Assembly (NCBI RefSeq): GCF_900519355.1
Contig: NZ_ULHE01000007.1
Location: forward strand, 1 to 64,000
DNA from: Corynebacterium lactis
GTDB taxonomy: Bacteria; Actinomycetota; Actinomycetes; Mycobacteriales; Mycobacteriaceae
Direction of reading: 5' to 3'
Length of the DNA stretch: 64,000 bases
In this document: positions 1 to 64,000 of the stretch, piece after piece
How positions within the stretch are numbered: position 1 is the first letter of the stretch
Layout of the letters: every line of letters begins with the position of its first letter
Translations under genes and position numbers: made by a program
Notes under the pieces: model-generated
Told to the model about the DNA's origin: nothing
The model's input: the letters and a program-made list of their open reading frames with translations, nothing else
Databases searched by the model: none

Positions 1-84
1 TCCCATTCCGAACCCGGAAGCTAAGTCCACCTGCGCCGATGGTACTGCACTCGGGAGGGTGTGGGAGAGTAGGTCGCCGCCGGC
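1..84 (+). rRNA. rrf: 5S ribosomal RNA, 3' part
   Basis: The window opens inside a 5S rRNA. The conserved CCATTCCGAACCCGGAAG stretch is followed by the usual GCGCCGATGGTACTGCA and GGGAGAGTAGGTCGCCGCC segments. The 5' end lies outside the window. The exact 3' end, near 83-84, is estimated from the closing helix sequence. Confidence 0.93.
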
Positions 85-100
85 TTTAAACTTGTTTGTG

Positions 101-157
101 TGGTCGTGGTGAGTGCCGCCCCCTTTGGTGGGGTGGTGTTCACCACGACCATTTTTC
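101..157 (+). terminator. Rho-independent terminator of the rRNA operon
   Basis: A perfect 12-bp stem (TGGTCGTGGTGA at 101-112 with TCACCACGACCA at 140-151) is followed directly by a T run at 152-156. It lies 17 bases beyond the 5S rRNA and should end the rRNA transcript. Confidence 0.9.
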
Positions 158-194
158 TATACCCAAAATACCTTAATTTAAGTTTTCCTTCGGT

Positions 195-223
195 TTGTAA
201 AATAGGTAAGCGCACCCTAATAT
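195..223 (+). promoter_or_regulatory. Promoter of the siderophore importer operon
   Basis: A -35 hexamer TTGTAA (195-200) and a -10 hexamer TAATAT (218-223) are separated by exactly 17 bases. This predicts a start near 230 and a leader of about 120 bases before the lipoprotein gene. Both DtxR-like boxes overlap or abut this promoter. Confidence 0.65.
202..220 (+). promoter_or_regulatory. DtxR-like iron box 1
   Basis: The 19-bp site ATAGGTAAGCGCACCCTAA keeps the AGGT and CCTAA half-site cores of the DtxR/IdeR consensus; I count about 13 of 19 positions. It covers the spacer and part of the -10 hexamer, so iron-loaded DtxR bound here would block RNA polymerase. Confidence 0.6.
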
Positions 224-226
224 AGA

Positions 227-245
227 CGAGGTAATGGTTACCTAA
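227..245 (+). promoter_or_regulatory. DtxR-like iron box 2
   Basis: AGGTAA (229-234) and TTACCT (238-243) form a perfect inverted repeat around TGG. The site agrees with about 13 of 19 positions of the DtxR consensus. It sits at the predicted transcription start, 25 bp centre to centre from box 1, suggesting two adjacent repressor dimers. Confidence 0.55.
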
Positions 246-351
246 TTGTGGGGGCTGTGTCCGCCGCGGTTTTCCGTTCGATCCTCGAATTTTGGAGGTC
301 GGCGGTAGTGGCGGGTGCGGGCCCCACCTCGACCGAAGGGAATTGCCTTCA

Positions 352-1365
352 ATGGCTCGTACACACTCCGGCCGCATCCGTAATATCGTCGCCGCAACGG
401 CGGCTGGCCTGTCTCTGGTTCTCGCGTCCTGCTCCACGGGTGCGGGCGCAGGAGGAGCTGCGCAGGCATCTGGCTCCGCTGAGCACGCAACCGTCACAGT
501 GACGGATAATCACGGCGATCAGAAGATTAAGTCCCCCGTCGACAAGGTAGTCGCGACCGATAATCGCTCTTTCGAAATGCTCGATAAGTGGGGCGTCAAC
601 GTCGTCGCCGCGCCGAAGCCCATCGTTCCCTTCACGGTGACGGGCATCAAGGACAACGACAAGGTCGTGGATCTTGGCAACCACCGCGAGCCCAACCTCG
701 AGCTCGTTGCAGCCGCGAACCCGGACCTCGTCGTCAACGGTCAGCGCTTCGCCAAGTACTACGAGGACATCAAGAAGCTGGCCCCGAACTCCGCCATCGT
801 CGAGTTCGAGCCGCGCAAGGGCGAACCGCTCGACGCCGAGCTGAAGCGCCACGCCGCTGGTCTTGGCAAGGCGCTCGGCAAGGAGTCGGAGGCAGACAAG
901 CTGATCGCCGACTTTGATAAGGCCCTCGAGCGCGCCAAGAAGGCGTACAACCCGAAGGTCAAGGTCATGGCCCTGAACTCCTCGGGTGGCACCCTCGGCT
1001 ACGTCGCGCCGTCGGTAGGCAGGACTTTCGGCCCGCTCTTCGACCTCATCGGTATGACGCCGGCGCTGGAGGTTGCTAAGTCCTCGGATGATCACCAGGG
1101 CGATGAGATTTCCGTCGAGGCCATCGCCAAGGCGAACCCGGACTTCATCATGGTCCTCGACCGCGACGCGGGCACCTCCGTGCGCGGCACCTCTGAGTAC
1201 CGCTCGGCGCAGTCCGTCGTGGAGGAGGCCGCCCCGCTGAAGAACGTGAAGGCGGTCAAGGAGGGCAAGATCTACTATGCCCCGGAGGACACCTACACCA
1301 ACGAGTCGATCATCACCTACACCGAAATTCTCAATTCGCTCGCCGACGCGTTCGAGCAGGCCTAG
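352..1365 (+). CDS. Siderophore ABC transporter substrate-binding lipoprotein (CeuE/FatB/YclQ type)
   Basis: This is the extracellular receptor of an iron-siderophore importer, about 337 residues. The ATG at 352 is chosen because it gives a clean lipoprotein signal: basic residues, a hydrophobic stretch and the lipobox LASC with Cys27. An earlier in-frame ATG at 292 would add 20 residues with no signal character. The mature part reads as a cluster-A periplasmic binding protein (TVTDNHGDQKI near the start, then NPDLVV and NPDFIMVLDRDAG near the lobes), most like the catecholate/petrobactin receptors CeuE, FatB and YclQ. Two permease genes and an ATPase gene follow in the same direction. The DtxR-like boxes upstream predict induction in low iron. 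The exact siderophore cannot be read from sequence. Confidence 0.85.
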   Translation: MARTHSGRIRNIVAATAAGLSLVLASCSTGAGAGGAAQASGSAEHATVTVTDNHGDQKIKSPVDKVVATDNRSFEMLDKWGVNVVAAPKPIVPFTVTGIKDNDKVVDLGNHREPNLELVAAANPDLVVNGQRFAKYYEDIKKLAPNSAIVEFEPRKGEPLDAELKRHAAGLGKALGKESEADKLIADFDKALERAKKAYNPKVKVMALNSSGGTLGYVAPSVGRTFGPLFDLIGMTPALEVAKSSDDHQGDEISVEAIAKANPDFIMVLDRDAGTSVRGTSEYRSAQSVVEEAAPLKNVKAVKEGKIYYAPEDTYTNESIITYTEILNSLADAFEQA

Positions 1366-1383
1366 CCAGCCTTAGCCTCACCC

Positions 1384-2331
1384 ATGAATAAGCTTTTCGA
1401 CGTCAAACTCGGTCTCGGGGTCGCCTTCGTGGTGGCCCTTTTGGCCGTCTCGCTCTTTGTCGGCCAGTACGACATCCTCGGCGCCGAGGATGGCTGGGCA
1501 ATGTTCGGGATTACCCGCGTGCCCCGCACTGTCGCGCTGGTCCTCTCCGGCGCGGCCATGGCCATGTGTGGCCTGGTCATGCAGTTGCTCACCCACAACA
1601 AGTTCGTCGAGCCGACGACCACGGGCACGACGGAATGGGCGGGCCTCGGCCTGATCTTTGTTATGTACTTCTTCCCGTCGGCCTCGATTCTGGGGCGGAT
1701 GGGCGGCGCCATCATCTTCGCCTTCATCGGCACCGTGGTCTTCTTCCTGTTCCTGCGTCGCGTGAGCCTGAAGTCCAGCCTCGTCGTGCCGATCGTGGGC
1801 ATCATGCTCGGCGCGGTCGTCAGCTCCGTGTCCACGTTTTTCGCGCTGCAGACCAACATGCTGCAGTCGCTCGGCGTGTGGTTCTCGGGCTCGTTCACGG
1901 ACGTCTACAAGGGACAGTACGAGTTCCTGTGGCTGGTCGTTGCCATCGTCGTGGTGGTGTTTATCTTCAGCGACCGCCTCACCGTCGCGGGGCTGGGCAA
2001 GGACATCGCCACCAACGTGGGCGTGAACTACAACCAGATCGTTTTCCTCGGCACCGGGCTGATCGCGATTGCGACGGGCCTGGTCACCGTGGTGGTCGGC
2101 AACCTGCCCTTCCTGGGCCTGGTGGTGCCGAACATCGTCTCCATGTTCCGCGGCGACGACCTGCGCTCCAACCTCCCGTGGGTCTGCCTCGTCGGCATCG
2201 CGGTAGTCACCATTGCGGACATCCTGGGCCGGGTGATTATCGCCCCCTTCGAGGTCCCGGTCTCCGTGATCCTCGGGATCATGGGCGCGGCCGTGTTCGT
2301 CTACCTCATCGTGAGGAGGCGTCGTGTTTAG
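1384..2331 (+). CDS. Iron-siderophore ABC transporter permease 1 (FecCD family)
   Basis: This 315-residue membrane protein is one of two FecCD-type permeases that form the channel of the importer. The sequence is dominated by hydrophobic segments, and it carries the family's GNLPFLGLVVPNIV stretch near residues 238-252, the region that contacts the ATPase. The N-terminus (LAVSLFVGQYDI) resembles the CeuB/FatD/YclN branch. It starts 18 bases after the binding-protein gene, and its end overlaps the next permease by 8 bases, so the genes are almost certainly co-transcribed and translationally coupled. Confidence 0.85.
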   Translation: MNKLFDVKLGLGVAFVVALLAVSLFVGQYDILGAEDGWAMFGITRVPRTVALVLSGAAMAMCGLVMQLLTHNKFVEPTTTGTTEWAGLGLIFVMYFFPSASILGRMGGAIIFAFIGTVVFFLFLRRVSLKSSLVVPIVGIMLGAVVSSVSTFFALQTNMLQSLGVWFSGSFTDVYKGQYEFLWLVVAIVVVVFIFSDRLTVAGLGKDIATNVGVNYNQIVFLGTGLIAIATGLVTVVVGNLPFLGLVVPNIVSMFRGDDLRSNLPWVCLVGIAVVTIADILGRVIIAPFEVPVSVILGIMGAAVFVYLIVRRRRV

Positions 2332-3370
2332 GCAGATTCGTGGCCGGGGGACCGAGCCGTCGGCAAGCGCGGCGGCGACGGCGTCGTTTAGCGGGGAGCG
2401 GGCGGCGAGGCGCTACTGGGTGATACTCGCGGTGCTGGCGGTGCTCGCGGTGGGCTTCACGGCGGGGCTGCTCGCGTGGGGCAACCCGCTGCCGTTCGGG
2501 ACCGACGGGTTCTGGCTGATCGCGCGCAGGCGTGCCGACGCCATCATTGCGATGATGATCGTTGCGTGTGCCCAGGCGATCGCGACGGTTGCTTTCCAGT
2601 CGATTGCGAATAACCGCATCATTACGCCGTCGATTATGGGCTTCGAGGCACTATACGTGGCGATTAGTACCTCGGCGGTGTACTTCTTCGGCGTGACGGG
2701 GCTGGCGCAGGCGGGGTCGCTGGGAGCCTTCGTGTTCCAGTTGGCGCTGATGATCGGGCTGTCGCTGGTGCTCTACACGTGGCTGCTCACGGGTCGCGGG
2801 GCGGACATGCAAAGCATGCTGCTGGTCGGCATCGTGATCGGCGGCGGGCTGGCGTCGCTGTCGACGTTCATGCAGCGGCTGCTGACACCGTCGGAGTTTG
2901 ACCTGCTGACGGCGCGGCTGTTCGGTTCGGTCAACAATGCGGACCCGGAGTTCTTCCCGGTCGCGGTGCCGCTGGTGCTGGTGGCGGCCGGCGTAATCCT
3001 GGCGCGCTCGCGGGTGCTCAACGTGATGGCGCTGGGGCGCGAGGTGTCGACGGGACTCGGCGTGAACTACCAGCGCTCGTCGATCCTGATTCTGGTGTGC
3101 GTCGCGGTGCTGATGGCCGTGTCGACCGCGATGGTCGGCCCGATGACCTTCCTGGGCTTCCTGGTCGCGACGATTGCGTACCAGGCGGCCGATACGTTCG
3201 ACCATCGTTTCGTACTGCCGATGGCGGCGCTGATCGGCTACGTGACGCTCGCCGGCGCATATTTCGTGCTCAACCACGTCTTTTACACGCAGGGCGTGGT
3301 GTCCATCATCATCGAGCTGGTCGGCGGTTCGATTTTCCTCTACGTCGTGTTGAAGAAGGGACGGCTATGA
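2324..3370 (+). CDS. Iron-siderophore ABC transporter permease 2 (FecCD family)
   Basis: This is the second FecCD permease, 348 residues, beginning at a GTG that overlaps the end of the first by 8 bases, with GAGGAGG at 2313-2319 as ribosome site. After a variable Ser/Ala-rich N-terminus it has the expected series of membrane helices, the motif VGPMTFLGFLVATIAYQ near residues 265-281, and a hydrophobic C-terminus. It resembles the CeuC/FatC/YclO branch that pairs with the first permease. The N-terminal PSASAAA segment contains one copy of the GTCGGCAAGC word (2359-2368). It ends in an ATGA overlap with the ATPase gene. Confidence 0.85.
   Translation: MFRQIRGRGTEPSASAAATASFSGERAARRYWVILAVLAVLAVGFTAGLLAWGNPLPFGTDGFWLIARRRADAIIAMMIVACAQAIATVAFQSIANNRIITPSIMGFEALYVAISTSAVYFFGVTGLAQAGSLGAFVFQLALMIGLSLVLYTWLLTGRGADMQSMLLVGIVIGGGLASLSTFMQRLLTPSEFDLLTARLFGSVNNADPEFFPVAVPLVLVAAGVILARSRVLNVMALGREVSTGLGVNYQRSSILILVCVAVLMAVSTAMVGPMTFLGFLVATIAYQAADTFDHRFVLPMAALIGYVTLAGAYFVLNHVFYTQGVVSIIIELVGGSIFLYVVLKKGRL
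2359..2368 (+). repeat. Over-represented genomic word GTCGGCAAGC, first of 16 copies
   Basis: The exact 10-mer is found on the plus strand at 2359, 4912, 10343, 30552, 32867, 34021, 44840 and 49763, and as its complement GCTTGCCGAC at 4858, 12870, 28618, 30488, 37877, 45995, 49669 and 60165 (left-end coordinates). Fourteen of the sixteen extend to CGTCGGCAAGC. All but one are clearly inside genes, most often read as Ser-Ala-Ser (TCG GCA AGC) or Leu-Ala-Asp (CTT GCC GAC). None lies in the 13.8-25.9 kb island. The function is unknown. Confidence 0.8.
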
Positions 3371-4125
3371 TTCGCCTCGAAAACGTCCGCAAGGCCTACA
3401 CCAGCGAGGTCGAGATCGGGCCGGTCAACCTGGAGATTCCGAACGATTCAATCACCGCGCTGATCGGGCCGAACGGCGCGGGCAAGTCCACGCTCTTGAC
3501 CATGATTGGGCGCCTCCTCGGCGTCGACGCCGGCACCATCAATGTGGGGCCTTACGACGTCGGCGTTGCCAAGTCCAAGGACCTCGCGAAGGTGCTGTCG
3601 ATCCTGCGGCAGGACAACCACTTCGTCACACGCCTGACGGTGCGGCAGCTGGTCAGCTTCGGCCGGTTCCCGTACAGCCAGGGGCGCCTGACCGCGGAGG
3701 ACGAGGAGATCATCTCCCGCTACATCGAGTTTTTGAACCTGACCGAGTTGCAGGGCCGCTACTTGGACGAGCTCTCCGGCGGGCAGCGGCAGCGTGCCTA
3801 CGTCGCGATGGTGCTGTGCCAGGAGACCGAGTACGTGCTGCTGGACGAGCCGCTGAACAATCTGGACATCTCGCATTCGGTGGACATCATGGCGCACCTG
3901 CGCACCGCGGTGCGGGAGATGGGCCGCACGATGGTGGTGGTGCTCCACGACATCAACTTCGCGGCCCGCTACGCCGACTACATCTGCGCGGTCAAGGACG
4001 GCCAGATCGTCGAGCACGGCCCGACCGCGGAGTTGATGCGCTCGGAGGTGCTCAGCCCGATCTTCGGCACGCAGATTGACATCGTCGAAGGCCCGCACGG
4101 CCCGGTGGCCTGCTACGGGTCCTAG
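3367..4125 (+). CDS. Iron-siderophore ABC transporter ATP-binding protein
   Basis: This is the 252-residue ATPase that powers the importer. Walker A is GPNGAGKST at residues 34-42, the ABC signature is LSGGQRQR, Walker B is YVLLDEPLNNLD, and the switch histidine lies in VVLHDINFAARYAD. The DEPLNNLD form of Walker B is typical of the FepC/FecE/YclP siderophore group. The ATG overlaps the stop of permease 2 (ATGA), and the gene closes the four-gene operon. No terminator is visible in the 19 bases before the RNase HI gene, so read-through is possible. Confidence 0.9.
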   Translation: MIRLENVRKAYTSEVEIGPVNLEIPNDSITALIGPNGAGKSTLLTMIGRLLGVDAGTINVGPYDVGVAKSKDLAKVLSILRQDNHFVTRLTVRQLVSFGRFPYSQGRLTAEDEEIISRYIEFLNLTELQGRYLDELSGGQRQRAYVAMVLCQETEYVLLDEPLNNLDISHSVDIMAHLRTAVREMGRTMVVVLHDINFAARYADYICAVKDGQIVEHGPTAELMRSEVLSPIFGTQIDIVEGPHGPVACYGS

Positions 4126-4144
4126 CCGGGTAAACTCAACGCCC

Positions 4145-5044
4145 ATGACTATTACCGCTGCAGTTGACGGTTCCGCCCTCCATAACCCGGGCCCGGCCGG
4201 TTGGTGCTGGTACATCGACGACGGCTGCTGGGCCGCCGGTGGCTGGAAGGAAGGCACCAACAACCGCGGCGAGCTGACCGCGCTGGCCGAGCTGCTGCGC
4301 GCCACCGCCCACATCGCGGACGAGCCGCTGTTCGTGCTCTGCGACTCCCAGTACGTCATCAACTCGGTGACCAAGTGGATGCCGGGCTGGAAGCGCAAGG
4401 GGTGGAAGAAGCGCGACGGCAAGCCGGTGCTCAACGTCGATATTCTCAAGGACATTGACGCGCTGCTGGTCGGCCGCAATGTTCACCTGGAGTGGGTCAA
4501 GGGGCACTCCGGCCACGACATGAACGAGGCCGCCGACGACCGCGCCCGCGCCGCCGCCACCGCCTACCAGAAGGGCACCGCGGTTCCGCACGGGCCGGGC
4601 TTCGGTTCCGGTGTCGGCGCAGGTCACGGCGCTGCCTCGGCTTCCACCCCGAGCTCCGCAGTACCCTCGAGCCCAATCCGTGGCATGGAGCAGGCGCCGG
4701 CTCAGCCGTCTCAGCCCGCGCCGCAGCAGGGCCTTTTCGATTTTGATACCCCCGCCGAGCCCGTCTCCCCGGACAAACTCGCCCGCCAGGCGCTGACCAC
4801 CCTCCGCCGCGCCGCCGCCCGCGCAGATCAGGGCAGCGACCGGGTCCTGCGCTCCCTGCTTGCCGACGCCGTCACCGACGGCTCGGTAATGGAGGTCGCG
4901 GGGGAGTTGCCGTCGGCAAGCGAGGAGATCTCGGTCGCGGGCGATACGGCGGTGGCGCTGCTGCGTGGCGAGGGCTGGACCGCGATGGCGGCGTGGAGCC
5001 TCGCGCCGGAAGTGAAGTTGGTCGGCTGGCATCTTCGCCGGTAG
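4145..5044 (+). CDS. rnhA: Ribonuclease HI with an extra C-terminal domain
   Basis: Residues 1-155 are an RNase HI domain that cleaves RNA in RNA-DNA hybrids. The metal-binding set is present: Asp8 in VDGSALHNPGP, Glu43 in NNRGELTAL, Asp67 in LCDSQYV and Asp131 in NEAADDRA. WVKGHSGH is the usual active-site loop. Residues about 156-200 are a low-complexity Pro/Ser/Gln linker. The last 90 residues (LARQALTTLRRAAARA to KLVGWHLRR) form a second domain that I do not recognise. The protein is about 299 residues against 150-160 for classic RNase HI. Two copies of the GTCGGCAAGC word lie 45 bases apart in the C-terminal part. Confidence 0.88.
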   Translation: MTITAAVDGSALHNPGPAGWCWYIDDGCWAAGGWKEGTNNRGELTALAELLRATAHIADEPLFVLCDSQYVINSVTKWMPGWKRKGWKKRDGKPVLNVDILKDIDALLVGRNVHLEWVKGHSGHDMNEAADDRARAAATAYQKGTAVPHGPGFGSGVGAGHGAASASTPSSAVPSSPIRGMEQAPAQPSQPAPQQGLFDFDTPAEPVSPDKLARQALTTLRRAAARADQGSDRVLRSLLADAVTDGSVMEVAGELPSASEEISVAGDTAVALLRGEGWTAMAAWSLAPEVKLVGWHLRR

Positions 5045-5188
5045 GCTAAAGGTTTGGCTATCGGGCAGGTGCCGCTGTAGTCCGGCGTTGCTGGTAGCCT
5101 GAGTAGTCGTAAATTGGTCGCGGCAGGAATTCTGGTCGCGGGCGCATTTTTCCCATTTCAATCACTTTTTTAAGGAGCTCCGACTTAC

Positions 5189-6373
5189 ATGGCTGAGCAC
5201 GAGGGTCCCCGTTCCGGCGAAGGCCGAGGAAACCGCGGCAACCACGGGTCTAACCGTCCGCACGGGCGCGGAGAAGGCGGCTTTAAGGGCCGCGGCCGTT
5301 CCGGCGGCGGTAACAGGGGCTCCCAGGGCTCGCGCGGGTTCCGCCGGGATGACCGCGAGGGCCGCGATGGTGACGAGCGCCGTGGCGGCCGCGGCTTCCG
5401 CGGCAACGGCAACGGTGGCCAGGGCGGCAACGGCGGCCGTGGTGGTCGTCGCTTCAACCGTGATGATCGCCGGGACGACCGTCGCGATGACCGCAACGGT
5501 GAGCGCGGCAACGGCGAGCGCGGTGAGCGCCGCTTCGACCGCGACGACCGTCGCGGCGGCTTCGGCGGACGTGGCGGGCACGGCGGCCAGGGCGGACGTG
5601 GCGGCGATCGTCGTCGCTCCAACCGTGGCGGCCGTTTCCAGGACGAGAAGCGTACGCACCGCACCGGCCCGCAGCGCCCGGGCTTCCGCGAGGAGCGCAT
5701 CGAGGCCCGCAAGAACGAGCCGTCGATTCCGGACGACGTGCGCGCAGACGAGCTCGATCCGAGCGTGCGCCAGGACCTGAAGTCGCTGGCTAAGGACAAC
5801 GCGGACATGGTCGCGCGCCACATGATTATGGCCGCGATGCTGCTGTCGGAGGACCCGAAGCAGGCGTTGGCCCACGCCCGCGCCGCGAAGGACCGCGCTG
5901 GCCGCGTCGGCGTCGTCCGCGAGACCGCGGGCGTGACCGCGTACCACGCCGGCGAGTGGAAGGAAGCTCTGGCGGAGCTGCGCGCGGCTCGCCGTATCTC
6001 CGGCGGCCCGGGCCTGCTGGCCGTCATGGCCGACTGTGAGCGCGGCCTCGGCCGCCCGGAGAAGGCCATCGAGCTGGGGCGCTCCGAGGAGGCCAGCCAG
6101 CTCGACGCCGAGACCAAGACGGAGCTCGCCATCGTCGTCGCTGGTGCACGCCGCGACCTGGGCCAGATCGACGAGGCCATCACCGAGCTGGAGACCCAGG
6201 ACCTGAACCCGGAGCGCGAGGACTTCGAGGCCGCGCGCCTGTTCTACGCCTACGCCGACGCGCTGGCTGCCGCCGGGCGTAGCGACGAGGCGAAGACCTG
6301 GTTCACCCGCAGCGCCAAGATTGACGAGGACGAGTTGCTCGATGCCCGTGAGCGCATCGAGGAGCTTGGCTAG
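5189..6373 (+). CDS. TPR-type protein with an Arg/Gly-rich N-terminus (Rv1691 position)
   Basis: This 394-residue protein has two unlike halves. Residues 1 to about 160 are almost entirely Gly, Arg, Asp, Asn and Phe, with many RGG and DDR units (RRDDREGRDGDERRGGRG, DDRRDDRNGERG); this should be disordered and bind nucleic acid. Residues about 175-394 are helical and contain degenerate tetratricopeptide repeats (AYHAGEWKEALAELRAARRI, FYAYADALAAAGRSDEAKTWF). Synteny places it at the position of mycobacterial Rv1691, a TPR protein upstream of the phosphatase and tlyA. The ATG at 5189 has AAGGAG at 5172-5177. The function is unknown; a role in RNA or ribosome biology is only an inference from the neighbours and the RGG tract. 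Confidence 0.75.
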   Translation: MAEHEGPRSGEGRGNRGNHGSNRPHGRGEGGFKGRGRSGGGNRGSQGSRGFRRDDREGRDGDERRGGRGFRGNGNGGQGGNGGRGGRRFNRDDRRDDRRDDRNGERGNGERGERRFDRDDRRGGFGGRGGHGGQGGRGGDRRRSNRGGRFQDEKRTHRTGPQRPGFREERIEARKNEPSIPDDVRADELDPSVRQDLKSLAKDNADMVARHMIMAAMLLSEDPKQALAHARAAKDRAGRVGVVRETAGVTAYHAGEWKEALAELRAARRISGGPGLLAVMADCERGLGRPEKAIELGRSEEASQLDAETKTELAIVVAGARRDLGQIDEAITELETQDLNPEREDFEAARLFYAYADALAAAGRSDEAKTWFTRSAKIDEDELLDARERIEELG

Positions 6374-6446
6374 AACCTGGAATTTCTGCCGCACATTTTC
6401 ACCGAATCCGCGAAATGCTTCAATGCTGAATAAGGACCGCTGACCC

Positions 6447-7487
6447 ATGGCAACTGTCGCCTCTTCTTTTGATGCCGCTCTGCTCGACCTCGACGGAACG
6501 ATTTACGAGGGTGGCGCCCCCATCCCGGGCGCGCTGGAGGGGCTGACGGAGGCGAAGCTGCCGATGGTGTTCATCACCAACAACGCCTCGCGCGCGCCGC
6601 AGGTCGTGGCGGACCAGCTCAATTCCCTGGGCTACGAGGTCTCGGCGGATGACGTGATGACCTCCGCGCAGGCCGCAATTGCCATGGCCGCGGACATTAT
6701 CCCGGATGGCTCGAACGTGTATGTTCTGGGCGCGGAGTCCTTTAAGCAGCTGGCTCGAGACGCCGGGTACACGGTCGTCGATTCGGCCGACGACGCCCCG
6801 GCCGCCGTCTTCCATGGCCTGAACCGCGAGATGACCTGGAACGACATCTCCGAGGCGGCTCTCGCCATCTCTCGCGGCGCGCGCTACCTCGCCTCCAACC
6901 TGGACACCACGCTTCCCGACGAGCGGGGCTTCCTCGTCGGCAATGGTTCCATCGCGGCGGCAATCACCACGACCACCGGCGTGGAGCCTCTCAGCGCCGG
7001 CAAGCCGAAGCCCCCGATGTTCTGGAAGGCCGCGGAGAAGATCGGAGCTAAGCGCCCTGTCGCCATCGGCGACCGCCTGGACACCGACATCGCGGGCGGA
7101 AACGCCGCGAACTTTGAGACGTTCATGGTGGTCACGGGTGTGTCCACGCACATGGACGTCGTCCGCGCCGAGCCAGCGCACCGCCCGACCCTGATTGGCG
7201 CCGACATGACGGCGCTGAACCGCGAGGTCTCCCACGCGCAGCCCGGCCCGCAGGCTGGACTCAGCGCGCGTTTCGACGACGAGGACCCGTCCGTCGTGGT
7301 GCTCTCCGGCGGCGATGCCTCGGATCCGCGCATATCCGACCCGGCGGAGGCGGCCGTCGCCGCTCTCTTGACCGTTGCCGGGCTGGTGTGGGCGTCGGAA
7401 AGCGGGAAGGACCAGGCTGTGGAGGTCTCGCAGGTGCGCGCCGAGGGGCCGGAAGCTGCGGTGGCGCTGGGCGCGTGGAGGCTGTAG
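6447..7487 (+). CDS. HAD-superfamily IIA phosphatase (NagD-like, Rv1692 homologue)
   Basis: This 346-residue cytosolic hydrolase has the HAD nucleophile motif LLDLDGTIYEGG, with Asp14 as likely nucleophile and Asp16 as acid/base. Motif II is FITNNASR, a lysine motif is in GKPKPPMFWKA, and the acidic motif is AIGDRLDTDIAGGNAA. This is the HAD-IIA (NagD, 4-nitrophenylphosphatase) layout. The mycobacterial homologue in the same position, Rv1692, is a glycerol-3-phosphate phosphatase, so the same reaction is plausible here. The C-terminal 90 residues after VRAEPAHRPTLIGADM are a more variable extension. It is followed after 3 bases by the small gene at 7491. Confidence 0.85.
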   Translation: MATVASSFDAALLDLDGTIYEGGAPIPGALEGLTEAKLPMVFITNNASRAPQVVADQLNSLGYEVSADDVMTSAQAAIAMAADIIPDGSNVYVLGAESFKQLARDAGYTVVDSADDAPAAVFHGLNREMTWNDISEAALAISRGARYLASNLDTTLPDERGFLVGNGSIAAAITTTTGVEPLSAGKPKPPMFWKAAEKIGAKRPVAIGDRLDTDIAGGNAANFETFMVVTGVSTHMDVVRAEPAHRPTLIGADMTALNREVSHAQPGPQAGLSARFDDEDPSVVVLSGGDASDPRISDPAEAAVAALLTVAGLVWASESGKDQAVEVSQVRAEGPEAAVALGAWRL

Positions 7488-7490
7488 AAG

Positions 7491-7760
7491 ATGAGTGACG
7501 GACGGCCGACGCCCGGCGGGATGCCCGGAAGGCGCCCTGGGGCGAACCTGGGTCCGAAGCCGGGCGGAATGCCCAGCCCGGTGCCCAGCCCTGCGGCGAT
7601 GCCGGGGGCGAAGACGGTGGACCCGGAGGAGGTGCGCGCCGCGGTGGCGGACGTGCTCTCGCAGCCGGCGCCGACTCCGGCCGACCGCGTCGCGCAGTTC
7701 GAGCGGGCGCACGAGATTTTGGATGAGGCTTTGAGCTCTGCGCGCAGAGGAGGGAAGTAA
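7491..7760 (+). CDS. Small conserved protein upstream of tlyA (Rv1693 position)
   Basis: This 89-residue protein has a Pro/Gly/Met-rich N-terminal half with near-repeats (PGGMPGRRPGANLGPKPGGMPSPVPSP) and a short helical C-terminal half (PADRVAQFERAHEILDEALSS). It sits 3 bases after the phosphatase gene, and its stop directly precedes the tlyA start codon, so all three should be translated from one message. Mycobacterial Rv1693 has the same position and a similar helical tail. No function is known. Confidence 0.7.
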   Translation: MSDGRPTPGGMPGRRPGANLGPKPGGMPSPVPSPAAMPGAKTVDPEEVRAAVADVLSQPAPTPADRVAQFERAHEILDEALSSARRGGK

Positions 7761-8597
7761 GTGGCGAAGGGAACACCGAAGCGCCGCCTGGACGCGGAGC
7801 TGGTGCGTCGCAAGATTGCCCGCTCCCGCGAGGCCGCGGTGCAGATGATTAAAGCGGGCCGCGTGGAGGTCGGCGGTTTCGCCGCGACGAAGCCCGCGAC
7901 TGCGGTGACGGGTGATGTGTCGATTCGCGTCACCGGCGTCGAGGAGGACGATAACTGGGCCTCCCGTGGTGCGCACAAGCTGCTCGGCGCCCTGGAGGCC
8001 TTCGAGCCGGAGGGCCTGGACATTTCTGGCCGCCGCGTGCTCGACGCCGGCGCCTCCACCGGCGGGTTTACCGACGTGTGCCTGCGCCGCGATGTGGAGA
8101 AGGTCTACGCCGTGGACGTCGGGTACGGGCAGTTGGTGTGGCGCCTGCAGGACGATCCGCGGGTGATGGTGCTCGACCGCACGAACGTGCGCAACCTGAC
8201 GCCCGAGATTCTCGGCGGCACCGCCGACCTGATGGTGGGCGACCTGTCGTTTATCTCCCTGAACCTGGTGCTCCCGGCGAGCGTGTCCTGCATGGATGAC
8301 GGCGCCGACCTGCTGCCGATGGTCAAACCGCAGTTCGAGGTGGGCAAGGAGCGTCTCGGCCACGGCGGCGTCGTGCGCAGCGATGAGCTGCGCCGCGAGG
8401 TCGTCACCGAGGTGGCGAATAACGCCCGCAAGCTGGGCCTGTCCTTCCGCGGCGCGGTGGCGAGCCCGCTGCCGGGGCCGTCCGGCAACGTCGAGTTCTT
8501 CCTGTGGCTGGTCAAGGACGGCGGCGCCACTGATCCCGGAGACGAGGCCGTCGCCGAGGCGATTGCGCGGGCAGTTGAGGAGGGGCCGAAGCCATGA
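7761..8597 (+). CDS. tlyA: 16S/23S rRNA (cytidine-2'-O)-methyltransferase TlyA
   Basis: TlyA 2'-O-methylates cytidines in both ribosomal subunits and is needed for capreomycin sensitivity in mycobacteria. The 278-residue protein has an N-terminal S4 RNA-binding domain (residues 7-65, LDAELVRRKIARSREAAVQMIKAGRVEV) and a FtsJ-like Rossmann methyltransferase with SAM motif VLDAGASTGGFTDV near residue 95 and DLMVGDLSFISL near residue 155. The start is a GTG immediately after the stop of the upstream gene, and the end overlaps nadK by 4 bases (ATGA). Confidence 0.92.
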   Translation: MAKGTPKRRLDAELVRRKIARSREAAVQMIKAGRVEVGGFAATKPATAVTGDVSIRVTGVEEDDNWASRGAHKLLGALEAFEPEGLDISGRRVLDAGASTGGFTDVCLRRDVEKVYAVDVGYGQLVWRLQDDPRVMVLDRTNVRNLTPEILGGTADLMVGDLSFISLNLVLPASVSCMDDGADLLPMVKPQFEVGKERLGHGGVVRSDELRREVVTEVANNARKLGLSFRGAVASPLPGPSGNVEFFLWLVKDGGATDPGDEAVAEAIARAVEEGPKP

Positions 8598-9571
8598 GCG
8601 AGACCGTGAGTAACCCTGCTAGCTTGATCTCCGCGGACGACAAGAAGACACAGGCCGGCAAGCGCGAGATCCTGCTGGTCCCGCACACCGGCCGCAGCGC
8701 GAACCTGGAGATGGCCGCCGAGGCCGCCGAGCTGCTTCAGGACGCGGGCATCGAGGTCCGTGTGCTGGCGGGCAAGAACCCCGAGGCTCTGGCGGCGCAC
8801 CCGGTGCTGGGCAAGTACAAGCGCTACTGGCACTCGCCGCAGGCCGCGGCCGGCTGCGAGCTGGTTCTGGTCCTTGGCGGCGACGGCACCTTCCTGCGCG
8901 CCGCCGACATCGCGCATTCGGCCGACCTGCCGGTGCTCGGCATCAACATGGGGCACGTGGGCTTCCTCGCGGAGTGGGAACAGGAGTCCATGACCGAGGC
9001 CATCGGCCGCGTCATCGAACGCGACTGGTGGATCGAGGATCGCATGACCATCCGCGCGACCGTGCGCGACACCACCGGCCGCGTGATTGGCACGGGCTGG
9101 GCGCTCAACGAGGTCAGCATCGAAAACGTTAACCGTCGCGGCGTCCTGGACGTTGTCCTGGAGGTCGACGGCCGCCCCGTGTCCTCCTACGGCTGCGACG
9201 GCGTGCTGGTGTCGACCCCGACCGGCTCGACTGCCTACGCGTTTTCCGCGGGCGGGCCGGTGCTGTGGCCCGAGCTGGACGCGATGCTGGTCGTGCCCAA
9301 CAACGCCCACGCGCTCTTCGACCGCCCGATGGTCATTTCGCCGCACTCGACCATCGCCATCGAGACCAATCCCGACACCGCCGATGCCGTCGCCGTGCTT
9401 GACGGCTTCCGCCCGATCGCGATGCCGCCGGGGTGCCGCATCGAGATCTCGCGCGGCGCGCAGCCGGTGCGCTGGGTCCGCCTGGACCGCCAGCCCTTCG
9501 CCGACCGCCTCGTGCACAAGTTCCGCTTGCCGACGACCGGTTGGCGCGGCCCCGCCGGAGAGCTGGATTAA
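8594..9571 (+). CDS. nadK: NAD kinase
   Basis: This enzyme phosphorylates NAD to NADP. The 325-residue protein has the GGDGTFLRAA motif that binds the nucleotide phosphates, the NMGHVGFLAE segment, and the second family signature DGVLVSTPTGSTAYAFSAGGP. The length suits the polyphosphate/ATP-NAD kinases of actinobacteria. The ATG lies in the tlyA stop (ATGA overlap), and recN follows after 10 bases, as in mycobacteria (Rv1695-Rv1696). Confidence 0.93.
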   Translation: MSETVSNPASLISADDKKTQAGKREILLVPHTGRSANLEMAAEAAELLQDAGIEVRVLAGKNPEALAAHPVLGKYKRYWHSPQAAAGCELVLVLGGDGTFLRAADIAHSADLPVLGINMGHVGFLAEWEQESMTEAIGRVIERDWWIEDRMTIRATVRDTTGRVIGTGWALNEVSIENVNRRGVLDVVLEVDGRPVSSYGCDGVLVSTPTGSTAYAFSAGGPVLWPELDAMLVVPNNAHALFDRPMVISPHSTIAIETNPDTADAVAVLDGFRPIAMPPGCRIEISRGAQPVRWVRLDRQPFADRLVHKFRLPTTGWRGPAGELD

Positions 9572-9581
9572 GGGGGCTAAA

Positions 9582-11375
9582 ATGCTCAGCGAGATTTCCA
9601 TTCGTGACCTCGGCGTCATCCCGGACGCCGTCGTCGAGTTCTCCCCGGGCCTGACGGTCCTGACCGGCGAGACCGGCGCGGGAAAGACCATGGTGGTCAC
9701 CAGCCTGAAGCTGCTCTGCGGCGCGCGTGCCGACGCCGGCCGGGTGCGCACCGGCGCGGAGAAAGCTGTGGTCGAGGGACGCGTCGGCACCGAGTCGCTG
9801 TCGGCCGACGAGGTCGCGGCCATCGACGCCGCCGTCGCTGAGCTCGGCGGCGAGCGCGACGAGAACGACGAGTACCTGCTGGCCAGGCAGGTTTCTGCCA
9901 AGGGGCGCTCGAAGGCGTGGGTCGGCGGGCGCGTGGCGTCTGCTGCGGCCCTGGCCGATGTGTCGACCAGCCTCATTGCCATCCACGGCCAAAACGACCA
10001 GCTGCGCTTGCACAACGCCGACGAGCAGCGCGCGGCCATCGACCGCATGGACGCCGAACGCATCGCGCCGATCCTGCAGACTTACCGAGAGCAGCGCTCC
10101 ACCTGGCGTTCCCTGGTCAAGGAGCTGGAGGAGAAGACCTCCAAGCGTCGGGAGCTGGCTATGCGTGCCGATCAGCTCTCCTTTGCCGTCGAGGAGATCG
10201 ACGGCGTCTCTCCGGAGCCGGAGGAGGACGTCACGCTCGCGGCGCAGATTCGCAGGCTCCAGGACCTTGACGGCCTGCGGGATGCGGCCGTCACGGCGCT
10301 GGCGTCGATTGATGGCGCTTCGGCGCTGGAGACCGTGGGGGCGTCGGCAAGCGATGGCGACGGCCAGGAGGGCGCGGCGGAGCTGCTGGGTGCGGCGGCG
10401 GCCGAGCTCGGCGGCACGAGCGACGAGGAGCTGCGCGGCTTCGGCGAGCAGTTGCGGGCGCTGACGGCGGAGCTGTCGGAGGTCTCGGCGGGGCTGGGGA
10501 GTTTCCTGGCCTCGCTGCCGGAGGAGACGGACTCGCTGGATGCGCTGATGCAGCGGCAGGCCGAGATTAAGAACCTGACCCGCAAGTACGCGCCGGATAT
10601 TGCGGGCGTGCTGGCGTGGCGCGACAAGGCGGAGCGCAAGCTCGCGACGCTGGACGTCTCGGGCGAGGCGTTGGACAAGCTCGCGGCTGACATTGCGGCG
10701 GCGGAGAAGAAGTTGGCGGCCACGGCGGCGAAGCTGACGAAGGCCCGCAAAGCCGCGGCGAAGCGGCTGGAGAAGGCCGTGACCGCGGAGCTGCGGGGCC
10801 TGGCGATGCCGCACACCTCGCTGGTGGTGGCGTTCCATGAGCAAGACGCGGGGAAGGCCGCGGGCAAAAGCGCGCAGGCTGGGCAAGCCAAGCCGAACTT
10901 CGGCCCGGCCGGCGCGGACGACATCGAGTTCCTGCTCTCGGCGCACGAGGGCGCGACCCCGAGGCCGCTGGCGTCGAGCGCGTCCGGCGGCGAGCTCTCG
11001 CGCATCATGCTGGCGCTTGAGGTTGTGCTGGCGCAGGGCCAGTCCGGGCACACGATGGTTTTCGACGAGGTCGACGCGGGCGTCGGCGGGCGCGCGGCGG
11101 TGGAGATCGGCAAGCGCTTGAAGGCCCTGGCGGCGAATAACCAGGTCATCGTGGTCACTCACTTGCCGCAGGTGGCGGCGTTCGCGGATACGCACCTGGT
11201 GGTGAGCAAGGACGCGCAGTCCGGCGCGGTGTCCTCGGAGGTGCGCAGCCTGGGTGATGAGGAACGCATCGACGAGCTGGCCCGCATGATGGCGGGTCTG
11301 GACGATTCCGACTCGGGACGCGCGCACGCGCAGGATCTTCTGGACCAAGCTCGGCGCGCCTTCACCAGCAAGTAG
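9582..11375 (+). CDS. recN: DNA repair protein RecN
   Basis: RecN is an SMC-like ATPase acting in double-strand break repair. The ATG at 9582 is preceded by AAGGGGGC. The 597-residue protein has Walker A GETGAGKT near residue 32, two long coiled-coil arms (about 150-240 and 330-400), and the C-terminal ABC half with the signature SSASGGELSRIMLALEVVLA and Walker B MVFDEVDAGVGG. The coiled-coil hinge contains an Ala/Ser/Gly-rich insertion (VGASASDGDGQEGAAELLGAA) that carries one GTCGGCAAGC copy at 10343. Confidence 0.93.
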   Translation: MLSEISIRDLGVIPDAVVEFSPGLTVLTGETGAGKTMVVTSLKLLCGARADAGRVRTGAEKAVVEGRVGTESLSADEVAAIDAAVAELGGERDENDEYLLARQVSAKGRSKAWVGGRVASAAALADVSTSLIAIHGQNDQLRLHNADEQRAAIDRMDAERIAPILQTYREQRSTWRSLVKELEEKTSKRRELAMRADQLSFAVEEIDGVSPEPEEDVTLAAQIRRLQDLDGLRDAAVTALASIDGASALETVGASASDGDGQEGAAELLGAAAAELGGTSDEELRGFGEQLRALTAELSEVSAGLGSFLASLPEETDSLDALMQRQAEIKNLTRKYAPDIAGVLAWRDKAERKLATLDVSGEALDKLAADIAAAEKKLAATAAKLTKARKAAAKRLEKAVTAELRGLAMPHTSLVVAFHEQDAGKAAGKSAQAGQAKPNFGPAGADDIEFLLSAHEGATPRPLASSASGGELSRIMLALEVVLAQGQSGHTMVFDEVDAGVGGRAAVEIGKRLKALAANNQVIVVTHLPQVAAFADTHLVVSKDAQSGAVSSEVRSLGDEERIDELARMMAGLDDSDSGRAHAQDLLDQARRAFTSK

Positions 11376-11400
11376 CAGCGCTTATGTTTCACTAGTGCCC

Positions 11401-12584
11401 ATGAGTCTGTTCTCCAGGAACGCAGAAGATCTTCCAGGCATTAGTGGCACCGTTCGCGATGGTTCTCGCCGCGAGCGGGCCTTGAAGCGCATGTCGGCTG
11501 GCGACATTGTGGTCATCGACGCGCCCGACATTTCGCGCCCGCTGGCACAGCAGCTTATCGACGCCGAGGTGGCCGCCGTGATTAACACCGGCGCGTTCAC
11601 CACCGGCTTCGTGCCGAACTACGGCCCGCACATGCTGCTCAATGCCGACATTGCGATGGTCGAGAATGCCGGATCTGAGGCCTTTGACAAGTTGAAGGAC
11701 GGCAAGGTCGGTCGCCTGCACGAGGGCAAGCTCTACTACGGCGATCGCCGCGTCGCCGCCGGTGACGTCGTCGACGAGGCTGCCCTGGAGGCCAGCTTCG
11801 ACGAGGCGAACGCCAATATGGTCGACCGCCTGGAGGCCCTGTCCGGCAACCTGGTGGAGTTTGCGAAGACCGAGTCGCCTCTCTACATCGATGGCCTGGG
11901 CATTCCGAACGAGTCCGAGCCGCTGCACGGCCGCAAGGTTGTCGTCGTAAGCCCCGGCGAAGGCCACAAGGAGACCCTGGAGGAGCTGAAGAACTTCATC
12001 CGCGAGTACGAGCCGCTGCTGATTGGCGTGGACTCCGGCGCGGACACCCTCTTTGAGATGAAGTACGGCCGGACTACATCATCGGTGACCCGGAGGGTAT
12101 TAACTCGGAGGCCCTGCGCAGCGCCGGTTGCGTGATCCTGCCGGCCGACCCGGACGGTCACGCCCCTGGCTTGGAGCGCATCCAGGACCTGGGCATCGGC
12201 GCCACGACCTTCCCGGCGCTGTCCGATTCCGCGACCGACCTGGCGCTGGTCTTCGCCGCGCATCACGAGGCCAAGATGGTGGTCTCGGTTGGCGCTCCGC
12301 ACTCGCTGGACAGCATTTACCACGAGGCCGACCAGCGCGGCGTGCCGTCGGCGCTGCTGTCTCGTCTGAAGGTGGGCGACCGCCTGGTCGACGGCAAGCT
12401 GGTCGCCGACCTCTACCAGATCAACGGCCGCGGCTTCGGCATCGCGTGGGCCATCCTGGCGATCTTCGTGGCTCTGGCCGTGATCTTCGCGATCGCGGGC
12501 ACCTCGGGCGACGGCTCGGTTGCCGAGAATCTGATTGATACCTGGAACTCCATCGCGCTGTGGTTCCAGGGGCTGTTTAAGTAG
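11401..12584 (+). CDS. steA: Cell-separation protein SteA, frameshifted as read
   Basis: SteA works with the membrane protein SteB to promote daughter-cell separation in C. glutamicum. The reading frame runs from 11401 to about 12070 (ending VDSGADTLFEMKYG) and continues in another frame as DYIIGDPEGINSEALRSAGCVILPADPDG to 12584. The whole makes about 394 residues with a C-terminal membrane helix (FGIAWAILAIFVALAVIFAI). Inserting one C at GGCCGGAC near 12070 restores a continuous frame. Because the sequence is conserved on both sides, a one-base sequence error is likelier than a dead gene. An in-frame GTG at 11395 is an alternative start. It lies between recN and steB as in Rv1696-Rv1698. Confidence 0.82.
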
Positions 12585-12624
12585 CGGCCTGTTTTACGTA
12601 GTTTTTCGACAAGTTGGGGTGTGA

Positions 12625-13550
12625 GTGGCAATGGCGAAGAGGCGCAGCGGTAAGTTCACGGCTGGCGTGACGGGAGCGGCCCTCGGCGTGGCCGCGGGTG
12701 CCGCGCTGGGTGCGTACGTGCTGAACCCGGCTGGTGCGGGCATCGACTTCGGTGGTTCCGCCGCCGCCGAGCGCGACGCCGCCGTAGCCCGCGCCGATGC
12801 GCAGGAGGCGCGCGTGGGCGAGGCCAACCGCATCCTCGAGCCCGTCGTGGGCGAGGTGGTCAAGGATTCGCTTGCCGACGTCCCGGTCCTCGTCGTTGCA
12901 GCTCCCGATGCGACGGATGAACAGTTGAAGGGCGTCGCCGAGACCCTGAAGGCCGCGGGCGCGCCGGACGCTGGCGTGTTGAAGTTGACGGACAAGTTCC
13001 TGTCGGCATCCGGTGCGGACGAGCTGAAGGACACGGTGACGACGTCCCTGCCGACCAACGTGAAGTTGGATACCGAACGTAGGGACCCCGGCCGTCAGGC
13101 CGGTCAGGCGCTGGCGCCGGTGCTGGAGCTGGGCAAGGATGGCGGGGAGCAGGCCAGCGCCGCCGACCGAAAGCTGCTGCTAGAGGCCCTGAAGGGCGCT
13201 GGTTTTGTGGACTACAAGGAGGGCACGCTGCGGCCGCCGGCGCGATTGTGATTGTGGGGGAGAAGGGGACTCTCAAGGCTGCGGGCGATGGTGAGTCCGA
13301 GGGCGCTGCCGTGTCGAAGGATCAGGCGGAGTTCGGCGCGACGATCGTTGCGGACCTCGCGACCGCGCTAGCGGAGGGCTTCGGGCAGGCTGACACGAGC
13401 GGGCATGTCGTGGTGGCGACCGACGGCGCCGATACGGGCGCGATTGCCACGCTGGATTCCCGCGGTGGCGCTTCTAACGGGGTGGGCCGCGTGCGTGCGA
13501 TCTCCGACGCGGCTGGCCGGATTGGGCTGGTCAGGGATTTGAAGGGGTAG
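12625..13550 (+). CDS. steB: SteB/MctB family membrane protein, frameshifted as read
   Basis: This is the partner of SteA in corynebacteria; the mycobacterial homologue Rv1698 is MctB, linked to copper resistance. A short basic N-terminus and one membrane helix (FTAGVTGAALGVAAGAALGAY) are followed by a coiled-coil stretch (AAAERDAAVARADAQEARVGEAN) and an extracytoplasmic domain. The frame breaks near 13230: the first part ends FVDYKEGTL and the second continues AAGAIVIVGEKGTLKAAG. Adding one C at CTGCGG (giving TLPAAGAIVIV) joins them into about 308 residues. The start is the GTG at 12625 or the ATG at 12631. A GTCGGCAAGC copy lies at 12870. Confidence 0.8.
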
Positions 13551-13552
13551 GA

Positions 13553-13753
13553 ATGTCGGATAGAAAGCGCGCTGAATCCATCAGACGGTTCGAGCGGCGT
13601 ATGGAACGCCACGCCAACAGGTCAAGTTGGAAAGATGAATACGCTATTATTGGCGAGGACTCCTGGGGTAACGACTACCTGGGCCGTGAGGGCGGGGAGC
13701 GTTCGGTGCGCGCCAGCCGTGGTGGCAGGGCGGATGGGAACCGGCGGCGGTAG
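13553..13753 (+). CDS. Small basic protein after steB
   Basis: This 66-residue ORF starts 2 bases after the steB stop with a good ribosome site (AAGGGGTAGGA). It is very rich in Arg (MSDRKRAESIRRFERRMERHANRSS) and has a central SWKDEYAIIGEDSWGNDYLG segment. The tight coupling to steB and the host-like codon use support a real gene. I do not recognise a family. It is the last host gene before the inserted island. Confidence 0.5.
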   Translation: MSDRKRAESIRRFERRMERHANRSSWKDEYAIIGEDSWGNDYLGREGGERSVRASRGGRADGNRRR

Positions 13754-13875
13754 GGGTAACCCTTTTCGGCGGGGTAGTTAACTCGTGCGGACGAAAACCG
13801 AACATCTAAATAATGGCTTGAGAAGTGTTCATAATCGGTTGATTTTGGCACTGCACTTGCTGAGGGAATTTATTT

Positions 13876-16473
13876 ATGAATAAGCAAGAACTGGCCAACC
13901 GCATTTGGGAGTCGGCCAACAATATGCGCTCCAAGATTGAAGCCAATGAGTATAAGGATTATATTCTGGGCTTCATTTTTTATAAGTTCCTTTCTGATCA
14001 GGTTGAGCAGTTCATGTATCGGAATGATGCTGAGCCTGATGATCTCCCCGAGGCACTGGTTGAGTCGGACCATGATGTTGTTGCGATGGTGCGTAACAAC
14101 CTGGGGTATTTCCTTACCTATGAGAACCTGTATTCCACGTGGCGTGATATGGGTAATGATTTTTCCATTGCGCATGTGCGTGAGGGTTTGGCTACGTTTA
14201 AGCGCAATATCGCCCCGGAGCGTAAGCATGTGTTCGAGGATATTTTGAACACGCTTGAGACGGGCCTTTCTAAGTTGGGTAACACGGATACGGCCCGTAC
14301 TGGTGCTATCAAGAAGTTGCTGGCGCTTATCGACGATATCCCGACCGACGGCAAGCAGGGCTATGACGTCCTGGGCTTTATTTATGAGTACTTGATTGAA
14401 AAGTTTGCGGCGAATGCGGGTAAGAAGGCTGGCGAGTTTTACACTCCGCATGAGGTTTCTCTTATTATGAGCCGCATTATTGCTGAGCATTTGCAGGGCC
14501 GTGAGGAAATTCAGATTTATGACCCCACGTCTGGTTCTGGCTCGCTGCTGCTTAACATTGGCCAGGCTGTGGCTAGACACATGGGTGATCCGGATCGGAT
14601 TAAGTATTATGCCCAGGAGCTGCGCGAGAACACCTACAACCTCACCCGTATGAATTTGGTGATGCGTGGTGTGAAGGCCGATAACATTGTGGCCCGTAAT
14701 GGTGACAGTTTGGAACATGACTGGCCGATGTTTGATGAGAGCGATCCGGTGCAAACCTACCAGCCGCTCTATGTGGATGCTGTGGTGTCTAACCCGCCGT
14801 ATTCGCAGAAGTGGGAGCCGGAAGGCAATGAGGCTGATCCGCGTTTCTCACGGTTTGGTCTGGCCCCTAAGACTAAGGCGGATTACGCTTTCTTGCTTCA
14901 CGAGCTGTTCCACATTAAGCCTGATGGCATCCTGGCTATTGTTTTGCCGCATGGTGTGTTGTTCCGTGGTGGTTCTGAGGCTGAGATCCGCCGCAACCTC
15001 ATTGAGTCGAATCATATCGACGCGGTGATTGGCTTGCCGTCTAGCATTTTCTACGGCACTGGTATCGCTACCATCATTATGGTGCTTAAGCAGCAGCGTG
15101 ATCGTGATGATGTGCTGTTTATTGATGCTTCCCAGGGGTTTGTTAAGCAGGGCAAGTTTAATCATCTGCGTGCCCGTGACATTCAGCGCATTGTTGATAC
15201 TGTGAGCAACCGTGAGGATGTGACGCATTTTGCCAAGGTTGTTAGCCGCGAGGAGATCCGCGCTAATGATTACAACCTGAACATTCCGCGTTATGTGTCG
15301 GCTACGTTGCCGCCGGAGCCGGTGGATTTATACGCCACCATGTATGGCGGTATCCCCGTTGCTGAAATTGATGCTTTGGGGAATTTCTGGTCTGCTTTGC
15401 CTGGTTTGCGTGAAGCCTTGTTTACGGAGCATGCCAATGGCTACGCGGAATTGAATACTGATGATTTGCCTAAGACTATTGATGCTCACCCTGCTGCCCA
15501 GATGTTGCGTGAGCAGGTAGGCGCAGCTCTGGCAGGCCTTCCTGAGAAGTTGCATGAGCTGTTGGTGGAAAACGCTACGCAGGTGCCGCTGCTCCAGACT
15601 GAGGATCAGCTCAAGGCGGACCTGTTTTCTAGGCTCGGTTCCGTTGCGCTTGTGGATGCTTATCAGGGCTATCAGATTCTCCATGAAAGCTGGTCCACCA
15701 CTGCTAATGATTTGGAAATTATTCAGTCTGAGGGCTTAGGCGCGGTGCGGGTGAATGATCCTGTGATGAAGTGGAAAACCAAGGACAAGAAGAAGGTGTA
15801 TGTCCAGGTTGGTTGGGAGGGGCGCATTGCCCCTAACGATTTGGTGCAGTCTTTGTACTTGACGCAGCTGAAAGAGCAGGTAGCGCAGCTTGGCCGTGAT
15901 GCTGATACTGCCATTTCGGAGTTGGCGCAGCTTATTGAGGGTTTGAGCGAGGAGGATAAGACTGACCTTGCGGAGGTGCTTAACGATAAGCAGGATGCTT
16001 TTAAGAAACCTGAACTGAACAGGGCCGTCAGGGATCTGCCGAAGCTGGCAAGGGGCGAATCCTGGCCGGAGGGTAGTACTGAGGCGATCATGATAGGTGC
16101 GCAAAGCCTTATGGCTCAGCGCGACAAGTTCAAGAAGTTGCTTAAGACCGCCCAGCAGAAGTTGGAGGATGATACTTTCGCCACCATTGAAGCGCTTAAC
16201 GACGCCCAGGTGGATGAGCTGCTCACCTCTAAGTGGGTAACGGCACTGATGGAAGAGCTCAACAGCATTCCGGCTCATGCCCTCACCAGCCTTGCTACCC
16301 GTGTCCAAGCATTGCACGATAAGTATGCGGTAGCTCTAACTGGCCTTGATGAGCAGATTCACGACACCGAGCGTGAACTTGCAGGCCTGTTGGGCGGCCT
16401 TACCGGCAATACTGCGGATATGCAGGCAGTAGCCGCACTTCAAGGGCTACTAGGTGGTGGCCGCGATGCCTAA
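13876..16473 (+). CDS. hsdM: Type I restriction-modification methyltransferase subunit HsdM
   Basis: HsdM adds N6-methyladenine at sites chosen by HsdS. The N-terminal helical HsdM_N domain (NRIWESANNMRSKIEANEYKDYILGFIFYKFL, residues 7-40) leads into the methyltransferase core with the SAM motif DPTSGSGSLLLNIG (from residue 216) and the catalytic motif NPPYSQKW (from residue 306). At 865 residues it is about 300-350 longer than the EcoKI type; the extra C-terminal part is helical and coiled-coil-like. Codon use is T-rich at third positions (GAT, GGT, CGT, CTT), unlike the surrounding GC-rich genes, pointing to horizontal transfer. The end overlaps hsdS. Confidence 0.93.
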   Translation: MNKQELANRIWESANNMRSKIEANEYKDYILGFIFYKFLSDQVEQFMYRNDAEPDDLPEALVESDHDVVAMVRNNLGYFLTYENLYSTWRDMGNDFSIAHVREGLATFKRNIAPERKHVFEDILNTLETGLSKLGNTDTARTGAIKKLLALIDDIPTDGKQGYDVLGFIYEYLIEKFAANAGKKAGEFYTPHEVSLIMSRIIAEHLQGREEIQIYDPTSGSGSLLLNIGQAVARHMGDPDRIKYYAQELRENTYNLTRMNLVMRGVKADNIVARNGDSLEHDWPMFDESDPVQTYQPLYVDAVVSNPPYSQKWEPEGNEADPRFSRFGLAPKTKADYAFLLHELFHIKPDGILAIVLPHGVLFRGGSEAEIRRNLIESNHIDAVIGLPSSIFYGTGIATIIMVLKQQRDRDDVLFIDASQGFVKQGKFNHLRARDIQRIVDTVSNREDVTHFAKVVSREEIRANDYNLNIPRYVSATLPPEPVDLYATMYGGIPVAEIDALGNFWSALPGLREALFTEHANGYAELNTDDLPKTIDAHPAAQMLREQVGAALAGLPEKLHELLVENATQVPLLQTEDQLKADLFSRLGSVALVDAYQGYQILHESWSTTANDLEIIQSEGLGAVRVNDPVMKWKTKDKKKVYVQVGWEGRIAPNDLVQSLYLTQLKEQVAQLGRDADTAISELAQLIEGLSEEDKTDLAEVLNDKQDAFKKPELNRAVRDLPKLARGESWPEGSTEAIMIGAQSLMAQRDKFKKLLKTAQQKLEDDTFATIEALNDAQVDELLTSKWVTALMEELNSIPAHALTSLATRVQALHDKYAVALTGLDEQIHDTERELAGLLGGLTGNTADMQAVAALQGLLGGGRDA

Positions 16474-17704
16474 ACACAACGTGCCTGCCCTGCGGGTGGA
16501 GGGCTTCGAAGCGGAGTGGGAGTCAACAACTTTCGAGAAACTCAGCGGAAGAACCTACGGTGGAGGTACTCCGTCCAGCGATAAGCCTAGTTATTGGGCT
16601 GGAGACATTCCGTGGATTCAGTCTTCCGACGTCGCGGAGCATGACATCAGTCCGGTTGTTCCCCGTAGATACATCACCAAGGAGGCTGTGTCACGTTCTG
16701 CTGCGACGGAGATTCCCGCAGGATCAGTTGCGGTCGTTACGCGTGTTGGTGTCGGAAAAGTCTCTTTCATGCCCTTTCCGTACGCCTCTAGTCAAGACTT
16801 TGTTTCACTATCGGATTTGTCTGGGCACCCTGAATACATTGCTCTCACTGTCAAAAGGCGGATGGAGGAACTCGCTGACCAGTTGCAGGGCAGCACGATT
16901 AAAGGTATTACGAAGGCTGATTTGCTCAATCAAGCAGTCTACTTTCCTCCTGCCCTAGAAGAGCAGCAGGCCATCGGCGAGATCTTCACCAAGCTCGACA
17001 CTGCCATCGACCAGCACACCAAGAAGCACACGTCGCTGCAGCAAGCCAAGACTGCGCTCATGCAGCGCATGTTCCCGCAGGAGGGCCAGTCCGTGCCGGA
17101 GCTCCGACTGGACGGCTTCGATGGAGAGTGGACTTCTAAACGATTATATGAACTTGCCAAAGTCATAGATAGCGCTCGGATACATAACTCACTATGGACA
17201 TCTGGTGGTATCCGATATGTTCGTTCGAGTGACGTTAGAACCGGTTTTCGACATTGCAATTTGTATATCTCGCAAGAGACCTTTGACCGCTATTCTCGTA
17301 TGACTGGTTTTCCTAAGAGAGGCGATGTTTTATTCACTAGCGGTGGAGAAATCGGCATACCTCACTATTACGACTCTGATGAGCCAATTTATTTACAAGG
17401 TGGTGCCGTCCTTAATATCGTAACCTCGGAATCTGCGGAACTTGATGGAAGATTTCTTACGGTCTTATTCCAGACTGAAGCCGTACGTGAATACATCACT
17501 GCTGCTAGCACCGGAGGTACCATTAAGCACTTTGTTGTCGGCCCTGCGAGAGAAATACCTGTCGTATTCCCACCTACCCTCGAAGAGCAGCAGGCCATTG
17601 GTGCGGTGTTCACCAACGTCGACAAGCTAATTGCTGCTGAGGCCGCGTACATCACCAACCTCAAGCAAGCCAAAACAGCGCTGCTACAACGAATGTTTGT
17701 TTAG
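16466..17704 (+). CDS. hsdS: Type I restriction-modification specificity subunit HsdS
   Basis: HsdS recognises the bipartite DNA target for the complex. The 412-residue protein has two target-recognition domains, each followed by a conserved helical spacer. The first spacer reads PPALEEQQAIGEIFTKLDTAIDQHTKKH and ends TALMQRMF; the second reads PPTLEEQQAIGAVFTNVDKLIAAEAAYI and ends TALLQRMF. This internal duplication is diagnostic. The second recognition domain (about 17130-17570) is visibly richer in A and T than the rest, as expected of a swapped domain. The ATG at 16466 overlaps the hsdM end; a GTG at 16454 is an alternative. Confidence 0.92.
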   Translation: MPKHNVPALRVEGFEAEWESTTFEKLSGRTYGGGTPSSDKPSYWAGDIPWIQSSDVAEHDISPVVPRRYITKEAVSRSAATEIPAGSVAVVTRVGVGKVSFMPFPYASSQDFVSLSDLSGHPEYIALTVKRRMEELADQLQGSTIKGITKADLLNQAVYFPPALEEQQAIGEIFTKLDTAIDQHTKKHTSLQQAKTALMQRMFPQEGQSVPELRLDGFDGEWTSKRLYELAKVIDSARIHNSLWTSGGIRYVRSSDVRTGFRHCNLYISQETFDRYSRMTGFPKRGDVLFTSGGEIGIPHYYDSDEPIYLQGGAVLNIVTSESAELDGRFLTVLFQTEAVREYITAASTGGTIKHFVVGPAREIPVVFPPTLEEQQAIGAVFTNVDKLIAAEAAYITNLKQAKTALLQRMFV

Positions 17705-17721
17705 GAGGAGACCACCCCATC

Positions 17722-20700
17722 ATGGCTACACCTTTTAGCTCTGAGGCCGAGTTCGAGAAGGCACTCATCGATATGCTCACCCGCCATGGTTGGGGTGAAG
17801 TAATCCACTGCCCAGATGAACAGCAACTCATTGACAACTGGGCAAAGATTCTCTTTGACAACAACCGCGGCCGCGACCAGCTAGGCGACATACCGCTCAC
17901 CGCGGGTGAGATGGCCCAAATCATCGAGCAAATCAACGAATTGCGCACACCATTAGCACTCAACGAGTTCATCAACGGGCGCACAGTCACCATCACCCGC
18001 GACGCACCGCAAGCCCACAACTTTGGCGTCGAAATCAGCCTAAAAATCTACGACCGCCTCGAAATCGCCGGCGGACAATCCCGCTACCAAATCGCAGTCC
18101 AACCACGCTTCAAAACCGCCGACGAGCTACTACCCGCCCGGCGTGGCGACGTCATGCTGCTCATCAACGGCATGCCCGTCTTCCACATCGAACTCAAACG
18201 CACCGGTGTACCCGTCTCACAAGCAGCAAACCAGATTGCCAAATACGCGCACGAGGGCGTGTACCAAGGGCTGTTTTCCCTCGTTCAGATCTTTGTAGCC
18301 ATGACGCCGGAAGAGTCGCAGTACTTTGCCAACCCCGGCACAGGAAAATTCAACCCTGACTACTTCTTCCACTGGGCCGACTTCAACAACGAGCCGATCA
18401 ATGAGTGGAACGAAGTTACCCGCAGGCTGCTATCCATCCCCATGGCACACCAGCTCATTGGCTTCTACACAGTTGCTGACCGGGCCTCCGGGAACCTGCT
18501 GGCAATGCGCTCGTACCAGTACTACGCGGCCTCACGCATTGCGGACCAAGTAGACCGCCACGACTGGGACAGCGGCGACCAACGCGGAGGCTACGTCTGG
18601 CACACAACAGGATCTGGAAAAACCATCACCAGCTTCAAAACTGCCCAACTGATTGCGGACTCTCACAATGCAGACAAAGTAGTGTTCCTGCTCGACCGCG
18701 TGGAACTAGGAACGCAGTCACTTGAAAACTACACAAGCTACGGTGGTGAAAGCCTCACGGTAGAGGACACCTCTAGCGCCGCTAACCTAGCCACCCTGCT
18801 CAAAGACAAACATTCCACCCTCATTGTGACCTCACTGCACAAGATGAGCCGAGTCAATACAGACACCCTCAAACTGGCAGACCTAGAACTTATCCGCGCC
18901 AAGCGGTGGTATTCATCATCGATGAAGCCCACCGCACCACCTTCGGTGACATGCTGGCAACCATCAAACGCACCCTGCCCAACGCTATGTTTTTCGGTTT
19001 CACCGGCACACCCATCCACGATGAAAACAAGAAGAAGGACTCCAACACAACCGACCTGTTCGGCAATGAGCTGCACCGCTATTCGATTGCCGACGGCATC
19101 CGCGACGGCAACGTCCTAGGCTTCGACACCGAAATGGTGGAGACCTTCAAAGCACACGATATTCGTAAGGTCGTAGCCCTCCACAAAGCCAAGGCCGAGA
19201 ACGAGATAGAAGCACTTTCTGATCCGAAAAAAGCTGCTGTTTACAACAAGTTCATGGACAAAGCCCAGATTCCTATGGCCTCTGTTTATGAGACCGACAG
19301 TGATGGCAACCTGAAGCGCGTCACCAAGGGCATTGAGGATTATCTGCCCACCTCGCAGTACAGTGGCAACGACCAAGAGGCCGAAAACAAGCACCATCAA
19401 GCTGTTGCCAGCGATATCAACGAGCACTGGATTCAGCTGAGCAGGAACAATATGTTCCACGCCATTCTGGCAACGTCCAGCATCCCTGAGGCCGTGGCAT
19501 ACTACCGAATTTTTAAGAAGAAGTACCCACACATCAAGGTCACAGCGCTGTTCGACCCCAATATCGACAACACTGGTGGTAAACAGCTCATCAAAGAAGA
19601 TGGCCTGCTCGAGATCCTGCGTGATTACAACGCCACCTACGGTCAGCACTACACCATGCCGACCCATGACGAGTTCAAAAAGGATGTGTCCAAGCGCCTA
19701 GCCCACAAGAAGCCATACAACACGAAGGCCATTCTTGACGACCACAGCCAGCACATCGACCTGCTCATCGTGGTCGACCAAATGCTTACTGGTTTTGATT
19801 CCAAGTGGCTCAGCACCTTGTACCTAGACAAGGTCATCGAATACGAGTCCATCATCCAGGCGTTTTCCCGCACCAACCGCATCTTTGGTCCAGAAAAACC
19901 CTTTGGGTCTATCCGCTACTACCGCAGGCCCTACACAATGCGCAGCAATATCGACCGGGCAGTCAAACTGTACTCCGGTGATAAGCCCTTCGGGCTGTTT
20001 GTTGATCATCTTGACCAGCGCCTCAGCAAAATTAACGAGTGCTTTGCCAACATCGCTGCGCTATTTACTAACCCTGATACAGGCCAGCCGGACTACTCAC
20101 AGCTGCCTGCTGTAGAAGCCGACCAAGGCGAGTTTGCCAAGAACTTCAACCAGCTCTACCGCGATCTACAAGCAGCCCAAGTCCAAGGCTTTAGCTGGGA
20201 CAACGACACCTATCACTTTGAGTCGCTACCGGAGCCTATTTCTGTAGCGCTGAGCGAGGACGTATTTACCACCCTGCTTACCCGTTACAAGGAAATCGGC
20301 AAAACTGATAAAGGCTCGAACCCAGACACAGGTGATGTGCCCTTCGACATTGACGTGCACATTACCCACATCGACACCGACCGCATCGACGCCGATTACC
20401 TCAACAGCAAGTTCGTTAAATACCTCAAGGCCCTCCAAGAGGGTGTGCAGCCGGAGGTGCTCGACGCGCTGCTGGAAGAGCTACACAACAGCTTCGCGCG
20501 CCTGAGTAAAGATGACCAGCGCTACGCTAACCGCTGGTTGCATGACCTCCAAGCCGGTGACCTAGTACCTGAGCCTGGTAAGACGGTGCACGATTACATT
20601 AATGATTATCGGATCACCGAGCGTGACCGCCAGTTGGATCGGCTGCATGAGCGCCTTGGAGTGGAGCCTGCGTTGCTGCGCAAGATTCTCGATGCGAAAG

Positions 20701-20918
20701 TGTCGGCAGCCACCATCAACGAGTACGGTCGCTTCGATGAGCTCACCACCTCAATCGACATCAACGTGGCTGCTAAGTACTTCACTCAAGTGATGGGGAA
20801 GCCGGTGTCCAAATTCAAGGTGCGCGCGATGGTAGACAAGCTTTTGCGCTCGTACATCATTGATTTCGTCTTGCCTGCTGACCTTATGGTGTCTGAGGAG
20901 GAATGGGCAGGTCTCTAG
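17722..20918 (+). CDS. hsdR: Type I restriction endonuclease subunit HsdR, frameshifted as read
   Basis: HsdR translocates DNA and cuts it when HsdM/HsdS find unmethylated sites. The first frame (17722-18905) holds the PD-(D/E)xK nuclease (Asp143 in RRGDVMLL, Glu157 and Lys159 in HIELKR) and helicase motif I HTTGSGKT (residues 294-301). It breaks near 18905 just before the DEAH box. The second frame continues VVFIIDEAHRTTFGDML and runs through the second helicase lobe (VDQMLTGFDSKWLSTLYLDK, QAFSRTNR) to 20918. One inserted base at AAGCGGTGG (for example AAGCCGGTGG) restores a full 1065-residue HsdR. AGGAGGAG at 17703-17710 is the ribosome site. Loss of restriction cannot be concluded until the base is checked. 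Confidence 0.88.
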
Positions 20919-21111
20919 ACATACAGATCGGGTAAGCGAGGGGCTGAAGTGCCCCGGTGTAGTTCCCTGATGAACTCCTCAAAGCCGCTCCAGTGTTCCG
21001 GTGGACACTTATGCCTCGTAGAGGGGGCGAAAGTATGCCCACGCACTTTCATGAATAGCCTTCATCGCAGATAGGATTAGCCGGTCTGTTTACACCAAAC
21101 CAGGATCTTTG

Positions 21112-22166
21112 ATGCGCACACTGAGCTTCTTCAACAACAAGGGCGGGGTGGGGAAGACCACCCTGTCCACCAACGTTGCCCACTACTTCGCCCGCCAGGG
21201 CAAGCGAGTCCTCTACGTCGATTGCGACCCGCAGTGCAACGCAACGCAGTTGATGCTGACGGATGATCAGCTTGAAGAGATTTATCTGGGAAGCGGTGAT
21301 GACGAGCGGGCGGAGCATGAGGCTCTCGCCAAGACCGTGTACGCAGTGTTCGTTCCGCTGCGTGAAGGGGAGACCTCGATTGGTGAGGACCTTCGCCCTA
21401 TACGATCGGAACGTTTCGGCGTGGATGTATTGCCCGGGCACCCTGCGCTGTCGAACATCGAAGACATCATGAGTGACGCATGGCAGTCGTCGTTAGCTAA
21501 GAAGACCGGAGATTTTCGGCGGATTCACTGGGCGGGACAGTTGGCGGTCGCGATGGAGGACGCTAATCGGTATGACTACATTTTCTTCGACGTCGGCCGT
21601 CGCTAGGCCCCTTTAACCGAACGGTGCTGCTCGGCTGCGACGCTTTCGTCACCCCGACCTCGACAGACCTATTTAGCTTCCACGCGTTCGGAAACCTGGC
21701 GAAGTGGTTCAACGAGTGGGTGACCGAGTACTCGGAGATTTCTGAGGGCAACCTTGCGCAGTGGCGCTCGTACTCCTCGGACATTTCATCGAAGACCCGC
21801 ACCCTGCGCCTGCTGGGCCACGAGGGGCGTGGCCTGCAGTATCTCGGATACACGACGCTCGAATACGTGAAGAAGAAGGCAAACGGGCAAGAACAATTGG
21901 TCGGCGCGTTCGAGCGTTTCCGCGGCAAGTTCGACCACGAGGCACAGCGCATTGGGGAGAGCCTGGGGCACTCCCGCGAGAAGTACCTGCTCGGGCATGT
22001 GCCGCACATGCACTCTATGCCGGCCACCGCGCAGGATGTGCATGCCCCAATCGCCGATTTGCAGTCAAAGGACGGTGTCCGCGGTACACAGCTCAATCAG
22101 CGCAAAGGATACGCGGACAAGATTGATCAGGTAGCGGCTTTGGTGCTGGAGCGTATGGAAGGCTAG
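21112..22166 (+). CDS. ParA/MinD-like P-loop ATPase of the defence island, frameshifted as read
   Basis: This ParA-family protein of about 350 residues has a deviant Walker A KGGVGKTT (residues 10-17), VDCDPQCNATQL as the switch I/A' region and YDYIFFDVG as Walker B. The frame breaks at about 21597 within the conserved DVGPSLG motif: it is read as GGCCGTCGCTAG, while GGCCCGTCGCTAG restores GPSLGPFNRTVLLGCDAFVTPTSTDLFSF and an open frame to 22166. There is no ParB gene and no obvious parS-like repeats nearby, so ordinary plasmid partition is unlikely. It ends 80 bases before the DUF262 gene, and I suspect the two work together. The ATG at 21112 is preferred over the TTG at 21109. Confidence 0.78.
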
Positions 22167-22246
22167 TTGGCTTCTCGGGCAGCCTTTTCGTGCAAAACCG
22201 ATACACTAAAACTTAATTTTGGAAACGGAACTGCAAAGGAGCCCTC

Positions 22247-24763
22247 GTGAAAGGCAATGTTGTCGATATCTACAAGGCATTTGACGGGGCAGACAAGAAA
22301 CTAGTTATTCCGGTCTACCAGCGAAATTATGACTGGACTGTCAAGCAGTGCGAGCGCCTTTTCGACGACATCGTCGACATGATTGAGCAGGGGCGGCCCA
22401 AGCACTTCTTCGGAGCCGTCGTTGGTGATCACGAAGACTCGTTTACCTGGGTGGTAATCGATGGCCAGCAGCGCATGACTACCGTCAGCTTGCTGATGTT
22501 GGCGCTGGTTCACGTCATCGAGGCCGGTGACATCGTAGAGTCCGGGGAAGAAGGTGACTCACGGGGCTCGTCTGGTTTGGCAAGAAAGCTCGTTAACAAC
22601 TACTTGACCATTGGCGAAGGCGACGAACAAAAGTTCAAGCTCAAGCCCGTTAAAGACGATGCCAATGCATATGCGAAGCTCTTTGGTCCGGAGTCTAGAT
22701 TCATTGAGGAATCCAAGATTACGGCCAACTATCGCTACTTCCGCCAGCGTTTGAAGAACTCGAAATTCACCGCCCAGACGCTGTGGGATAAAGGCATCTG
22801 TCAGCTAGAGGTCATGCTGCTTGACCTCGAGGATCACGACGACCCACAGCGTATCTTCGAATCTCTCAACTCCACAGGACTCGCGCTGAAGGAGTCGGAC
22901 AAGATTCGCAACTTGGTTCTCATGGGCCTCGCGCATAAGGAACAGAATCGTCTCTACGAGCAGTTTTGGAACCCGATGGAAATCAACGTCGAGTTCAAAA
23001 CTGACCATTTCGTTCGCTGGTATTTGGTCGCGCAGACTGCAAAGACACCAAAGCAGGGAGAAGTCTTCGACTTTTTCAAGCGCTTTATCTCTAAGAGCCC
23101 AGTGCCAGCGTCTCGCGTTGTCGAGGATATGTTTGCCTTCTCCGAAATTGAGAAGGAATTGAGTAAAGCGGCAACCGGGTATCGCGCAATTAATCGCCGA
23201 CTACGCCAGGCCAACTTGGTGCTAGGCGACGTCGTCAAGCCCTTCCTCTGGCTGACCTACCGAGATATGAAGAATGGTGAGATTACGCCAGACGACTTCA
23301 CTGAAATTGTCTCGATTATCGAGTCCTATGTTTTTCGCCGAGTTGTGTCGGCGGTTGCGGCAAACGCGCTCAACAAGATTTTCGCGAGCGCGTACGCAGA
23401 CCTCCGGAAGATGCGAAAGAACGGCGAGCCCTACTCAGAGATTTTGGCTTACATGCTCTCGGACCGCGGGCAAAGTGGCCGTTTCCCGTCTGACCGCGAG
23501 TTCGGCGAAGCTTTCCGTACCCGCGACTTTTATCGATTTAGGCCTGCATACAGGGCGTACACGTTCGACTGCCTCGAAATTGGTCATTCCAAGGATGTAA
23601 AGGACATCGCTGGGTACATCGCTAGCGGCGACCTAACTGTTGAGCACATCATGCCCCAAACGTTGAATCAGAAATGGAGGGAAGCGCTTGGGCCGCAGGC
23701 GAAGGAAATCCATGACGAGTGGGTAAATCGTATCGCGAATCTCACTATTACGGGATACAACTCGGAATACTCGAACCGGACGTTCCAGCAGAAGAAAGAA
23801 ATGGAAGGCGGATTCGGGGAGTCGCCCTACGGCTTAAACAACTTCGTCAAGAACCAGGAAAAATGGGGACTTGAGGAGCTCGAACAACGAGCAGATTTGC
23901 TGGTCAGCCGAGCCTTGAAGACATGGAAAATGTCCAAAGTCACCTTCGAACCGCCGACAACCGCCGTGCCGAGCATGCCACTGAGCGCGGAAACCAACTT
24001 CACCGGCGAGTCCGTGGTTGCGGTCGAACTTGAAGGAACCAAAACTGCGGTAAAGACATGGGGCGATGCGTTGGTCGCAGTTTTGAGCGAACTCCTGGCA
24101 TACGACCGCGAAGGCGTGCTCTCTATGATCGAAAAGGAGGAAGCGCTCCTTTTGTCTCAAGAGGATATGGCGAAGGCCGAAATAACCATAGACGAGTCAG
24201 GCGCGGCTACGGGCACCGCTGGAGGTTGGCGAAACTCCAGGATTATTGTCATCGACCCCGCACTCGGAGTGCGCGTGAACAACAGCACCTCGCAAAAGGT
24301 AGGACTAATGCGCCGAGTCTGCGATGGCCTTGACTACAGCACGGACGAAATTCTCTTTTATCTGCGCGGACACCGGAAAAATGAAGATTCTCCGAATTCG
24401 CTGAAGGCGCCCGCGGCTGAAGATTCTCCCGAGGAAACGGGACCGTACTCGGACTTGGTGGCCCTCAAACCTCTCGTTGATGAATTGGTTGGAAGCACGC
24501 TCACCGAGAACCAGACTGAAGAAGTCCGCACGAGTCTGATCGATCGGATGGAAGGGCATATGGTCGAGCAACCTCATGCTGTCCTCGGTGGGAAGAGCCT
24601 TGAAGTCTTGTTGAATGAACGCGTAGAAGGGGCTTTGACCTCCGACGAAGCTCTGGCTGGACTCTCGACCATTTTGATGATGTCGACGATGATGGGACCG
24701 AGCGTGATTCACAGCGCGTTGTTAAATGGACAAGTTTCACGTTTGCTGGGAGAGCTGGCCTGA
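22247..24763 (+). CDS. DUF262/DUF1524 (GmrSD-type) nuclease-like protein
   Basis: This 838-residue protein has the layout of GmrSD type IV restriction enzymes, which attack modified phage DNA. The N-terminal DUF262 domain carries the nucleotide-binding DGQQR motif at residues 72-76 (VVIDGQQRMTTVSLLMLAL) after VIPVYQRNYDW. The DUF1524 HNH-type domain carries EHIMPQTL (His467) and RIANLTITGYNSEYSNRTF (Asn near 498). A further C-terminal stretch of about 260 residues (after SMPLSAETNFTGES) contains no motif I can name. The start is a GTG with AAAGGAG at 22235-22241. The substrate (modified DNA or other) is inferred from the family only. Confidence 0.85.
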   Translation: MKGNVVDIYKAFDGADKKLVIPVYQRNYDWTVKQCERLFDDIVDMIEQGRPKHFFGAVVGDHEDSFTWVVIDGQQRMTTVSLLMLALVHVIEAGDIVESGEEGDSRGSSGLARKLVNNYLTIGEGDEQKFKLKPVKDDANAYAKLFGPESRFIEESKITANYRYFRQRLKNSKFTAQTLWDKGICQLEVMLLDLEDHDDPQRIFESLNSTGLALKESDKIRNLVLMGLAHKEQNRLYEQFWNPMEINVEFKTDHFVRWYLVAQTAKTPKQGEVFDFFKRFISKSPVPASRVVEDMFAFSEIEKELSKAATGYRAINRRLRQANLVLGDVVKPFLWLTYRDMKNGEITPDDFTEIVSIIESYVFRRVVSAVAANALNKIFASAYADLRKMRKNGEPYSEILAYMLSDRGQSGRFPSDREFGEAFRTRDFYRFRPAYRAYTFDCLEIGHSKDVKDIAGYIASGDLTVEHIMPQTLNQKWREALGPQAKEIHDEWVNRIANLTITGYNSEYSNRTFQQKKEMEGGFGESPYGLNNFVKNQEKWGLEELEQRADLLVSRALKTWKMSKVTFEPPTTAVPSMPLSAETNFTGESVVAVELEGTKTAVKTWGDALVAVLSELLAYDREGVLSMIEKEEALLLSQEDMAKAEITIDESGAATGTAGGWRNSRIIVIDPALGVRVNNSTSQKVGLMRRVCDGLDYSTDEILFYLRGHRKNEDSPNSLKAPAAEDSPEETGPYSDLVALKPLVDELVGSTLTENQTEEVRTSLIDRMEGHMVEQPHAVLGGKSLEVLLNERVEGALTSDEALAGLSTILMMSTMMGPSVIHSALLNGQVSRLLGELA

Positions 24764-24868
24764 GCACATAGGGAGGAAGCACCGCGAGGGGCTTAAAGCC
24801 GCAGAAGTAGCGGAAATCGAGGGTATATCGGATGGTATTGAGTTTTCTCGCTTATCTCGGTCTTGCTA

Positions 24869-25804
24869 TTAAGTGGGCTCACTTGTGGGGCGCCAAAGTA
24901 AATGCTCGCGCCAATTTTCCGGTGCTCCTGTCCTGGAAAATGGAACTAGCTCATTCCGTGGAAAGGACTCGAGCGTGTCTGGTAAAAGATTGCCAGGTGC
25001 CAGGTGGAGAGTCTTAAGAAGGTACTGAACAAGGCTTAGCTGACCAAATGCGCGACTAGTGGTTCCGCTAATTTCCATGAGCGACGGATGGCTGGGGAGT
25101 CTTGGGCGGAGATCATATGCGCGATTGAACATGCGGGCGTGGTGGGCTGAGTAGTTCCGCACTACATTCAGGGACTTGAGCCACGATTCCAATTGTGGAG
25201 CGCTGAGGTCGCAAAGTCGCGCAACCTCATTTCTAGCGCGATTTGGGCTCATCGCGTAGAGATGCGACAGCATCCCCCAATCCATGATTTCTACTGCGGC
25301 CCAGACCGGAAGAATTCCGTCGTAGCGCCGCTTATGGTGACGGACGAAATCTTCCTTAGTTGTGTTTAGAGCTCGCTCGTACTTCAGCTGCCACTTCGCA
25401 TAGGTAGTTAGTCCGGAATTGCGGTCAGTTTGATGTGCGCGGGCTCCCAGTAAATTAGGCTCCAAATGAACTGAGGGGCTTAATCTGCCGAGTGTATGGC
25501 CGATAGTTGTACGGACTGTGGTTTCGATTTTTCCGAGCTCGATAAAAGTGGCGTTTCGAAGCCGCTCGTCAAATTCGTATAGTCGTTTTACCAACTCAAA
25601 TGAAGTGCCATCTTGAAATTGGTCGAGTGCGGTATTGGTATTAACCTCAAATACGCGCATGGGGTACCAATAGCCCGAGAGTCTGTAGTAGTTGACTCGC
25701 GAGAGAAATTCAACAGCGGAGTCGCGGTCGCCAACGTGCATTCCCCTCTGCTCTAAGAGGGCGAGCTGCTCGTCGTAAGTCTTGAAAGGTTTAGTGTCAG
25801 CCAC
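24869..25804 (-). CDS. Abi_2 family (AbiD/AbiF-like) HEPN abortive-infection protein
   Basis: This 311-residue protein opens with the Abi_2 family pattern: KTYDEQLALLEQRGM, then FLSRVNYYRLSGYWYPMR, then FELVKRLYEFDERLRNATFIELGKIE. It carries a HEPN RNase motif R-x4-H (Arg216-Asn217 to His221 in VVRNYSAHHARMFNR). Abi_2 proteins stop phage spread by killing or stalling the infected cell, probably by RNA cleavage, and share ancestry with the HEPN domains of Cas13. The start is a GTG at 25804 with GGAG at 25810-25813. It faces the restriction genes and is preceded on its own strand by a structured, terminator-ended region. The real target is unknown. Confidence 0.82.
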   Translation of the reverse strand: MADTKPFKTYDEQLALLEQRGMHVGDRDSAVEFLSRVNYYRLSGYWYPMRVFEVNTNTALDQFQDGTSFELVKRLYEFDERLRNATFIELGKIETTVRTTIGHTLGRLSPSVHLEPNLLGARAHQTDRNSGLTTYAKWQLKYERALNTTKEDFVRHHKRRYDGILPVWAAVEIMDWGMLSHLYAMSPNRARNEVARLCDLSAPQLESWLKSLNVVRNYSAHHARMFNRAYDLRPRLPSHPSLMEISGTTSRAFGQLSLVQYLLKTLHLAPGNLLPDTLESFPRNELVPFSRTGAPENWREHLLWRPTSEPT

Positions 25805-25818
25805 TGTCGCTCCAAGTT

Positions 25819-25951
25819 GTTGACTTCAAAAACAAAGACCGGCCCTGGACTCCCGTTAGAACGGGCAGCGGAACCGGTCATGTTGGGGTCAACCTTAGCT
25901 TCGGTTGATGTCGACATCAACTTGTTGCGTAGTAGCTACACCCGGATGTAG
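25819..25951 (-). ncRNA. Candidate structured RNA upstream of the Abi_2 gene
   Basis: Read on the minus strand, about 130 bases before the Abi_2 gene contain a chain of helices. First is CTACA/TGTAG (25936-25951) with a 6-base loop. Next is a perfect 18-bp palindrome (25904-25921). Then comes a stem GTTGAC/GTCAAC (25888-25893 with 25819-25824) that encloses the terminator hairpin at 25837-25879 and its U-tract. No ORF fits. Abi_2 genes of the AbiF group are known to be accompanied by a conserved upstream RNA (the abiF RNA motif), and HEPN toxins can be held in check by RNA antitoxins. This region has that place and shape, but I have not shown that it matches the known motif. Confidence 0.5.
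25825..25879 (-). terminator. Terminator hairpin between the structured RNA and the Abi_2 gene
   Basis: On the minus strand GACCGG (25879-25874) pairs with CCGGTC (25842-25837), with inner helices CTG/CAG and CCCGT/ACGGG around a 4-base loop: about 14 bp in all. TTTGTTTTTG follows at once. The plus strand has no such T-tract, so the direction is clear. The Abi_2 GTG lies 20 bases further on, so the gene would be expressed only by read-through, as with type III RNA antitoxin loci. Confidence 0.75.
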
Positions 25952-26060
25952 GGCGTGTGGGGGAGCTCGATAGGCTGCTAAGCCACCTCTTAAGAACTCC
26001 CCAAATACGTAACCTCGCTCCACCATCGTGAAAAATTTCCGCGTTTTCCCACGTTTTGTA

Positions 26061-26090
26061 TTGCCACCGCACCCCGGCGCTTGTTATCCT
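26061..26090 (+). promoter_or_regulatory. pyrG promoter, probably leaderless
   Basis: TTGCCA (26061-26066) and TATCCT (26085-26090) are 18 bases apart. Transcription would begin about 7-9 bases after the -10, at or next to the pyrG GTG (26099). No Shine-Dalgarno sequence is visible, so a leaderless mRNA is likely. Confidence 0.5.
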
Positions 26091-26092
26091 GA

Positions 26093-27733
<1,641 letters not shown>

Positions 27734-27846
27734 GAGTCCGCAATGCGGTGAGGCGCACGGCCGCGGCGCGCGCCCGAGTAATCGGTGCGTGGCCGCGGTT
27801 CGGTGTATAGCCGTGGCCGTAGTACCGGGGAAGTAGGGTAGAGCGC

Positions 27847-28578
27847 ATGAATACCGAGTCGAAGAGCGCTGAGTCAATGAACGCCATGGCAGAGCAGACC
27901 CCCGCACGGCAGGATCCCGGCCGCCACGACTTTGCCGTCGTCGACTCGGAAATCCTCCTGGAGGCGCCGATCATTGCGGTGCGCCGCGACCAGGTCTCCA
28001 TGCCGGGCGGCCGCGTGGCCGCCCGCGAGATCGTCGAGCACTTCGGCGCCGTCGCGGTCGTCGCCGCGGACGAGGTCGGGCGCATCTGTCTGCTCAACCA
28101 GTGGCGCCAGGCCGCGGGCCAGCGACTAACCGAGCTGCCCGCGGGCCTGCTGGACTACGCCGACGAGGACCCGCTGGCCGCCGCGAAGCGCGAACTCGTC
28201 GAGGAGGCGGGCCTCGAGGCCGACGACTGGGCCCTGCTGACCGACATGTTTACCTCGCCGGGCTTCGCCGAGGAAGCCGTGCGGATCTACCTCGCCAGGG
28301 ACCTGCGGGCCGTCGTTAAGCCAGTAAGCGACGACGAGGAGGCCGACATGACCAGCGCGTGGGTGCCGGTTGGCGAGGCGGTGGAGAAGGTGCTGGCCGG
28401 CGAGGTGCAAAACGCCATCGCGATTGCCGGGATTACGCTGGCGGCGCAGGTGCTGCTCCACGGTGCCGCGCCGCGCCCGGCGGAGACCCCCTTCGCAATC
28501 CGCCCGACCCGCCTGGCAAAGCGCCGCGAGCAGCAGCTCGGCGCAGGCGCGGACCTCAAGCGCATCAAGCGCGCCTAG
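27847..28578 (+). CDS. Nudix hydrolase, ADP-ribose pyrophosphatase type
   Basis: This 243-residue enzyme probably hydrolyses ADP-ribose or related nucleoside diphosphates. The Nudix box is AGLLDYADEDPLAAAKRELVEEAGLE-like, with RELVEEAGL as its core; the one extra residue before the first Glu is also typical of the actinobacterial ADP-ribose pyrophosphatase Rv1700, which holds the same place after pyrG. The N-terminal 30 residues are variable and a later ATG (27880s) could be used. The C-terminal RPTRLAKRREQQLGAGADLKRIKRA tail is basic. xerD follows after 19 bases. Confidence 0.85.
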   Translation: MNTESKSAESMNAMAEQTPARQDPGRHDFAVVDSEILLEAPIIAVRRDQVSMPGGRVAAREIVEHFGAVAVVAADEVGRICLLNQWRQAAGQRLTELPAGLLDYADEDPLAAAKRELVEEAGLEADDWALLTDMFTSPGFAEEAVRIYLARDLRAVVKPVSDDEEADMTSAWVPVGEAVEKVLAGEVQNAIAIAGITLAAQVLLHGAAPRPAETPFAIRPTRLAKRREQQLGAGADLKRIKRA

Positions 28579-28597
28579 CCGCGCAGGGCCGATACCT

Positions 28598-29527
28598 ATG
28601 GCACAGACCGTCACCACGCTTGCCGACGCCTTCCTTACCTACCTCGCGGTAGAAAAGGGTCTGTCGGCCAACACTCTGTCGTCCTACGAGCGCGACCTGG
28701 ACAAATACCGCGACTACCTCGCCGGAATCGGCCGCTCGGACCTCGCGGCCGTCACCGAACAGGACGTCGCGGGATTCCTGGCGTATCTGTCGCAGGGGGA
28801 CAAGGCGGCCGGGAGGCCACGCCTGGCGGCGACCTCGGTGACGCGGGCGCTGTCGGCCGTGCGCAGCTTCCACAAGTTCGCCGTCGGCGAGGGTGCCCTG
28901 GACGTGGACGTCGCGCGCCGCGTGGCGCCGCCGAAGCAGCCCTCGCGCTACCCGAAGGCCCTCAGCATCGCGGACGTCACCGCCCTGATCGAGTCCATCC
29001 CCGACGGCGAGACCGCCACCGTGACCGACCTGCGCAACCGGGCGCTGGTGGAATTCCTGTACTCGACCGGGGCGCGCGTCTCAGAGGTCACAGGCCTGGA
29101 TATCGACGACGTGGACCGGGAAACCAACCTCGTCCTGCTGCGCGGCAAGGGCGATAAGGAGCGCATTGTGCCCGTCGGCACGCCAGCGATGGTGGCGCTG
29201 GACAAGTGGCTGACGCGCGGGCGGCCGAGTTGGATTCGCGCGAACTCGGGTCCTGCGCTGTTTATTAACTCGCTGGGGCGGAGGCTGTCGCGGCAGTCGG
29301 CGGGCAACACGCTGGCGGAGCTGGGGCAGCGGGCCGGGATTGCGGTGAAGATCTCGCCGCATACGCTGCGGCACAGTTTCGGCACGCACCTGATCGAGGG
29401 CGGCGCCGACGTGCGCGTGGTCCAGGAGCTGCTGGGGCACGCCTCGGTGACGACGACGCAGATCTACACGATGATTACCGCGGAGAACATGCGGCGCGTC
29501 TGGGCGGGTGCTCACCCGCGGGCCTAG
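28598..29527 (+). CDS. xerD: Site-specific tyrosine recombinase XerD
   Basis: XerD, with XerC, resolves chromosome dimers at the dif site. The 309-residue protein has the N-terminal SAM-like core-binding domain (LADAFLTYLAVEKGLSANTLSSYERDL) and the catalytic domain with Arg in TGARVSEVTGLD, the HTLRHSFGTHLIEGGAD box (His, Arg), the second His in LLGHASVTTTQIY, and nucleophile Tyr290. The ATG at 28598 gives the usual length; there is no strong ribosome site. A GTCGGCAAGC copy lies at codons 8-10. Confidence 0.94.
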   Translation: MAQTVTTLADAFLTYLAVEKGLSANTLSSYERDLDKYRDYLAGIGRSDLAAVTEQDVAGFLAYLSQGDKAAGRPRLAATSVTRALSAVRSFHKFAVGEGALDVDVARRVAPPKQPSRYPKALSIADVTALIESIPDGETATVTDLRNRALVEFLYSTGARVSEVTGLDIDDVDRETNLVLLRGKGDKERIVPVGTPAMVALDKWLTRGRPSWIRANSGPALFINSLGRRLSRQSAGNTLAELGQRAGIAVKISPHTLRHSFGTHLIEGGADVRVVQELLGHASVTTTQIYTMITAENMRRVWAGAHPRA

Positions 29528-29593
29528 CGGGCGCGGTAAAGTGTGAGGGAACACAAGGGTACCCAAAGAAAGTTCAAGGAAGAGGGGTTGACC

Positions 29594-30468
29594 GTGGCTG
29601 GTGAAGGATTGTTCGAGGCCGACCGAGTTGAGCTCGGCCTGACCGGGCGTCCGGTGCGCGAACTGCCAGTCCCGGAGCCGCTGTCGACCCACGGCCCGGC
29701 CGTCATCCTGGCGATGTGTAACCAGAAGGGTGGCGTCGGCAAGACCACGTCGACGATTAACCTGGGCGCGGCGCTGGCGGAGTTCGGCCGTAAAGTCCTG
29801 TTGGTTGACTTGGATCCGCAGGGCGCACTGTCGGCGGGCCTCGGCGTCCCGCACGAGGAGCTGGACCTCACCGTCTACAACCTGATTGTCGACGACACCA
29901 CCGACGTCCGCGACGCCATCCACCGCACCTCCGTCGACGGCTCGACCTGGTGCCGGCCAACATTGACCTGTCGGCCGCCGAGATCCAGCTGGTCAATGAA
30001 GTCGGCCGCGAGCAGGCGCTCGGCCGCGCGCTGCGCCCCGTGATGAACGACTACGACTTCATCATCATCGACTGCCAGCCCTCGCTTGGCCTGCTGACCG
30101 TCAACGCGCTGACGATTGCACAGGGCGTCATCATCCCGATGGTTGCCGAGTACTTCTCGTTGCGCGGCCTCGCGCTGCTGACCGATACGGTCTCCAAGGT
30201 CCGGGACCGCCTGAACTTCAACCTCGAGGTCAGCGGCATCCTGGTCACCATGTTCGACCGCCGCACCCGCCACGCCAAGGAGGTCATGGAACGCCTGATC
30301 GAGGTCTTCGGCGACCAGGTCTTCGACACCGTCATCACCCGCACCGTCCGCTTCCCGGAGACCTCCGTCGCCGGCGAGCCGATCACTCAGTGGGCCCCGA
30401 CCTCGCCCGCCGCCGCGCAGTACCGCAACCTCGCCCGCGAGGTCATCGAGCGCAAGGGCCGCAAGTAG
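29594..30468 (+). CDS. parA: Chromosome-partitioning ATPase ParA/Soj (Rv1708 type), frameshifted as read
   Basis: This ParA-family ATPase sits between xerD and scpA as Rv1708 does in mycobacteria. Walker A is NQKGGVGKTTSTINLGAAL, followed by VDLDPQGALSAGLGV, and Walker B is YDFIIIDCQPSLGLLTVNAL. The frame breaks at about 29939 (GACGGCTCGACC). Adding one C (GACGGCCTCGACC) gives the canonical SVDGLDLVPANIDLSAAEIQLV and one frame of about 291 residues. The GTG at 29594 is chosen because GGAAGAGGGG precedes it. It is distinct from the ori-proximal ParAB pair; a role with ScpAB in segregation is inferred from context. Confidence 0.85.
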
Positions 30469-30471
30469 CTG

Positions 30472-31389
30472 GTGGACCCGGATAGTGGCTTGCCGACGGC
30501 CACGTCGTCGGCCCCGCCCGGCGCGGGTGAGGTAGAAACGGCGGAGGGCGCGTCGGCAAGCGGAGCTGGTGCTGGTGGTGCTGATGGGGTCGGTGTGCAG
30601 GAGGAGATCACCGGCTTCCGCGTGGCGCTGGCGAACTTCAGCGGGCCCTTCGACCTGCTGCTGCAGCTGATTAGCAGCAAAAAGATGGACGTCACCGAGG
30701 TCGCGCTCGCGGCGGTGACGGACGAGTTCATTTCCTATACGCGCAGCCTGGATGCGGTGCATGACCTAGACGAGATCACCGAGTTCCTGGTAGTTGCGGC
30801 GACGCTGCTGGACCTGAAGACGGCTCGACTGCTGCCGCGCGGCGACGTCGACGACGAGGAGGACCTGGCGCTGCTGGAGGCCCGCGACCTGCTGTTCGCG
30901 CGGCTGCTGCAGTACCAGGCCTACGGAAAGGTCGCGGACCAGTTCGCGGAGTGGCAGAAGACGGCGCCGCGGCGCTACCCACGCGCGGTGGGGCCGGACA
31001 AGCAGTTCGAGGAGTTGCTGCCGCCGGTGCGGCTGGGGATGAGCCCGGCGGAGTTCGCGGAGTTCGCGGCCGTGGTGATGCGCCCGAAGCCGCCGGAGCA
31101 GGTCGGCGTCGGCCACATTCACGGCGTGGCGGTGTCCGTGCCGGAGCAGGCGGGCAAGATTCTGGACTCGCTGCGGCTCGCGGGCGAGGGCACTTGGCTG
31201 ACTTTTACGCAGCTGACCAGCGAATGCCGGGTGTCGATGGAGGTCGTGGGGCGCTTCTTGGCCCTTCTGGAGCTCTACCGCGCCAAGGCCATCGACGCCG
31301 AGCAGGAAGAGGCGCTGGAGGAGATTCGGGTGGCCTGGACAGGCCTGGATGTCGATCCTGCCGTGGTGGCCGCGGCGAACTGGGAGTAA
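30472..31389 (+). CDS. scpA: Segregation and condensation protein A
   Basis: ScpA is the kleisin that bridges the two heads of SMC. The 305-residue protein begins with about 45 residues of Gly/Ala/Ser-rich disorder and then the family start FRVALANFSGPFDLLLQLISSKKMDVTEVALAAVTDEFI. The middle is acidic and helical (DVDDEEDLALLEARDLLFARLLQYQAYGKVA). The C-terminal winged helix ends near LLELYRAKAIDAEQEEALEEIRVAW. The GTG start is 3 bases after parA. Two GTCGGCAAGC copies of opposite orientation lie in the disordered N-terminal part (30488 and 30552). Confidence 0.93.
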   Translation: MDPDSGLPTATSSAPPGAGEVETAEGASASGAGAGGADGVGVQEEITGFRVALANFSGPFDLLLQLISSKKMDVTEVALAAVTDEFISYTRSLDAVHDLDEITEFLVVAATLLDLKTARLLPRGDVDDEEDLALLEARDLLFARLLQYQAYGKVADQFAEWQKTAPRRYPRAVGPDKQFEELLPPVRLGMSPAEFAEFAAVVMRPKPPEQVGVGHIHGVAVSVPEQAGKILDSLRLAGEGTWLTFTQLTSECRVSMEVVGRFLALLELYRAKAIDAEQEEALEEIRVAWTGLDVDPAVVAAANWE

Positions 31390-31460
31390 TTGGGGGCTGG
31401 CTGGGCCTGAGGTCTGGCTGGGCCTGGGGCCTGGCTGGGGCTGGGCCTTCCGCCCAATTC

Positions 31461-31536
31461 TCGACTTCATGACACGCTACCGACGTTGTGACATCGTACG
31501 CCGTGGCATAACGTCGGCTGCCTGACATAACGTCGG
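31461..31536. repeat. 76-bp dyad-symmetric four-unit element, copy 1
   Basis: The scpA-scpB gap carries four 14-bp units related to CCGACGTTRTGNCA. Direct units start at 31461 (TCGACTTCATGACA, degenerate) and 31480 (CCGACGTTGTGACA); inverted units start at 31504 (TGGCATAACGTCGG) and 31523 (TGACATAACGTCGG). Starts are spaced 19, 24 and 19 bases. The same plan recurs at 40967-41042. The element ends 23 bases before the scpB ATG. Confidence 0.75.
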
Positions 31537-31559
31537 TGGCGGTACGTAATCTTGCCTAC

Positions 31560-32207
31560 ATGAGCGAAAACGCGAACCCCAGCGCGCCTGATTCGGATGA
31601 CACCGACCCCGGCGCGAATCCCAGCGCTACCGGCCCCGTAACCCAAAACCCAATTGCACAGAGTCCCATCGATCCGCTGCGCGCGGGCGTCGAGTCGATC
31701 CTGCTGGTCGTGGACACTCCGGTTGCAGCTGAGGACATGGCCCGCGCGTTAGATGTTTCGGTGTCGGACGTGCGCGATGTCCTCCGTGAGCTGGAGCACG
31801 AACTGCGCGCTCGTCGCAGCGGCATCGAGCTGCGGGAGACCGGCGAGGGCTGGCGCTTCTACACTTCGCCCGCCCATGCGAGCGCCGTGGAGCGCTTCCT
31901 GCTGGACGGGTCGCAGTCGAAGCTCTCTCGTGCGGCGATGGAGACCCTGGCCGTCGTCGCCTACCGTCAGCCGGCGACGCGCGCGCAGGTCTCGGGAGTG
32001 CGAGGTGTCAACGTCGACGGCGTGATGCGCACGCTGGTCGCGCGCGGGCTGATCGCCGAGTCGGGGGAGGACCCGGCCACCGGCGCGCACCTGTATGTGA
32101 CGACCTCGCTGTTCCTGGAGCTGCTGGGCATCGACTCGCTGGAGCAGCTCCCGGACCTCGCACCGCTGCTGCCGGAGGTCGACCTTATCGACGAGCCGCT
32201 CGGTTAA
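31560..32207 (+). CDS. scpB: Segregation and condensation protein B
   Basis: ScpB binds the middle of ScpA in the SMC condensin. The 215-residue protein has an acidic, Pro/Asp-rich N-terminus of 40 residues, then tandem winged helices: VESILLVVDTPVAAEDMARAL and SRAAMETLAVVAYRQPATRAQVSGVRGVNVDGVMRTLVARGL, the latter being the most conserved ScpB segment. The ATG at 31560 follows the 76-bp repeat. The stop overlaps by 4 bases the stop of the convergent POT transporter gene. Confidence 0.93.
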   Translation: MSENANPSAPDSDDTDPGANPSATGPVTQNPIAQSPIDPLRAGVESILLVVDTPVAAEDMARALDVSVSDVRDVLRELEHELRARRSGIELRETGEGWRFYTSPAHASAVERFLLDGSQSKLSRAAMETLAVVAYRQPATRAQVSGVRGVNVDGVMRTLVARGLIAESGEDPATGAHLYVTTSLFLELLGIDSLEQLPDLAPLLPEVDLIDEPLG

Positions 32208-33742
32208 CGGGCCACCCGGTTAATCCACGGCAGGAATACCGCGGCCACGGCTGCGGCGCCGACGGCGAGGGCTCCCATGGTCAGAAAGTAGGAATGCTCG
32301 CTGGTCGAGGAAGCCGGGTCGTAGCTGGTGGACATCACGCCGGCCAGCGCCGTGCCGATGGCCATAGTCATGAAGAACAGCGCCGAGAAGCGCGTGGTGT
32401 ACTTCGCGGGCGCCAGCGCCGTGGCGGTCGACATGCCCACCGGGCCGACGTGCAGCTCGCCCAGCGTAATCACGCCGTAGGCGAGCACCAACGCCGCGAT
32501 CGGCACGGCGCCCGCGGGCGTCGACGTGTGTAGCAGCAGCGTCCATGCGCCGAGACCCGCGACCGCCGCGCCGAGGACAGTCTGCGTCGGGGCGGCCGGA
32601 GCGCGCAAGCCCCTCGCACCCACAGCACCCAACTTGGTACGCAGCATCGCCAGCGGCACCGACAGCAGCAGGATAAACACCGGGTTTAGCGACTGCGCCC
32701 AGGCGGCGGGCACCTCGAAGTCGCCGATCATCCGGTCGACGCGCACGTCCGCGTAGACGGCCAGCGCGCCGAAGGTCTGGTTCAAGATCGCCCAGAACGC
32801 CACCGAGACGACGAACAGCGGCACAAAGGCCAGGACGCGGGCGCGCTCGTCGCGGCCGAGGTCCCGGTCGGCAAGCATCTGGGCGAACATGCCGAGCGTC
32901 GCCGCAACGGTCAGCGCCAGCATGACGGTCGCCAGGTGCTCCAGCGCCAATACACCGGAAACCGCAGCCGCCACCAGAACCGCAACCAAAACAGCCACGC
33001 AACCCGCGACGACGCCGATGTGGCGCCTGGGCGCCGCGACAGTGGGCTGCTCGACAAGGGGGCGGATGCTTCGGGACCAGCCGTCGGAAAGCCTGCGACG
33101 GTGCAGGTAGTAGTGGGCGAGTCCGGCGATCATGAGCACGGCGGCGGCGCCGAAGCCGATGTGGTAGCCGAGGCGGTCGGCCAGCCAGCCGGTCAGCAGC
33201 GGCCCGGCCAGCGCGCCGACGTTAATGCCCAGGTAGAACAGTTGGAAGTCGGAGTCGCGGCGGCGGTCGTCGGGTTCGCGCACGTGCCCGAGCATGGTCA
33301 GCGCCGAGGTCTTCAGCGCTCCCGATCCGACCGCGACCAGCACGAGACCCGCGGCGACACCAGGCGCGCCGGGCACGAGCGACAGGCACAGATGGCCCGC
33401 GACCAGCACCCACGCCCCGGCGAGCAGCGTGCGCTCGGCGCCGAAGACGCGGTCGCCGATCCAGCCGCCCGCGATGGTGGAGAGGTACACGAGGCTGCCG
33501 TACGCGCCCATCAGCGCGGTGGCGGTGGAGGTCGCCAGCCCGAGGCCGCCGCCGGTCGCGGTGTCGTAGAGGTAGTAGGCCATGATGGCCTGCATGCCGT
33601 AGTAGCTAAACCGCTCCCACGTCTCCACGCCGACGAGCGCGGGGATGGCCACCCGCGGGTTCTGGGGCGCGGTGCCTTGTGCTTCACGACGGCCACCGTT
33701 ACCCGCACCAACCTCAAGCGAACACTGTTCAAGTTTTTGCAT
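32204..33742 (-). CDS. POT/PTR2 family proton-dependent oligopeptide transporter
   Basis: This major-facilitator protein of up to 512 residues has the POT signatures: ETWERFSYYGMQAIMAYYL (the ExxERFxYY motif) in helix 1, GAYGSLVYLSTIAGGWIGDR, and FYLGINVGALAGPLLTGWLAD. It should import di- or tripeptides or related compounds with protons. The ATG at 33742 places a BioQ-like palindrome (33720-33730) inside codons 5-8. A GTG at 33652 would leave that site upstream but gives a very short N-terminus, so the start is uncertain. It runs divergently from bioA and convergently with scpB. Confidence 0.85.
   Translation of the reverse strand: MQKLEQCSLEVGAGNGGRREAQGTAPQNPRVAIPALVGVETWERFSYYGMQAIMAYYLYDTATGGGLGLATSTATALMGAYGSLVYLSTIAGGWIGDRVFGAERTLLAGAWVLVAGHLCLSLVPGAPGVAAGLVLVAVGSGALKTSALTMLGHVREPDDRRRDSDFQLFYLGINVGALAGPLLTGWLADRLGYHIGFGAAAVLMIAGLAHYYLHRRRLSDGWSRSIRPLVEQPTVAAPRRHIGVVAGCVAVLVAVLVAAAVSGVLALEHLATVMLALTVAATLGMFAQMLADRDLGRDERARVLAFVPLFVVSVAFWAILNQTFGALAVYADVRVDRMIGDFEVPAAWAQSLNPVFILLLSVPLAMLRTKLGAVGARGLRAPAAPTQTVLGAAVAGLGAWTLLLHTSTPAGAVPIAALVLAYGVITLGELHVGPVGMSTATALAPAKYTTRFSALFFMTMAIGTALAGVMSTSYDPASSTSEHSYFLTMGALAVGAAAVAAVFLPWINRVAR
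33720..33730. promoter_or_regulatory. BioQ-like operator 1, at the POT transporter start
   Basis: GAACACTGTTC is a GAAC-N3-GTTC palindrome, within CGAACACTGTTCAAG. Its flanks match the site in front of bioA (CGAACGGTGTTCAAG) at 13 of 15 positions. It lies at about +10 of the POT gene if a start next to the ATG is used. Confidence 0.5.
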
Positions 33743-33810
33743 GTGTACTAGAAAAGCAAGTGTTGGGCCCGTAGGGAAACCGGCGGCGTTTTCGGTGGAA
33801 AAATTACCCC

Positions 33811-33823
33811 TGAACGGTGTTCA
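33811..33823. promoter_or_regulatory. BioQ-like operator 2, mid-gap
   Basis: TGAACGGTGTTCA is the same GAAC-N3-GTTC palindrome. CCCC and GGGG flanks lengthen it to 9-bp arms around a 3-base centre (33807-33827). It lies midway between the POT and bioA genes and could also act as a hairpin. Confidence 0.5.
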
Positions 33824-33869
33824 GGGGCGTTGGTGTGGGTAGTGTTACCTCCAAAACGGGGCCACGCCG

Positions 33870-33884
33870 CGAACGGTGTTCAAG
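33870..33884. promoter_or_regulatory. BioQ-like operator 3, at the bioA promoter
   Basis: CGAACGGTGTTCAAG contains GAAC-N3-GTTC. It overlaps a plausible -35 (TTCAAG, 33879-33884), which is 16 bases from a -10-like GATAAC (33901-33906). Corynebacterial BioQ binds a TGAAC-N3-GTTAC-type palindrome, so biotin-linked repression of bioA is likely. Confidence 0.6.
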
Positions 33885-33916
33885 TTATTGCCTGACGTGC
33901 GATAACGTGGGAACCT

Positions 33917-35215
33917 GTGAATCGCCCCGCCTCCACAGCCCAGCTCGCCCACTTCGACGCCCAGCACATCTGGCACCCCTACGGTCCCATCCCGGCGCCG
34001 GTCGAGCCGCAACTGGTGGAGTCGGCAAGCGGCGTCTACCTGCACCTGGCCGACGGCCGCGACCTCATCGACGGCATGAGCTCCTGGTGGGCCGCCTGCC
34101 ACGGCCACAGCCACCCGAAGCTGGTCGAGGCCGCCACAGCCCAGGCAAACACCATGTCGCACGTGATGTTCGGCGGCCTGACGCACCGCCCGGCGATCGA
34201 ACTCGCGCACAAACTCCTTCGCCTGGCGCCTGGATTCGACGCGGTGTTCTACTCGGACTCTGGCTCCGTTTCGGTGGAGGTCGCCATCAAGATGGCCATC
34301 CAGTACAGCCAGGCCATCGGCCACCCAGAGCGCACCCGCCTGGCCACCTGGCGAGGCGGCTACCACGGCGACACCCGCGCCCCCATGAGCGTCTGCGACC
34401 CCGAGGGCGGCATGCACGCCATGTGGGCGGGGCAGTGGACCCCGCAGGTCTTCGCCGACGTCCCGCCCGCCCGCGGCGCCTCCGAGCAGGCCCGCGCCGA
34501 CTACCTCGCCCACTTCGATTCGCTTATCGACGACTCCGTCGCCGGCGTCATCGTCGAGCCCGTCGTCCAGGGTGCCGGTGGCATGCGCTTCCATGACCAC
34601 GAGCTGCTGGTGGGACTCCGCGAGCTCTGCGACCGCCGCGGAATCCTCCTGATTGCCGATGAAATCGCGACCGGCTTCGGCCGTGCGGGTGACCTCTTTA
34701 CGACGCAGGCCGCCGGTATCGTCCCGGACATCATGTGCGTCGGCAAGGCCCTGACCGGCGGCTTCATGAGCTTCGCCGCGACGCTGGCCACCGCGGAGGT
34801 GGCGCGTGCAATCTCGTCCGGGCCGGGCGGCGGGCTGATGCACGGCCCGACCTTCATGGGCAACCCGCTGGCCTGTGCGGTGGCGTCGGCGCAGCTGGAT
34901 CTGATCGCGGAGGGGCAGTGGCGCAGCGATGTGCCCCGCATCGAGGCGCGCCTGGCCGAGGGGCTGGCACCGCTGGCTAACAGTAGCGCGGTGGCCGATG
35001 TCCGCGTTCTCGGGGCCATCGGCGTCGTGGAGATGGCCCGGCCCGTGGACATGGCCGTGGCGACCGCGGCCGCGGTCGACGCCGGGGTGTGGCTGCGCCC
35101 CTTCGGCAAGCTGGTCTACACCATGCCGCCGTACATCTGCACCGACGACGAGGTCGACCGGATCTGCGCGGCCATCGCCGCAATTGTGCGTGCTGAGGAA
35201 ACTCGCGGCGCCTGA
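33917..35215 (+). CDS. bioA: Adenosylmethionine-8-amino-7-oxononanoate aminotransferase
   Basis: BioA makes diaminopelargonic acid, the third-last step to biotin. The 432-residue PLP enzyme has HIWHPYGPIP near the start, DGMSSWWAACHGHSHPKLVEA, the cofactor loop YHGDTRAPMSVCDP, and the PLP lysine Lys277 in CVGKALTGGFMS. The GTG start is about 10 bases after a -10-like hexamer, so translation may be leaderless. bioD follows after 51 bases with its own strong ribosome site. No bioB or bioF is present here. Confidence 0.95.
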   Translation: MNRPASTAQLAHFDAQHIWHPYGPIPAPVEPQLVESASGVYLHLADGRDLIDGMSSWWAACHGHSHPKLVEAATAQANTMSHVMFGGLTHRPAIELAHKLLRLAPGFDAVFYSDSGSVSVEVAIKMAIQYSQAIGHPERTRLATWRGGYHGDTRAPMSVCDPEGGMHAMWAGQWTPQVFADVPPARGASEQARADYLAHFDSLIDDSVAGVIVEPVVQGAGGMRFHDHELLVGLRELCDRRGILLIADEIATGFGRAGDLFTTQAAGIVPDIMCVGKALTGGFMSFAATLATAEVARAISSGPGGGLMHGPTFMGNPLACAVASAQLDLIAEGQWRSDVPRIEARLAEGLAPLANSSAVADVRVLGAIGVVEMARPVDMAVATAAAVDAGVWLRPFGKLVYTMPPYICTDDEVDRICAAIAAIVRAEETRGA

Positions 35216-35266
35216 CCTGCACGGCCAATTACATCCACCCAGAAACTAAAAGGAGAATAACCACCC

Positions 35267-35974
35267 ATGTCCGTAGTCCTCGTCACCGGAACCGGCACCG
35301 ACATCGGCAAGACGATTTCCACGGCGGCCCTCGCCGCGTATTTGAGCAAGGCCGGTAGGGAGGTGCACGTCGTCAAGCCGATTCAGACGGGCTTTCCCGG
35401 GCCCAGCGGCGGTGACCTGGACACGGTGGCGGAGCTGACGGGGATGGGGAATCTGCACGGCTTCGAGCGCTACCCCGAGCCGATGGCCCCGGTGGCGGCG
35501 GCGCACCGCGCGGGGATGGCGTTGCCGAGTGTCGAGGAGATCGCGGAGAAGATCCGGCGTATCGATGAGGCCGGCGCCGACGCTTCGGGGAACAACAACC
35601 GCGTCGTGCTGGTCGAGGGGGCCGGCGGGCTGCTGGTGCGGCTCGGCGAGGACTGGGCGATGCCGGAGCTCGCGGCGCACCTGCCGGGCCATCAGATGGT
35701 GGTCGTGACCAGGCTGGATCTCGGCTGCCTGAACGAGGCGGAGCTGACCGTGGAGGTCGCCCGCGGGCGCGGCGTGAACGTCACTGGTTTGATCGGCGGT
35801 TCTCTGCCGGAGGATCGCGACCCGATCATCGAGACGAACCTTGAGGAGCTGCCGCGCGTCACGGGGCTGCCGCTGCTCGGATCGGTGGCGGCGGGCGCCG
35901 GGAAGCTTCCGCGTGAGGAGTTCCTCGCGGCGGTGCCCTCCTGGTTCGACGCGAGCGCCGAATCGCTGTTCTAG
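35267..35974 (+). CDS. bioD: Dethiobiotin synthetase
   Basis: BioD closes the ureido ring of dethiobiotin using ATP and CO2. The 235-residue P-loop protein has Walker A-like TGTGTDIGKTISTAALAAYL (residues 6-25), KPIQTGFPGP, and the VLVEGAGGLLVRLGEDW segment. AAAAGGAGAA at about 35248-35257 is a strong ribosome site. It forms a two-gene unit with bioA. Confidence 0.94.
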   Translation: MSVVLVTGTGTDIGKTISTAALAAYLSKAGREVHVVKPIQTGFPGPSGGDLDTVAELTGMGNLHGFERYPEPMAPVAAAHRAGMALPSVEEIAEKIRRIDEAGADASGNNNRVVLVEGAGGLLVRLGEDWAMPELAAHLPGHQMVVVTRLDLGCLNEAELTVEVARGRGVNVTGLIGGSLPEDRDPIIETNLEELPRVTGLPLLGSVAAGAGKLPREEFLAAVPSWFDASAESLF

Positions 35975-36107
35975 CGGGGCTTATGCTAGAGTGGCACCTC
36001 GACAAGGCGCGAGGCTTTCTCTACACATCTTTTGATACCTGCTCCAATCGGCTGCACGCTGTGCGTCCCGGCATCTAGACCGGTATGCGCGGGCGGCCCA
36101 CGGGGGA

Positions 36108-36137
36108 GAGTGAAAGCGTCGCGGGCGCTTGCCACTC
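36108..36137 (+). other. Hairpin in the long rluB leader
   Basis: GAGTG (36108-36112) pairs with CACTC (36133-36137) and AAGCG (36114-36118) with CGCTT (36126-36130). The 271-base gap between bioD and rluB has no ORF with good support. It opens with a -10-like TATGCT soon after bioD, so a structured 5' leader of rluB is possible. I cannot assign it to a known RNA class. Confidence 0.35.
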
Positions 36138-36245
36138 CGCCAGGATTAGGCACACCTTAAATCGGCACCATGCCGTTGGGTGATGCCCGGCCGGCGGAGG
36201 ATAACCAGGAAACACTCTCCAACGCTTGAAAAGGACGCAGTAACT

Positions 36246-37253
36246 GTGGCTAAACCCGCTCGCCGAGAAGGCACACCGGACCGCAACGCACGCCGGGGCA
36301 GCAAGGGCCAGAAGGCCAATCACTCGAACCCGCATCACTCGAATCACTCCACCAACGCTCAGCGCGTGCGCAACCGCCGCTCGGGCGGCGAAAACGTCGA
36401 GACCGTCAGCGTCCACGCCAAGGACGTCTACGTCTCCAACGCCCGCCCGGCGCGCCACCAGCACGTCGAGGGCGGCCGTCGGGGCCCCGGCAAGCACGGC
36501 CACGGCCACGACCAGGACGGCGAGGGCATGCGCCTGCAGAAGGTGCTCGCCCAGGCAGGTGTGGCCTCGCGCCGCATGGCCGAGAAGCTTATCGACGAGG
36601 GCCGCGTCGAGGTCGACGGCAAGATCGTTACCCGCCAGGGCGTGCGCGTCGACCCGAACACGGCGGTCATCCGCGTCGACGGCTCCCGCGTCATCGTCAA
36701 CGAGGACATGCAGTACTTCGTGCTGAACAAGCCCCGCGGCGTGCAGTCGACCATGCACGACGATATGGGTCGCCCCTGCGTCGGCGACATCATCGGCGAG
36801 AAGATCAGCTCCGGCCAGCGCCTCTTCCACGTCGGCCGCCTGGACGCCGCGACCGAGGGCCTGCTGCTGCTGACCAACGACGGCGAGCTGGCCAACCGCC
36901 TGATGCACCCCAGCTACGAGGTCACCAAGACCTACATGGCGACCGTCGTCGGCGAGGTCGACGCGAAGGTCATGCGCGAGCTGGAAAAGGGCATTGAGCT
37001 CGACGACGGCCTGGCCAAGGCCGACATGGCCCAGATCATCGACGTGTGGCAGGGCCGCTCCATCGTCCGCATCGAGCTGCACGAGGGCCGCAAGCACATC
37101 GTGCGCCGCATGCTCAAGGCCGCCGGATTCCCGGTCGAGCGCCTGGTGCGCACCAAGATTCACACCGTCCAGCTCGGTGAGCAGACCCCGGGCGCGCTGC
37201 GTGCGCTCAATCGCGCGGAGCTGACCTCCCTTTACAACGCGGTGGGGATGTAG
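36246..37253 (+). CDS. rluB: 23S rRNA pseudouridine synthase RluB family
   Basis: This enzyme isomerises a uridine in the 23S rRNA peptidyl-transferase region. Of about 335 residues, the first 95 are basic, His/Asn/Gly-rich and probably disordered (HSNPHHSNHSTNAQRVRNRR, GKHGHGHDQDGEG). The S4 domain follows (MRLQKVLAQAGVASRRMAEKLIDEGRVEVDG), then the RsuA/RluB catalytic domain with Asp in GRLDAATEGLLLLTNDGELANRL and KTYMATV. The GTG at 36246 has AAGGA 10 bases upstream. It directly precedes cmk-der, as in Rv1711-Rv1713. Confidence 0.92.
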   Translation: MAKPARREGTPDRNARRGSKGQKANHSNPHHSNHSTNAQRVRNRRSGGENVETVSVHAKDVYVSNARPARHQHVEGGRRGPGKHGHGHDQDGEGMRLQKVLAQAGVASRRMAEKLIDEGRVEVDGKIVTRQGVRVDPNTAVIRVDGSRVIVNEDMQYFVLNKPRGVQSTMHDDMGRPCVGDIIGEKISSGQRLFHVGRLDAATEGLLLLTNDGELANRLMHPSYEVTKTYMATVVGEVDAKVMRELEKGIELDDGLAKADMAQIIDVWQGRSIVRIELHEGRKHIVRRMLKAAGFPVERLVRTKIHTVQLGEQTPGALRALNRAELTSLYNAVGM

Positions 37254-37319
37254 ATGGCTAAATCGCACACTTCCCGCACCAACGGCCCCTCCCATGACAA
37301 CGACACCCAAGGAGCGCGC

Positions 37320-39635
37320 ATGAGCGACATCAACCCGACCGGTTCTAACGGCTCTAACGGCGAGGCGCTGCTCGTCGCCATCGACGGTCCCTCCGGCACC
37401 GGCAAGTCGACCGTCTCCCGCATGGTCGCCGAGGAGCTCGGCGCAAAGTACCTGGACACCGGCGCGATGTACCGCGTCGCTACCCTGTGGGTGCTGCGCC
37501 AGGGCATCGATCCGGCCGACGCCGACGCCGTCGCGAAGGCCACCGCGTCCCTGCCGATGGAGGTCTCCGACGACCCGAGCTCCACCGCCGTCATCCTGGG
37601 CGGCGAGGACGTCTCCGGTGAGATCCGTGGCCCCGAGGTCACCCGCAACGTCTCCGCCGTCTCCGCGATCCCGGCCGTGCGCGAGAACCTGGTCGCCCTG
37701 CAACGCCAGCTCGCCCACGCTGCGGGCCGCTGCGTCGTCGAGGGCCGCGACATCGGCACCGTCGTCCTGCCGGACGTGCCCGCCAAGATCTTCATGACCG
37801 CCTCCGCCGAGGTCCGCGCGAAGCGCCGCTTCGACCAGGACGTCGCCGCCGGCCGCGAGGTCGACTTCGACACCGTGCTTGCCGACGTCGTCCGCCGCGA
37901 CGAGCTCGATAGCAGCCGTGCGACCTCGCCGCTGAAACCCGCCGAGGACGCCTTCATCCTGGACACCTCGGAGATGAGCATCGACGAGGTCATCGACAAC
38001 GTCCTCGACGTCGTCGAGGCGGGCTACCCGGGCTCCACGATGGACTGGGACGAGGTCGATAACGAGGAGTACGGCGCTGAGGAGTTTGGTGCTGAGGAGT
38101 ACGGCGACCTGGTCGCCAACGTCGACTCCGAGAACGCGCCGGGCGCCGAGGGCTCCCACGCCAGCACCGACGAGCTGATCGATCGCACGCTGGCCGACCA
38201 CGAGTCCGTCATCGCCGACGCCATCGAGCGCGCCGAGGCCGGGCAGCTGACCTCCGACGAGGACTGGGAGGAGCTCGAGGACGCCTTCGCCGCCCTGGGT
38301 GTCTCCGACGAGGAGGAAGAGGCACTGCCGACCGTTGCCATCGTGGGACGCCCGAACGTGGGCAAGTCCACCATGGTCAACCGGTTCATTGGCCGTCGTG
38401 AAGCGGTGGTGGAGGACTTCCCTGGCGTCACGCGCGACCGCATCTCCTACCTGGGCGACTGGGGCGGGCGCCGCTTCTGGGTGCAGGACACCGGCGGCTG
38501 GGACCCGGACGCGAAGGGCATGCACGCGGCGATCGCGCGCCAGGCGGAGGTCGCCATGGAGACCGCCGACGTGATCGTGATGGTCGTCGACACCACCGTC
38601 GGCATCACCGCGACCGAGGAGGTCATGGCGCGGCGCCTGCAGCGCGCCGAGCAGCCGGTGATTCTCGCCGCCAACAAGTTCGAGTCGGACTCCCAGCTGG
38701 GCGACGTCGCCGAGTTCTGGGCGCTGGGGCTTGGCGAGCCGCACCCGACCTCGGCCCTGCACGGTCGCGGCAACGCCGACGTGATGGACGAGGTCGTGGC
38801 GGCCTTCCCGGAGGTCCCGCGCTCGAAGTCGCAGCCGACCGGCCCGCGCCGTGTGGCCCTGATCGGCAAGCCGAACGTCGGCAAGTCCTCGCTGCTGAAC
38901 AAGCTGAGCGGTGAGGAGCGCGCCGTCGTCAGCGACGTGGCGGGCACGACCGTGGACCCGGTGGACTCGCTGGTGCAGATGGATCAGGCGCTGTGGCGCT
39001 TCGTCGATACGGCGGGTATTCGCAAGAAGACCAAGACCGCGAAGGGCCACGAGTTCTACGCGTCGCTGCGCACCCGCTCGACCATCGACAACGCCGAGGT
39101 CTGCATCTTCCTGGTGGACGCCTCCGAGCCAATCGCCGAGCAGGACCAGCGCGTGCTGCGCATGATCATTGACTCGGGCCGCGCCCTGGTGGTCGCCTAC
39201 AACAAGTGGGACCTGATGGACGAGGACCGTCGTGAGCTCCTCGAGCGCGAGATTGACCTGCAGCTGGCGCACGTGCCGTGGGCTCGCCGCGTGAACATCT
39301 CCGCCAAGACCGGCCGCGCCGTACAGAAGCTGGAGCCGGCCATGCTGGAGGCGCTGCAGTCCTGGGACAAGCGTGTGTCCACTGGCCGCCTGAACACCTG
39401 GCTGCGCGCCATCATGCAGCAGAACCCGCCGCCACTGCGCGGTGGCCGCCAGCCGCGCGTGCTCTTCGCCACGCAGGCGTCCTCGCGCCCGCCGGTGATC
39501 GTGCTGTTCACCACGGGATTCCTGGAGCACGGCTACCGCCGCTTCCTGGAGCGCAAGCTCCGCGAGGAGTTCGGCTTCGAGGGCTCGCCGGTGCGCATCG
39601 CCGTGCGCGTGCGCGAGAAGCGCAAGCGCAAGTAA
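37320..39635 (+). CDS. Fused cytidylate kinase and GTPase Der
   Basis: One 771-residue frame joins two usually separate enzymes. Residues about 10-235 are cytidylate kinase ([48 protein letters not shown]). An acidic linker of about 100 residues ([40 protein letters not shown]) leads to Der, the ribosome-assembly GTPase, with two GTP-binding domains ([10 protein letters not shown] and [10 protein letters not shown]) and the C-terminal KH-like domain. The ATG at 37320 is preferred (AAGGAG 5 bases upstream); an ATG at 37254, directly after the rluB stop, would add 22 residues. No internal start with a ribosome site is obvious between the halves. Such fusions are known in corynebacteria. Confidence 0.9.
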
Positions 39636-39648
39636 GCCCGTAGCGAAC

Positions 39649-39692
39649 AAGGCCCTCGATGTGACCTATTTGGTTGCCTCGGGGGCCTTTTG
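39649..39692 (+). terminator. Terminator after cmk-der
   Basis: GGCCCTCGA (39651-39659) pairs with TCGGGGGCC (39679-39687) with one mismatch, followed by TTTT. It ends the rluB-cmk-der transcript 14 bases beyond the stop codon. Confidence 0.75.
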
Positions 39693-39797
39693 CTGGCACT
39701 TTGGAAAACTATCTAGAAGTTCGAGCCGATTTTGGGCTCATGAGCGCCCAGACATGAGCGTCGTCAGTGAGCATCCAGCCGAGGAGTAGACACACAA

Positions 39798-40730
39798 ATG
39801 AGTGGCCGCGATAGCAACCGCAACGACCAGTACGGCCGTGATCCGTACGGCGACGACTCGTCGACCCGCTACATTCCGCGCCCGAACTCAGGCGGCAACC
39901 AGGGAGGCTCCGGCTACTACGATCCGGACGCCGATTTCGCAGGCAGCGATAACAACAACGGCAACGCCAACTGGCAGACCCAGGAGACTCGCTTAGACAC
40001 CCCACGCAGCCAGGGGGGTCAGCAGGGCACCGGAGGCTCAGGCCAGTACTGGGCACCGCTTTCCGACGAAGAACGCGGCTACGCCCCGAACCCCGGAGCC
40101 GCCGGTTATAACGACGCCTACGGCGCAGGTGCTGGTGCGGGTGCAGGTGGCTACGGCAACGGATATAGCAACGGCAATCAGGGCGCTGGCGCCAACGGCG
40201 GCAACGGCGGCAGGAATTCCGGCAAGGGGTCGGGGAATGGCAAGTCCATCGCCGTAGTCGCAGTGGTGGCGCTCGTGGCCGTGGTGGCTCTCGTTGCGCT
40301 GGTCATGAACTTCACCTCAGGATCGAACAACGCGGAGTCCACCGCGACGCCGACGACGACCTCGACGACGCCGACGACGACGTCGTCAAGCACTCCCTCG
40401 GAGACCCCGTCGGTGAGTCAGCGCCTCGAGGAGACGAATCAGCGGCTGCAGGAGGAGCTCGATCGGCTGCGCCAGTCGCCTCCGGCGATCCCCGGGTTTG
40501 GCGATAACACGTCCGGGGTCGGCAACATTCCGGTGAACGTTGCAGGTAAGAGCCCCGCAACCGTGGAAATTGAGCTGCGCACGAACGGCTTCAACAACAT
40601 CAAGGTTGTGGATGCGAAGGGCAATCCGACCAGCTCTGCGGCGTCCATTCTAGGGAAGGTAGCGTCGATTGATCCGGCCGAGGGATCGATTGCCAATATG
40701 GATACGCCGGTGACCATTTATCTGCAATAA
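39798..40730 (+). CDS. Single-pass membrane protein with a C-terminal PASTA-like domain
   Basis: This 310-residue protein has a cytoplasmic, Gly/Asn/Tyr-rich disordered N-terminus (1-150, with GAGAGAGGYGNGYSNGNQ). One membrane helix follows (about 151-172, VVAVVALVAVVALVALVM), then a Thr/Ser/Pro-rich stalk (ATPTTTSTTPTTTSSSTPS), a short coiled coil (SQRLEETNQRLQEELDRLRQ), and a C-terminal PASTA-like fold (VNVAGKSPATVEIELRTNGFNNIKV to VTIYLQ). PASTA domains bind muropeptides on Ser/Thr kinases, but no kinase domain is present. A cell-wall sensing or anchoring role is inferred. It starts with ATG about 100 bases beyond the cmk-der terminator. Confidence 0.72.
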   Translation: MSGRDSNRNDQYGRDPYGDDSSTRYIPRPNSGGNQGGSGYYDPDADFAGSDNNNGNANWQTQETRLDTPRSQGGQQGTGGSGQYWAPLSDEERGYAPNPGAAGYNDAYGAGAGAGAGGYGNGYSNGNQGAGANGGNGGRNSGKGSGNGKSIAVVAVVALVAVVALVALVMNFTSGSNNAESTATPTTTSTTPTTTSSSTPSETPSVSQRLEETNQRLQEELDRLRQSPPAIPGFGDNTSGVGNIPVNVAGKSPATVEIELRTNGFNNIKVVDAKGNPTSSAASILGKVASIDPAEGSIANMDTPVTIYLQ

Positions 40731-40794
40731 CCGGGCGATTCGGAGGTTTAAACACCAATGATGTAACCTGTATCTCGTTGCACTTTGGTGCACA

Positions 40795-40868
40795 CGGGCT
40801 GTAGCGCAGTTTGGTAGCGCACCTCACTGGGGGTGAGGGGGTCGTCGGTTCAAATCCGGTCAGCCCGA
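40795..40868 (+). tRNA. tRNA-Pro (anticodon GGG)
   Basis: The acceptor stem CGGGCTG/CAGCCCG is perfect, with C1-G72 and discriminator A73, typical of bacterial tRNA-Pro. The anticodon arm CCTCA/TGAGG frames the loop CTGGGGG, with GGG at 40829-40831. The T-loop TTCAAAT is present. The CCA end is not encoded. Confidence 0.95.
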
Positions 40869-40875
40869 CAGTCGA

Positions 40876-40918
40876 CAGGCTGGGAAATTCGAGTTCGCTC
40901 GGGTTTCCTGGCCTGTTT
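40876..40918 (+). terminator. tRNA-Pro terminator with a TTCG loop
   Basis: CAGGCTGGGAAATTCGAG pairs with CTCGGGTTTCCTGGCCTG across a TTCG tetraloop, with a few wobbles and one bulge, followed by TTT. It lies 8 bases after the tRNA. Confidence 0.7.
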
Positions 40919-40966
40919 CTGTGTGTAAGGGGGGCGGTGTGCGTAGGGGGGGGGCGGGTGACGCCG

Positions 40967-41042
40967 CCGACGTTGTGCCACGCTGCCGACGTTGAGCCAC
41001 GGTACACACTGGCACAACGTCGGTAGCCTGGCATGATGTGGC
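40967..41042. repeat. 76-bp dyad-symmetric four-unit element, copy 2
   Basis: The same plan as at 31461-31536: direct units start at 40967 (CCGACGTTGTGCCA) and 40986 (CCGACGTTGAGCCA), inverted units at 41010 (TGGCACAACGTCGG) and 41029 (TGGCATGATGTGGC, degenerate). Spacings are again 19, 24 and 19. The 5-base spacers (CGCTR on the left) and a GTAC near the centre are also shared. The rest of the 399-base gap (40869-41267) holds the tRNA terminator, the long hairpin below and C-rich simple repeats; no gene is seen. Confidence 0.75.
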
Positions 41043-41121
41043 AGGAGTGGCAGGAGTGGCAGGCGCATAGGCGACGCACACCGAGGCTTTAGCTGATACC
41101 CCGCAGCCCGCCCCCAAAAAG

Positions 41122-41195
41122 CCACCTGATGGCAGGGGATCATGGTAGCGGCAGGCTATAGCGCACCATAACCATGATCCCGTGCCATCAGGTGC
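41122..41195. repeat. Long inverted repeat between tRNA-Pro and rraA
   Basis: CACCTGATGGCA then GGGATCATGGT (41123-41146) and its complement (41171-41194) form a 24-bp stem with a single mismatch and a 24-base loop. There is no T-tract on either strand, so it is not a standard terminator. A small non-autonomous element or a bidirectional processing signal is possible. Confidence 0.7.
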
Positions 41196-41267
41196 GCGGT
41201 GGCCAAGGCGTGTGGGCCCAGCGTGCTTTCCCCAGCGCCCCCAGCGCCCCAGAGTCCCCAGCGCCCC

Positions 41268-41741
41268 CTAGCGCACCACGATGCCGTCGGAGTCTGCGTA
41301 GAGGGTCTCACCAGGCACGAAGTCGATGCCTCCGAAGGAGACCACGACGTCACGCTCGCCCTCACCGGTCTTGGTGGACTTGCGCGGATTGGTGCCGAGC
41401 GCCTTGCAGCCGAAGTCCATCTCGCCAATCAGCTTGGAGTCGCGGATCGCGCCATTGACGACGACGCCCGCCCAGCCGTTGTCCTTACCGAGTCCGGCGA
41501 TAACGTCGCCGACCAGCGCCGTGTGCACGGAGGCATCGCCGTCGATGACCAGGACCCCGCCGTCGGAAGGCTCGGAGAGGACCTTTTTCAGCAGCGCATT
41601 GTCCTGGAAGCACTTGACCGTGGAGATCTTCCCGCAGAACTCCACACGCCCGCCGAGGTTGCGCATCTGGGTGTCGCAGGAGCGCACGTCGGCGCCGATT
41701 TCGTCGACCAGGTCGGCGGTGGGGATGAACTCGATTGCCAT
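41268..41741 (-). CDS. rraA: RraA family protein (regulator of RNase E activity / HMG aldolase-like)
   Basis: This 157-residue protein begins [39 protein letters not shown] and contains the family core [20 protein letters not shown], where Arg and Asp match the metal/substrate site of HMG/CHA aldolases. RraA inhibits RNase E in E. coli; related proteins are oxaloacetate decarboxylases or aldolases, so the activity here is open. The start at 41741 has AGAGGA 8 bases upstream; a longer frame from 41780 lacks one. Its terminator region is the repeat-rich gap toward tRNA-Pro. Confidence 0.88.
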
Positions 41742-41876
41742 GAAAAATTCCTCTCTATTGCGTACGAGCCATTGTTGCAAACGCGCCCCGGTCGCTGTGG
41801 GCGAACGCCTCCGAAAGCACCCGTAAGGGTGATTATTGATTACTCTGGAACGAAGGCAGCACTAGGAAGGTGGAAG

Positions 41877-44156
41877 ATGGCTGGGATGAATTGGTTCTGG
41901 AAGGCCCTCGGCGGAAAGCAGGGGCGCGACCAGAAGCGAAGTGTCGGTCTGGTCTCGCAGGCCGCCGAACTGGAGCCCCAGCTCACCGCGCTTTCCGACG
42001 CCGACCTGGTCGCCTACGCGCGCGACCACGCCGACAGCGCACCGGAACTCCTGGCGGCCCTTCGCGAGGTGTCCCAGCGCGCCATCGGCATGCGCCCCTT
42101 CGACGTGCAGCTCCAGGGCGCCCTGCGCCTGCTGGAGGGCGACGTCGTGCAGATGGCCACGGGCGAGGGCAAGACCCTGTCCGGCGCCCTGGCCGCCGCC
42201 GGTTTCGTCCTGCGCGGCCACCGCGTCCACTCCGTGACCGTCAACTCGTACCTGGCCGGCCGTGACGCGGCCTGGATGGGCCCGATCTTCACCTTCCTCG
42301 GCGCTACGGCCTCCGCGATTGATCCGCAGGCGGGCCCGGATGAGCGTCGTCAAGCGTATGCGGCGGACGTGGTGTTCTCCGCGGTCAACGAGCTGGGCTT
42401 CGATGTGTTGCGTGACCGCGGCGCGCCGTCGGTGGCGGACCGCGTGCAGTCGCCGGCGGATGTCGCCATCATCGACGAGGCCGACTCCGTGCTTGTCGAC
42501 GAAGCCCTGGTCCCACTCGTCCTCGCAGGCAGTGAGCCGGGCACGGCGCCGACTGGGCAGATCACGGACGTGGTGCGGCACCTGCGGGCGGGCGAGGACT
42601 ACACGGTGGATGAGGGGCGCCGTAACGTGTTCCTCACCGACCGCGGATCGTCCCGCGTGGAGCGCCTGCTCGGCATCGCCTCCCTCTACGACGAGGAGCA
42701 CATCGGCTCCACCCTGGTGCAGGTCAACGTGGCGCTGCACGCCCACGAGCTGCTGCAGCGCGACGTCGACTACATCGTCCGCGACGGCAAGGTCGCGCTG
42801 ATCGACGCCTCCCGCGGCCGCGTCGCAGAGCTCCAGCGCTGGCCCGATGGTCTGCAGGCGGCGGTCGAGGCCAAGGAGGGGCTGCAGGTCTCCGAGGGCG
42901 GCCGCATCCTCGACTCCATGACCATCCAGCAACTCGTCGGCCGCTACGGCATCGTGGCGGGGATGACCGGAACCGCGACGTCCGCGGGCGACCAGTTCCG
43001 CGAGTTCTACGGGCTACACGTCTCCGTGGTGGAGCCAAACGTGCCCTGCGTGCGCGACGACGAGCCCGACCGCATCTATGCCACCACGGCCGACGCCTTC
43101 GACGCGCTTGTCGACGAAGTTGTGGCGATGAACAGCACGGGGCGCCCGATCCTCGTCGGCACGCGCGACGTCGCCGAGTCGGAGAAGCTGGCCGACGCCC
43201 TGGTGCTGCGCGGCGTGGAATCCAGCGTGCTCAACGCCAAGAACGACGAGGCGGAGGCCGCAATCATCGCCGACGCTGGAGCCCCGGGTCACGTCACCGT
43301 GTCGACGCAGATGGCCGGCCGCGGCACCGACATCCGGCTCGGCGGCGCCGACGAGTCCCAGCGGGACGAGGTTGTCGAGCGCGGTGGCCTGTGCGTCATT
43401 GGCCTCGGCAAGCATCGCACGGACCGCCTGGACAACCAGCTCCGCGGCCGCGCCGGGCGTCAGGGGGACCCGGGTTCCTCGGTGTTCTTCGTGGCGTTGG
43501 ATGATCCGGTTATCGCGGAGGGCGCTGCGGGAGAGTCCCTCAGCGTCCAGCCGGACGCGGACGGGCGCATTCACGACAAGAAGGCCTACCAGTTCATCGA
43601 CCGCGCGCAGCGCGTCACCGAGGCCACCATGCTCTCCATTCACGCGACGACGTGGAAGTACAACAAGCTAATCGGCGACCAGCGCGAGATCCTCGACACC
43701 CGCCGCGAGAAGCTGCTGACCACCGACGCAGCGTGGCAGGAGCTCTCCGCCCGCGCTTCCCGACGGGCAGCCGAGGTTATTGGCTCGGTGGGGCAGGACG
43801 CGGCGGAGAACGCAGCACGCGAGATCATGCTCTTCCACCTGGACCGTGGCTGGTCCGACCACCTGGCGGACCTCAATGACCTGCGGGAGTCCATTCACCT
43901 GCGGGCCTTGGCGAAGGAGAGTCCCATCGACGAGTTCCACCGGGCCGCCATCGGGGCGTTCAAGGAGCTCGTGAATACCGCGGTGGATCAGTCTGTGGCG
44001 ACCTTCGAGGAGGTCACCATCGACGCAGCCGGGGCGCATCTGGACGACGCCGGGCTGTCGCGCCCAAGCTCGACGTGGACCTACATGGTCAACGACAACC
44101 CGCTGGCGAGTGGCTCGGGCTCCGTGGTCGGCTCCGTGGCTGCGCTGTTTAGATAG
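41877..44156 (+). CDS. secA2: Accessory Sec translocase ATPase SecA2
   Basis: SecA2 drives export of a subset of proteins in actinobacteria. At 759 residues it is shorter than housekeeping SecA. It has the SecA DEAD motor (MATGEGKT Walker A, IIDEADSVLVDEA Walker B), the AGMTGTATSAGDQFREFYGL segment, STQMAGRGTDIRLGG and QLRGRAGRQGDPGSSVFFVALDD. It lacks the Cys-rich zinc tail of SecA1. The ATG at 41877 follows AGGAAGG by 6 bases. Position upstream of odhI matches mycobacterial secA2 (Rv1821) upstream of garA (Rv1827). Confidence 0.93.
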   Translation: MAGMNWFWKALGGKQGRDQKRSVGLVSQAAELEPQLTALSDADLVAYARDHADSAPELLAALREVSQRAIGMRPFDVQLQGALRLLEGDVVQMATGEGKTLSGALAAAGFVLRGHRVHSVTVNSYLAGRDAAWMGPIFTFLGATASAIDPQAGPDERRQAYAADVVFSAVNELGFDVLRDRGAPSVADRVQSPADVAIIDEADSVLVDEALVPLVLAGSEPGTAPTGQITDVVRHLRAGEDYTVDEGRRNVFLTDRGSSRVERLLGIASLYDEEHIGSTLVQVNVALHAHELLQRDVDYIVRDGKVALIDASRGRVAELQRWPDGLQAAVEAKEGLQVSEGGRILDSMTIQQLVGRYGIVAGMTGTATSAGDQFREFYGLHVSVVEPNVPCVRDDEPDRIYATTADAFDALVDEVVAMNSTGRPILVGTRDVAESEKLADALVLRGVESSVLNAKNDEAEAAIIADAGAPGHVTVSTQMAGRGTDIRLGGADESQRDEVVERGGLCVIGLGKHRTDRLDNQLRGRAGRQGDPGSSVFFVALDDPVIAEGAAGESLSVQPDADGRIHDKKAYQFIDRAQRVTEATMLSIHATTWKYNKLIGDQREILDTRREKLLTTDAAWQELSARASRRAAEVIGSVGQDAAENAAREIMLFHLDRGWSDHLADLNDLRESIHLRALAKESPIDEFHRAAIGAFKELVNTAVDQSVATFEEVTIDAAGAHLDDAGLSRPSSTWTYMVNDNPLASGSGSVVGSVAALFR

Positions 44157-44291
44157 GGCCTTGTTGGTTGGTCCATTTGGGTAAGCCCATGTGGTCGCTG
44201 TTTTTTCGGGCTGCGCAACACAAGCGCCCGGCGGGGCGCTATGATTTAACAAGTAACAGGAAATCGCCCTAGATTATCCGGAGGGAAAGCT

Positions 44292-44716
44292 ATGACTAAC
44301 AACAACGGCCAGCCAGAGGCTTCGGTTGAGACCACCTCGGTCTTCCGAGCTGATTTGCTGAAGGAGATGGAATCCAGCGCAGGTCAGGACTCTGCTGTCT
44401 CCGGTGTTGAGGGACTGCGACCGGCTCCGCTCTGCTGGTTGTCAAGCGTGGCCCGAATGCCGGTTCCCGTTTCCTGCTGGACCAGGCCGTGACCACGGCT
44501 GGTCGCCACCCGGACAGCGACATCTTCCTCGACGACGTCACTGTTTCCCGTCGTCACGCGGAGTTCCGCAAGGATGGGGACAAGTTCGAGGTCGTCGATG
44601 TGGGATCCCTCAACGGCACCTACATTAACCGCGAGCCGAAGAACTCCGCCGTTCTCTCCAACGGTGACGAGGTACAGGTTGGCAAGTTCCGCCTGGTCTT
44701 CCTGATCGGCCGTTAA
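44292..44716 (+). CDS. odhI: FHA-domain metabolic regulator OdhI/GarA, frameshifted as read
   Basis: OdhI binds and inhibits the E1 subunit of 2-oxoglutarate dehydrogenase unless phosphorylated by PknG and related kinases. The N-terminal phospho-site motif ETTSVFRADLLKEM is intact, with Thr14 and Thr15 at the same positions as in C. glutamicum OdhI. The frame breaks near 44416 (GGACTGCGACC); inserting one C (CTGCCGACC) continues GLPTGSALLVVKRGPNAGSRFLL into the FHA domain (GRHPDSDIFLDDVTVSRRHAEF, GSLNGTYIN). The whole is about 141 residues. OdhI is central to nitrogen/carbon control, so a real null is unlikely. Confidence 0.9.
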
Positions 44717-44718
44717 GA

Positions 44719-44764
44719 GCCGGTAGAAACCGGCAAAAGCCGGTTGCAACCGGTAGCAACCGGC
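44719..44764. repeat. Five CCGG cores at exact 10-bp spacing
   Basis: CCGG occurs at 44720, 44730, 44740, 44750 and 44760 within alternating GCCGGT and ACCGGY units, making two or more small hairpins such as GCCGGT-AGAA-ACCGGC. It fills the odhI-ftsR gap ahead of the ftsR ribosome site. The one-turn spacing would line up repeated protein contacts on a DNA face. Confidence 0.65.
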
Positions 44765-44798
44765 AAGGCGTTCATTTTTACGAGAAGGCAATCACACA

Positions 44799-45566
44799 TT
44801 GGCAGCACTACACGAATCAGCCATGTCGCAGGCGGCGACGTCGGCAAGCGCCACCCCGACGACTCCTCAGGTGCGTTCGACGGGCAAGAAGAAGACCATC
44901 GGCGCTGTCCTGAAGGAAGTCAAGGTTGAGTTCCCGGACGTGACGCTGTCGAAGATTCGCTTCCTGGAATCGGAAGGGCTGCTGTGCCCGTCGCGCAGCT
45001 CGTCCGGGTACCGCCGCTACAGCCAGGCGGACATTGACCGTCTGCGCTACATCCTCACGGTGCAGCGTGATAACTACCTGCCGCTAAAGGTTATTAAGGA
45101 GCAGCTCGACGAGATCGACGCGGGCAACGCCGCGGGCGATGGCCTGGCGTCGGTGACCCCGCTGGTCACCGCGGATCAATTCCGCCAGGCGGCGGTAGTG
45201 TCGCTCAGCCGCGAAGAATTGGCGGAGCGCAGTGGCTGCTCCGAGCAGTTCATCACCGAACTTGTTCGTGCCGGGCTGCTCACGCCGGACACGATGGGCA
45301 TGTTCGATGGGGACGACCTGCTGGTCTCTGAGACCGCGGCGAAGCTCTCTGAGTTTGGGCTGGACGCGCGTCACCTGAAGACTGTCCGCACAGCCGCGAC
45401 CCGCGAGGCCGACCTGGTCACTCTCGCGGCGAACCCGATGCGCAAGTCCCGCGCCGCGGGTGGTCAGCAGAAGGCGGTAGAGATGGGCCGCGAGATGACC
45501 GCCCTGCTGGTTACTCTGCACGGCACCCTGGTCAAGCGCCAGGTCAATAGCGAGCTGGGTAAGTAA
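44799..45566 (+). CDS. ftsR: MerR-family regulator FtsR
   Basis: This is the homologue of C. glutamicum FtsR (Cg1631), which activates ftsZ; the mycobacterial counterpart is Rv1828. The 255-residue protein has a disordered N-terminus (about 1-30), then a winged HTH (TIGAVLKEVKVEFPDVTLSKIRFLESEGLLCPSRSSSGYRRYSQADIDRLRYI as the MerR DNA-binding domain), and a C-terminal part with a second helical motif (SLSREELAERSGCSEQFITELVRAGLL). The TTG at 44799 has AGAAGG upstream; the ATG at 44823 is an alternative without a clear ribosome site. A GTCGGCAAGC copy lies at 44840. Confidence 0.88.
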   Translation: MAALHESAMSQAATSASATPTTPQVRSTGKKKTIGAVLKEVKVEFPDVTLSKIRFLESEGLLCPSRSSSGYRRYSQADIDRLRYILTVQRDNYLPLKVIKEQLDEIDAGNAAGDGLASVTPLVTADQFRQAAVVSLSREELAERSGCSEQFITELVRAGLLTPDTMGMFDGDDLLVSETAAKLSEFGLDARHLKTVRTAATREADLVTLAANPMRKSRAAGGQQKAVEMGREMTALLVTLHGTLVKRQVNSELGK

Positions 45567-45569
45567 AAG

Positions 45570-46190
45570 TTGGGTCCGCAACTAGTCGAAGTCAAGTACC
45601 TGGACTGGATGGCGCATCCGCCTGAGGATGATCCGGTGCTGCTTCTGCACGATGAAGAGGGCAACCGCATCATCCCTATCTGGATCGGCGTCGCCGAGGC
45701 TGCTCTGTTTGCCGCTCGTGATTCCGGCAGCTCCCAGCGCCGACCGAGCATGCACGAGGTTTTCGTCGACGGCATCGAACTGGCAGGTCAGAACGCACTG
45801 CGAGGTCAGATTACGGGCGTCCACGAGGGCGTATTTATTGCATCCCTCGTGTTTGAAGGCGACATCGAGGTGGACATGCGCCCCTCGGACCTCATTCTGA
45901 TTGCCGATCTGCTCGAAGTTCCGCTCTACGCCGCGCGCGAGGTCGTCGACGCCGTATCCGTTCCGGCCCGGATGGTGGCCACGAATGGGGGCTCGCTTGC
46001 CGACGCCGACGAGGTCAACTCCGTGGAGGCCTCGGTCGAGGAGTTCGCAGAGTTTCTGGATTCGATCGATGCCGATTACTTCGCTAATAACCCGGGGGAG
46101 AGCCGCGAAGACCAAGGTGTTGCCGGGTCAGACGGGGACGATGGAGCAGATGGGGTAGCTGGGACAAATGGGGACAAGGAAGATTCGTAG
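45570..46190 (+). CDS. Bifunctional nuclease (BFN/DUF151) domain protein
   Basis: This 206-residue protein matches the BFN family (Rv1829 in the same position): PPEDDPVLLLHDEEGNRIIPIWIGVAEAALFAA, then HEVFVDGIELAG, and GVFIASLVFEGDIEVDMRPSDLILIADLLEVPLYA. BFN domains are described as RNase/DNase-like in plants, but the actinobacterial function is unproven. The last 60 residues are an acidic, Asp/Gly/Glu-rich tail (EDQGVAGSDGDDGADGVAGTNGDKEDS). The start codon is a TTG 3 bases after ftsR, which implies translational coupling. Confidence 0.82.
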   Translation: MGPQLVEVKYLDWMAHPPEDDPVLLLHDEEGNRIIPIWIGVAEAALFAARDSGSSQRRPSMHEVFVDGIELAGQNALRGQITGVHEGVFIASLVFEGDIEVDMRPSDLILIADLLEVPLYAAREVVDAVSVPARMVATNGGSLADADEVNSVEASVEEFAEFLDSIDADYFANNPGESREDQGVAGSDGDDGADGVAGTNGDKEDS

Positions 46191-46313
46191 CCTCGGCGCT
46201 CCCGTGCCCGAGCATCCGAGTATCCCGGCATCCCCGTGCCCGAGTGCCTTTGCCGCCCTGTTGCTGATGTGAAAAGAGTTGACTAGATAGCTCTCGTGTT
46301 TCAGTACGAAACC

Positions 46314-46342
46314 AAAAACACCCCCGCAATGGGGGTGTTTTT
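46314..46342 (+). terminator. Strong bidirectional terminator after the odhI-ftsR-BFN unit
   Basis: AAAAACACCCCC (46314-46325) and GGGGGTGTTTTT (46331-46342) form a perfect 12-bp stem with a 5-base loop and A/T runs on both sides. The remainder of the 346-base gap (46191-46536) has C-rich direct repeats (CCCGTGCCCGAG at about 46200 and 46235) and the merR promoter region. Confidence 0.92.
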
Positions 46343-46423
46343 GTGTCTCGACGTAAAAGCTGAGGATTTTGTTGTTCAAGTGAAAAACTGTAGTGAGCTG
46401 GGGTAATTCCGAATCCAAAGTTT

Positions 46424-46436
46424 AAAGTTTAACTTT
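46424..46436. promoter_or_regulatory. AAAGTT-T-AACTTT palindrome upstream of the second merR gene
   Basis: A perfect 13-bp palindrome lies in a T/A-rich block with further AAAGTTT and AGGTTTAA repeats, about 36 bp before a consensus -35 TTGACA (46472-46477). It is a candidate operator, perhaps for autoregulation by the MerR protein. Confidence 0.45.
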
Positions 46437-46471
46437 AGGTTTAAGGGTGCGGCGTGTCGAGCTCCGATGTA

Positions 46472-46503
46472 TTGACAGGGGATTAACCTTGGCGAAAGAT
46501 AAA
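46472..46503 (+). promoter_or_regulatory. Promoter of the second merR gene
   Basis: A perfect -35 TTGACA (46472-46477) is followed by -10-like AAAGAT (46495-46500, spacer 17) within AAAGATAAATAA. The spacing is acceptable although the -10 match is poor, which fits a MerR- or activator-dependent promoter. Confidence 0.45.
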
Positions 46504-46536
46504 TAACGGCAGTGAAACTACCTCGGGAGAATTTTT

Positions 46537-47130
46537 ATGGTCGACAACAACAGCGATTCGCTCTTTGGCGACAATGAGCTGCACGCTACTGGGAAGCACC
46601 AGGAGCGTGGCGTCCAGGAATCCCTGTTCGACATGGGGCCAGACGAGGAGGTGGGCTACCGCGTGCCCATCGCGTGCCAGGTGGCAGGCATCTCGTACCG
46701 TCAGCTCGATTACTGGGCACGCACCGGTTTGGTCGAGCCCTCCATCCGCACGGCGAAGGGCTCCGGCACCCAGCGCCTGTACTCCTTCCGCGACATCCTG
46801 GTTCTCAAGATCGTCCGTGGCCTGCTGGATACTGGCATCTCCCTGCAGAACATCCGTCTGGCCGTTGATCGCCTGCGCGACCTTGGCGTGGACGACCTCG
46901 CGAACATCACACTCGTGTCCGACGGCCGCACTGTCTACCAGTGCCGCTCCAACGAGGAAGTCATCGACCTCCTCAATGGTGGCCAGGGCGTATTCGGCAT
47001 CGCCGTTCCGGGCATCCTCAAGGAGCTGGCCGGTTCCATCGCCTCCTTCCCGGCAGAGCGTATCGACGGGGCGGAGGTTGCAGCGCCCGTCGACGAGCTG
47101 GCCGAGCGTCGTCGGCGCAGGATCTCTTAG
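46537..47130 (+). CDS. MerR-family regulator (Cg1633/Rv1830 type)
   Basis: This 197-residue DNA-binding protein has the MerR winged helix at about residues 45-115 (YRVPIACQVAGISYRQLDYWARTGLVEPSIR, GTQRLYSFRDILVLKIVRGLLDTGISLQNI). The C-terminal part includes YQCRSNEEVIDLLNGGQGVFGIAV and a basic end (ELAERRRRRIS). Position after the BFN gene and sequence match Rv1830 (ResR/McdR), a regulator linked to cell growth and division in mycobacteria; the targets here are unknown. The ATG at 46537 has GGGAGAA upstream. Confidence 0.88.
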   Translation: MVDNNSDSLFGDNELHATGKHQERGVQESLFDMGPDEEVGYRVPIACQVAGISYRQLDYWARTGLVEPSIRTAKGSGTQRLYSFRDILVLKIVRGLLDTGISLQNIRLAVDRLRDLGVDDLANITLVSDGRTVYQCRSNEEVIDLLNGGQGVFGIAVPGILKELAGSIASFPAERIDGAEVAAPVDELAERRRRRIS

Positions 47131-47212
47131 AAACAAAACTTCACAAGCCTCTGGAACCTCCGCCGGTAAGACCCACTGCCGATACCTTTCCGGATAGGTT
47201 GCAGACAATGTT

Positions 47213-47270
47213 GAATCCGCTCCCTCACAGTCATCTCCTTGAAAAAGGCTGTGAGGGAGCGGATTCTTTG
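47213..47270 (+). terminator. Large terminator hairpin after the second merR gene
   Basis: GAATCCGCTCCCTCACAG (47213-47230) pairs perfectly with its complement at 47249-47266 over 18 bp. An inner CCTT-GAAA-AAGG helix caps it, and TTTGTGTT follows. It separates merR from the convergent gene at 47343. Confidence 0.92.
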
Positions 47271-47342
47271 TGTTGCCTGCTAGGCGCTGCTTACTGGTTT
47301 CCCAAAAGCAGCCCCCCTTAGCTACTTATCAGCAGATACTCG

Positions 47343-48980
47343 TCAGCTGCCCATGGCCGCCGAGATCTGCGTGCCTAGTCCCTGCGCGGTGTCGGCAGCT
47401 ACGCGTAGGGAACCGCCAGTTATCGCCGTGACCTCGTTTAGCTCGGGGCTAGAGGCGCTGCCGCCGGGCAGAAGCACGATGTCAACCTTGACCGGTCGCG
47501 CGGGGTCGATGAGTCCACGCAGCTCGCCGAGCAGCTCGGCGGGTGGCCGACCGGATTCGTCGGCTCCCTTCGTGACCACGACAATCCGGTTCGGCATGTC
47601 CGGCGCGAAGTTTTGCGTCGCATACTGGTAGGCCTGAATCAATGCTGGCCATAGCCACGGCTGGCCGCCACTGGTGAGAGCTTGAAGCGCCGATGCGCTG
47701 GTGGTCGCGCCGTGCGGGTCGGTCAATTCGACGTTTCGGCGAAGATTGCCGGCGGGGTCCTCTCCTCGTTTGGAATAATCCCACAGGGCAACCCGTGGGG
47801 AAGCCGAGGGCTCTGGGTTTGCCGGGGTCGCTGGGGCTTCCCCTTGAGAGCCTTCGCCACCAGCTCCCGCGCCTCCCGCGCTTGCCGCAGTGTCGAGAAC
47901 CGGGCGGACGGCAGAGGCCAGGGCCGCCGCGTCTGTCCCGTCCGAGACGTCGAGAAGCACAAGGGTGGATCCCGTCACCGCGGAAGCCTGCGTGCCGCCC
48001 GCCTGGCCCTGGCTCGGTGGCATCGCGAAGGGATCGGTCGGAATAGCGGCGAGGGCCTTGAAAATGTCGTTGGCGCCCGCAGTCAGGGCGGAGTCCGCGA
48101 GGGCGGGGCCGTCCGCACCGTTGGAGGCAGCGAAGCTCTGGAAGTCCTCGGCGGCGCGGGCGGTCATCTCATCGATGGGGCCGCCGGAACCGAAGGTGAT
48201 GATGGGCGCCTGGAGCAGCGGGCCGTCGCCGGGCGTGATAAGCGTCAGGCCCTCTCCGGCCATGGCGAGCATGGGCTCGGTCGCGGCGACCGCATCGAAA
48301 TCTGCGCCGTCCTGTGCCAACATGCCCATCAACGTGTTCGAGGTGTAATTGCCGCCGAGGTGGGCGCGGGCGGTGGCGGCCTCGACCCCGCCTCCAAGGG
48401 CATCGCCGACCATGGAGGACAGGACCGCATCGGAGCCGCCGGGCGTGGCGACACGCAGTGCGGCGAGGTCTGCCCAGGAGGCATTCTTCAACTCCCCGGC
48501 GCGATCAGCCTTCACCGCCACGCCAGCGCGGATGGGGCGCAGCCACGCCTTAGCCTCGTTGACCTTGACCTTTCCCGAGGCTCCGGCGGCGCGGACGAAG
48601 GACGCGTCGGCAGGCACCCAGACTCCGGGTGTCGTGGCGGAACCGGACGCAGCAGTGCCCGCAATCGCGTCAACCACTTCCTGAGATCCCGCGACGCTGA
48701 TCTGCGGGCGGACACAGTGGTCCTTCACCACGGGCTTTGATTCGCCGTAGGCCTGCACCAGCTTCTGGACATCGCCGACGGCCGCAGGGTCCGTGGTGAC
48801 CATGAGGGTCATGTCTCCCTGGGAACAATTCGCGCGCTCCGCATCGATGGTGGCGTTGTTGCTACTGCGCAGATTGAACCAGGCAAATATCGCCGCAGCA
48901 ATGAGGACGATGGCGATGACCACGATAAACGGGCCCTTCGCTACGCGATAGTTGTTCTCGCCGGACGAATGCCTAGCCAT
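47343..48980 (-). CDS. Membrane-anchored substrate-binding and von Willebrand factor A domain protein
   Basis: This 545-residue protein has a short cytoplasmic N-terminus, one membrane helix (GPFIVVIAIVLIAAAIFAWF, about 17-36), an extracytoplasmic solute-binding-like domain (MTLMVTTDPAAVGDVQKLVQAY, TTPGVWVPADASFVRAA; about 50-300) and a C-terminal vWA-like domain (TLVLLDVSDGTDAAALASAV, PNRIVVVTKGADESGRPP; about 330-545). Actinobacterial proteins of this SBP-vWA layout exist without a clear function. A Gly/Ala/Pro-rich insert (GGAGAGGEGSQGEAPATPANPEPSASP) lies in the vWA part. The ATG at 48980 is preferred over one at 49007 because GGAAGAGAG precedes it. Confidence 0.72.
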   Translation of the reverse strand: MARHSSGENNYRVAKGPFIVVIAIVLIAAAIFAWFNLRSSNNATIDAERANCSQGDMTLMVTTDPAAVGDVQKLVQAYGESKPVVKDHCVRPQISVAGSQEVVDAIAGTAASGSATTPGVWVPADASFVRAAGASGKVKVNEAKAWLRPIRAGVAVKADRAGELKNASWADLAALRVATPGGSDAVLSSMVGDALGGGVEAATARAHLGGNYTSNTLMGMLAQDGADFDAVAATEPMLAMAGEGLTLITPGDGPLLQAPIITFGSGGPIDEMTARAAEDFQSFAASNGADGPALADSALTAGANDIFKALAAIPTDPFAMPPSQGQAGGTQASAVTGSTLVLLDVSDGTDAAALASAVRPVLDTAASAGGAGAGGEGSQGEAPATPANPEPSASPRVALWDYSKRGEDPAGNLRRNVELTDPHGATTSASALQALTSGGQPWLWPALIQAYQYATQNFAPDMPNRIVVVTKGADESGRPPAELLGELRGLIDPARPVKVDIVLLPGGSASSPELNEVTAITGGSLRVAADTAQGLGTQISAAMGS

Positions 48981-49072
48981 GTGAATTGCTCTCTTCCTCG
49001 GATTCAACCGGTTGTACTCAGCCGCTGGGTATTAAACCGATTCGGGGGTTAGCCACTTCGTTGTTGATAAGT

Positions 49073-49996
49073 CTACTCATTGACTGGTTCGCTTCGGGAG
49101 GCCTCCGCGAGCACCCGCTCCGTGATGTCGATAAGCACATCGCGCAGCCCATCTGCCTCGCGGCTAATCTCGCGCTGCCGCCTGACATACTCGGCCTTGC
49201 CCTCCGGCGTCTCAATCCTAATCGGCTCGAAGCCCCACCCCGCGAGGTCGTACGGCGCGGCCCTCATATCCAGCTCGCGCGCGGAGCAGGCCAGCTCGAA
49301 GGTATCGAGCCACACCTCGCCGGGGACCGCCTCGCCCAGCTTGGTCGCCCACTTATATAGATCCATGTTGGCGTGCAGGCATCCGGCCTGTTCGCACTGC
49401 GGCTGCGTCTGCCTCGTCGGAGAAAACACGTTGAGCCCCACCGCCTCCGGAGTGAAGAAGCGAAACGCATCGAAGTGCGTGCACCGCACCGTGTGCGCGT
49501 CCACGACCGCATCGGTGCCGGCCTGCCCGAGCCGCAGAGGCTCCGGGTGCCGGTGCTCGCCCTGCCGGTACACCATCGCCCATTCGTGCAGGCCAAAGCA
49601 GTCGAAGTGCGTGGGATTGCGCCGCGTCGCCTCCAGGAGGTCTCTCACGTAGCGCACCGTCTTTCCCCGCTTGCCGACGTACGCCCGGGCATCAAAGGCC
49701 AGGCCCGCCGCGGCAGCAGACTCGGTGAAAAACTTCAGGTGCGCAAGGTCGCTGGCGCTGGCGTCGGCAAGCAGCGTGCCGACCCCCGGCGACCAGCGGC
49801 GGAGCTTGCCGGGAGAGACGGGGTAGTACTCGAACATGAAGTCCCAGACCGGGTGGCGCTGGCCGCGGCTGCGGCGATCGCGGTGGTCGGCGGTGAGCCG
49901 GTCGGCGCGGGCTTCGTGGTGTGCTGTGGCCTCACGCCACTGTGCGGGGTTCAGCGTCCGGGGGACGTGCCCCGCGGCGGAGTCTGCTGGGGACAT
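49073..49996 (-). CDS. Conserved actinobacterial protein (often named 3-methyladenine DNA glycosylase)
   Basis: This 307-residue cytosolic protein belongs to a family common in Corynebacterium and relatives. Recognisable segments are HPVWDFMFEYYPVSPGKLRRWSPG (about 48-71), THFDCFGLHEWAMVYRQGEHRHPEPLRLG, the Cys/His-rich CTHFDAFRFFTPEA and QCEQAGCLHANMDLYKWA. Database entries often call it 3-methyladenine DNA glycosylase, but I see no helix-hairpin-helix or AAG fold motif to support that. The Cys and His residues could bind a metal. Its start overlaps the stop of the upstream CNNM gene by one base (TAATG), so translation is coupled. Two GTCGGCAAGC copies lie within it. Confidence 0.6.
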   Translation of the reverse strand: MSPADSAAGHVPRTLNPAQWREATAHHEARADRLTADHRDRRSRGQRHPVWDFMFEYYPVSPGKLRRWSPGVGTLLADASASDLAHLKFFTESAAAAGLAFDARAYVGKRGKTVRYVRDLLEATRRNPTHFDCFGLHEWAMVYRQGEHRHPEPLRLGQAGTDAVVDAHTVRCTHFDAFRFFTPEAVGLNVFSPTRQTQPQCEQAGCLHANMDLYKWATKLGEAVPGEVWLDTFELACSARELDMRAAPYDLAGWGFEPIRIETPEGKAEYVRRQREISREADGLRDVLIDITERVLAEASRSEPVNE

Positions 49997-51240
49997 TAGC
50001 GCCCCTGGCCCTTGTTTGCGCGGGGCGTCTTCTGCGCCTTCTGCTCCTTTTGCGACTTCGCTGCGGCGGTGACGGCGGCGGTCTTCGCCATGGCCGCGCG
50101 GGTTCCTGCGGCGCGGGAGCGCGGCGCGGGGGCGATGGAGCCGACCTCGTGGGTCCAGTCGCGGACCACACCGACCTGCTCCTCGATGAGGTCTTCCAGC
50201 GCGACGATGCCGATGTGCTCGGCGCTGGGGGCCTTGCCGACCGCGACGGCCATGTGGGCGCGCTTGCGACGCATGATACGCAGGGCCTCGTCCAGCGTGG
50301 CGTCGCAGCGAAGCTCGATGAGAGGGCGCAGCTCGGCATCGGGAATCGGGGTCTCCGGCCCGGACGCTGGGTCCATGACGCGGTCCAGGACGTCCTTGAC
50401 GTGGACGTAGCCGCGGAATGCTCTCGGAGTCTCCGGAGTCCCGGGAGTCCCTGTGTCGTCCGGCGTGCCCGCGCCCGCGATGACGGGGAAGCGGGAGAAG
50501 CCGGTCTCGGATACGGCGCTTTCCAAGTCACCGACGGTCGGGGCAGTGGGGATACTGCGTACCTTTTCCAGGGGAATCAGCACCTCCTGCACCGTGCGTG
50601 TGGCGGATGCCAGGGCGCGTCGCAGCCGCACGTGCTCCTCACTGTCGAGAAGGCCCTCTTGGCGGGACTCCGCGATCATCGACGCTAGCTCGGTCGGGTT
50701 GACCGTGGTGTCCAGCTCGTCCTTCTGCTCGATACCGAATAGGCGCAGCGTGATGCGTGCGATCCAGTTGAAGAAAACAAGCAGTGGCTTGGTGATCTTG
50801 AAGAAGAGCAGATGCGCCGGAATCAGCATCATGGCGACGGTTTCGGGACCCGCGAGTGCGATGTTCTTCGGGACCATTTCGCCGAGCATGATATGCAGGA
50901 CCGACACCGCGAGCAGCGCGATGGCGAAGCTAATTGGGTGCAACAGGGTATCGGGCACGCCGAGAGCTTTAAAAGGCACCTCCAGCACGTGGGCAATTGC
51001 GGGTTCGGAGACCTTACCCAGCAGCAGCGAGGCAATGGTAATGCCGAGCTGCGCTGCTGCCAGCATCATGGACAGGTGCTCCGAGGCGTCGATGACGGTG
51101 CGCGCCCGCCGCTTTCCTTGCGAAAGAAGAGCCTCCAGGCGGTCACGACGGGCGGCGATAATCGAAAACTCAGCGCCGACGAAGAACGCGTTGACGAGCA
51201 ACAAGAAGAGCGTCAGCACGATTCCAAACCAGTCGCTCAT
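49996..51240 (-). CDS. CNNM/CBS-pair membrane protein (HlyC/CorC family), second of pair
   Basis: This 414-residue protein has the DUF21/CNNM membrane domain (LFLLLVNAFFVGAEFSIIAARRDRLEAL; AAQLGITIASLLLGKVSEPAIAHV; MLGEMVPKNIALAGPE) and two CBS motifs (TVQEVLIPLEKVRSIPTAPTVGDLE; GYVHVKDVLDRV). Such proteins are Mg2+/Co2+ efflux or regulatory proteins, not true haemolysins. The C-terminus is a basic Lys/Ala/Arg-rich tail in place of a CorC domain. It overlaps its upstream partner by 4 bases (ATGA). Confidence 0.88.
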   Translation of the reverse strand: MSDWFGIVLTLFLLLVNAFFVGAEFSIIAARRDRLEALLSQGKRRARTVIDASEHLSMMLAAAQLGITIASLLLGKVSEPAIAHVLEVPFKALGVPDTLLHPISFAIALLAVSVLHIMLGEMVPKNIALAGPETVAMMLIPAHLLFFKITKPLLVFFNWIARITLRLFGIEQKDELDTTVNPTELASMIAESRQEGLLDSEEHVRLRRALASATRTVQEVLIPLEKVRSIPTAPTVGDLESAVSETGFSRFPVIAGAGTPDDTGTPGTPETPRAFRGYVHVKDVLDRVMDPASGPETPIPDAELRPLIELRCDATLDEALRIMRRKRAHMAVAVGKAPSAEHIGIVALEDLIEEQVGVVRDWTHEVGSIAPAPRSRAAGTRAAMAKTAAVTAAAKSQKEQKAQKTPRANKGQGR

Positions 51241-52622
51241 AGGTTGAACATCTCCTTCGCTCGCTCGTTAGTCACCGGGATAAGCAACGCTCTGTCGACG
51301 CGACGCCCATCCATCGAGAGGATCCTGGCGTACCAGCGGCCGCCGATGCCGGACTCGAATTCGTCCATGAAGTCGCGCTCGGTTTCCGGTAGCAGGACGA
51401 TATCGCCGACCTGCGGGATGCGCCCCAGTGCAAACATGATGAGGCCGCCGAGCGTTTCGTAGCCGCCGTCGGGCGCGAAGTAGCCGACCTTATGCGGCAG
51501 CTCGTCCGTGCGAACCAGGCCTGAGCAGTCCCAGCCCTCGATGACGCGCTTGACCTCCTGCTCCGCCTCGGCGTCGTCGTACTCGTCCCAGACCTCGCCC
51601 AGGATCTCCTCCACGACGTCTTCGATGGTCACGATGCCCGCGGTGCCGCCGTACTCGTCGGCCACCAGAGCGATCTGCGAGCCCGCGGAGCGCACGGCCT
51701 CCAGCACGGAGTCGCCATCGAGGGACTGCGGCAGCGTCGGCACCGGTCGCGCCAGCTGGCGCATCGTCGTCGTTGACCGCTGCGCGGCAGGAACGGCAAA
51801 CGCATCCTTGACGTGCACCACGCCGACGGTCGCGTCCAGGTCCCCATCGGTGACGGGGAAGCGGGAATGCCCGGACTCCAGCGAGGTCGCCAAAAGGTCG
51901 AGGGCGGTGTCGTCCACGTCCAGCGAAATGATTGTCGAGCGCGGCGTCATCAAGTCCTCCGCGGAGGTCTCGCCAAACCGCAGCGAGGACTCCAGAATCA
52001 CGGCCTTGGACTCGTCCAGGGAGCCCTGCTCGGCGGAGTTGCGCACCAGGGCCTCCAGCTCCTGAGGTGACCGCGCCGAGGCCAACTCGTCGGCAGGCTC
52101 GATGCCTAACTTGCGCACCAGCCAGTTCGCTGACGCGTTGAGTGCCTGGATGAAATAGTGGAAGACCCAGTTGAACGCCATCACCGGGCGGGCGGTCACC
52201 CGAGCCACCGCCAGCGGCTCCGTGATGGCGATGTTCTTCGGCACCAGCTCGCCGTAGACCATCGACAGAGTGGTGGCCACGATGAGCGCGAGGATCAGCG
52301 CCGTCGGCCCCGCCGCGGCCTCGCCCAGGCCGAACCAGGACAAAATCGGAGTGAAGTAGCCGGCCAGCACCGGCTCGGCGAGGAAACCAGTGGCCAGCGT
52401 CGTCAGCGTGATGCCGAGCTGTGCGCCCGAGAGGTGGAACGAGAGCTTGTTGTGCGCCCGTTGCACCGACTCCGCCGCCGAATCCGCCGACTGGCTGCGA
52501 TCCGCGTCAATCGTCGACCGCTCCAGGCCCGTCAACGCGAACTCGAAGGCCACGAATAGGCCCGTGCCCGCGGTCAGCGCAATAAAACCGATAACCGCGA
52601 CGATATTCAGAACAATATCCAC
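51237..52622 (-). CDS. CNNM/CBS-pair/CorC membrane protein, first of pair
   Basis: This 461-residue paralogue of the next gene has the CNNM domain ([69 protein letters not shown]), a CBS pair ([72 protein letters not shown]) and a C-terminal CorC/HlyC domain. Tandem CNNM pairs are common in actinobacteria and probably form a heterodimer for divalent metal export. It begins 3 bases after the helicase stop. Confidence 0.88.
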
Positions 52623-52625
52623 TGG

Positions 52626-54001
52626 CTAACTCTTCTTCTTTTTCGTCCGCTTGGGGCGGTGCACCCGAGACTTCTTCCCGCCTGACGACGAACCCCTGAC
52701 CCCACTGCGGCGGGGGCTCCGTCCGGCGTCCGCACCGGCGGAAGCAGAGGCTGCTGACTCGCGGGCGCGGCGCGGGCGCCTGGCGCCGAGGGCCTTCACG
52801 AACTTCGGCAAGCCGGGGCCCGCGCGGAGCTCCTCGGCCTCGACCCCGGCCTGCTCCAGCAGAACCCGGACGTCGTTAACCTGGCGGTCCCGGACGACCA
52901 TGGCAACGGTGCCGGAGGCCCCCGCGCGGGCGGTGCGCCCGGAACGGTGGACGTAGGTGGCGGCGTCCTGCGGCGGATCCGCGTGAACGACCAGGTCCAG
53001 CGAGTCGATGTCGATGCCGCGGGCGGCGACGTCCGTGGCGATCAGCACGTTGACCTCGCCGTCCGCGAAGGCCTTGAGCACGGACCGGCGCGTCGCCTGG
53101 CCGCGGTCCCCGTGCAGGAAGTCGAAGTTGATGTCGTAGTAGCGCAGGAACTTCGCCAACTGCACAACGCGCGCCTTCGAGTTTGCGAAGATGACGCACT
53201 GGTTCTGCCTCGACGCGATCCACGCGACGACCTCGTCCGCGGCATCGTTATCGTCGACACGCAGGACTATGTGGCGCATGTTCTTCACCGTCACCCGCGA
53301 CGCCGAGATGCGGTGCGTCGAGAGCTCGGTTGCGCCGAGCGGCGGTCGCGAATGAGGGCGGCGGCGTCGTCGTTCAGCGTGGCGGAAAAGACGAAGCGCT
53401 GTGCGGACTTGGGGCAGGCGCGGACGAGGCCCAGGACGTCGGGGAGGAAACCTAGCTCCGCGAGCATGTCGGCCTCGTCGACGACGACAGCTTGGACATC
53501 GTCGAGCGAGAGCAGGCCGCGGCGGCGCAGGTCATGCGCGCGCCCCGGCGTGACGACGGCGATATCGACCGGGGCTGCGAGCATAGTCTGCTGGGCTCGC
53601 AGGGACTCGCCTCCAACGAAGCTGAGCACCCGCAGACCGGCGGCGGTGCCGAGGTCGGCGAGGACGTCGGCGATCTGGTCCGAGAGCTCGCGGGTCGGGG
53701 TGATCACCATCGCACGGGGACGGCCGGGCTTGGAGGATCCGGACTCCGCCAGGTGGGCCACCACGGGGATGCCGAAGGCGAGCGTCTTGCCGGATCCGGT
53801 CGGAGCCTGCGAAAGGACATCGTTTCCAGCGAACCCATCGGGCAGCGCCGCCACCTGGACGGGAGTCGGAGAGGTGATGGACTGGGCGCGCAGAATCTTT
53901 ACGATTGACTCTGGGGTCCCCAAAGCGTCGAAAGTACTGGGGCCACCGGAGGTGCCGTGGCCGGGTCTGTGGGAAGAGCCGGGATCTGCTGGAAGGGGCA
54001 T
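52626..54001 (-). CDS. DEAD-box RNA helicase, frameshifted as read
   Basis: This helicase of about 459 residues unwinds RNA duplexes. The first frame (54001 to about 53341) has the Q motif SPTPVQVAALPDGFAGNDVL, motif I APTGSGKT, PTRELSDQIADVL, motif II VVDEADMLAELGF and SAT. The frame then breaks; the second frame holds FANSKARVVQLAKFLRY, DVAARGIDIDSLDLVVHADPP and YVHRSGRTARAG, and a basic tail (RSPRRSGVRGSSSGGKKSRVHRPKRTKKKKS). One extra C at GACCGCCGCTCGG (minus strand) restores IRDRPLGATELSTHRISASRVTVKNMRH. The TTG at 54007 could also start it. Confidence 0.87.
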
Positions 54002-54010
54002 AGACAAGAC

Positions 54011-54055
54011 AATACCGGCAGCCCCGCGCTTGCGAGCGGAAGGGCTGCCGGTATT
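54011..54055 (-). terminator. Hairpin between thiD-tenA and the helicase gene
   Basis: AATACCGGCAGCCC (54011-54024) and GGGCTGCCGGTATT (54042-54055) form a perfect 14-bp stem, with an inner CGCT-TGCG-AGCG helix. On the minus strand it follows the thiD-tenA stop by about 90 bases and is followed by GTCTTGTCT, a weak T-tract. Confidence 0.7.
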
Positions 54056-54142
54056 TCGTGGGGTAAAAAACCCCAGCCTGGCCGTCGGAAAAGGTACCGG
54101 GGCTAGGTATCGGGGCAGGTGCCAGGACAGGTGGTCCCAGAG

Positions 54143-55798
54143 CTACCAGGTGCGGTCCAGCTGGGCGAAGTAGTCGCGCTCGTGCTCGGCGGCACGACGG
54201 AACACCGCGCGGGACTTCAACTGCTCGGCCCGCGGGGCGTCTGCCAGCGCTCGCTCGAGCGCTTCGACCGCCAAGAGTGCCGTGTCCAGGAAGGACTCGT
54301 CGGAATAGGATTCGACCCAGGCCTCGGCCGCCGAGCCGACCTCCTTGACCTCCGGGGCGTTCGAGATCAGCTCGGCCACAATCCACAGCTCGGCGACCAG
54401 CGTTGCAGCGGACACCGCGTAGCTGTTGAAGGCTGTGGCGCTCGCGTGCGCGTCAAGCAGCGCGAGAGAGGGGCCGGTCGGCTCGATGTCTTCGAGCTCC
54501 GAGTAGCTGTAGGACAGGGAGTCGGAGTTTAGCTCCAGGCAGCGAATGAGGCTCTCCTGCGCAAGACTCGACCACAGAATCTGGTCCTGCGGGAGGGTGG
54601 CCTTGATGCTCAGCATCGAGATGGCCGGGAAGATGTTGTGCAGGTACCAAATCTCCTGCTCCAGCAGCAGGTTGGTGTCCTCCGGGTTAAGGGTCCCTTC
54701 GCCGAAGTAAGAAAATGCCGGTAGCGCATCAATTTCTTCGACGATGTCGCCGATGAGATTCCACAGCGCGGTGGTGTGAGGGCCAACCGGCGCGATGGAA
54801 AGGGGCTTTCCAAAGAAGGAGCGAAGCTCGGGGGCCTTGGCGCCCGCAGCGGGGGAATCAGCTCGTGGAGTGGCCGTTGTTGCAGGCGAAGCTGCTGCCT
54901 GTGGGGACACCGACGCCGTATCGTCACAATCGGAAAAGCGCTTGGCGATGTGCCCGGGGCGGATCGTGGCCGCCTTCTCCAGGCGCCGGGCCCTGTGTCC
55001 GTGATCAATCGGGCCGTGGCCGTGGCCAACGTGGAGATCGTCCGCGAAAAGAATCGACTCGTTTAACCACTTGGTGGTCCAGCTAAGGGCCTCTTCGACA
55101 GCGAATCCCGCGCCGATGCGCGTAGCCAGCGCCGAGGACAGCGAGCAACCCGTGCCGTGCGTATTCTTCGTGTCGATGCGACGGGATGTCGAAAAGGAGC
55201 TGCGCCCGTCCGGGAAGACCACGGCGTTTCCCGCTTCGTCCCCGGAGAGATGGCCGGTCTTGGCAATGACGATAACGTTGTTCTTCGCCGCGAAATCCAG
55301 CGCCTGCTCAATTAGCTCTTCGTAGTCTCCCGCCGGTTCGGCGCCCGCCAGGAGAGCCAACTCCGGAACGTTGGGCGTGATGACATCGACCTCCGACACG
55401 AGAGTTACGAGGGCGTCCACCGCATCGTCGTCAAGCAGGCGGTCCCCGGAGGTGGCAATCATCACCGGGTCGAGCACAATATTGCGCGGACGGTTCTCGC
55501 GAACCCACTCGGTGACCACATCGACGATCTCGCGAGAGCCGAGCATGCCGATCTTGACCGCGTCGATCTCGACATCCTCGGTCACTACCGCCAGCTGTTC
55601 TTTAAGGAAGCTCACGTCCGGCGTATGCACCGAGCGCACCCCCTGCGTATTCTGAGCAACCAGCGCGGTAACGACGCCCATGCCGTAACCGCCGGCAGCT
55701 GCGATGGACTTTAAGTCCGCATGCAGGCCTGCGCCACCGGACGGATCGGTTCCGGCAATTGAAAGGACGCGGGGGACAAACTCCTTAGTCGGCGACAT
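54143..55798 (-). CDS. Fused HMP(-P) kinase ThiD and TenA-like domain
   Basis: This 551-residue protein joins two thiamine enzymes. Residues 1-275 are ThiD, which phosphorylates hydroxymethylpyrimidine twice (SIAGTDPSGGAGLHADLKSIAAAGGYGMGVVTAL; NIVLDPVMIATSGDRLL; TKNTHGTGCSLSSALATRIGAG). A Ser/Ala/Pro linker (about 280-320) leads to a TenA/TenI-type helical domain (LWNLIGDIVEEIDALPAFSYFGEGTL onward), the salvage aminopyrimidine hydrolase fold. I cannot confirm the TenA catalytic cysteine. The ATG at 55798 is chosen; a longer frame starts at 55816. No TPP riboswitch is visible upstream. Confidence 0.85.
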   Translation of the reverse strand: MSPTKEFVPRVLSIAGTDPSGGAGLHADLKSIAAAGGYGMGVVTALVAQNTQGVRSVHTPDVSFLKEQLAVVTEDVEIDAVKIGMLGSREIVDVVTEWVRENRPRNIVLDPVMIATSGDRLLDDDAVDALVTLVSEVDVITPNVPELALLAGAEPAGDYEELIEQALDFAAKNNVIVIAKTGHLSGDEAGNAVVFPDGRSSFSTSRRIDTKNTHGTGCSLSSALATRIGAGFAVEEALSWTTKWLNESILFADDLHVGHGHGPIDHGHRARRLEKAATIRPGHIAKRFSDCDDTASVSPQAAASPATTATPRADSPAAGAKAPELRSFFGKPLSIAPVGPHTTALWNLIGDIVEEIDALPAFSYFGEGTLNPEDTNLLLEQEIWYLHNIFPAISMLSIKATLPQDQILWSSLAQESLIRCLELNSDSLSYSYSELEDIEPTGPSLALLDAHASATAFNSYAVSAATLVAELWIVAELISNAPEVKEVGSAAEAWVESYSDESFLDTALLAVEALERALADAPRAEQLKSRAVFRRAAEHERDYFAQLDRTW

Positions 55799-55840
55799 GT
55801 AGTGGCACCTTCCCAACTAGCGGTGCGTATGGGGTAACGC

Positions 55841-55895
55841 AAACCGCTGCCTGAATAGTCGAATGATGTTCAATCATAGTCTCAGGCAGCGGTTT
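55841..55895 (-). terminator. Hairpin between gnd and thiD-tenA
   Basis: AAACCGCTGCCTGA (55841-55854) and its perfect 14-bp complement (55882-55895) enclose 27 bases that can pair further (ATGAT/ATCAT). It lies 45 bases after the gnd stop on the minus strand. The downstream tail is not T-rich, so termination efficiency is uncertain. Confidence 0.6.
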
Positions 55896-55939
55896 GGGCG
55901 AAGGGAAATAGGTCCCAATGGGGGGCCGTTACGAGAACT

Positions 55940-57381
55940 TTATGCTTCTACCTCGGTACGGTCACCCGACCACAGGGTATGGAAGGAACCGTCCTTGTCC
56001 ACACGTCGGTAGGTGTGGGCGCCGAAGAAGTCGCGCTGGCCCTGAACCAGCGCGCCGGCAGGCGCTCCGCGCGCAGGCCGTCGTAGTAGGCGAGCGAGGA
56101 GGAGAAGACCGGAGCCGGGATACCGAGCTGAGCTGCGGTCACGACGACGTCGCGCCAGGAGTCGAGGCAGTCGGTGACCTGCTGCTGGAAGTACTCGTCC
56201 AGGACCAGGGCGGGCAGCTCCGGGTTGCGGTCGTAGGCCTCCTTGATTCGGTTGAGGAAACGAGCTCGGATGATGCAGCCACCGCGCCAGATGGTCGCGA
56301 GCGCGCCGCGGTCAATATTCCAGCCGTACTCCTTGGCGCCCGCGTTGATCTCGTCGAAGCCCTGGGAGTACGCGATGATCTTCGACGCGTACAGAGCCTT
56401 GCGGACGCGCTCGACGAATGCCTCGCGGTCGGCCGGGGGCTCCGCCAGCTTGCCGGACGGCAGGTTGCGGGCGGCCTCGCGCTGCGCGAGCGACGAGGAC
56501 AGTGCGCGCGCAAAAACGGCCTCGCCGATGCCGGTAACCGGAATGCCGAGGTCCAGGGCCGCCTTCGCGGTCCAGCGCCCGGTGCCCTTCTGGCCTGCGG
56601 CGTCGACGATGACGTCGACAAGCGGCTTGCCGGTCTCGGCGTCGACCTGGGAGAGTACCTCGGCGGTGATCTCGACGAGGTAGGAGTCCAGGTCGCCCTT
56701 GTTCCACTCGCGGAAGACGTCGGCGATCTCGGCGGGGGTCATGCCCGCAGCGTCGCGCAGAAGCTGGTACGCCTCGCCGATGACCTGCATGTCGGCGTAC
56801 TCGATGCCGTTGTGGACCATCTTCACGAAGTGGCCGGCGCCGTCGGTGGAGATGTGGGTACAGCAGGGCACGCCGTCGACGTGTGCAGAGATGGACTCCA
56901 GTAGCGGGCCGAGCGAATCGTAGGACTCCTTGGTGCCGCCCGGCATGATGGACGGGCCGTTGAGTGCACCCTCCTCGCCGCCCGAGATGCCCGTGCCGAC
57001 AAAGTGCAGGCCGCGGGCGCGGATGGCCTTTTCGCGGCGGATCGTGTCGGTGTAGAGGGAGTTACCTCCGTCGATGATGATGTCGCCGGGCTCCATGGCG
57101 TCCGCCAGCTGCTCGATGACTGCGTCGGTGGCGGGGCCTGCCTGGACCATGATGAGCGCACGGCGGGGGCGCTCGAGGGAGGCGACGAACTCCTCGATGG
57201 TCTCGGAGGGGATGAAAGTGCCCTCCGAGCCGTGCTCTGCGATGAGCGCACGGGTCTTCTCGGGGCTGCGGTTGAACACAGCGACGGTGTGGCCCTTGTG
57301 CGCAAAGTTGCGGGCGATGTTGGAGCCCATAACGGCCAGGCCAACGACACCAATCTGTGCGAGTTCCTTGTTATCGGTCAT
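55940..57381 (-). CDS. gnd: 6-phosphogluconate dehydrogenase, frameshifted near the C-terminus as read
   Basis: Gnd oxidises 6-phosphogluconate to ribulose-5-phosphate with NADP. The protein starts MTDNKELAQIGVVGLAVMGSNIARNFAHKGHTVAVFNRSPEKT (Rossmann fold) and carries the signature DGAGHFVKMVHNGIEYADMQVIGEAY and GTGRWTAKAALDLGIPVTGI. Near 56055 the frame slips: CTGCCGGCGCGCTGG should read LPAALVQGQRDFFGAHTYRRVDKDGSFHTLWSGDRTEVEA, ending at 55940 and giving the normal length of 480 residues. One missing base explains it. The ATG at 57381 begins the conserved N-terminus; the longer upstream frame is not needed. Confidence 0.92.
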
Positions 57382-57502
57382 GGAGACCATACTAAAGCTT
57401 GGCGGGCGAAAAGTTCGCGTTCGGTCGCAATTAGCGTATGAAAATAGCCGAATTGCCAGAAATTTACCTCGAGCCCATTTTCGCGCTGGCACAATGGCTC
57501 CT

Positions 57503-58054
57503 ATGAACCAAGAAACCGGCCGCGAAAACTCCACGAACAATGCGTCGGGCACCAGCGACGCGACCTCGCGCGAGAAGGGGCTGCGCGAGTATCTCATGTT
57601 GATCCGCAAGGCTGTCGACGCACCCCTGTCCGCGGAGGAAATCGGCGCCCTCAACAGCGCGATTGTCGGCTACCAGCTGGGAGGCTACGACGTGCTGCTC
57701 GGCACCCGCTTCGTCGAGGTGGGCCCCCGCAAGATCGTGGCCGAGCTGGCAATCGACGCAACCCACCTGCAGCCGTGGGGGCTTGCCAACGGAGGCGTCT
57801 ACTGCTCGCTCGGAGAGACCGCGGCCTCGGTTGCTGGCTATATCGCTGCCGGTGCCGGCCCGGCCGTCGTCGGGGTCAATAACAACACCGACTTCTACCG
57901 CTCGGCCCGCGCCGGCGACACTGTCGTCTCGGTTGCCACGCCAGTACATCTCGGCCGAACCATGCAGGTGTGGCAGGTAGAACACAGCCGCAAGTCCGAC
58001 GGCAAAGCTTTGGCCCGAACGAACCTCAGGGTCGCTGTCCTCAGCGAATCCTAG
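57503..58054 (+). CDS. Hotdog-fold thioesterase (PaaI family)
   Basis: This protein of about 183 residues has a PaaI/YbgC-like hotdog domain: YDVLLGTRFVEVGPRKIVAELAIDATHLQPWGLANGGVYCSLGETAASVAGYIA, where Asn/Gly and Glu sit at the usual active-site helix, then VVGVNNNTDFYRSARAGDTVVSVATPVHLGRTMQVWQVE. It should hydrolyse an acyl-CoA; homologues near menaquinone genes act on DHNA-CoA, but nothing here fixes the substrate. ATGs at 57494 and 57503 are both possible, without a clear ribosome site. It is divergent from gnd. Confidence 0.82.
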   Translation: MNQETGRENSTNNASGTSDATSREKGLREYLMLIRKAVDAPLSAEEIGALNSAIVGYQLGGYDVLLGTRFVEVGPRKIVAELAIDATHLQPWGLANGGVYCSLGETAASVAGYIAAGAGPAVVGVNNNTDFYRSARAGDTVVSVATPVHLGRTMQVWQVEHSRKSDGKALARTNLRVAVLSES

Positions 58055-58134
58055 AGGCCCGCTCGGGCCGGGGGCGCGGCAGGCGCTGTGACGGGGCGAG
58101 GGCCCGGGCGTGGGAGCCGGGGCGCCGCTGCTGC

Positions 58135-59553
58135 TTACTTAGCGTTCTTGCGCTGCTCGCGACGGGTGTCGCGGATTTCCATCGGAAGATCTTCTTCCTT
58201 CTTGTCCTTCGTCAGCTCCGACAGGTGGTTGATGGCGTTGCGCGCGTACATCTGCTGGCGGGTCGAGACCATCTGCCAGCGGTCGCGGTTGAGGACGTTG
58301 AGGCCCCAGCTGACCACGGAGACCAGGCGGTTACGGAATCCGACCAGGAACATCAGGTGGACGGCCAGCCACAGCGCCCAGCCGATGAAGCCGTGAACCT
58401 CGACCTTGCCCATCTTCACCACTGCGGAGAAACGGGAGACGGTAGCCATGGAGCCCTTGTCGAAGTACTCGAACGGCGCACGTGCCTCGACGTCGCGGCC
58501 GTCCGCCTCGGCGGCGATGTTAGCGGCGACGTACTCGCCACCCTGGATCGCGACCTGTGCGACGCCCGGCAGGTTCTCGCGGTTCGACATATCGCCGACG
58601 GCGTAGACGTTCTTGTACTTGCCGACGGTCATGTCCTCGTTGACCAGGACGCGGCCCGCGCGGTCGGTCTCGGCACCGGTCTGCTCAGCCAGCAACTTGC
58701 CCAGCGGGGAAGCGGCCACGCCAGCGGACCAGATCTTGCAGTAGGAAGGAATGAACTCTTCGGTGCCTTCCTTCATATTCTTGAAGGTCACGCCCTCGTC
58801 GTTGACGTCGGTGACCATAGCGCCGAGCTTGACGACGACGCCCATCTTCTCCAGGGACTTCTGCGCCTTGCGGCCGAGGCGCTTGCCGAACGGGGGCAGC
58901 ACCTGCGGTGCGCCGTCGAGAAGCACAACGCGGGCCGCGTGCGGGTTGTAGCTGCGGTAGGACGAAGCCAGGGTGCGGTTGGCGAGCTCGGCCAGCTGGC
59001 CTGCGAGCTCCACACCGGTCGGGCCGGCGCCGACGACAACGAAGGTCAGGAGGCGCTCACGCTCGGCCGGGTCGGTGGCCAGCTCGGCGCGCTCGAAAGC
59101 GCCGATGATGCGGGCACGGATCTCGAGGGCGTCGTCGATGTTCTTCATGCCCGGCGCGAACTCGGCAAAGTGGTCGTTGCCGAAGTAGGACTGGCCGGCG
59201 CCTGCGGCGACGAGGAGATGGTCGTACTCCCACTTGGTGACGTTGTGGCCCAACTCCGAGGTGACGACCTGGTTCTCGACGTCAATATCGGTGACGTCGC
59301 CCTTGACCACGCGGACGTTCTGGACGCCGTCGAAAATGGTGCGGGTGGACGGGGCGATCTCGCCCTCGGAGAGGATGCCGGTCGCTACCTGATAAAGAAG
59401 CGGCTGGAAAAGGTGGTGGTTAGTGCGGTCGATGAGGGTGACGTCGACGTCGGCGCCCTTCAACTTCCTCGCCGCGAACAAGCCACCGAAACCGGAACCA
59501 ACAATAACCACGTGTGGGCGGCCAGAGTGCGGGCGGTACGGAGTCTCGGTCAT
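58135..59553 (-). CDS. ndh: Type II NADH dehydrogenase (NDH-2)
   Basis: NDH-2 passes electrons from NADH to menaquinone without pumping protons. The 472-residue flavoprotein has the FAD fold VVIVGSGFGGLFAARKL near residue 14, the NADH fold FVVVGAGPTGVELAGQLAEL near residue 170, VYAVGDMSNRENLPGVAQVAIQGGEYVA, and a C-terminal membrane-binding region (FIGWALWLAVHLMFLVGFRNRL) with a basic tail. The ATG at 59553 has AGGAG 8 bases upstream. Mycobacteriales typically rely on NDH-2. Confidence 0.93.
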   Translation of the reverse strand: MTETPYRPHSGRPHVVIVGSGFGGLFAARKLKGADVDVTLIDRTNHHLFQPLLYQVATGILSEGEIAPSTRTIFDGVQNVRVVKGDVTDIDVENQVVTSELGHNVTKWEYDHLLVAAGAGQSYFGNDHFAEFAPGMKNIDDALEIRARIIGAFERAELATDPAERERLLTFVVVGAGPTGVELAGQLAELANRTLASSYRSYNPHAARVVLLDGAPQVLPPFGKRLGRKAQKSLEKMGVVVKLGAMVTDVNDEGVTFKNMKEGTEEFIPSYCKIWSAGVAASPLGKLLAEQTGAETDRAGRVLVNEDMTVGKYKNVYAVGDMSNRENLPGVAQVAIQGGEYVAANIAAEADGRDVEARAPFEYFDKGSMATVSRFSAVVKMGKVEVHGFIGWALWLAVHLMFLVGFRNRLVSVVSWGLNVLNRDRWQMVSTRQQMYARNAINHLSELTKDKKEEDLPMEIRDTRREQRKNAK

Positions 59554-59787
59554 TTGTTTTCTCCTCACAGACTTTTGCGTTCACAAGTGCCCGGAATCGA
59601 TATGTTGTACCGATTCTCAAGGCTGGTATTCGAACATCTTAATCCCCGCGGTGCGCCGTCGCCTATTTGGGCCGTTCGCGATGTAGAGTGCGGGCGGTGA
59701 CCGCGCGGGCGGAAAGTTGATACCCGCAACAATCTTACGAGTTTTTGACACGAGCTGCAGGGCACGGCGAGGAAGTGAGGGACCGGG

Positions 59788-61133
59788 GTGAATTCGGCAG
59801 ATCGGCAGTCCGTCGACGCAGAGCGTTGGCCCCGCATTGCGCGCATCCCCGAGGGGCGCCTCCTGGATCGGCGGGCTCAGCTCTCCGAGAAGTCCTTTGA
59901 GCGACTGTGCGAGCGCTTTGGCATCGAATTGGGTAACTCCGTCGGCCCCGGCTCGGAGCGCGTCGACATGCACGTTTCCGACCCCGTCTTTTACTCGCGT
60001 ATCGCAGAATCGGACTGGCTCGGGCTGGGCGAGGCGTTCCTCGCAGGGGAGTGGAGCAGCGAACAGCTTCCCCGCCTGCTCTCCCTGCTGCTGGACTCTG
60101 GCCTGGAGGTCGGCCCTGAGGGGTCCTTCTCGCGTAGCCTGCGGCGTCTTGCCCGCTCGCGTCCGCTTGCCGACGCCCCCGACGACGGTGGCGAACTGCC
60201 CACTTCACTGATCGAGCTCTACGCGGGAGAGCTGCTGTTCAGCGGCTCGGGACTATTCGCGTCCGGAGTCAGGACTACCTCGCGGGAAGAAATACCGAAT
60301 CACGCACGGGGCGCCGGGCGAGGGGGAGTGCCGTCGAAGTGGTCGGTGGACGTGACCTACGTCGACGCGCCACAGGGCGTAGTCCGCGCCGATCTTCCCG
60401 CAGCGCAGCTGCGGTGCATCGACAGGCTCCTGGATATGGCCCGAGTGCGCGCCGGTGACAGGGTGGCCGAGTGGCGTCGGCAGGCGGAGAGGTCGCGCTG
60501 CGGGCGGCGGACAGGGGAGCGGGCGCCGACGTGATTGCGGTGTCCGATGACCACGCGGAGGCGGTGGCTCGTCGTGCTGCGGTAGCTGGGCTATCAGGAG
60601 CGGTGCGCGTCGAGCAGATGGCACAGGCTATTCCTTCGCCGAGGAACTTCGTTTCCGACTACGAGGCCGTGATCAATGTCGAGAGGCTCGAGACTTTCGG
60701 GATCAGCGGCATGACAAGGTGGCTGCGCAGCGCCGAGCGACTCCTGGCGGATCGCGGGACGATCGTCGTGCAGATGGCTGTGGCAACGGATGCGTTCGAC
60801 GAGGCGGCGCAGCGGAGCATCGAGTTGATTCGCGCCTATGTGTGGCCACAGCTGCACTACGTGACGATGGATGAGTTCCGGCGGGTCGTCGACCGCGAGA
60901 CGGGGCTGCGCGTTGCGGCGGAGGAGTACATTCCGGCGCATTTCGCCACGACGCTGCGGCTGCAGAGGGGCATCTTCGCGGGCAAGTCTCGGGAGGCCGC
61001 GGGGATTGGGTACGACCGTGTTTTCCGTAGGCTGTGGGACTACTCGTTGGCGCTGCTCGAAGCGCTGGTCGAGTCTGGTCGTCTGACCATGGTCCAGATC
61101 GAGCTGATTCACGCACCGCGCCGGTGGCGCTAG
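59788..61133 (+). CDS. Cyclopropane-fatty-acid-synthase-like methyltransferase, frameshifted as read
   Basis: This protein of about 448 residues resembles the CFA synthase/SAM methyltransferase family: an N-terminal lipid-binding-like part (HVSDPVFYSRIAESDWLGLGEAFLAGEWSSEQLPRLL), a catalytic part, and a C-terminus like CFA synthases (FVSDYEAVINVERLETFG, ERLLADRGTIVVQM, FRRLWDYSLALLEALVESGRLTMVQIEL). The frame breaks near 60470, inside the SAM-binding motif; adding one base gives DRVAE-x-ASAGGEVALRAADRG. That motif is poorer than the usual ExGxGxG, so catalysis is uncertain even after correction. It starts with GTG. A GTCGGCAAGC copy lies at 60165. Confidence 0.72.
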
Positions 61134-61251
61134 GCCACGAGGGCACGGCTGATTCCCGTGTTTGGCGACTCCGCGCGGGATTATTAGCGTTTCAATACTA
61201 TTTTTCTAAATATGCTTCCGGGCGGGCCCTTTTCGGGCTACAAACTAAAGT

Positions 61252-63030
61252 ATGAGCGAGAACACTCCGGGCATCGAGCCCGCAGCCGGGACGTCGGCAG
61301 CTACAGCATCCTCCGTTGACTCGACGAGCATCATCATCGTCGGGGCCGGGCTAGCCGGCCTGGTCGCGGCGTATGAGGCCACACAGGCGGGTAAAAAGGT
61401 CATCCTCGTCGACCAGGAAAACGCCAACAACCTCGGCGGCCAGGCCTTCTGGTCGCTCGGTGGCATCTTCCTTATTGATTCTCCCGAGCAGCGCCGCCTC
61501 GGCGTGAAGGACAACCGAGAGCTGGCGGAGGAGGACTGGTTCAGCTCGGCGCAGTTCGACCGCCCCGAGGACTTCTGGGGCCGCAAGTGGGCGCGGGCCT
61601 ACCTGGACTTTGCGGCGGGGGAGAAGCGCGAGTACCTGCGCGGACTCGGCGTGAAGTTCCTGCCCGTCGTGGGATGGGCCGAGCGCGGCGAGGGGCGTGC
61701 GGACGGACACGGGAACTCCGTGCCCCGCTTCCACCTGACCTGGGGCACCGGCCCGGAGATCGTGCGCGTCTTCGCGGAGCCGCTGGCCAAGGCGGCCAAG
61801 CGGGGGCTCGTCGAGTACCGGCACCGCCACCGCGTCGATGAGGTCATCGTGGAAGGTGGCCGCGCCGTCGGCGTGCGGGGCAAGATTCTCGTTGCCTGCG
61901 ATGGCTTGGAGCGGGGAGTGGCGTCGTCACGCGAGGAGACGGGCGAGGACTTCGAGATTCGCGGCGCGGCGGTGTGCATCTCGACGGGCGGGGTCGGCGG
62001 CAATCTGGAGGCCGTGCGCAAGTGCTGGCCGGTCGAGCGCCTCGGGAAGATGCCCGAGGACATGGTTTGTGGCGTGCCTGCGCATGTCGACGGTCGCGGC
62101 ATCGAGATTGCAGGTGCCGCCGGGGCGAACCTGGTCAATCGCGACCGCATGTGGCACTACACCGAGGGCATGATGAATTGGAACCCCATCTGGCCGAACC
62201 ACGGCATCCGCATTATCCCAGGGCCGTCGTCGCTGTGGTTCGACGCGGAGGGCAGGCGCCTGCCGGCGCCGTACATCCCGGGCGCGGACACGGTGGGGAC
62301 GATGAAGCACATCCTCGCCACTGGGCACACGTATTCCTGGTTCGTGCTGAACAAGAATATTGTGTCGAAGGAGTTCATCTTCTCCGGATCCGAGCAGAAC
62401 CCGGATCTGACGGACAAGGAGATCAAGAAGCTGCTCGGCAAGGTCACCTCGGGCGTGGCGGCGCCGATCCAGGCGTTTATGGACCACGGCGAGGACTGGG
62501 TCGTCGCGGACACGCTGGAGGAGCTGGTCGAGGGCATGAACCGGATTACCGGGGCAGACGCGCAGGGCGGTTCAGGCGAGGGAAGCGACGATCGGGGCTC
62601 CGGGGAGGGCGCCCCGGTCATTGACCTGGAGGACCTGCGCCGCCAGATTCACCTGCGCGACATGCAGACCGGCAACCCGTACTCGAAGGACTACCAGGTC
62701 AACTACGTCAACGTCGCGCGGAACTTCCTGGGCGACAAGCTGATTCGCTCCGTGGCCCCGAGCCCGATCCTGGACCCGAAGAACGGGCCGCTCATCGCGA
62801 TCCGTCTGCGGATGCTCACACGCAAGACCCTCGGCGGGATCGAGACGAACCTCGACGGCCAGGTCATGCGTGCCGACGGCTCCGTCTTCGCGGGCCTCTA
62901 CGCGGCCGGCGAAGCCTCCGGCTTTGGTGGCGGCGGCGTCCACGGCAACAACGCATTGGAAGGCACCTTCCTCGGCGGCTGCATCTTCAGCGGACGCCAG
63001 GCAGGGCGCGCGATGGCGCGGGAGGCCTGA
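61252..63030 (+). CDS. FAD-binding dehydrogenase (fumarate reductase/ketosteroid dehydrogenase-like flavoprotein)
   Basis: This 592-residue flavoprotein has the dinucleotide fold SIIIVGAGLAGLVAAYEATQAGKKVILVDQENANNLGGQAFWSLGG at residues about 24-67 and the C-terminal FAD motif GLYAAGEASGFGGGGVHGNNALEGTFLGGCIFSGRQAGRAMA. It belongs to the large fumarate reductase/3-ketosteroid-dehydrogenase family annotated simply as FAD-binding dehydrogenase; the substrate is unknown. A Gly/Ser/Asp-rich loop (DAQGGSGEGSDDRGSGEGAP) interrupts the substrate domain. A T/A-rich block with TAAATAT at about 61206 could be its -10. Confidence 0.83.
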   Translation: MSENTPGIEPAAGTSAATASSVDSTSIIIVGAGLAGLVAAYEATQAGKKVILVDQENANNLGGQAFWSLGGIFLIDSPEQRRLGVKDNRELAEEDWFSSAQFDRPEDFWGRKWARAYLDFAAGEKREYLRGLGVKFLPVVGWAERGEGRADGHGNSVPRFHLTWGTGPEIVRVFAEPLAKAAKRGLVEYRHRHRVDEVIVEGGRAVGVRGKILVACDGLERGVASSREETGEDFEIRGAAVCISTGGVGGNLEAVRKCWPVERLGKMPEDMVCGVPAHVDGRGIEIAGAAGANLVNRDRMWHYTEGMMNWNPIWPNHGIRIIPGPSSLWFDAEGRRLPAPYIPGADTVGTMKHILATGHTYSWFVLNKNIVSKEFIFSGSEQNPDLTDKEIKKLLGKVTSGVAAPIQAFMDHGEDWVVADTLEELVEGMNRITGADAQGGSGEGSDDRGSGEGAPVIDLEDLRRQIHLRDMQTGNPYSKDYQVNYVNVARNFLGDKLIRSVAPSPILDPKNGPLIAIRLRMLTRKTLGGIETNLDGQVMRADGSVFAGLYAAGEASGFGGGGVHGNNALEGTFLGGCIFSGRQAGRAMAREA

Positions 63031-63080
63031 GAAGCAGAGCGGCTGAACGGGGCCTGGCCCGCGGGCACCAGGACCCGGAC

Positions 63081-63365
63081 CTACTCCAGCCCGATGGAGA
63101 AGGCGCTCTCCAGGTCGTGGCGGGAGTAGGTGCGGAAGGCGAGCTGGGTCTGGGTGCGAATCACGCCGTCGACCTTGCTGATTAAGTTCGGGATAATCTC
63201 TGCCAGCTCGTCGTGGTCCTGCACACGGACGACCACGACGAGGTCCCAATCGCCGGTGACAGAGTAGACCTCGGTCACGCCGTCGATGCCGACGATGGTC
63301 TCCGCGGCCTCCGGAATCTTCTTCGACTCAACATCGATGGACACAATCGCGGTGGTCAAGGACAT
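63081..63365 (-). CDS. Stand-alone Lrp/AsnC ligand-binding (RAM) domain protein
   Basis: This 94-residue protein is only the effector-binding half of an Lrp/AsnC regulator (AIVSIDVESKKIPEAAETIVGIDGVTEVYSVTGDWDLVVVVRVQDHDELAEIIPNLISKVDGVIRTQTQLAF). There is no helix-turn-helix. Such SMP/RAM proteins form ring oligomers that bind amino acids and may modulate full-length regulators. The ATG at 63365 has GAAAGGCGGC upstream on the minus strand. It is divergent from tpx. Confidence 0.88.
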   Translation of the reverse strand: MSLTTAIVSIDVESKKIPEAAETIVGIDGVTEVYSVTGDWDLVVVVRVQDHDELAEIIPNLISKVDGVIRTQTQLAFRTYSRHDLESAFSIGLE

Positions 63366-63470
63366 GGAGGGGCCGCCTTTCCGAGTAGGAGCGTTTCTTT
63401 TTCGTCACAATTCTACGTCCTCGGTGAGCAGCGCCTGGAGGAGTAGGCCGAATCACTGTAAAACAGGACT

Positions 63471-63968
63471 ATGGCACAAACAGCATTTCAGTCCAATCCA
63501 GTAAACGTCTCCGGCGAGCTGCCGGCCGTCGGCTCGAAGGTTCCGGCCTTTGAGGTTACCGCCGGCGACCTGTCCACCAAGTCCAACAAGGACTTCGAGG
63601 GCAAGAAGGTCGTCTACAACATCTTCCCGTCCGTCGACACCGGCGTGTGCGCCGCGTCCGTGCGCCACTTCAACCAGGACGCAGCCTCGCTTGAGAACAC
63701 CGTCGTCGTGAACGTCTCCCGCGACCTCCCGTTCGCGCTCGGCCGCTTCTGCGCCGCCGAGGGCATCGAGAACGTCGAGGTCGCCTCGGACTTCCGCCAC
63801 GGTTTCGGCCCGGCGTTCGGCGTCGTGCAGGAGGACGGCCCGCTGGCAGGCCTGCTGGCCCGCGCCGTGGTTGTCGCCGACGAGGAGGGCACCGTGCTCT
63901 ACACCCAGCTTGTCGACGAAATCACGACCGAGCCGGACTACGCCTCCGCGCTCGCGGCAGTGAAGTAG
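63471..63968 (+). CDS. tpx: Thiol peroxidase (atypical 2-Cys peroxiredoxin)
   Basis: Tpx reduces lipid and hydrogen peroxides with thioredoxin. The 165-residue protein has the peroxidatic Cys60 in [16 protein letters not shown] (with Thr57 and Arg at the usual places) and the resolving Cys94 in [15 protein letters not shown], exactly the Tpx spacing. The N-terminus ([27 protein letters not shown]) and length match the family. The ATG is close to a TGTAAAAC block, suggesting a short leader or leaderless mRNA. Confidence 0.95.
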
Positions 63969-64000
63969 TTAAAGGGAAGGGGCTAAACCTTCCTACGCGG

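Follow-up and report, generated by a model that had tools for sequence, protein, structure and literature searches.

The window, a stretch of 64,000 nucleotides from Corynebacterium lactis (contig NZ_ULHE01000007.1), carries on its minus strand a gene for an Abi_2 protein, immediately preceded by a short conserved hairpin with promoter-like and terminator-like signals on its two sides. The features of this locus are listed below.

24869-25804, minus strand: abiF/abiD-type toxin gene for an Abi_2 HEPN protein of 311 aa with a GTG start (open reading frame and profile matches)
25142-25159, minus strand: HEPN catalytic motif R216-N-Y-S-A-H221 (R-x4-H; R-N-x3-H), from alignment
25810-25813, minus strand: Shine-Dalgarno-like GGAG, 5 nt before the GTG, read from the sequence
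25827-25836, minus strand: T-rich tract TTTGTTTTTG, part of a putative terminator, directly 3' of the hairpin
25829-25885, minus strand: predicted small RNA of about 57 nt, from the positions of promoter and T-tract, its putative start being placed about 7 nt 3' of the -10 element
25837-25879, minus strand: conserved hairpin of 43 nt, proposed to be the RNA antitoxin (class A), from comparison with relatives and a match of covariance model R1
25892-25897, minus strand: -10 element TAAGGT, 12 nt 5' of the hairpin, from a TANNNT count over all classes
25904-25921, minus strand: 18-bp perfect palindrome GTTGATGTCGACATCAAC, found by eye, overlapping the putative -35
25915-25920, minus strand: putative -35 element TTGATG with a 17-nt spacer to the -10, read from the sequence with no statistical test

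Profile matches and a predicted structure show that the product of 24869-25804 is an AbiF/AbiD-type (Abi_2) HEPN protein whose catalytic motif is intact. Pfam PF07751 (Abi_2) matches the 311-aa protein over the entire profile (positions 1-184 of 184; E 2.2e-47; 162.2 bits against a cut-off of 25.6), the AbiD model of PADLOC matches it at 3.7e-63, and this gene is the single Abi_2 match in the whole 2.57 Mb source genome. The R-x4-H HEPN motif that an earlier note on this DNA had seen in the gene is indeed present as R216-N-Y-S-A-H221, with R216, N217 and H221 invariant in 50 aligned sequences including the window's own, and it aligns with the RNxxxH of 8vz6_A, the RNA-bound PbAbiF. Residues 5-305 of the toxin are matched to this chain by phmmer (E 3.2e-31), and Foldseek with an AlphaFold2 model of the toxin (pLDDT 96.4, computed from 50 sequences) returns 8vz6_A as the sole PDB match below 1e-3 (E 6.1e-15, TM 0.82). 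PbAbiF-AbiFr (PDB 8VZ6; Zilberzwige-Tal et al.) is homologous to the window toxin over nearly the full length and has the same fold, at 25% identity in the fold alignment. Changes of R202 and H207 in C. difficile AbiF have been reported to abolish toxicity (PMC12373285), and R210A+H215A likewise abolishes that of PbAbiF, as cited in the same paper. The window product is a probable growth-stopping, RNA-cutting protein.

The hairpin in front of this gene (25879-25837) forms 17 pairs (9+3+5) with internal irregularities, and the GGAG at 25813-25810 lies 13 nt 3' of the T-rich tract. The 14-bp hairpin followed by TTTGTTTTTG of the earlier note therefore stands as a strong same-strand hairpin with its tract, while the length of the stem has to be corrected. 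A folding energy of -51.1 kcal/mol is computed for the 142 nt upstream of the gene (z -3.3), and none of 200 shuffles is equally stable. The same note had placed this hairpin last in a run of three helices, and a functional RNA of such a kind, about 150 nt long, finds some support in the good folding of the whole 236-nt stretch (z -3.1). Even so, we give this longer structure the smallest chance of all the readings considered: the promoter lies in its upstream part, which shows no visible conservation in relatives. Of the other two helices, one at about 25952-25935 and one the palindrome at 25921-25904, no counterpart is visible by eye 5' of other hairpins, and the palindrome overlaps the putative -35 of the promoter. 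The three helices therefore do not form a single conserved RNA; only the last of them (25879-25837) is conserved. The palindrome was accordingly dropped as a part of the RNA; it might at most be an operator.

Because a promoter at a fixed distance and a T-rich tract flank the hairpin, the hairpin would make up nearly the whole transcript, and the RNA would itself be the terminator. The originally proposed plan of an RNA, then a terminator, then the toxin gene is not supported in that form, since a single hairpin of 43 nt seems to serve both as the RNA and as the terminator. The abiF conserved RNA motif that had been suspected here is also not found: over 25780-26100, neither Rfam's abiF model (RF03085) nor any other Rfam model reaches E<=10, while in phage phiC2, our positive control, RF03085 scores one motif at 37.6 bits and a second at 19.5 (gathering cut-off 37 bits). 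The window hairpin is therefore not the abiF motif as Rfam defines it. Comparison by eye suggests that RF03085 and class A are alike in their architecture upstream of an abiF gene and different in sequence. Our own covariance model R1, which has the window copy among its building sequences, matches 25829-25884 with E 3.5e-22. The claim that the toxin has an RNA partner is supported by a conserved, covarying hairpin immediately 5' of the gene and by the RNA-bound relative 8VZ6.

Relatives with 45-58% protein identity carry upstream of the gene GACCGGUUCCGC, a variable stem-loop and GYCCAGGGCCGGUC, in that order. The class A hairpin is thus made of a GACCGG/CCGGUC outer stem, a conserved UUCC...CCA region and a variable, covarying inner stem-loop; two copies have UA instead of UU. 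A fold with outer stem and inner stem-loop is predicted for all 33 distinct class A copies, and a complete hairpin accompanies 37 of the 38 intact toxins of the clade (open frame of at least 230 aa), the remaining one (L057, an intact clade member from a metagenome assembly) having its 3' half only. Covariation of the helices among homologues, on which the earlier note had made its proposal depend, is seen in the inner helix of this last hairpin, the outer helix being uninformative. In the inner helix of the 33 toxin-linked copies, both sides have changed in 16 cells against 5.5 after shuffling (0 of 500 shuffles as high), and 95.4% of cells are paired against at most 53.6% when the helix is slid. 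Two measures are weaker: six pairs show such two-sided changes, a number reached by 19 of 500 shuffles, and the further pair types are equalled in 46 of 500. In the outer helix, eight of nine pairs are invariant across these copies, hence no covariation support comes from there. Compensatory changes in this helix are seen outside the toxin-linked set: L089, a solitary copy, has GACCAG/CTGGTC, and L203, a phage copy, has GAACGG/CCGTTC. Because eight of the nine pairs never vary, it is suggested that the outer-helix sequence itself is read.

The flanking signals are conserved to different degrees. TANNNT ends 9-15 nt 5' of the hairpin in all 98 distinct hairpins of all classes (10-12 nt in 88), against a mean of 18.1 and a maximum of 34 in shuffles; this signal was first spotted by eye and then counted. 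At least six T occur in the 10 nt after the hairpin in 27 of the 39 class A copies at toxin loci and fewer than six in 12 (L048 and L050 are weak examples), the 39 including two copies 5' of broken toxin frames (L060, L061). Termination may be leaky or absent in some members, because their T-tract is weak.

A hairpin that lies between promoter and gene and is followed by a T-rich tract might merely be a cis attenuator or terminator that limits toxin expression and has no antitoxin role in trans. Such a plan of promoter, hairpin and gene is common among attenuator leaders. We consider it unlikely here, as the sequence is conserved beyond the needs of pairing, with eight outer pairs identical in 33 copies, whereas a terminator needs no such conservation; solitary and phage copies, discussed below, speak against it as well.

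The closest described system is AbiF-RCd22 of C. difficile phi027/phiC2 (PMC12373285), which likewise consists of an Abi_2 HEPN toxin with RNxxxH and an upstream RNA from its own promoter. As described there, the first motif begins at nucleotide 9 of the RNA and a terminator precedes the gene, a layout similar to that seen here; the transcript start, the start of the motif at nucleotide 9 and premature termination were determined experimentally (PMC12373285). RCd22 is reported to be made by premature termination and to neutralise AbiF by direct binding; the RNA of this relative acts in trans, which again argues against an attenuator (PMC12373285). In both RNAs, as judged by eye, the hairpin is small, and its outer stem leads through an asymmetric internal loop to a variable inner hairpin. 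However, RCd22 as published has two abiF motifs and a separate terminator, whereas the window has a single hairpin of different conserved sequence that RF03085 misses. For PbAbiF, one RNA per monomer has been described (PMC12737573). Two RNA models of Zilberzwige-Tal et al., AbiF5_iter3.CM and diverse_rna_xinsi.CM, are cited in PMC12804078; because one of them is named diverse_rna, part of the RNA diversity described below was probably already known to these authors.

The description of AbiF as the ancestor of Cas13 (PMC12737573) raises the further thought that the hairpin could be a guide or cofactor RNA, activating or directing the HEPN RNase as in Cas13 and not inhibiting it. We hold this to be very improbable. 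The hairpin has no spacer-like variable single-stranded stretch, its variable part being an inner stem-loop that covaries as a helix, and the AbiF systems described in the literature available to us use their RNA as an antitoxin.

The locus also resembles the type III systems ToxIN, CptIN and TenpIN in having an RNA upstream of an RNase gene. Toxins of these systems have a fold unrelated to AbiF-type HEPN proteins. Their RNA is a tandem repeat, whereas here there is a single hairpin, with one strict match within 500 nt at each locus having it; at L015 and L016, additional but degenerate copies occur upstream. The ratio of RNA to toxin in type III systems is described as being set by premature termination (PMC12373285).

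We think it highly probable that the locus is an AbiF-type toxin-antitoxin unit in which a hairpin RNA from its own promoter silences a HEPN RNase. Family, fold match, catalytic motif, hairpin conservation, inner-helix covariation, promoter signal, T-rich tract and toxin-RNA pairing were computed; from these features we infer transcription, termination, binding, neutralisation, toxicity and phage defence in the following scheme. A sigma-70-type promoter would start the small RNA about 6 nt before the 43-nt hairpin, and most polymerases would stop at the T-rich tract after it, giving a large excess of an RNA of about 57 nt, while occasional read-through past the hairpin would yield the toxin mRNA. 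The hairpin RNA would bind the dimeric HEPN RNase and block it, in a manner similar to type III systems. Loss or titration of the RNA, for example in phage infection, would free the RNase, which would then cut cellular RNA and stop growth. Most likely, the unit works as an RNA-controlled HEPN toxin, in the way shown for C. difficile AbiF and reported for PbAbiF. In terms of its sequence, the window unit is an AbiF RNA toxin-antitoxin unit of Actinobacteria with a compact hairpin class that Rfam misses.

Class A is one of about 17 RNA sequence classes, named by eye, that lie upstream of Abi_2 genes. An Abi_2 search of Corynebacterium gave a match in 99 of 201 genomes, and we read 108 loci: 87 from this genus search (18 of class A, 9 others from the search and 60 near-full-length ones) and 21 of 32 named loci. 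Excluded beforehand were the other 11 named loci, which are copies of loci already included, and three gene fragments (L019, L020 and L022). Of these, L019 is a class A gene truncated at its N-terminal end, and the strict pattern finds no hairpin there. A promoter-hairpin unit was found at 102 of the 108 loci, 97 by pattern and 5 by eye, the presence of a hairpin per class being a post hoc measure because the class patterns were written by eye. No hairpin was recognised at the other six (L024, L112, L117, L135 and L156 from the genus search and L057 among the 21 named loci). The classes of L101, L111, L114, L123 and L144 were assigned by eye before the tree and the promoter counts. RF03085 scores above its cut-off in none of 20 such loci scanned and gives two weaker matches, at L146 and L155.

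The RNA classes are for the most part distributed in line with the toxin tree. With 16 classes and 'none' as 17 labels on a maximum-likelihood tree of 104 proteins, 20 changes are required; the minimum is 16, and shuffled labels need 62.3 on average (0 of 200 shuffles as low as 20). Class J is split on this tree, and classes A, C and H are each interrupted by rows without hairpin. A shared phylogeny of RNA and toxin is no proof of co-evolution because neighbouring DNA travels together and linkage alone would lead one to expect it; what has to be explained is that the hairpins keep their sequence and the flanking DNA does not. L112 and L117, Abi_2 loci inside the class C clade of the tree, have by eye a -10-like stretch shortly before the ATG and no recognisable hairpin, and it is possible that they have lost the RNA. 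In three class B loci (L122, L130 and L131), a second promoter-like stretch is visible by eye between the hairpin and the toxin start, and because of it the toxin may have its own promoter there.

An unexpected gain of the search was a group of solitary and phage-borne copies. R1 has matches in 51 of the 201 Corynebacterium genomes and, in a sample of the phylum, in 7 of 396 genomes including the window's own, four of these seven reaching only 24-26 bits. Among the 50 matches in the genus with at least 44 bits, 19 adjoin an intact toxin, 8 a broken or displaced one, 2 (L167 and L169) lie beside an Abi_2 gene with a hairpin of its own, and 21 have no Abi_2 by tblastn in the surrounding 1.7-3.1 kb. 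All 19 intact class A toxins in the 201 genomes have the RNA. Solitary RNAs in these genomes, together with no intact class A toxin lacking the RNA, are what a toxin-antitoxin pair predicts; part of the surplus of toxin-less RNAs is, however, to be expected by chance alone, as the small RNA gene is disrupted far less readily than the toxin gene. Covariation is still seen in the 22 copies that have no toxin belonging to them (the 21 plus L167), with 19 cells against 4.7 and 94.4% paired, in an alignment that was fitted to the structure by the model and in which part of the variation may predate toxin loss. Solitary copies retain the hairpin, and those inspected mostly also a -10-like stretch; such copies without a toxin speak against a cis attenuator.

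The arrangement varies at two loci. At L094 (588-1546), a class A hairpin (56.9 bits) lies just downstream, not upstream, of an Abi_2 gene 29% identical to that of the window. At L169 (1452-3107), a class H Abi_2 gene and its hairpin occupy one strand and an intact class A unit the other, the latter preceded by two further, more divergent R1 matches of 45.7 and 38 bits.

Viruses, too, have copies without a toxin. Scanning IMG/VR by pattern yielded 16 stretches, of which 8 contain Abi_2 at least in part and 8 do not; two wider patterns combined with model scoring led to 13 toxin-less IMG/VR records, and Actinomyces phage LC001, the only convincing match of the RNA in BLASTN against phages, brings these to 14. 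The Abi_2 profile matches none of the 33 viral records examined, all 14 toxin-less ones among them, although the records may be fragments. BLASTN of the RNA against plasmids and a control pattern with a different outer stem found nothing. Eleven records from the third pattern (L195-L198, L200-L202, L204-L206 and L208) were set aside as chance matches, being below 24 bits with R1 or missed by it.

Four of the toxin-less viral records (L179, L193, L207 and LC001) have a host-like promoter. The other nine distinct copies, counted without L192, a near-copy of L189 at the locus, have TANNNT at the right place in none and a strong T-tract in two, and their hairpins are 32-39 nt long against 34-48 nt in host copies. 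In 5 of the 13 IMG/VR records (L184, L187, L194, L199 and L203), the hairpin lies at most 12 nt from a tRNA gene on the same strand and the promoter is absent. Random placement in the same pieces would give 0.025 such cases and reached five in 0 of 200,000 simulations, a figure to be taken as a rate and not as a blind test because the pieces were found through the hairpin. Nine copies without promoter, seven of them without a strong T-tract and five abutting tRNA genes, are hard to reconcile with a cis attenuator. The L187 hairpin lies between tRNA-Trp and tRNA-Asn. L203 has two different abiF-type hairpins on its minus strand (811-851 and 1319-1364), one by tRNA-Pro and one between two tRNA-Ser genes, and that next to tRNA-Pro is classical abiF-like, at 30.9 bits below the Rfam cut-off. 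Megablast of L203 against phages gives short matches, which among the matches listed (8 of 40) are all to tRNA genes, and megablast of L189 against phages gives nothing. L184 contains terminase genes, with a large subunit 61% identical to those of Rhodococcus phages. L189 encodes a cutinase-like protein, which would presumably fit a phage of mycolic-acid bacteria.

L207, a viral contig (65.8-kb record) with tail and head-closure genes, lines up three toxin-less hairpins, of class B, class E and class A, on its plus strand (2077-2423). Every one of them has its own -10 and a tract containing T; one pair of the outer stem is broken in the class A copy, and the Abi_2 profile finds nothing in the record. 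A convergent 215-aa open reading frame at 2470-3117 has an R-x4-H motif and no Pfam or PHROG match. Class B and class E patterns occur in viruses in L207 only. A pattern for the classical abiF core picks out 45 viral stretches; 27 of these have no Abi_2, and profile searches agree on all 27. Two of the 27 (L203 and L236) lie at most 60 nt from a tRNA gene and eight have a -10. Toxin-less viral copies are therefore not confined to class A, while placement beside tRNA genes is so far a class A pattern, because only 2 of the 27 classical copies are near a tRNA gene and the B and E patterns are found in L207 only.

We lean towards the view that phages carry such RNAs as decoys against AbiF-type toxins, in the form of the five tRNA-cluster mimics and of the L207 cassette, as in an arms race. 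A tRNA-cluster decoy would consist of the hairpin core, usually with a shorter inner loop and no promoter; tRNA processing would release it, and it would then silence the HEPN toxin of the host. L203 would then combine two mimic classes in one tRNA cluster, and L207 would encode three promoter-driven RNAs of three classes. Phage copies of a defence RNA that serve as mimics have been described in the pseudo-ToxI of phage phiTE (PMC3475682) and in the Racr RNA anti-CRISPRs (PMC10651486); those were demonstrated experimentally, whereas the viral hairpins here are known from sequence alone, resemble an AbiF-type RNA and in several cases lie in tRNA clusters. An abiF sRNA on the lytic cyanophage S-CREM1, an Rfam hit for the classical motif, is not presented as an antitoxin mimic in the account of PMC9964418. 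In the open-licence literature, no description of the class A hairpin or of AbiF-RNA mimics in tRNA clusters was found.

AbiF has been described as the likely ancestor of Cas13, and its RNA partner has been defined in the published work available to us mainly by one Rfam motif. The related Corynebacterium classes, pairing with separate toxin clades, offer material on how recognition between RNA and HEPN proteins diversifies, and the toxin-less copies in phage tRNA clusters are a direct test case for viral RNA mimicry. If the readings proposed here are true, about 17 toxin-RNA classes, nearly all within one genus, would point to an arms race of toxins, antitoxins and viral mimics at the level of RNA.

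The window unit has further defence genes nearby. A small defence island extends over 18906-24763 on the plus strand, beside the open reading frame 26099-27733, which we take to encode CTP synthase. Its genes include one for a type I restriction subunit, at 18906-20918, and one for a GmrSD/Orf5-like protein, at 22247-24763. A ParA-like ATPase gene beside them is apparently broken into two frames, the first at 21109-21606 and the second, recognised by eye, at 21624-22166.
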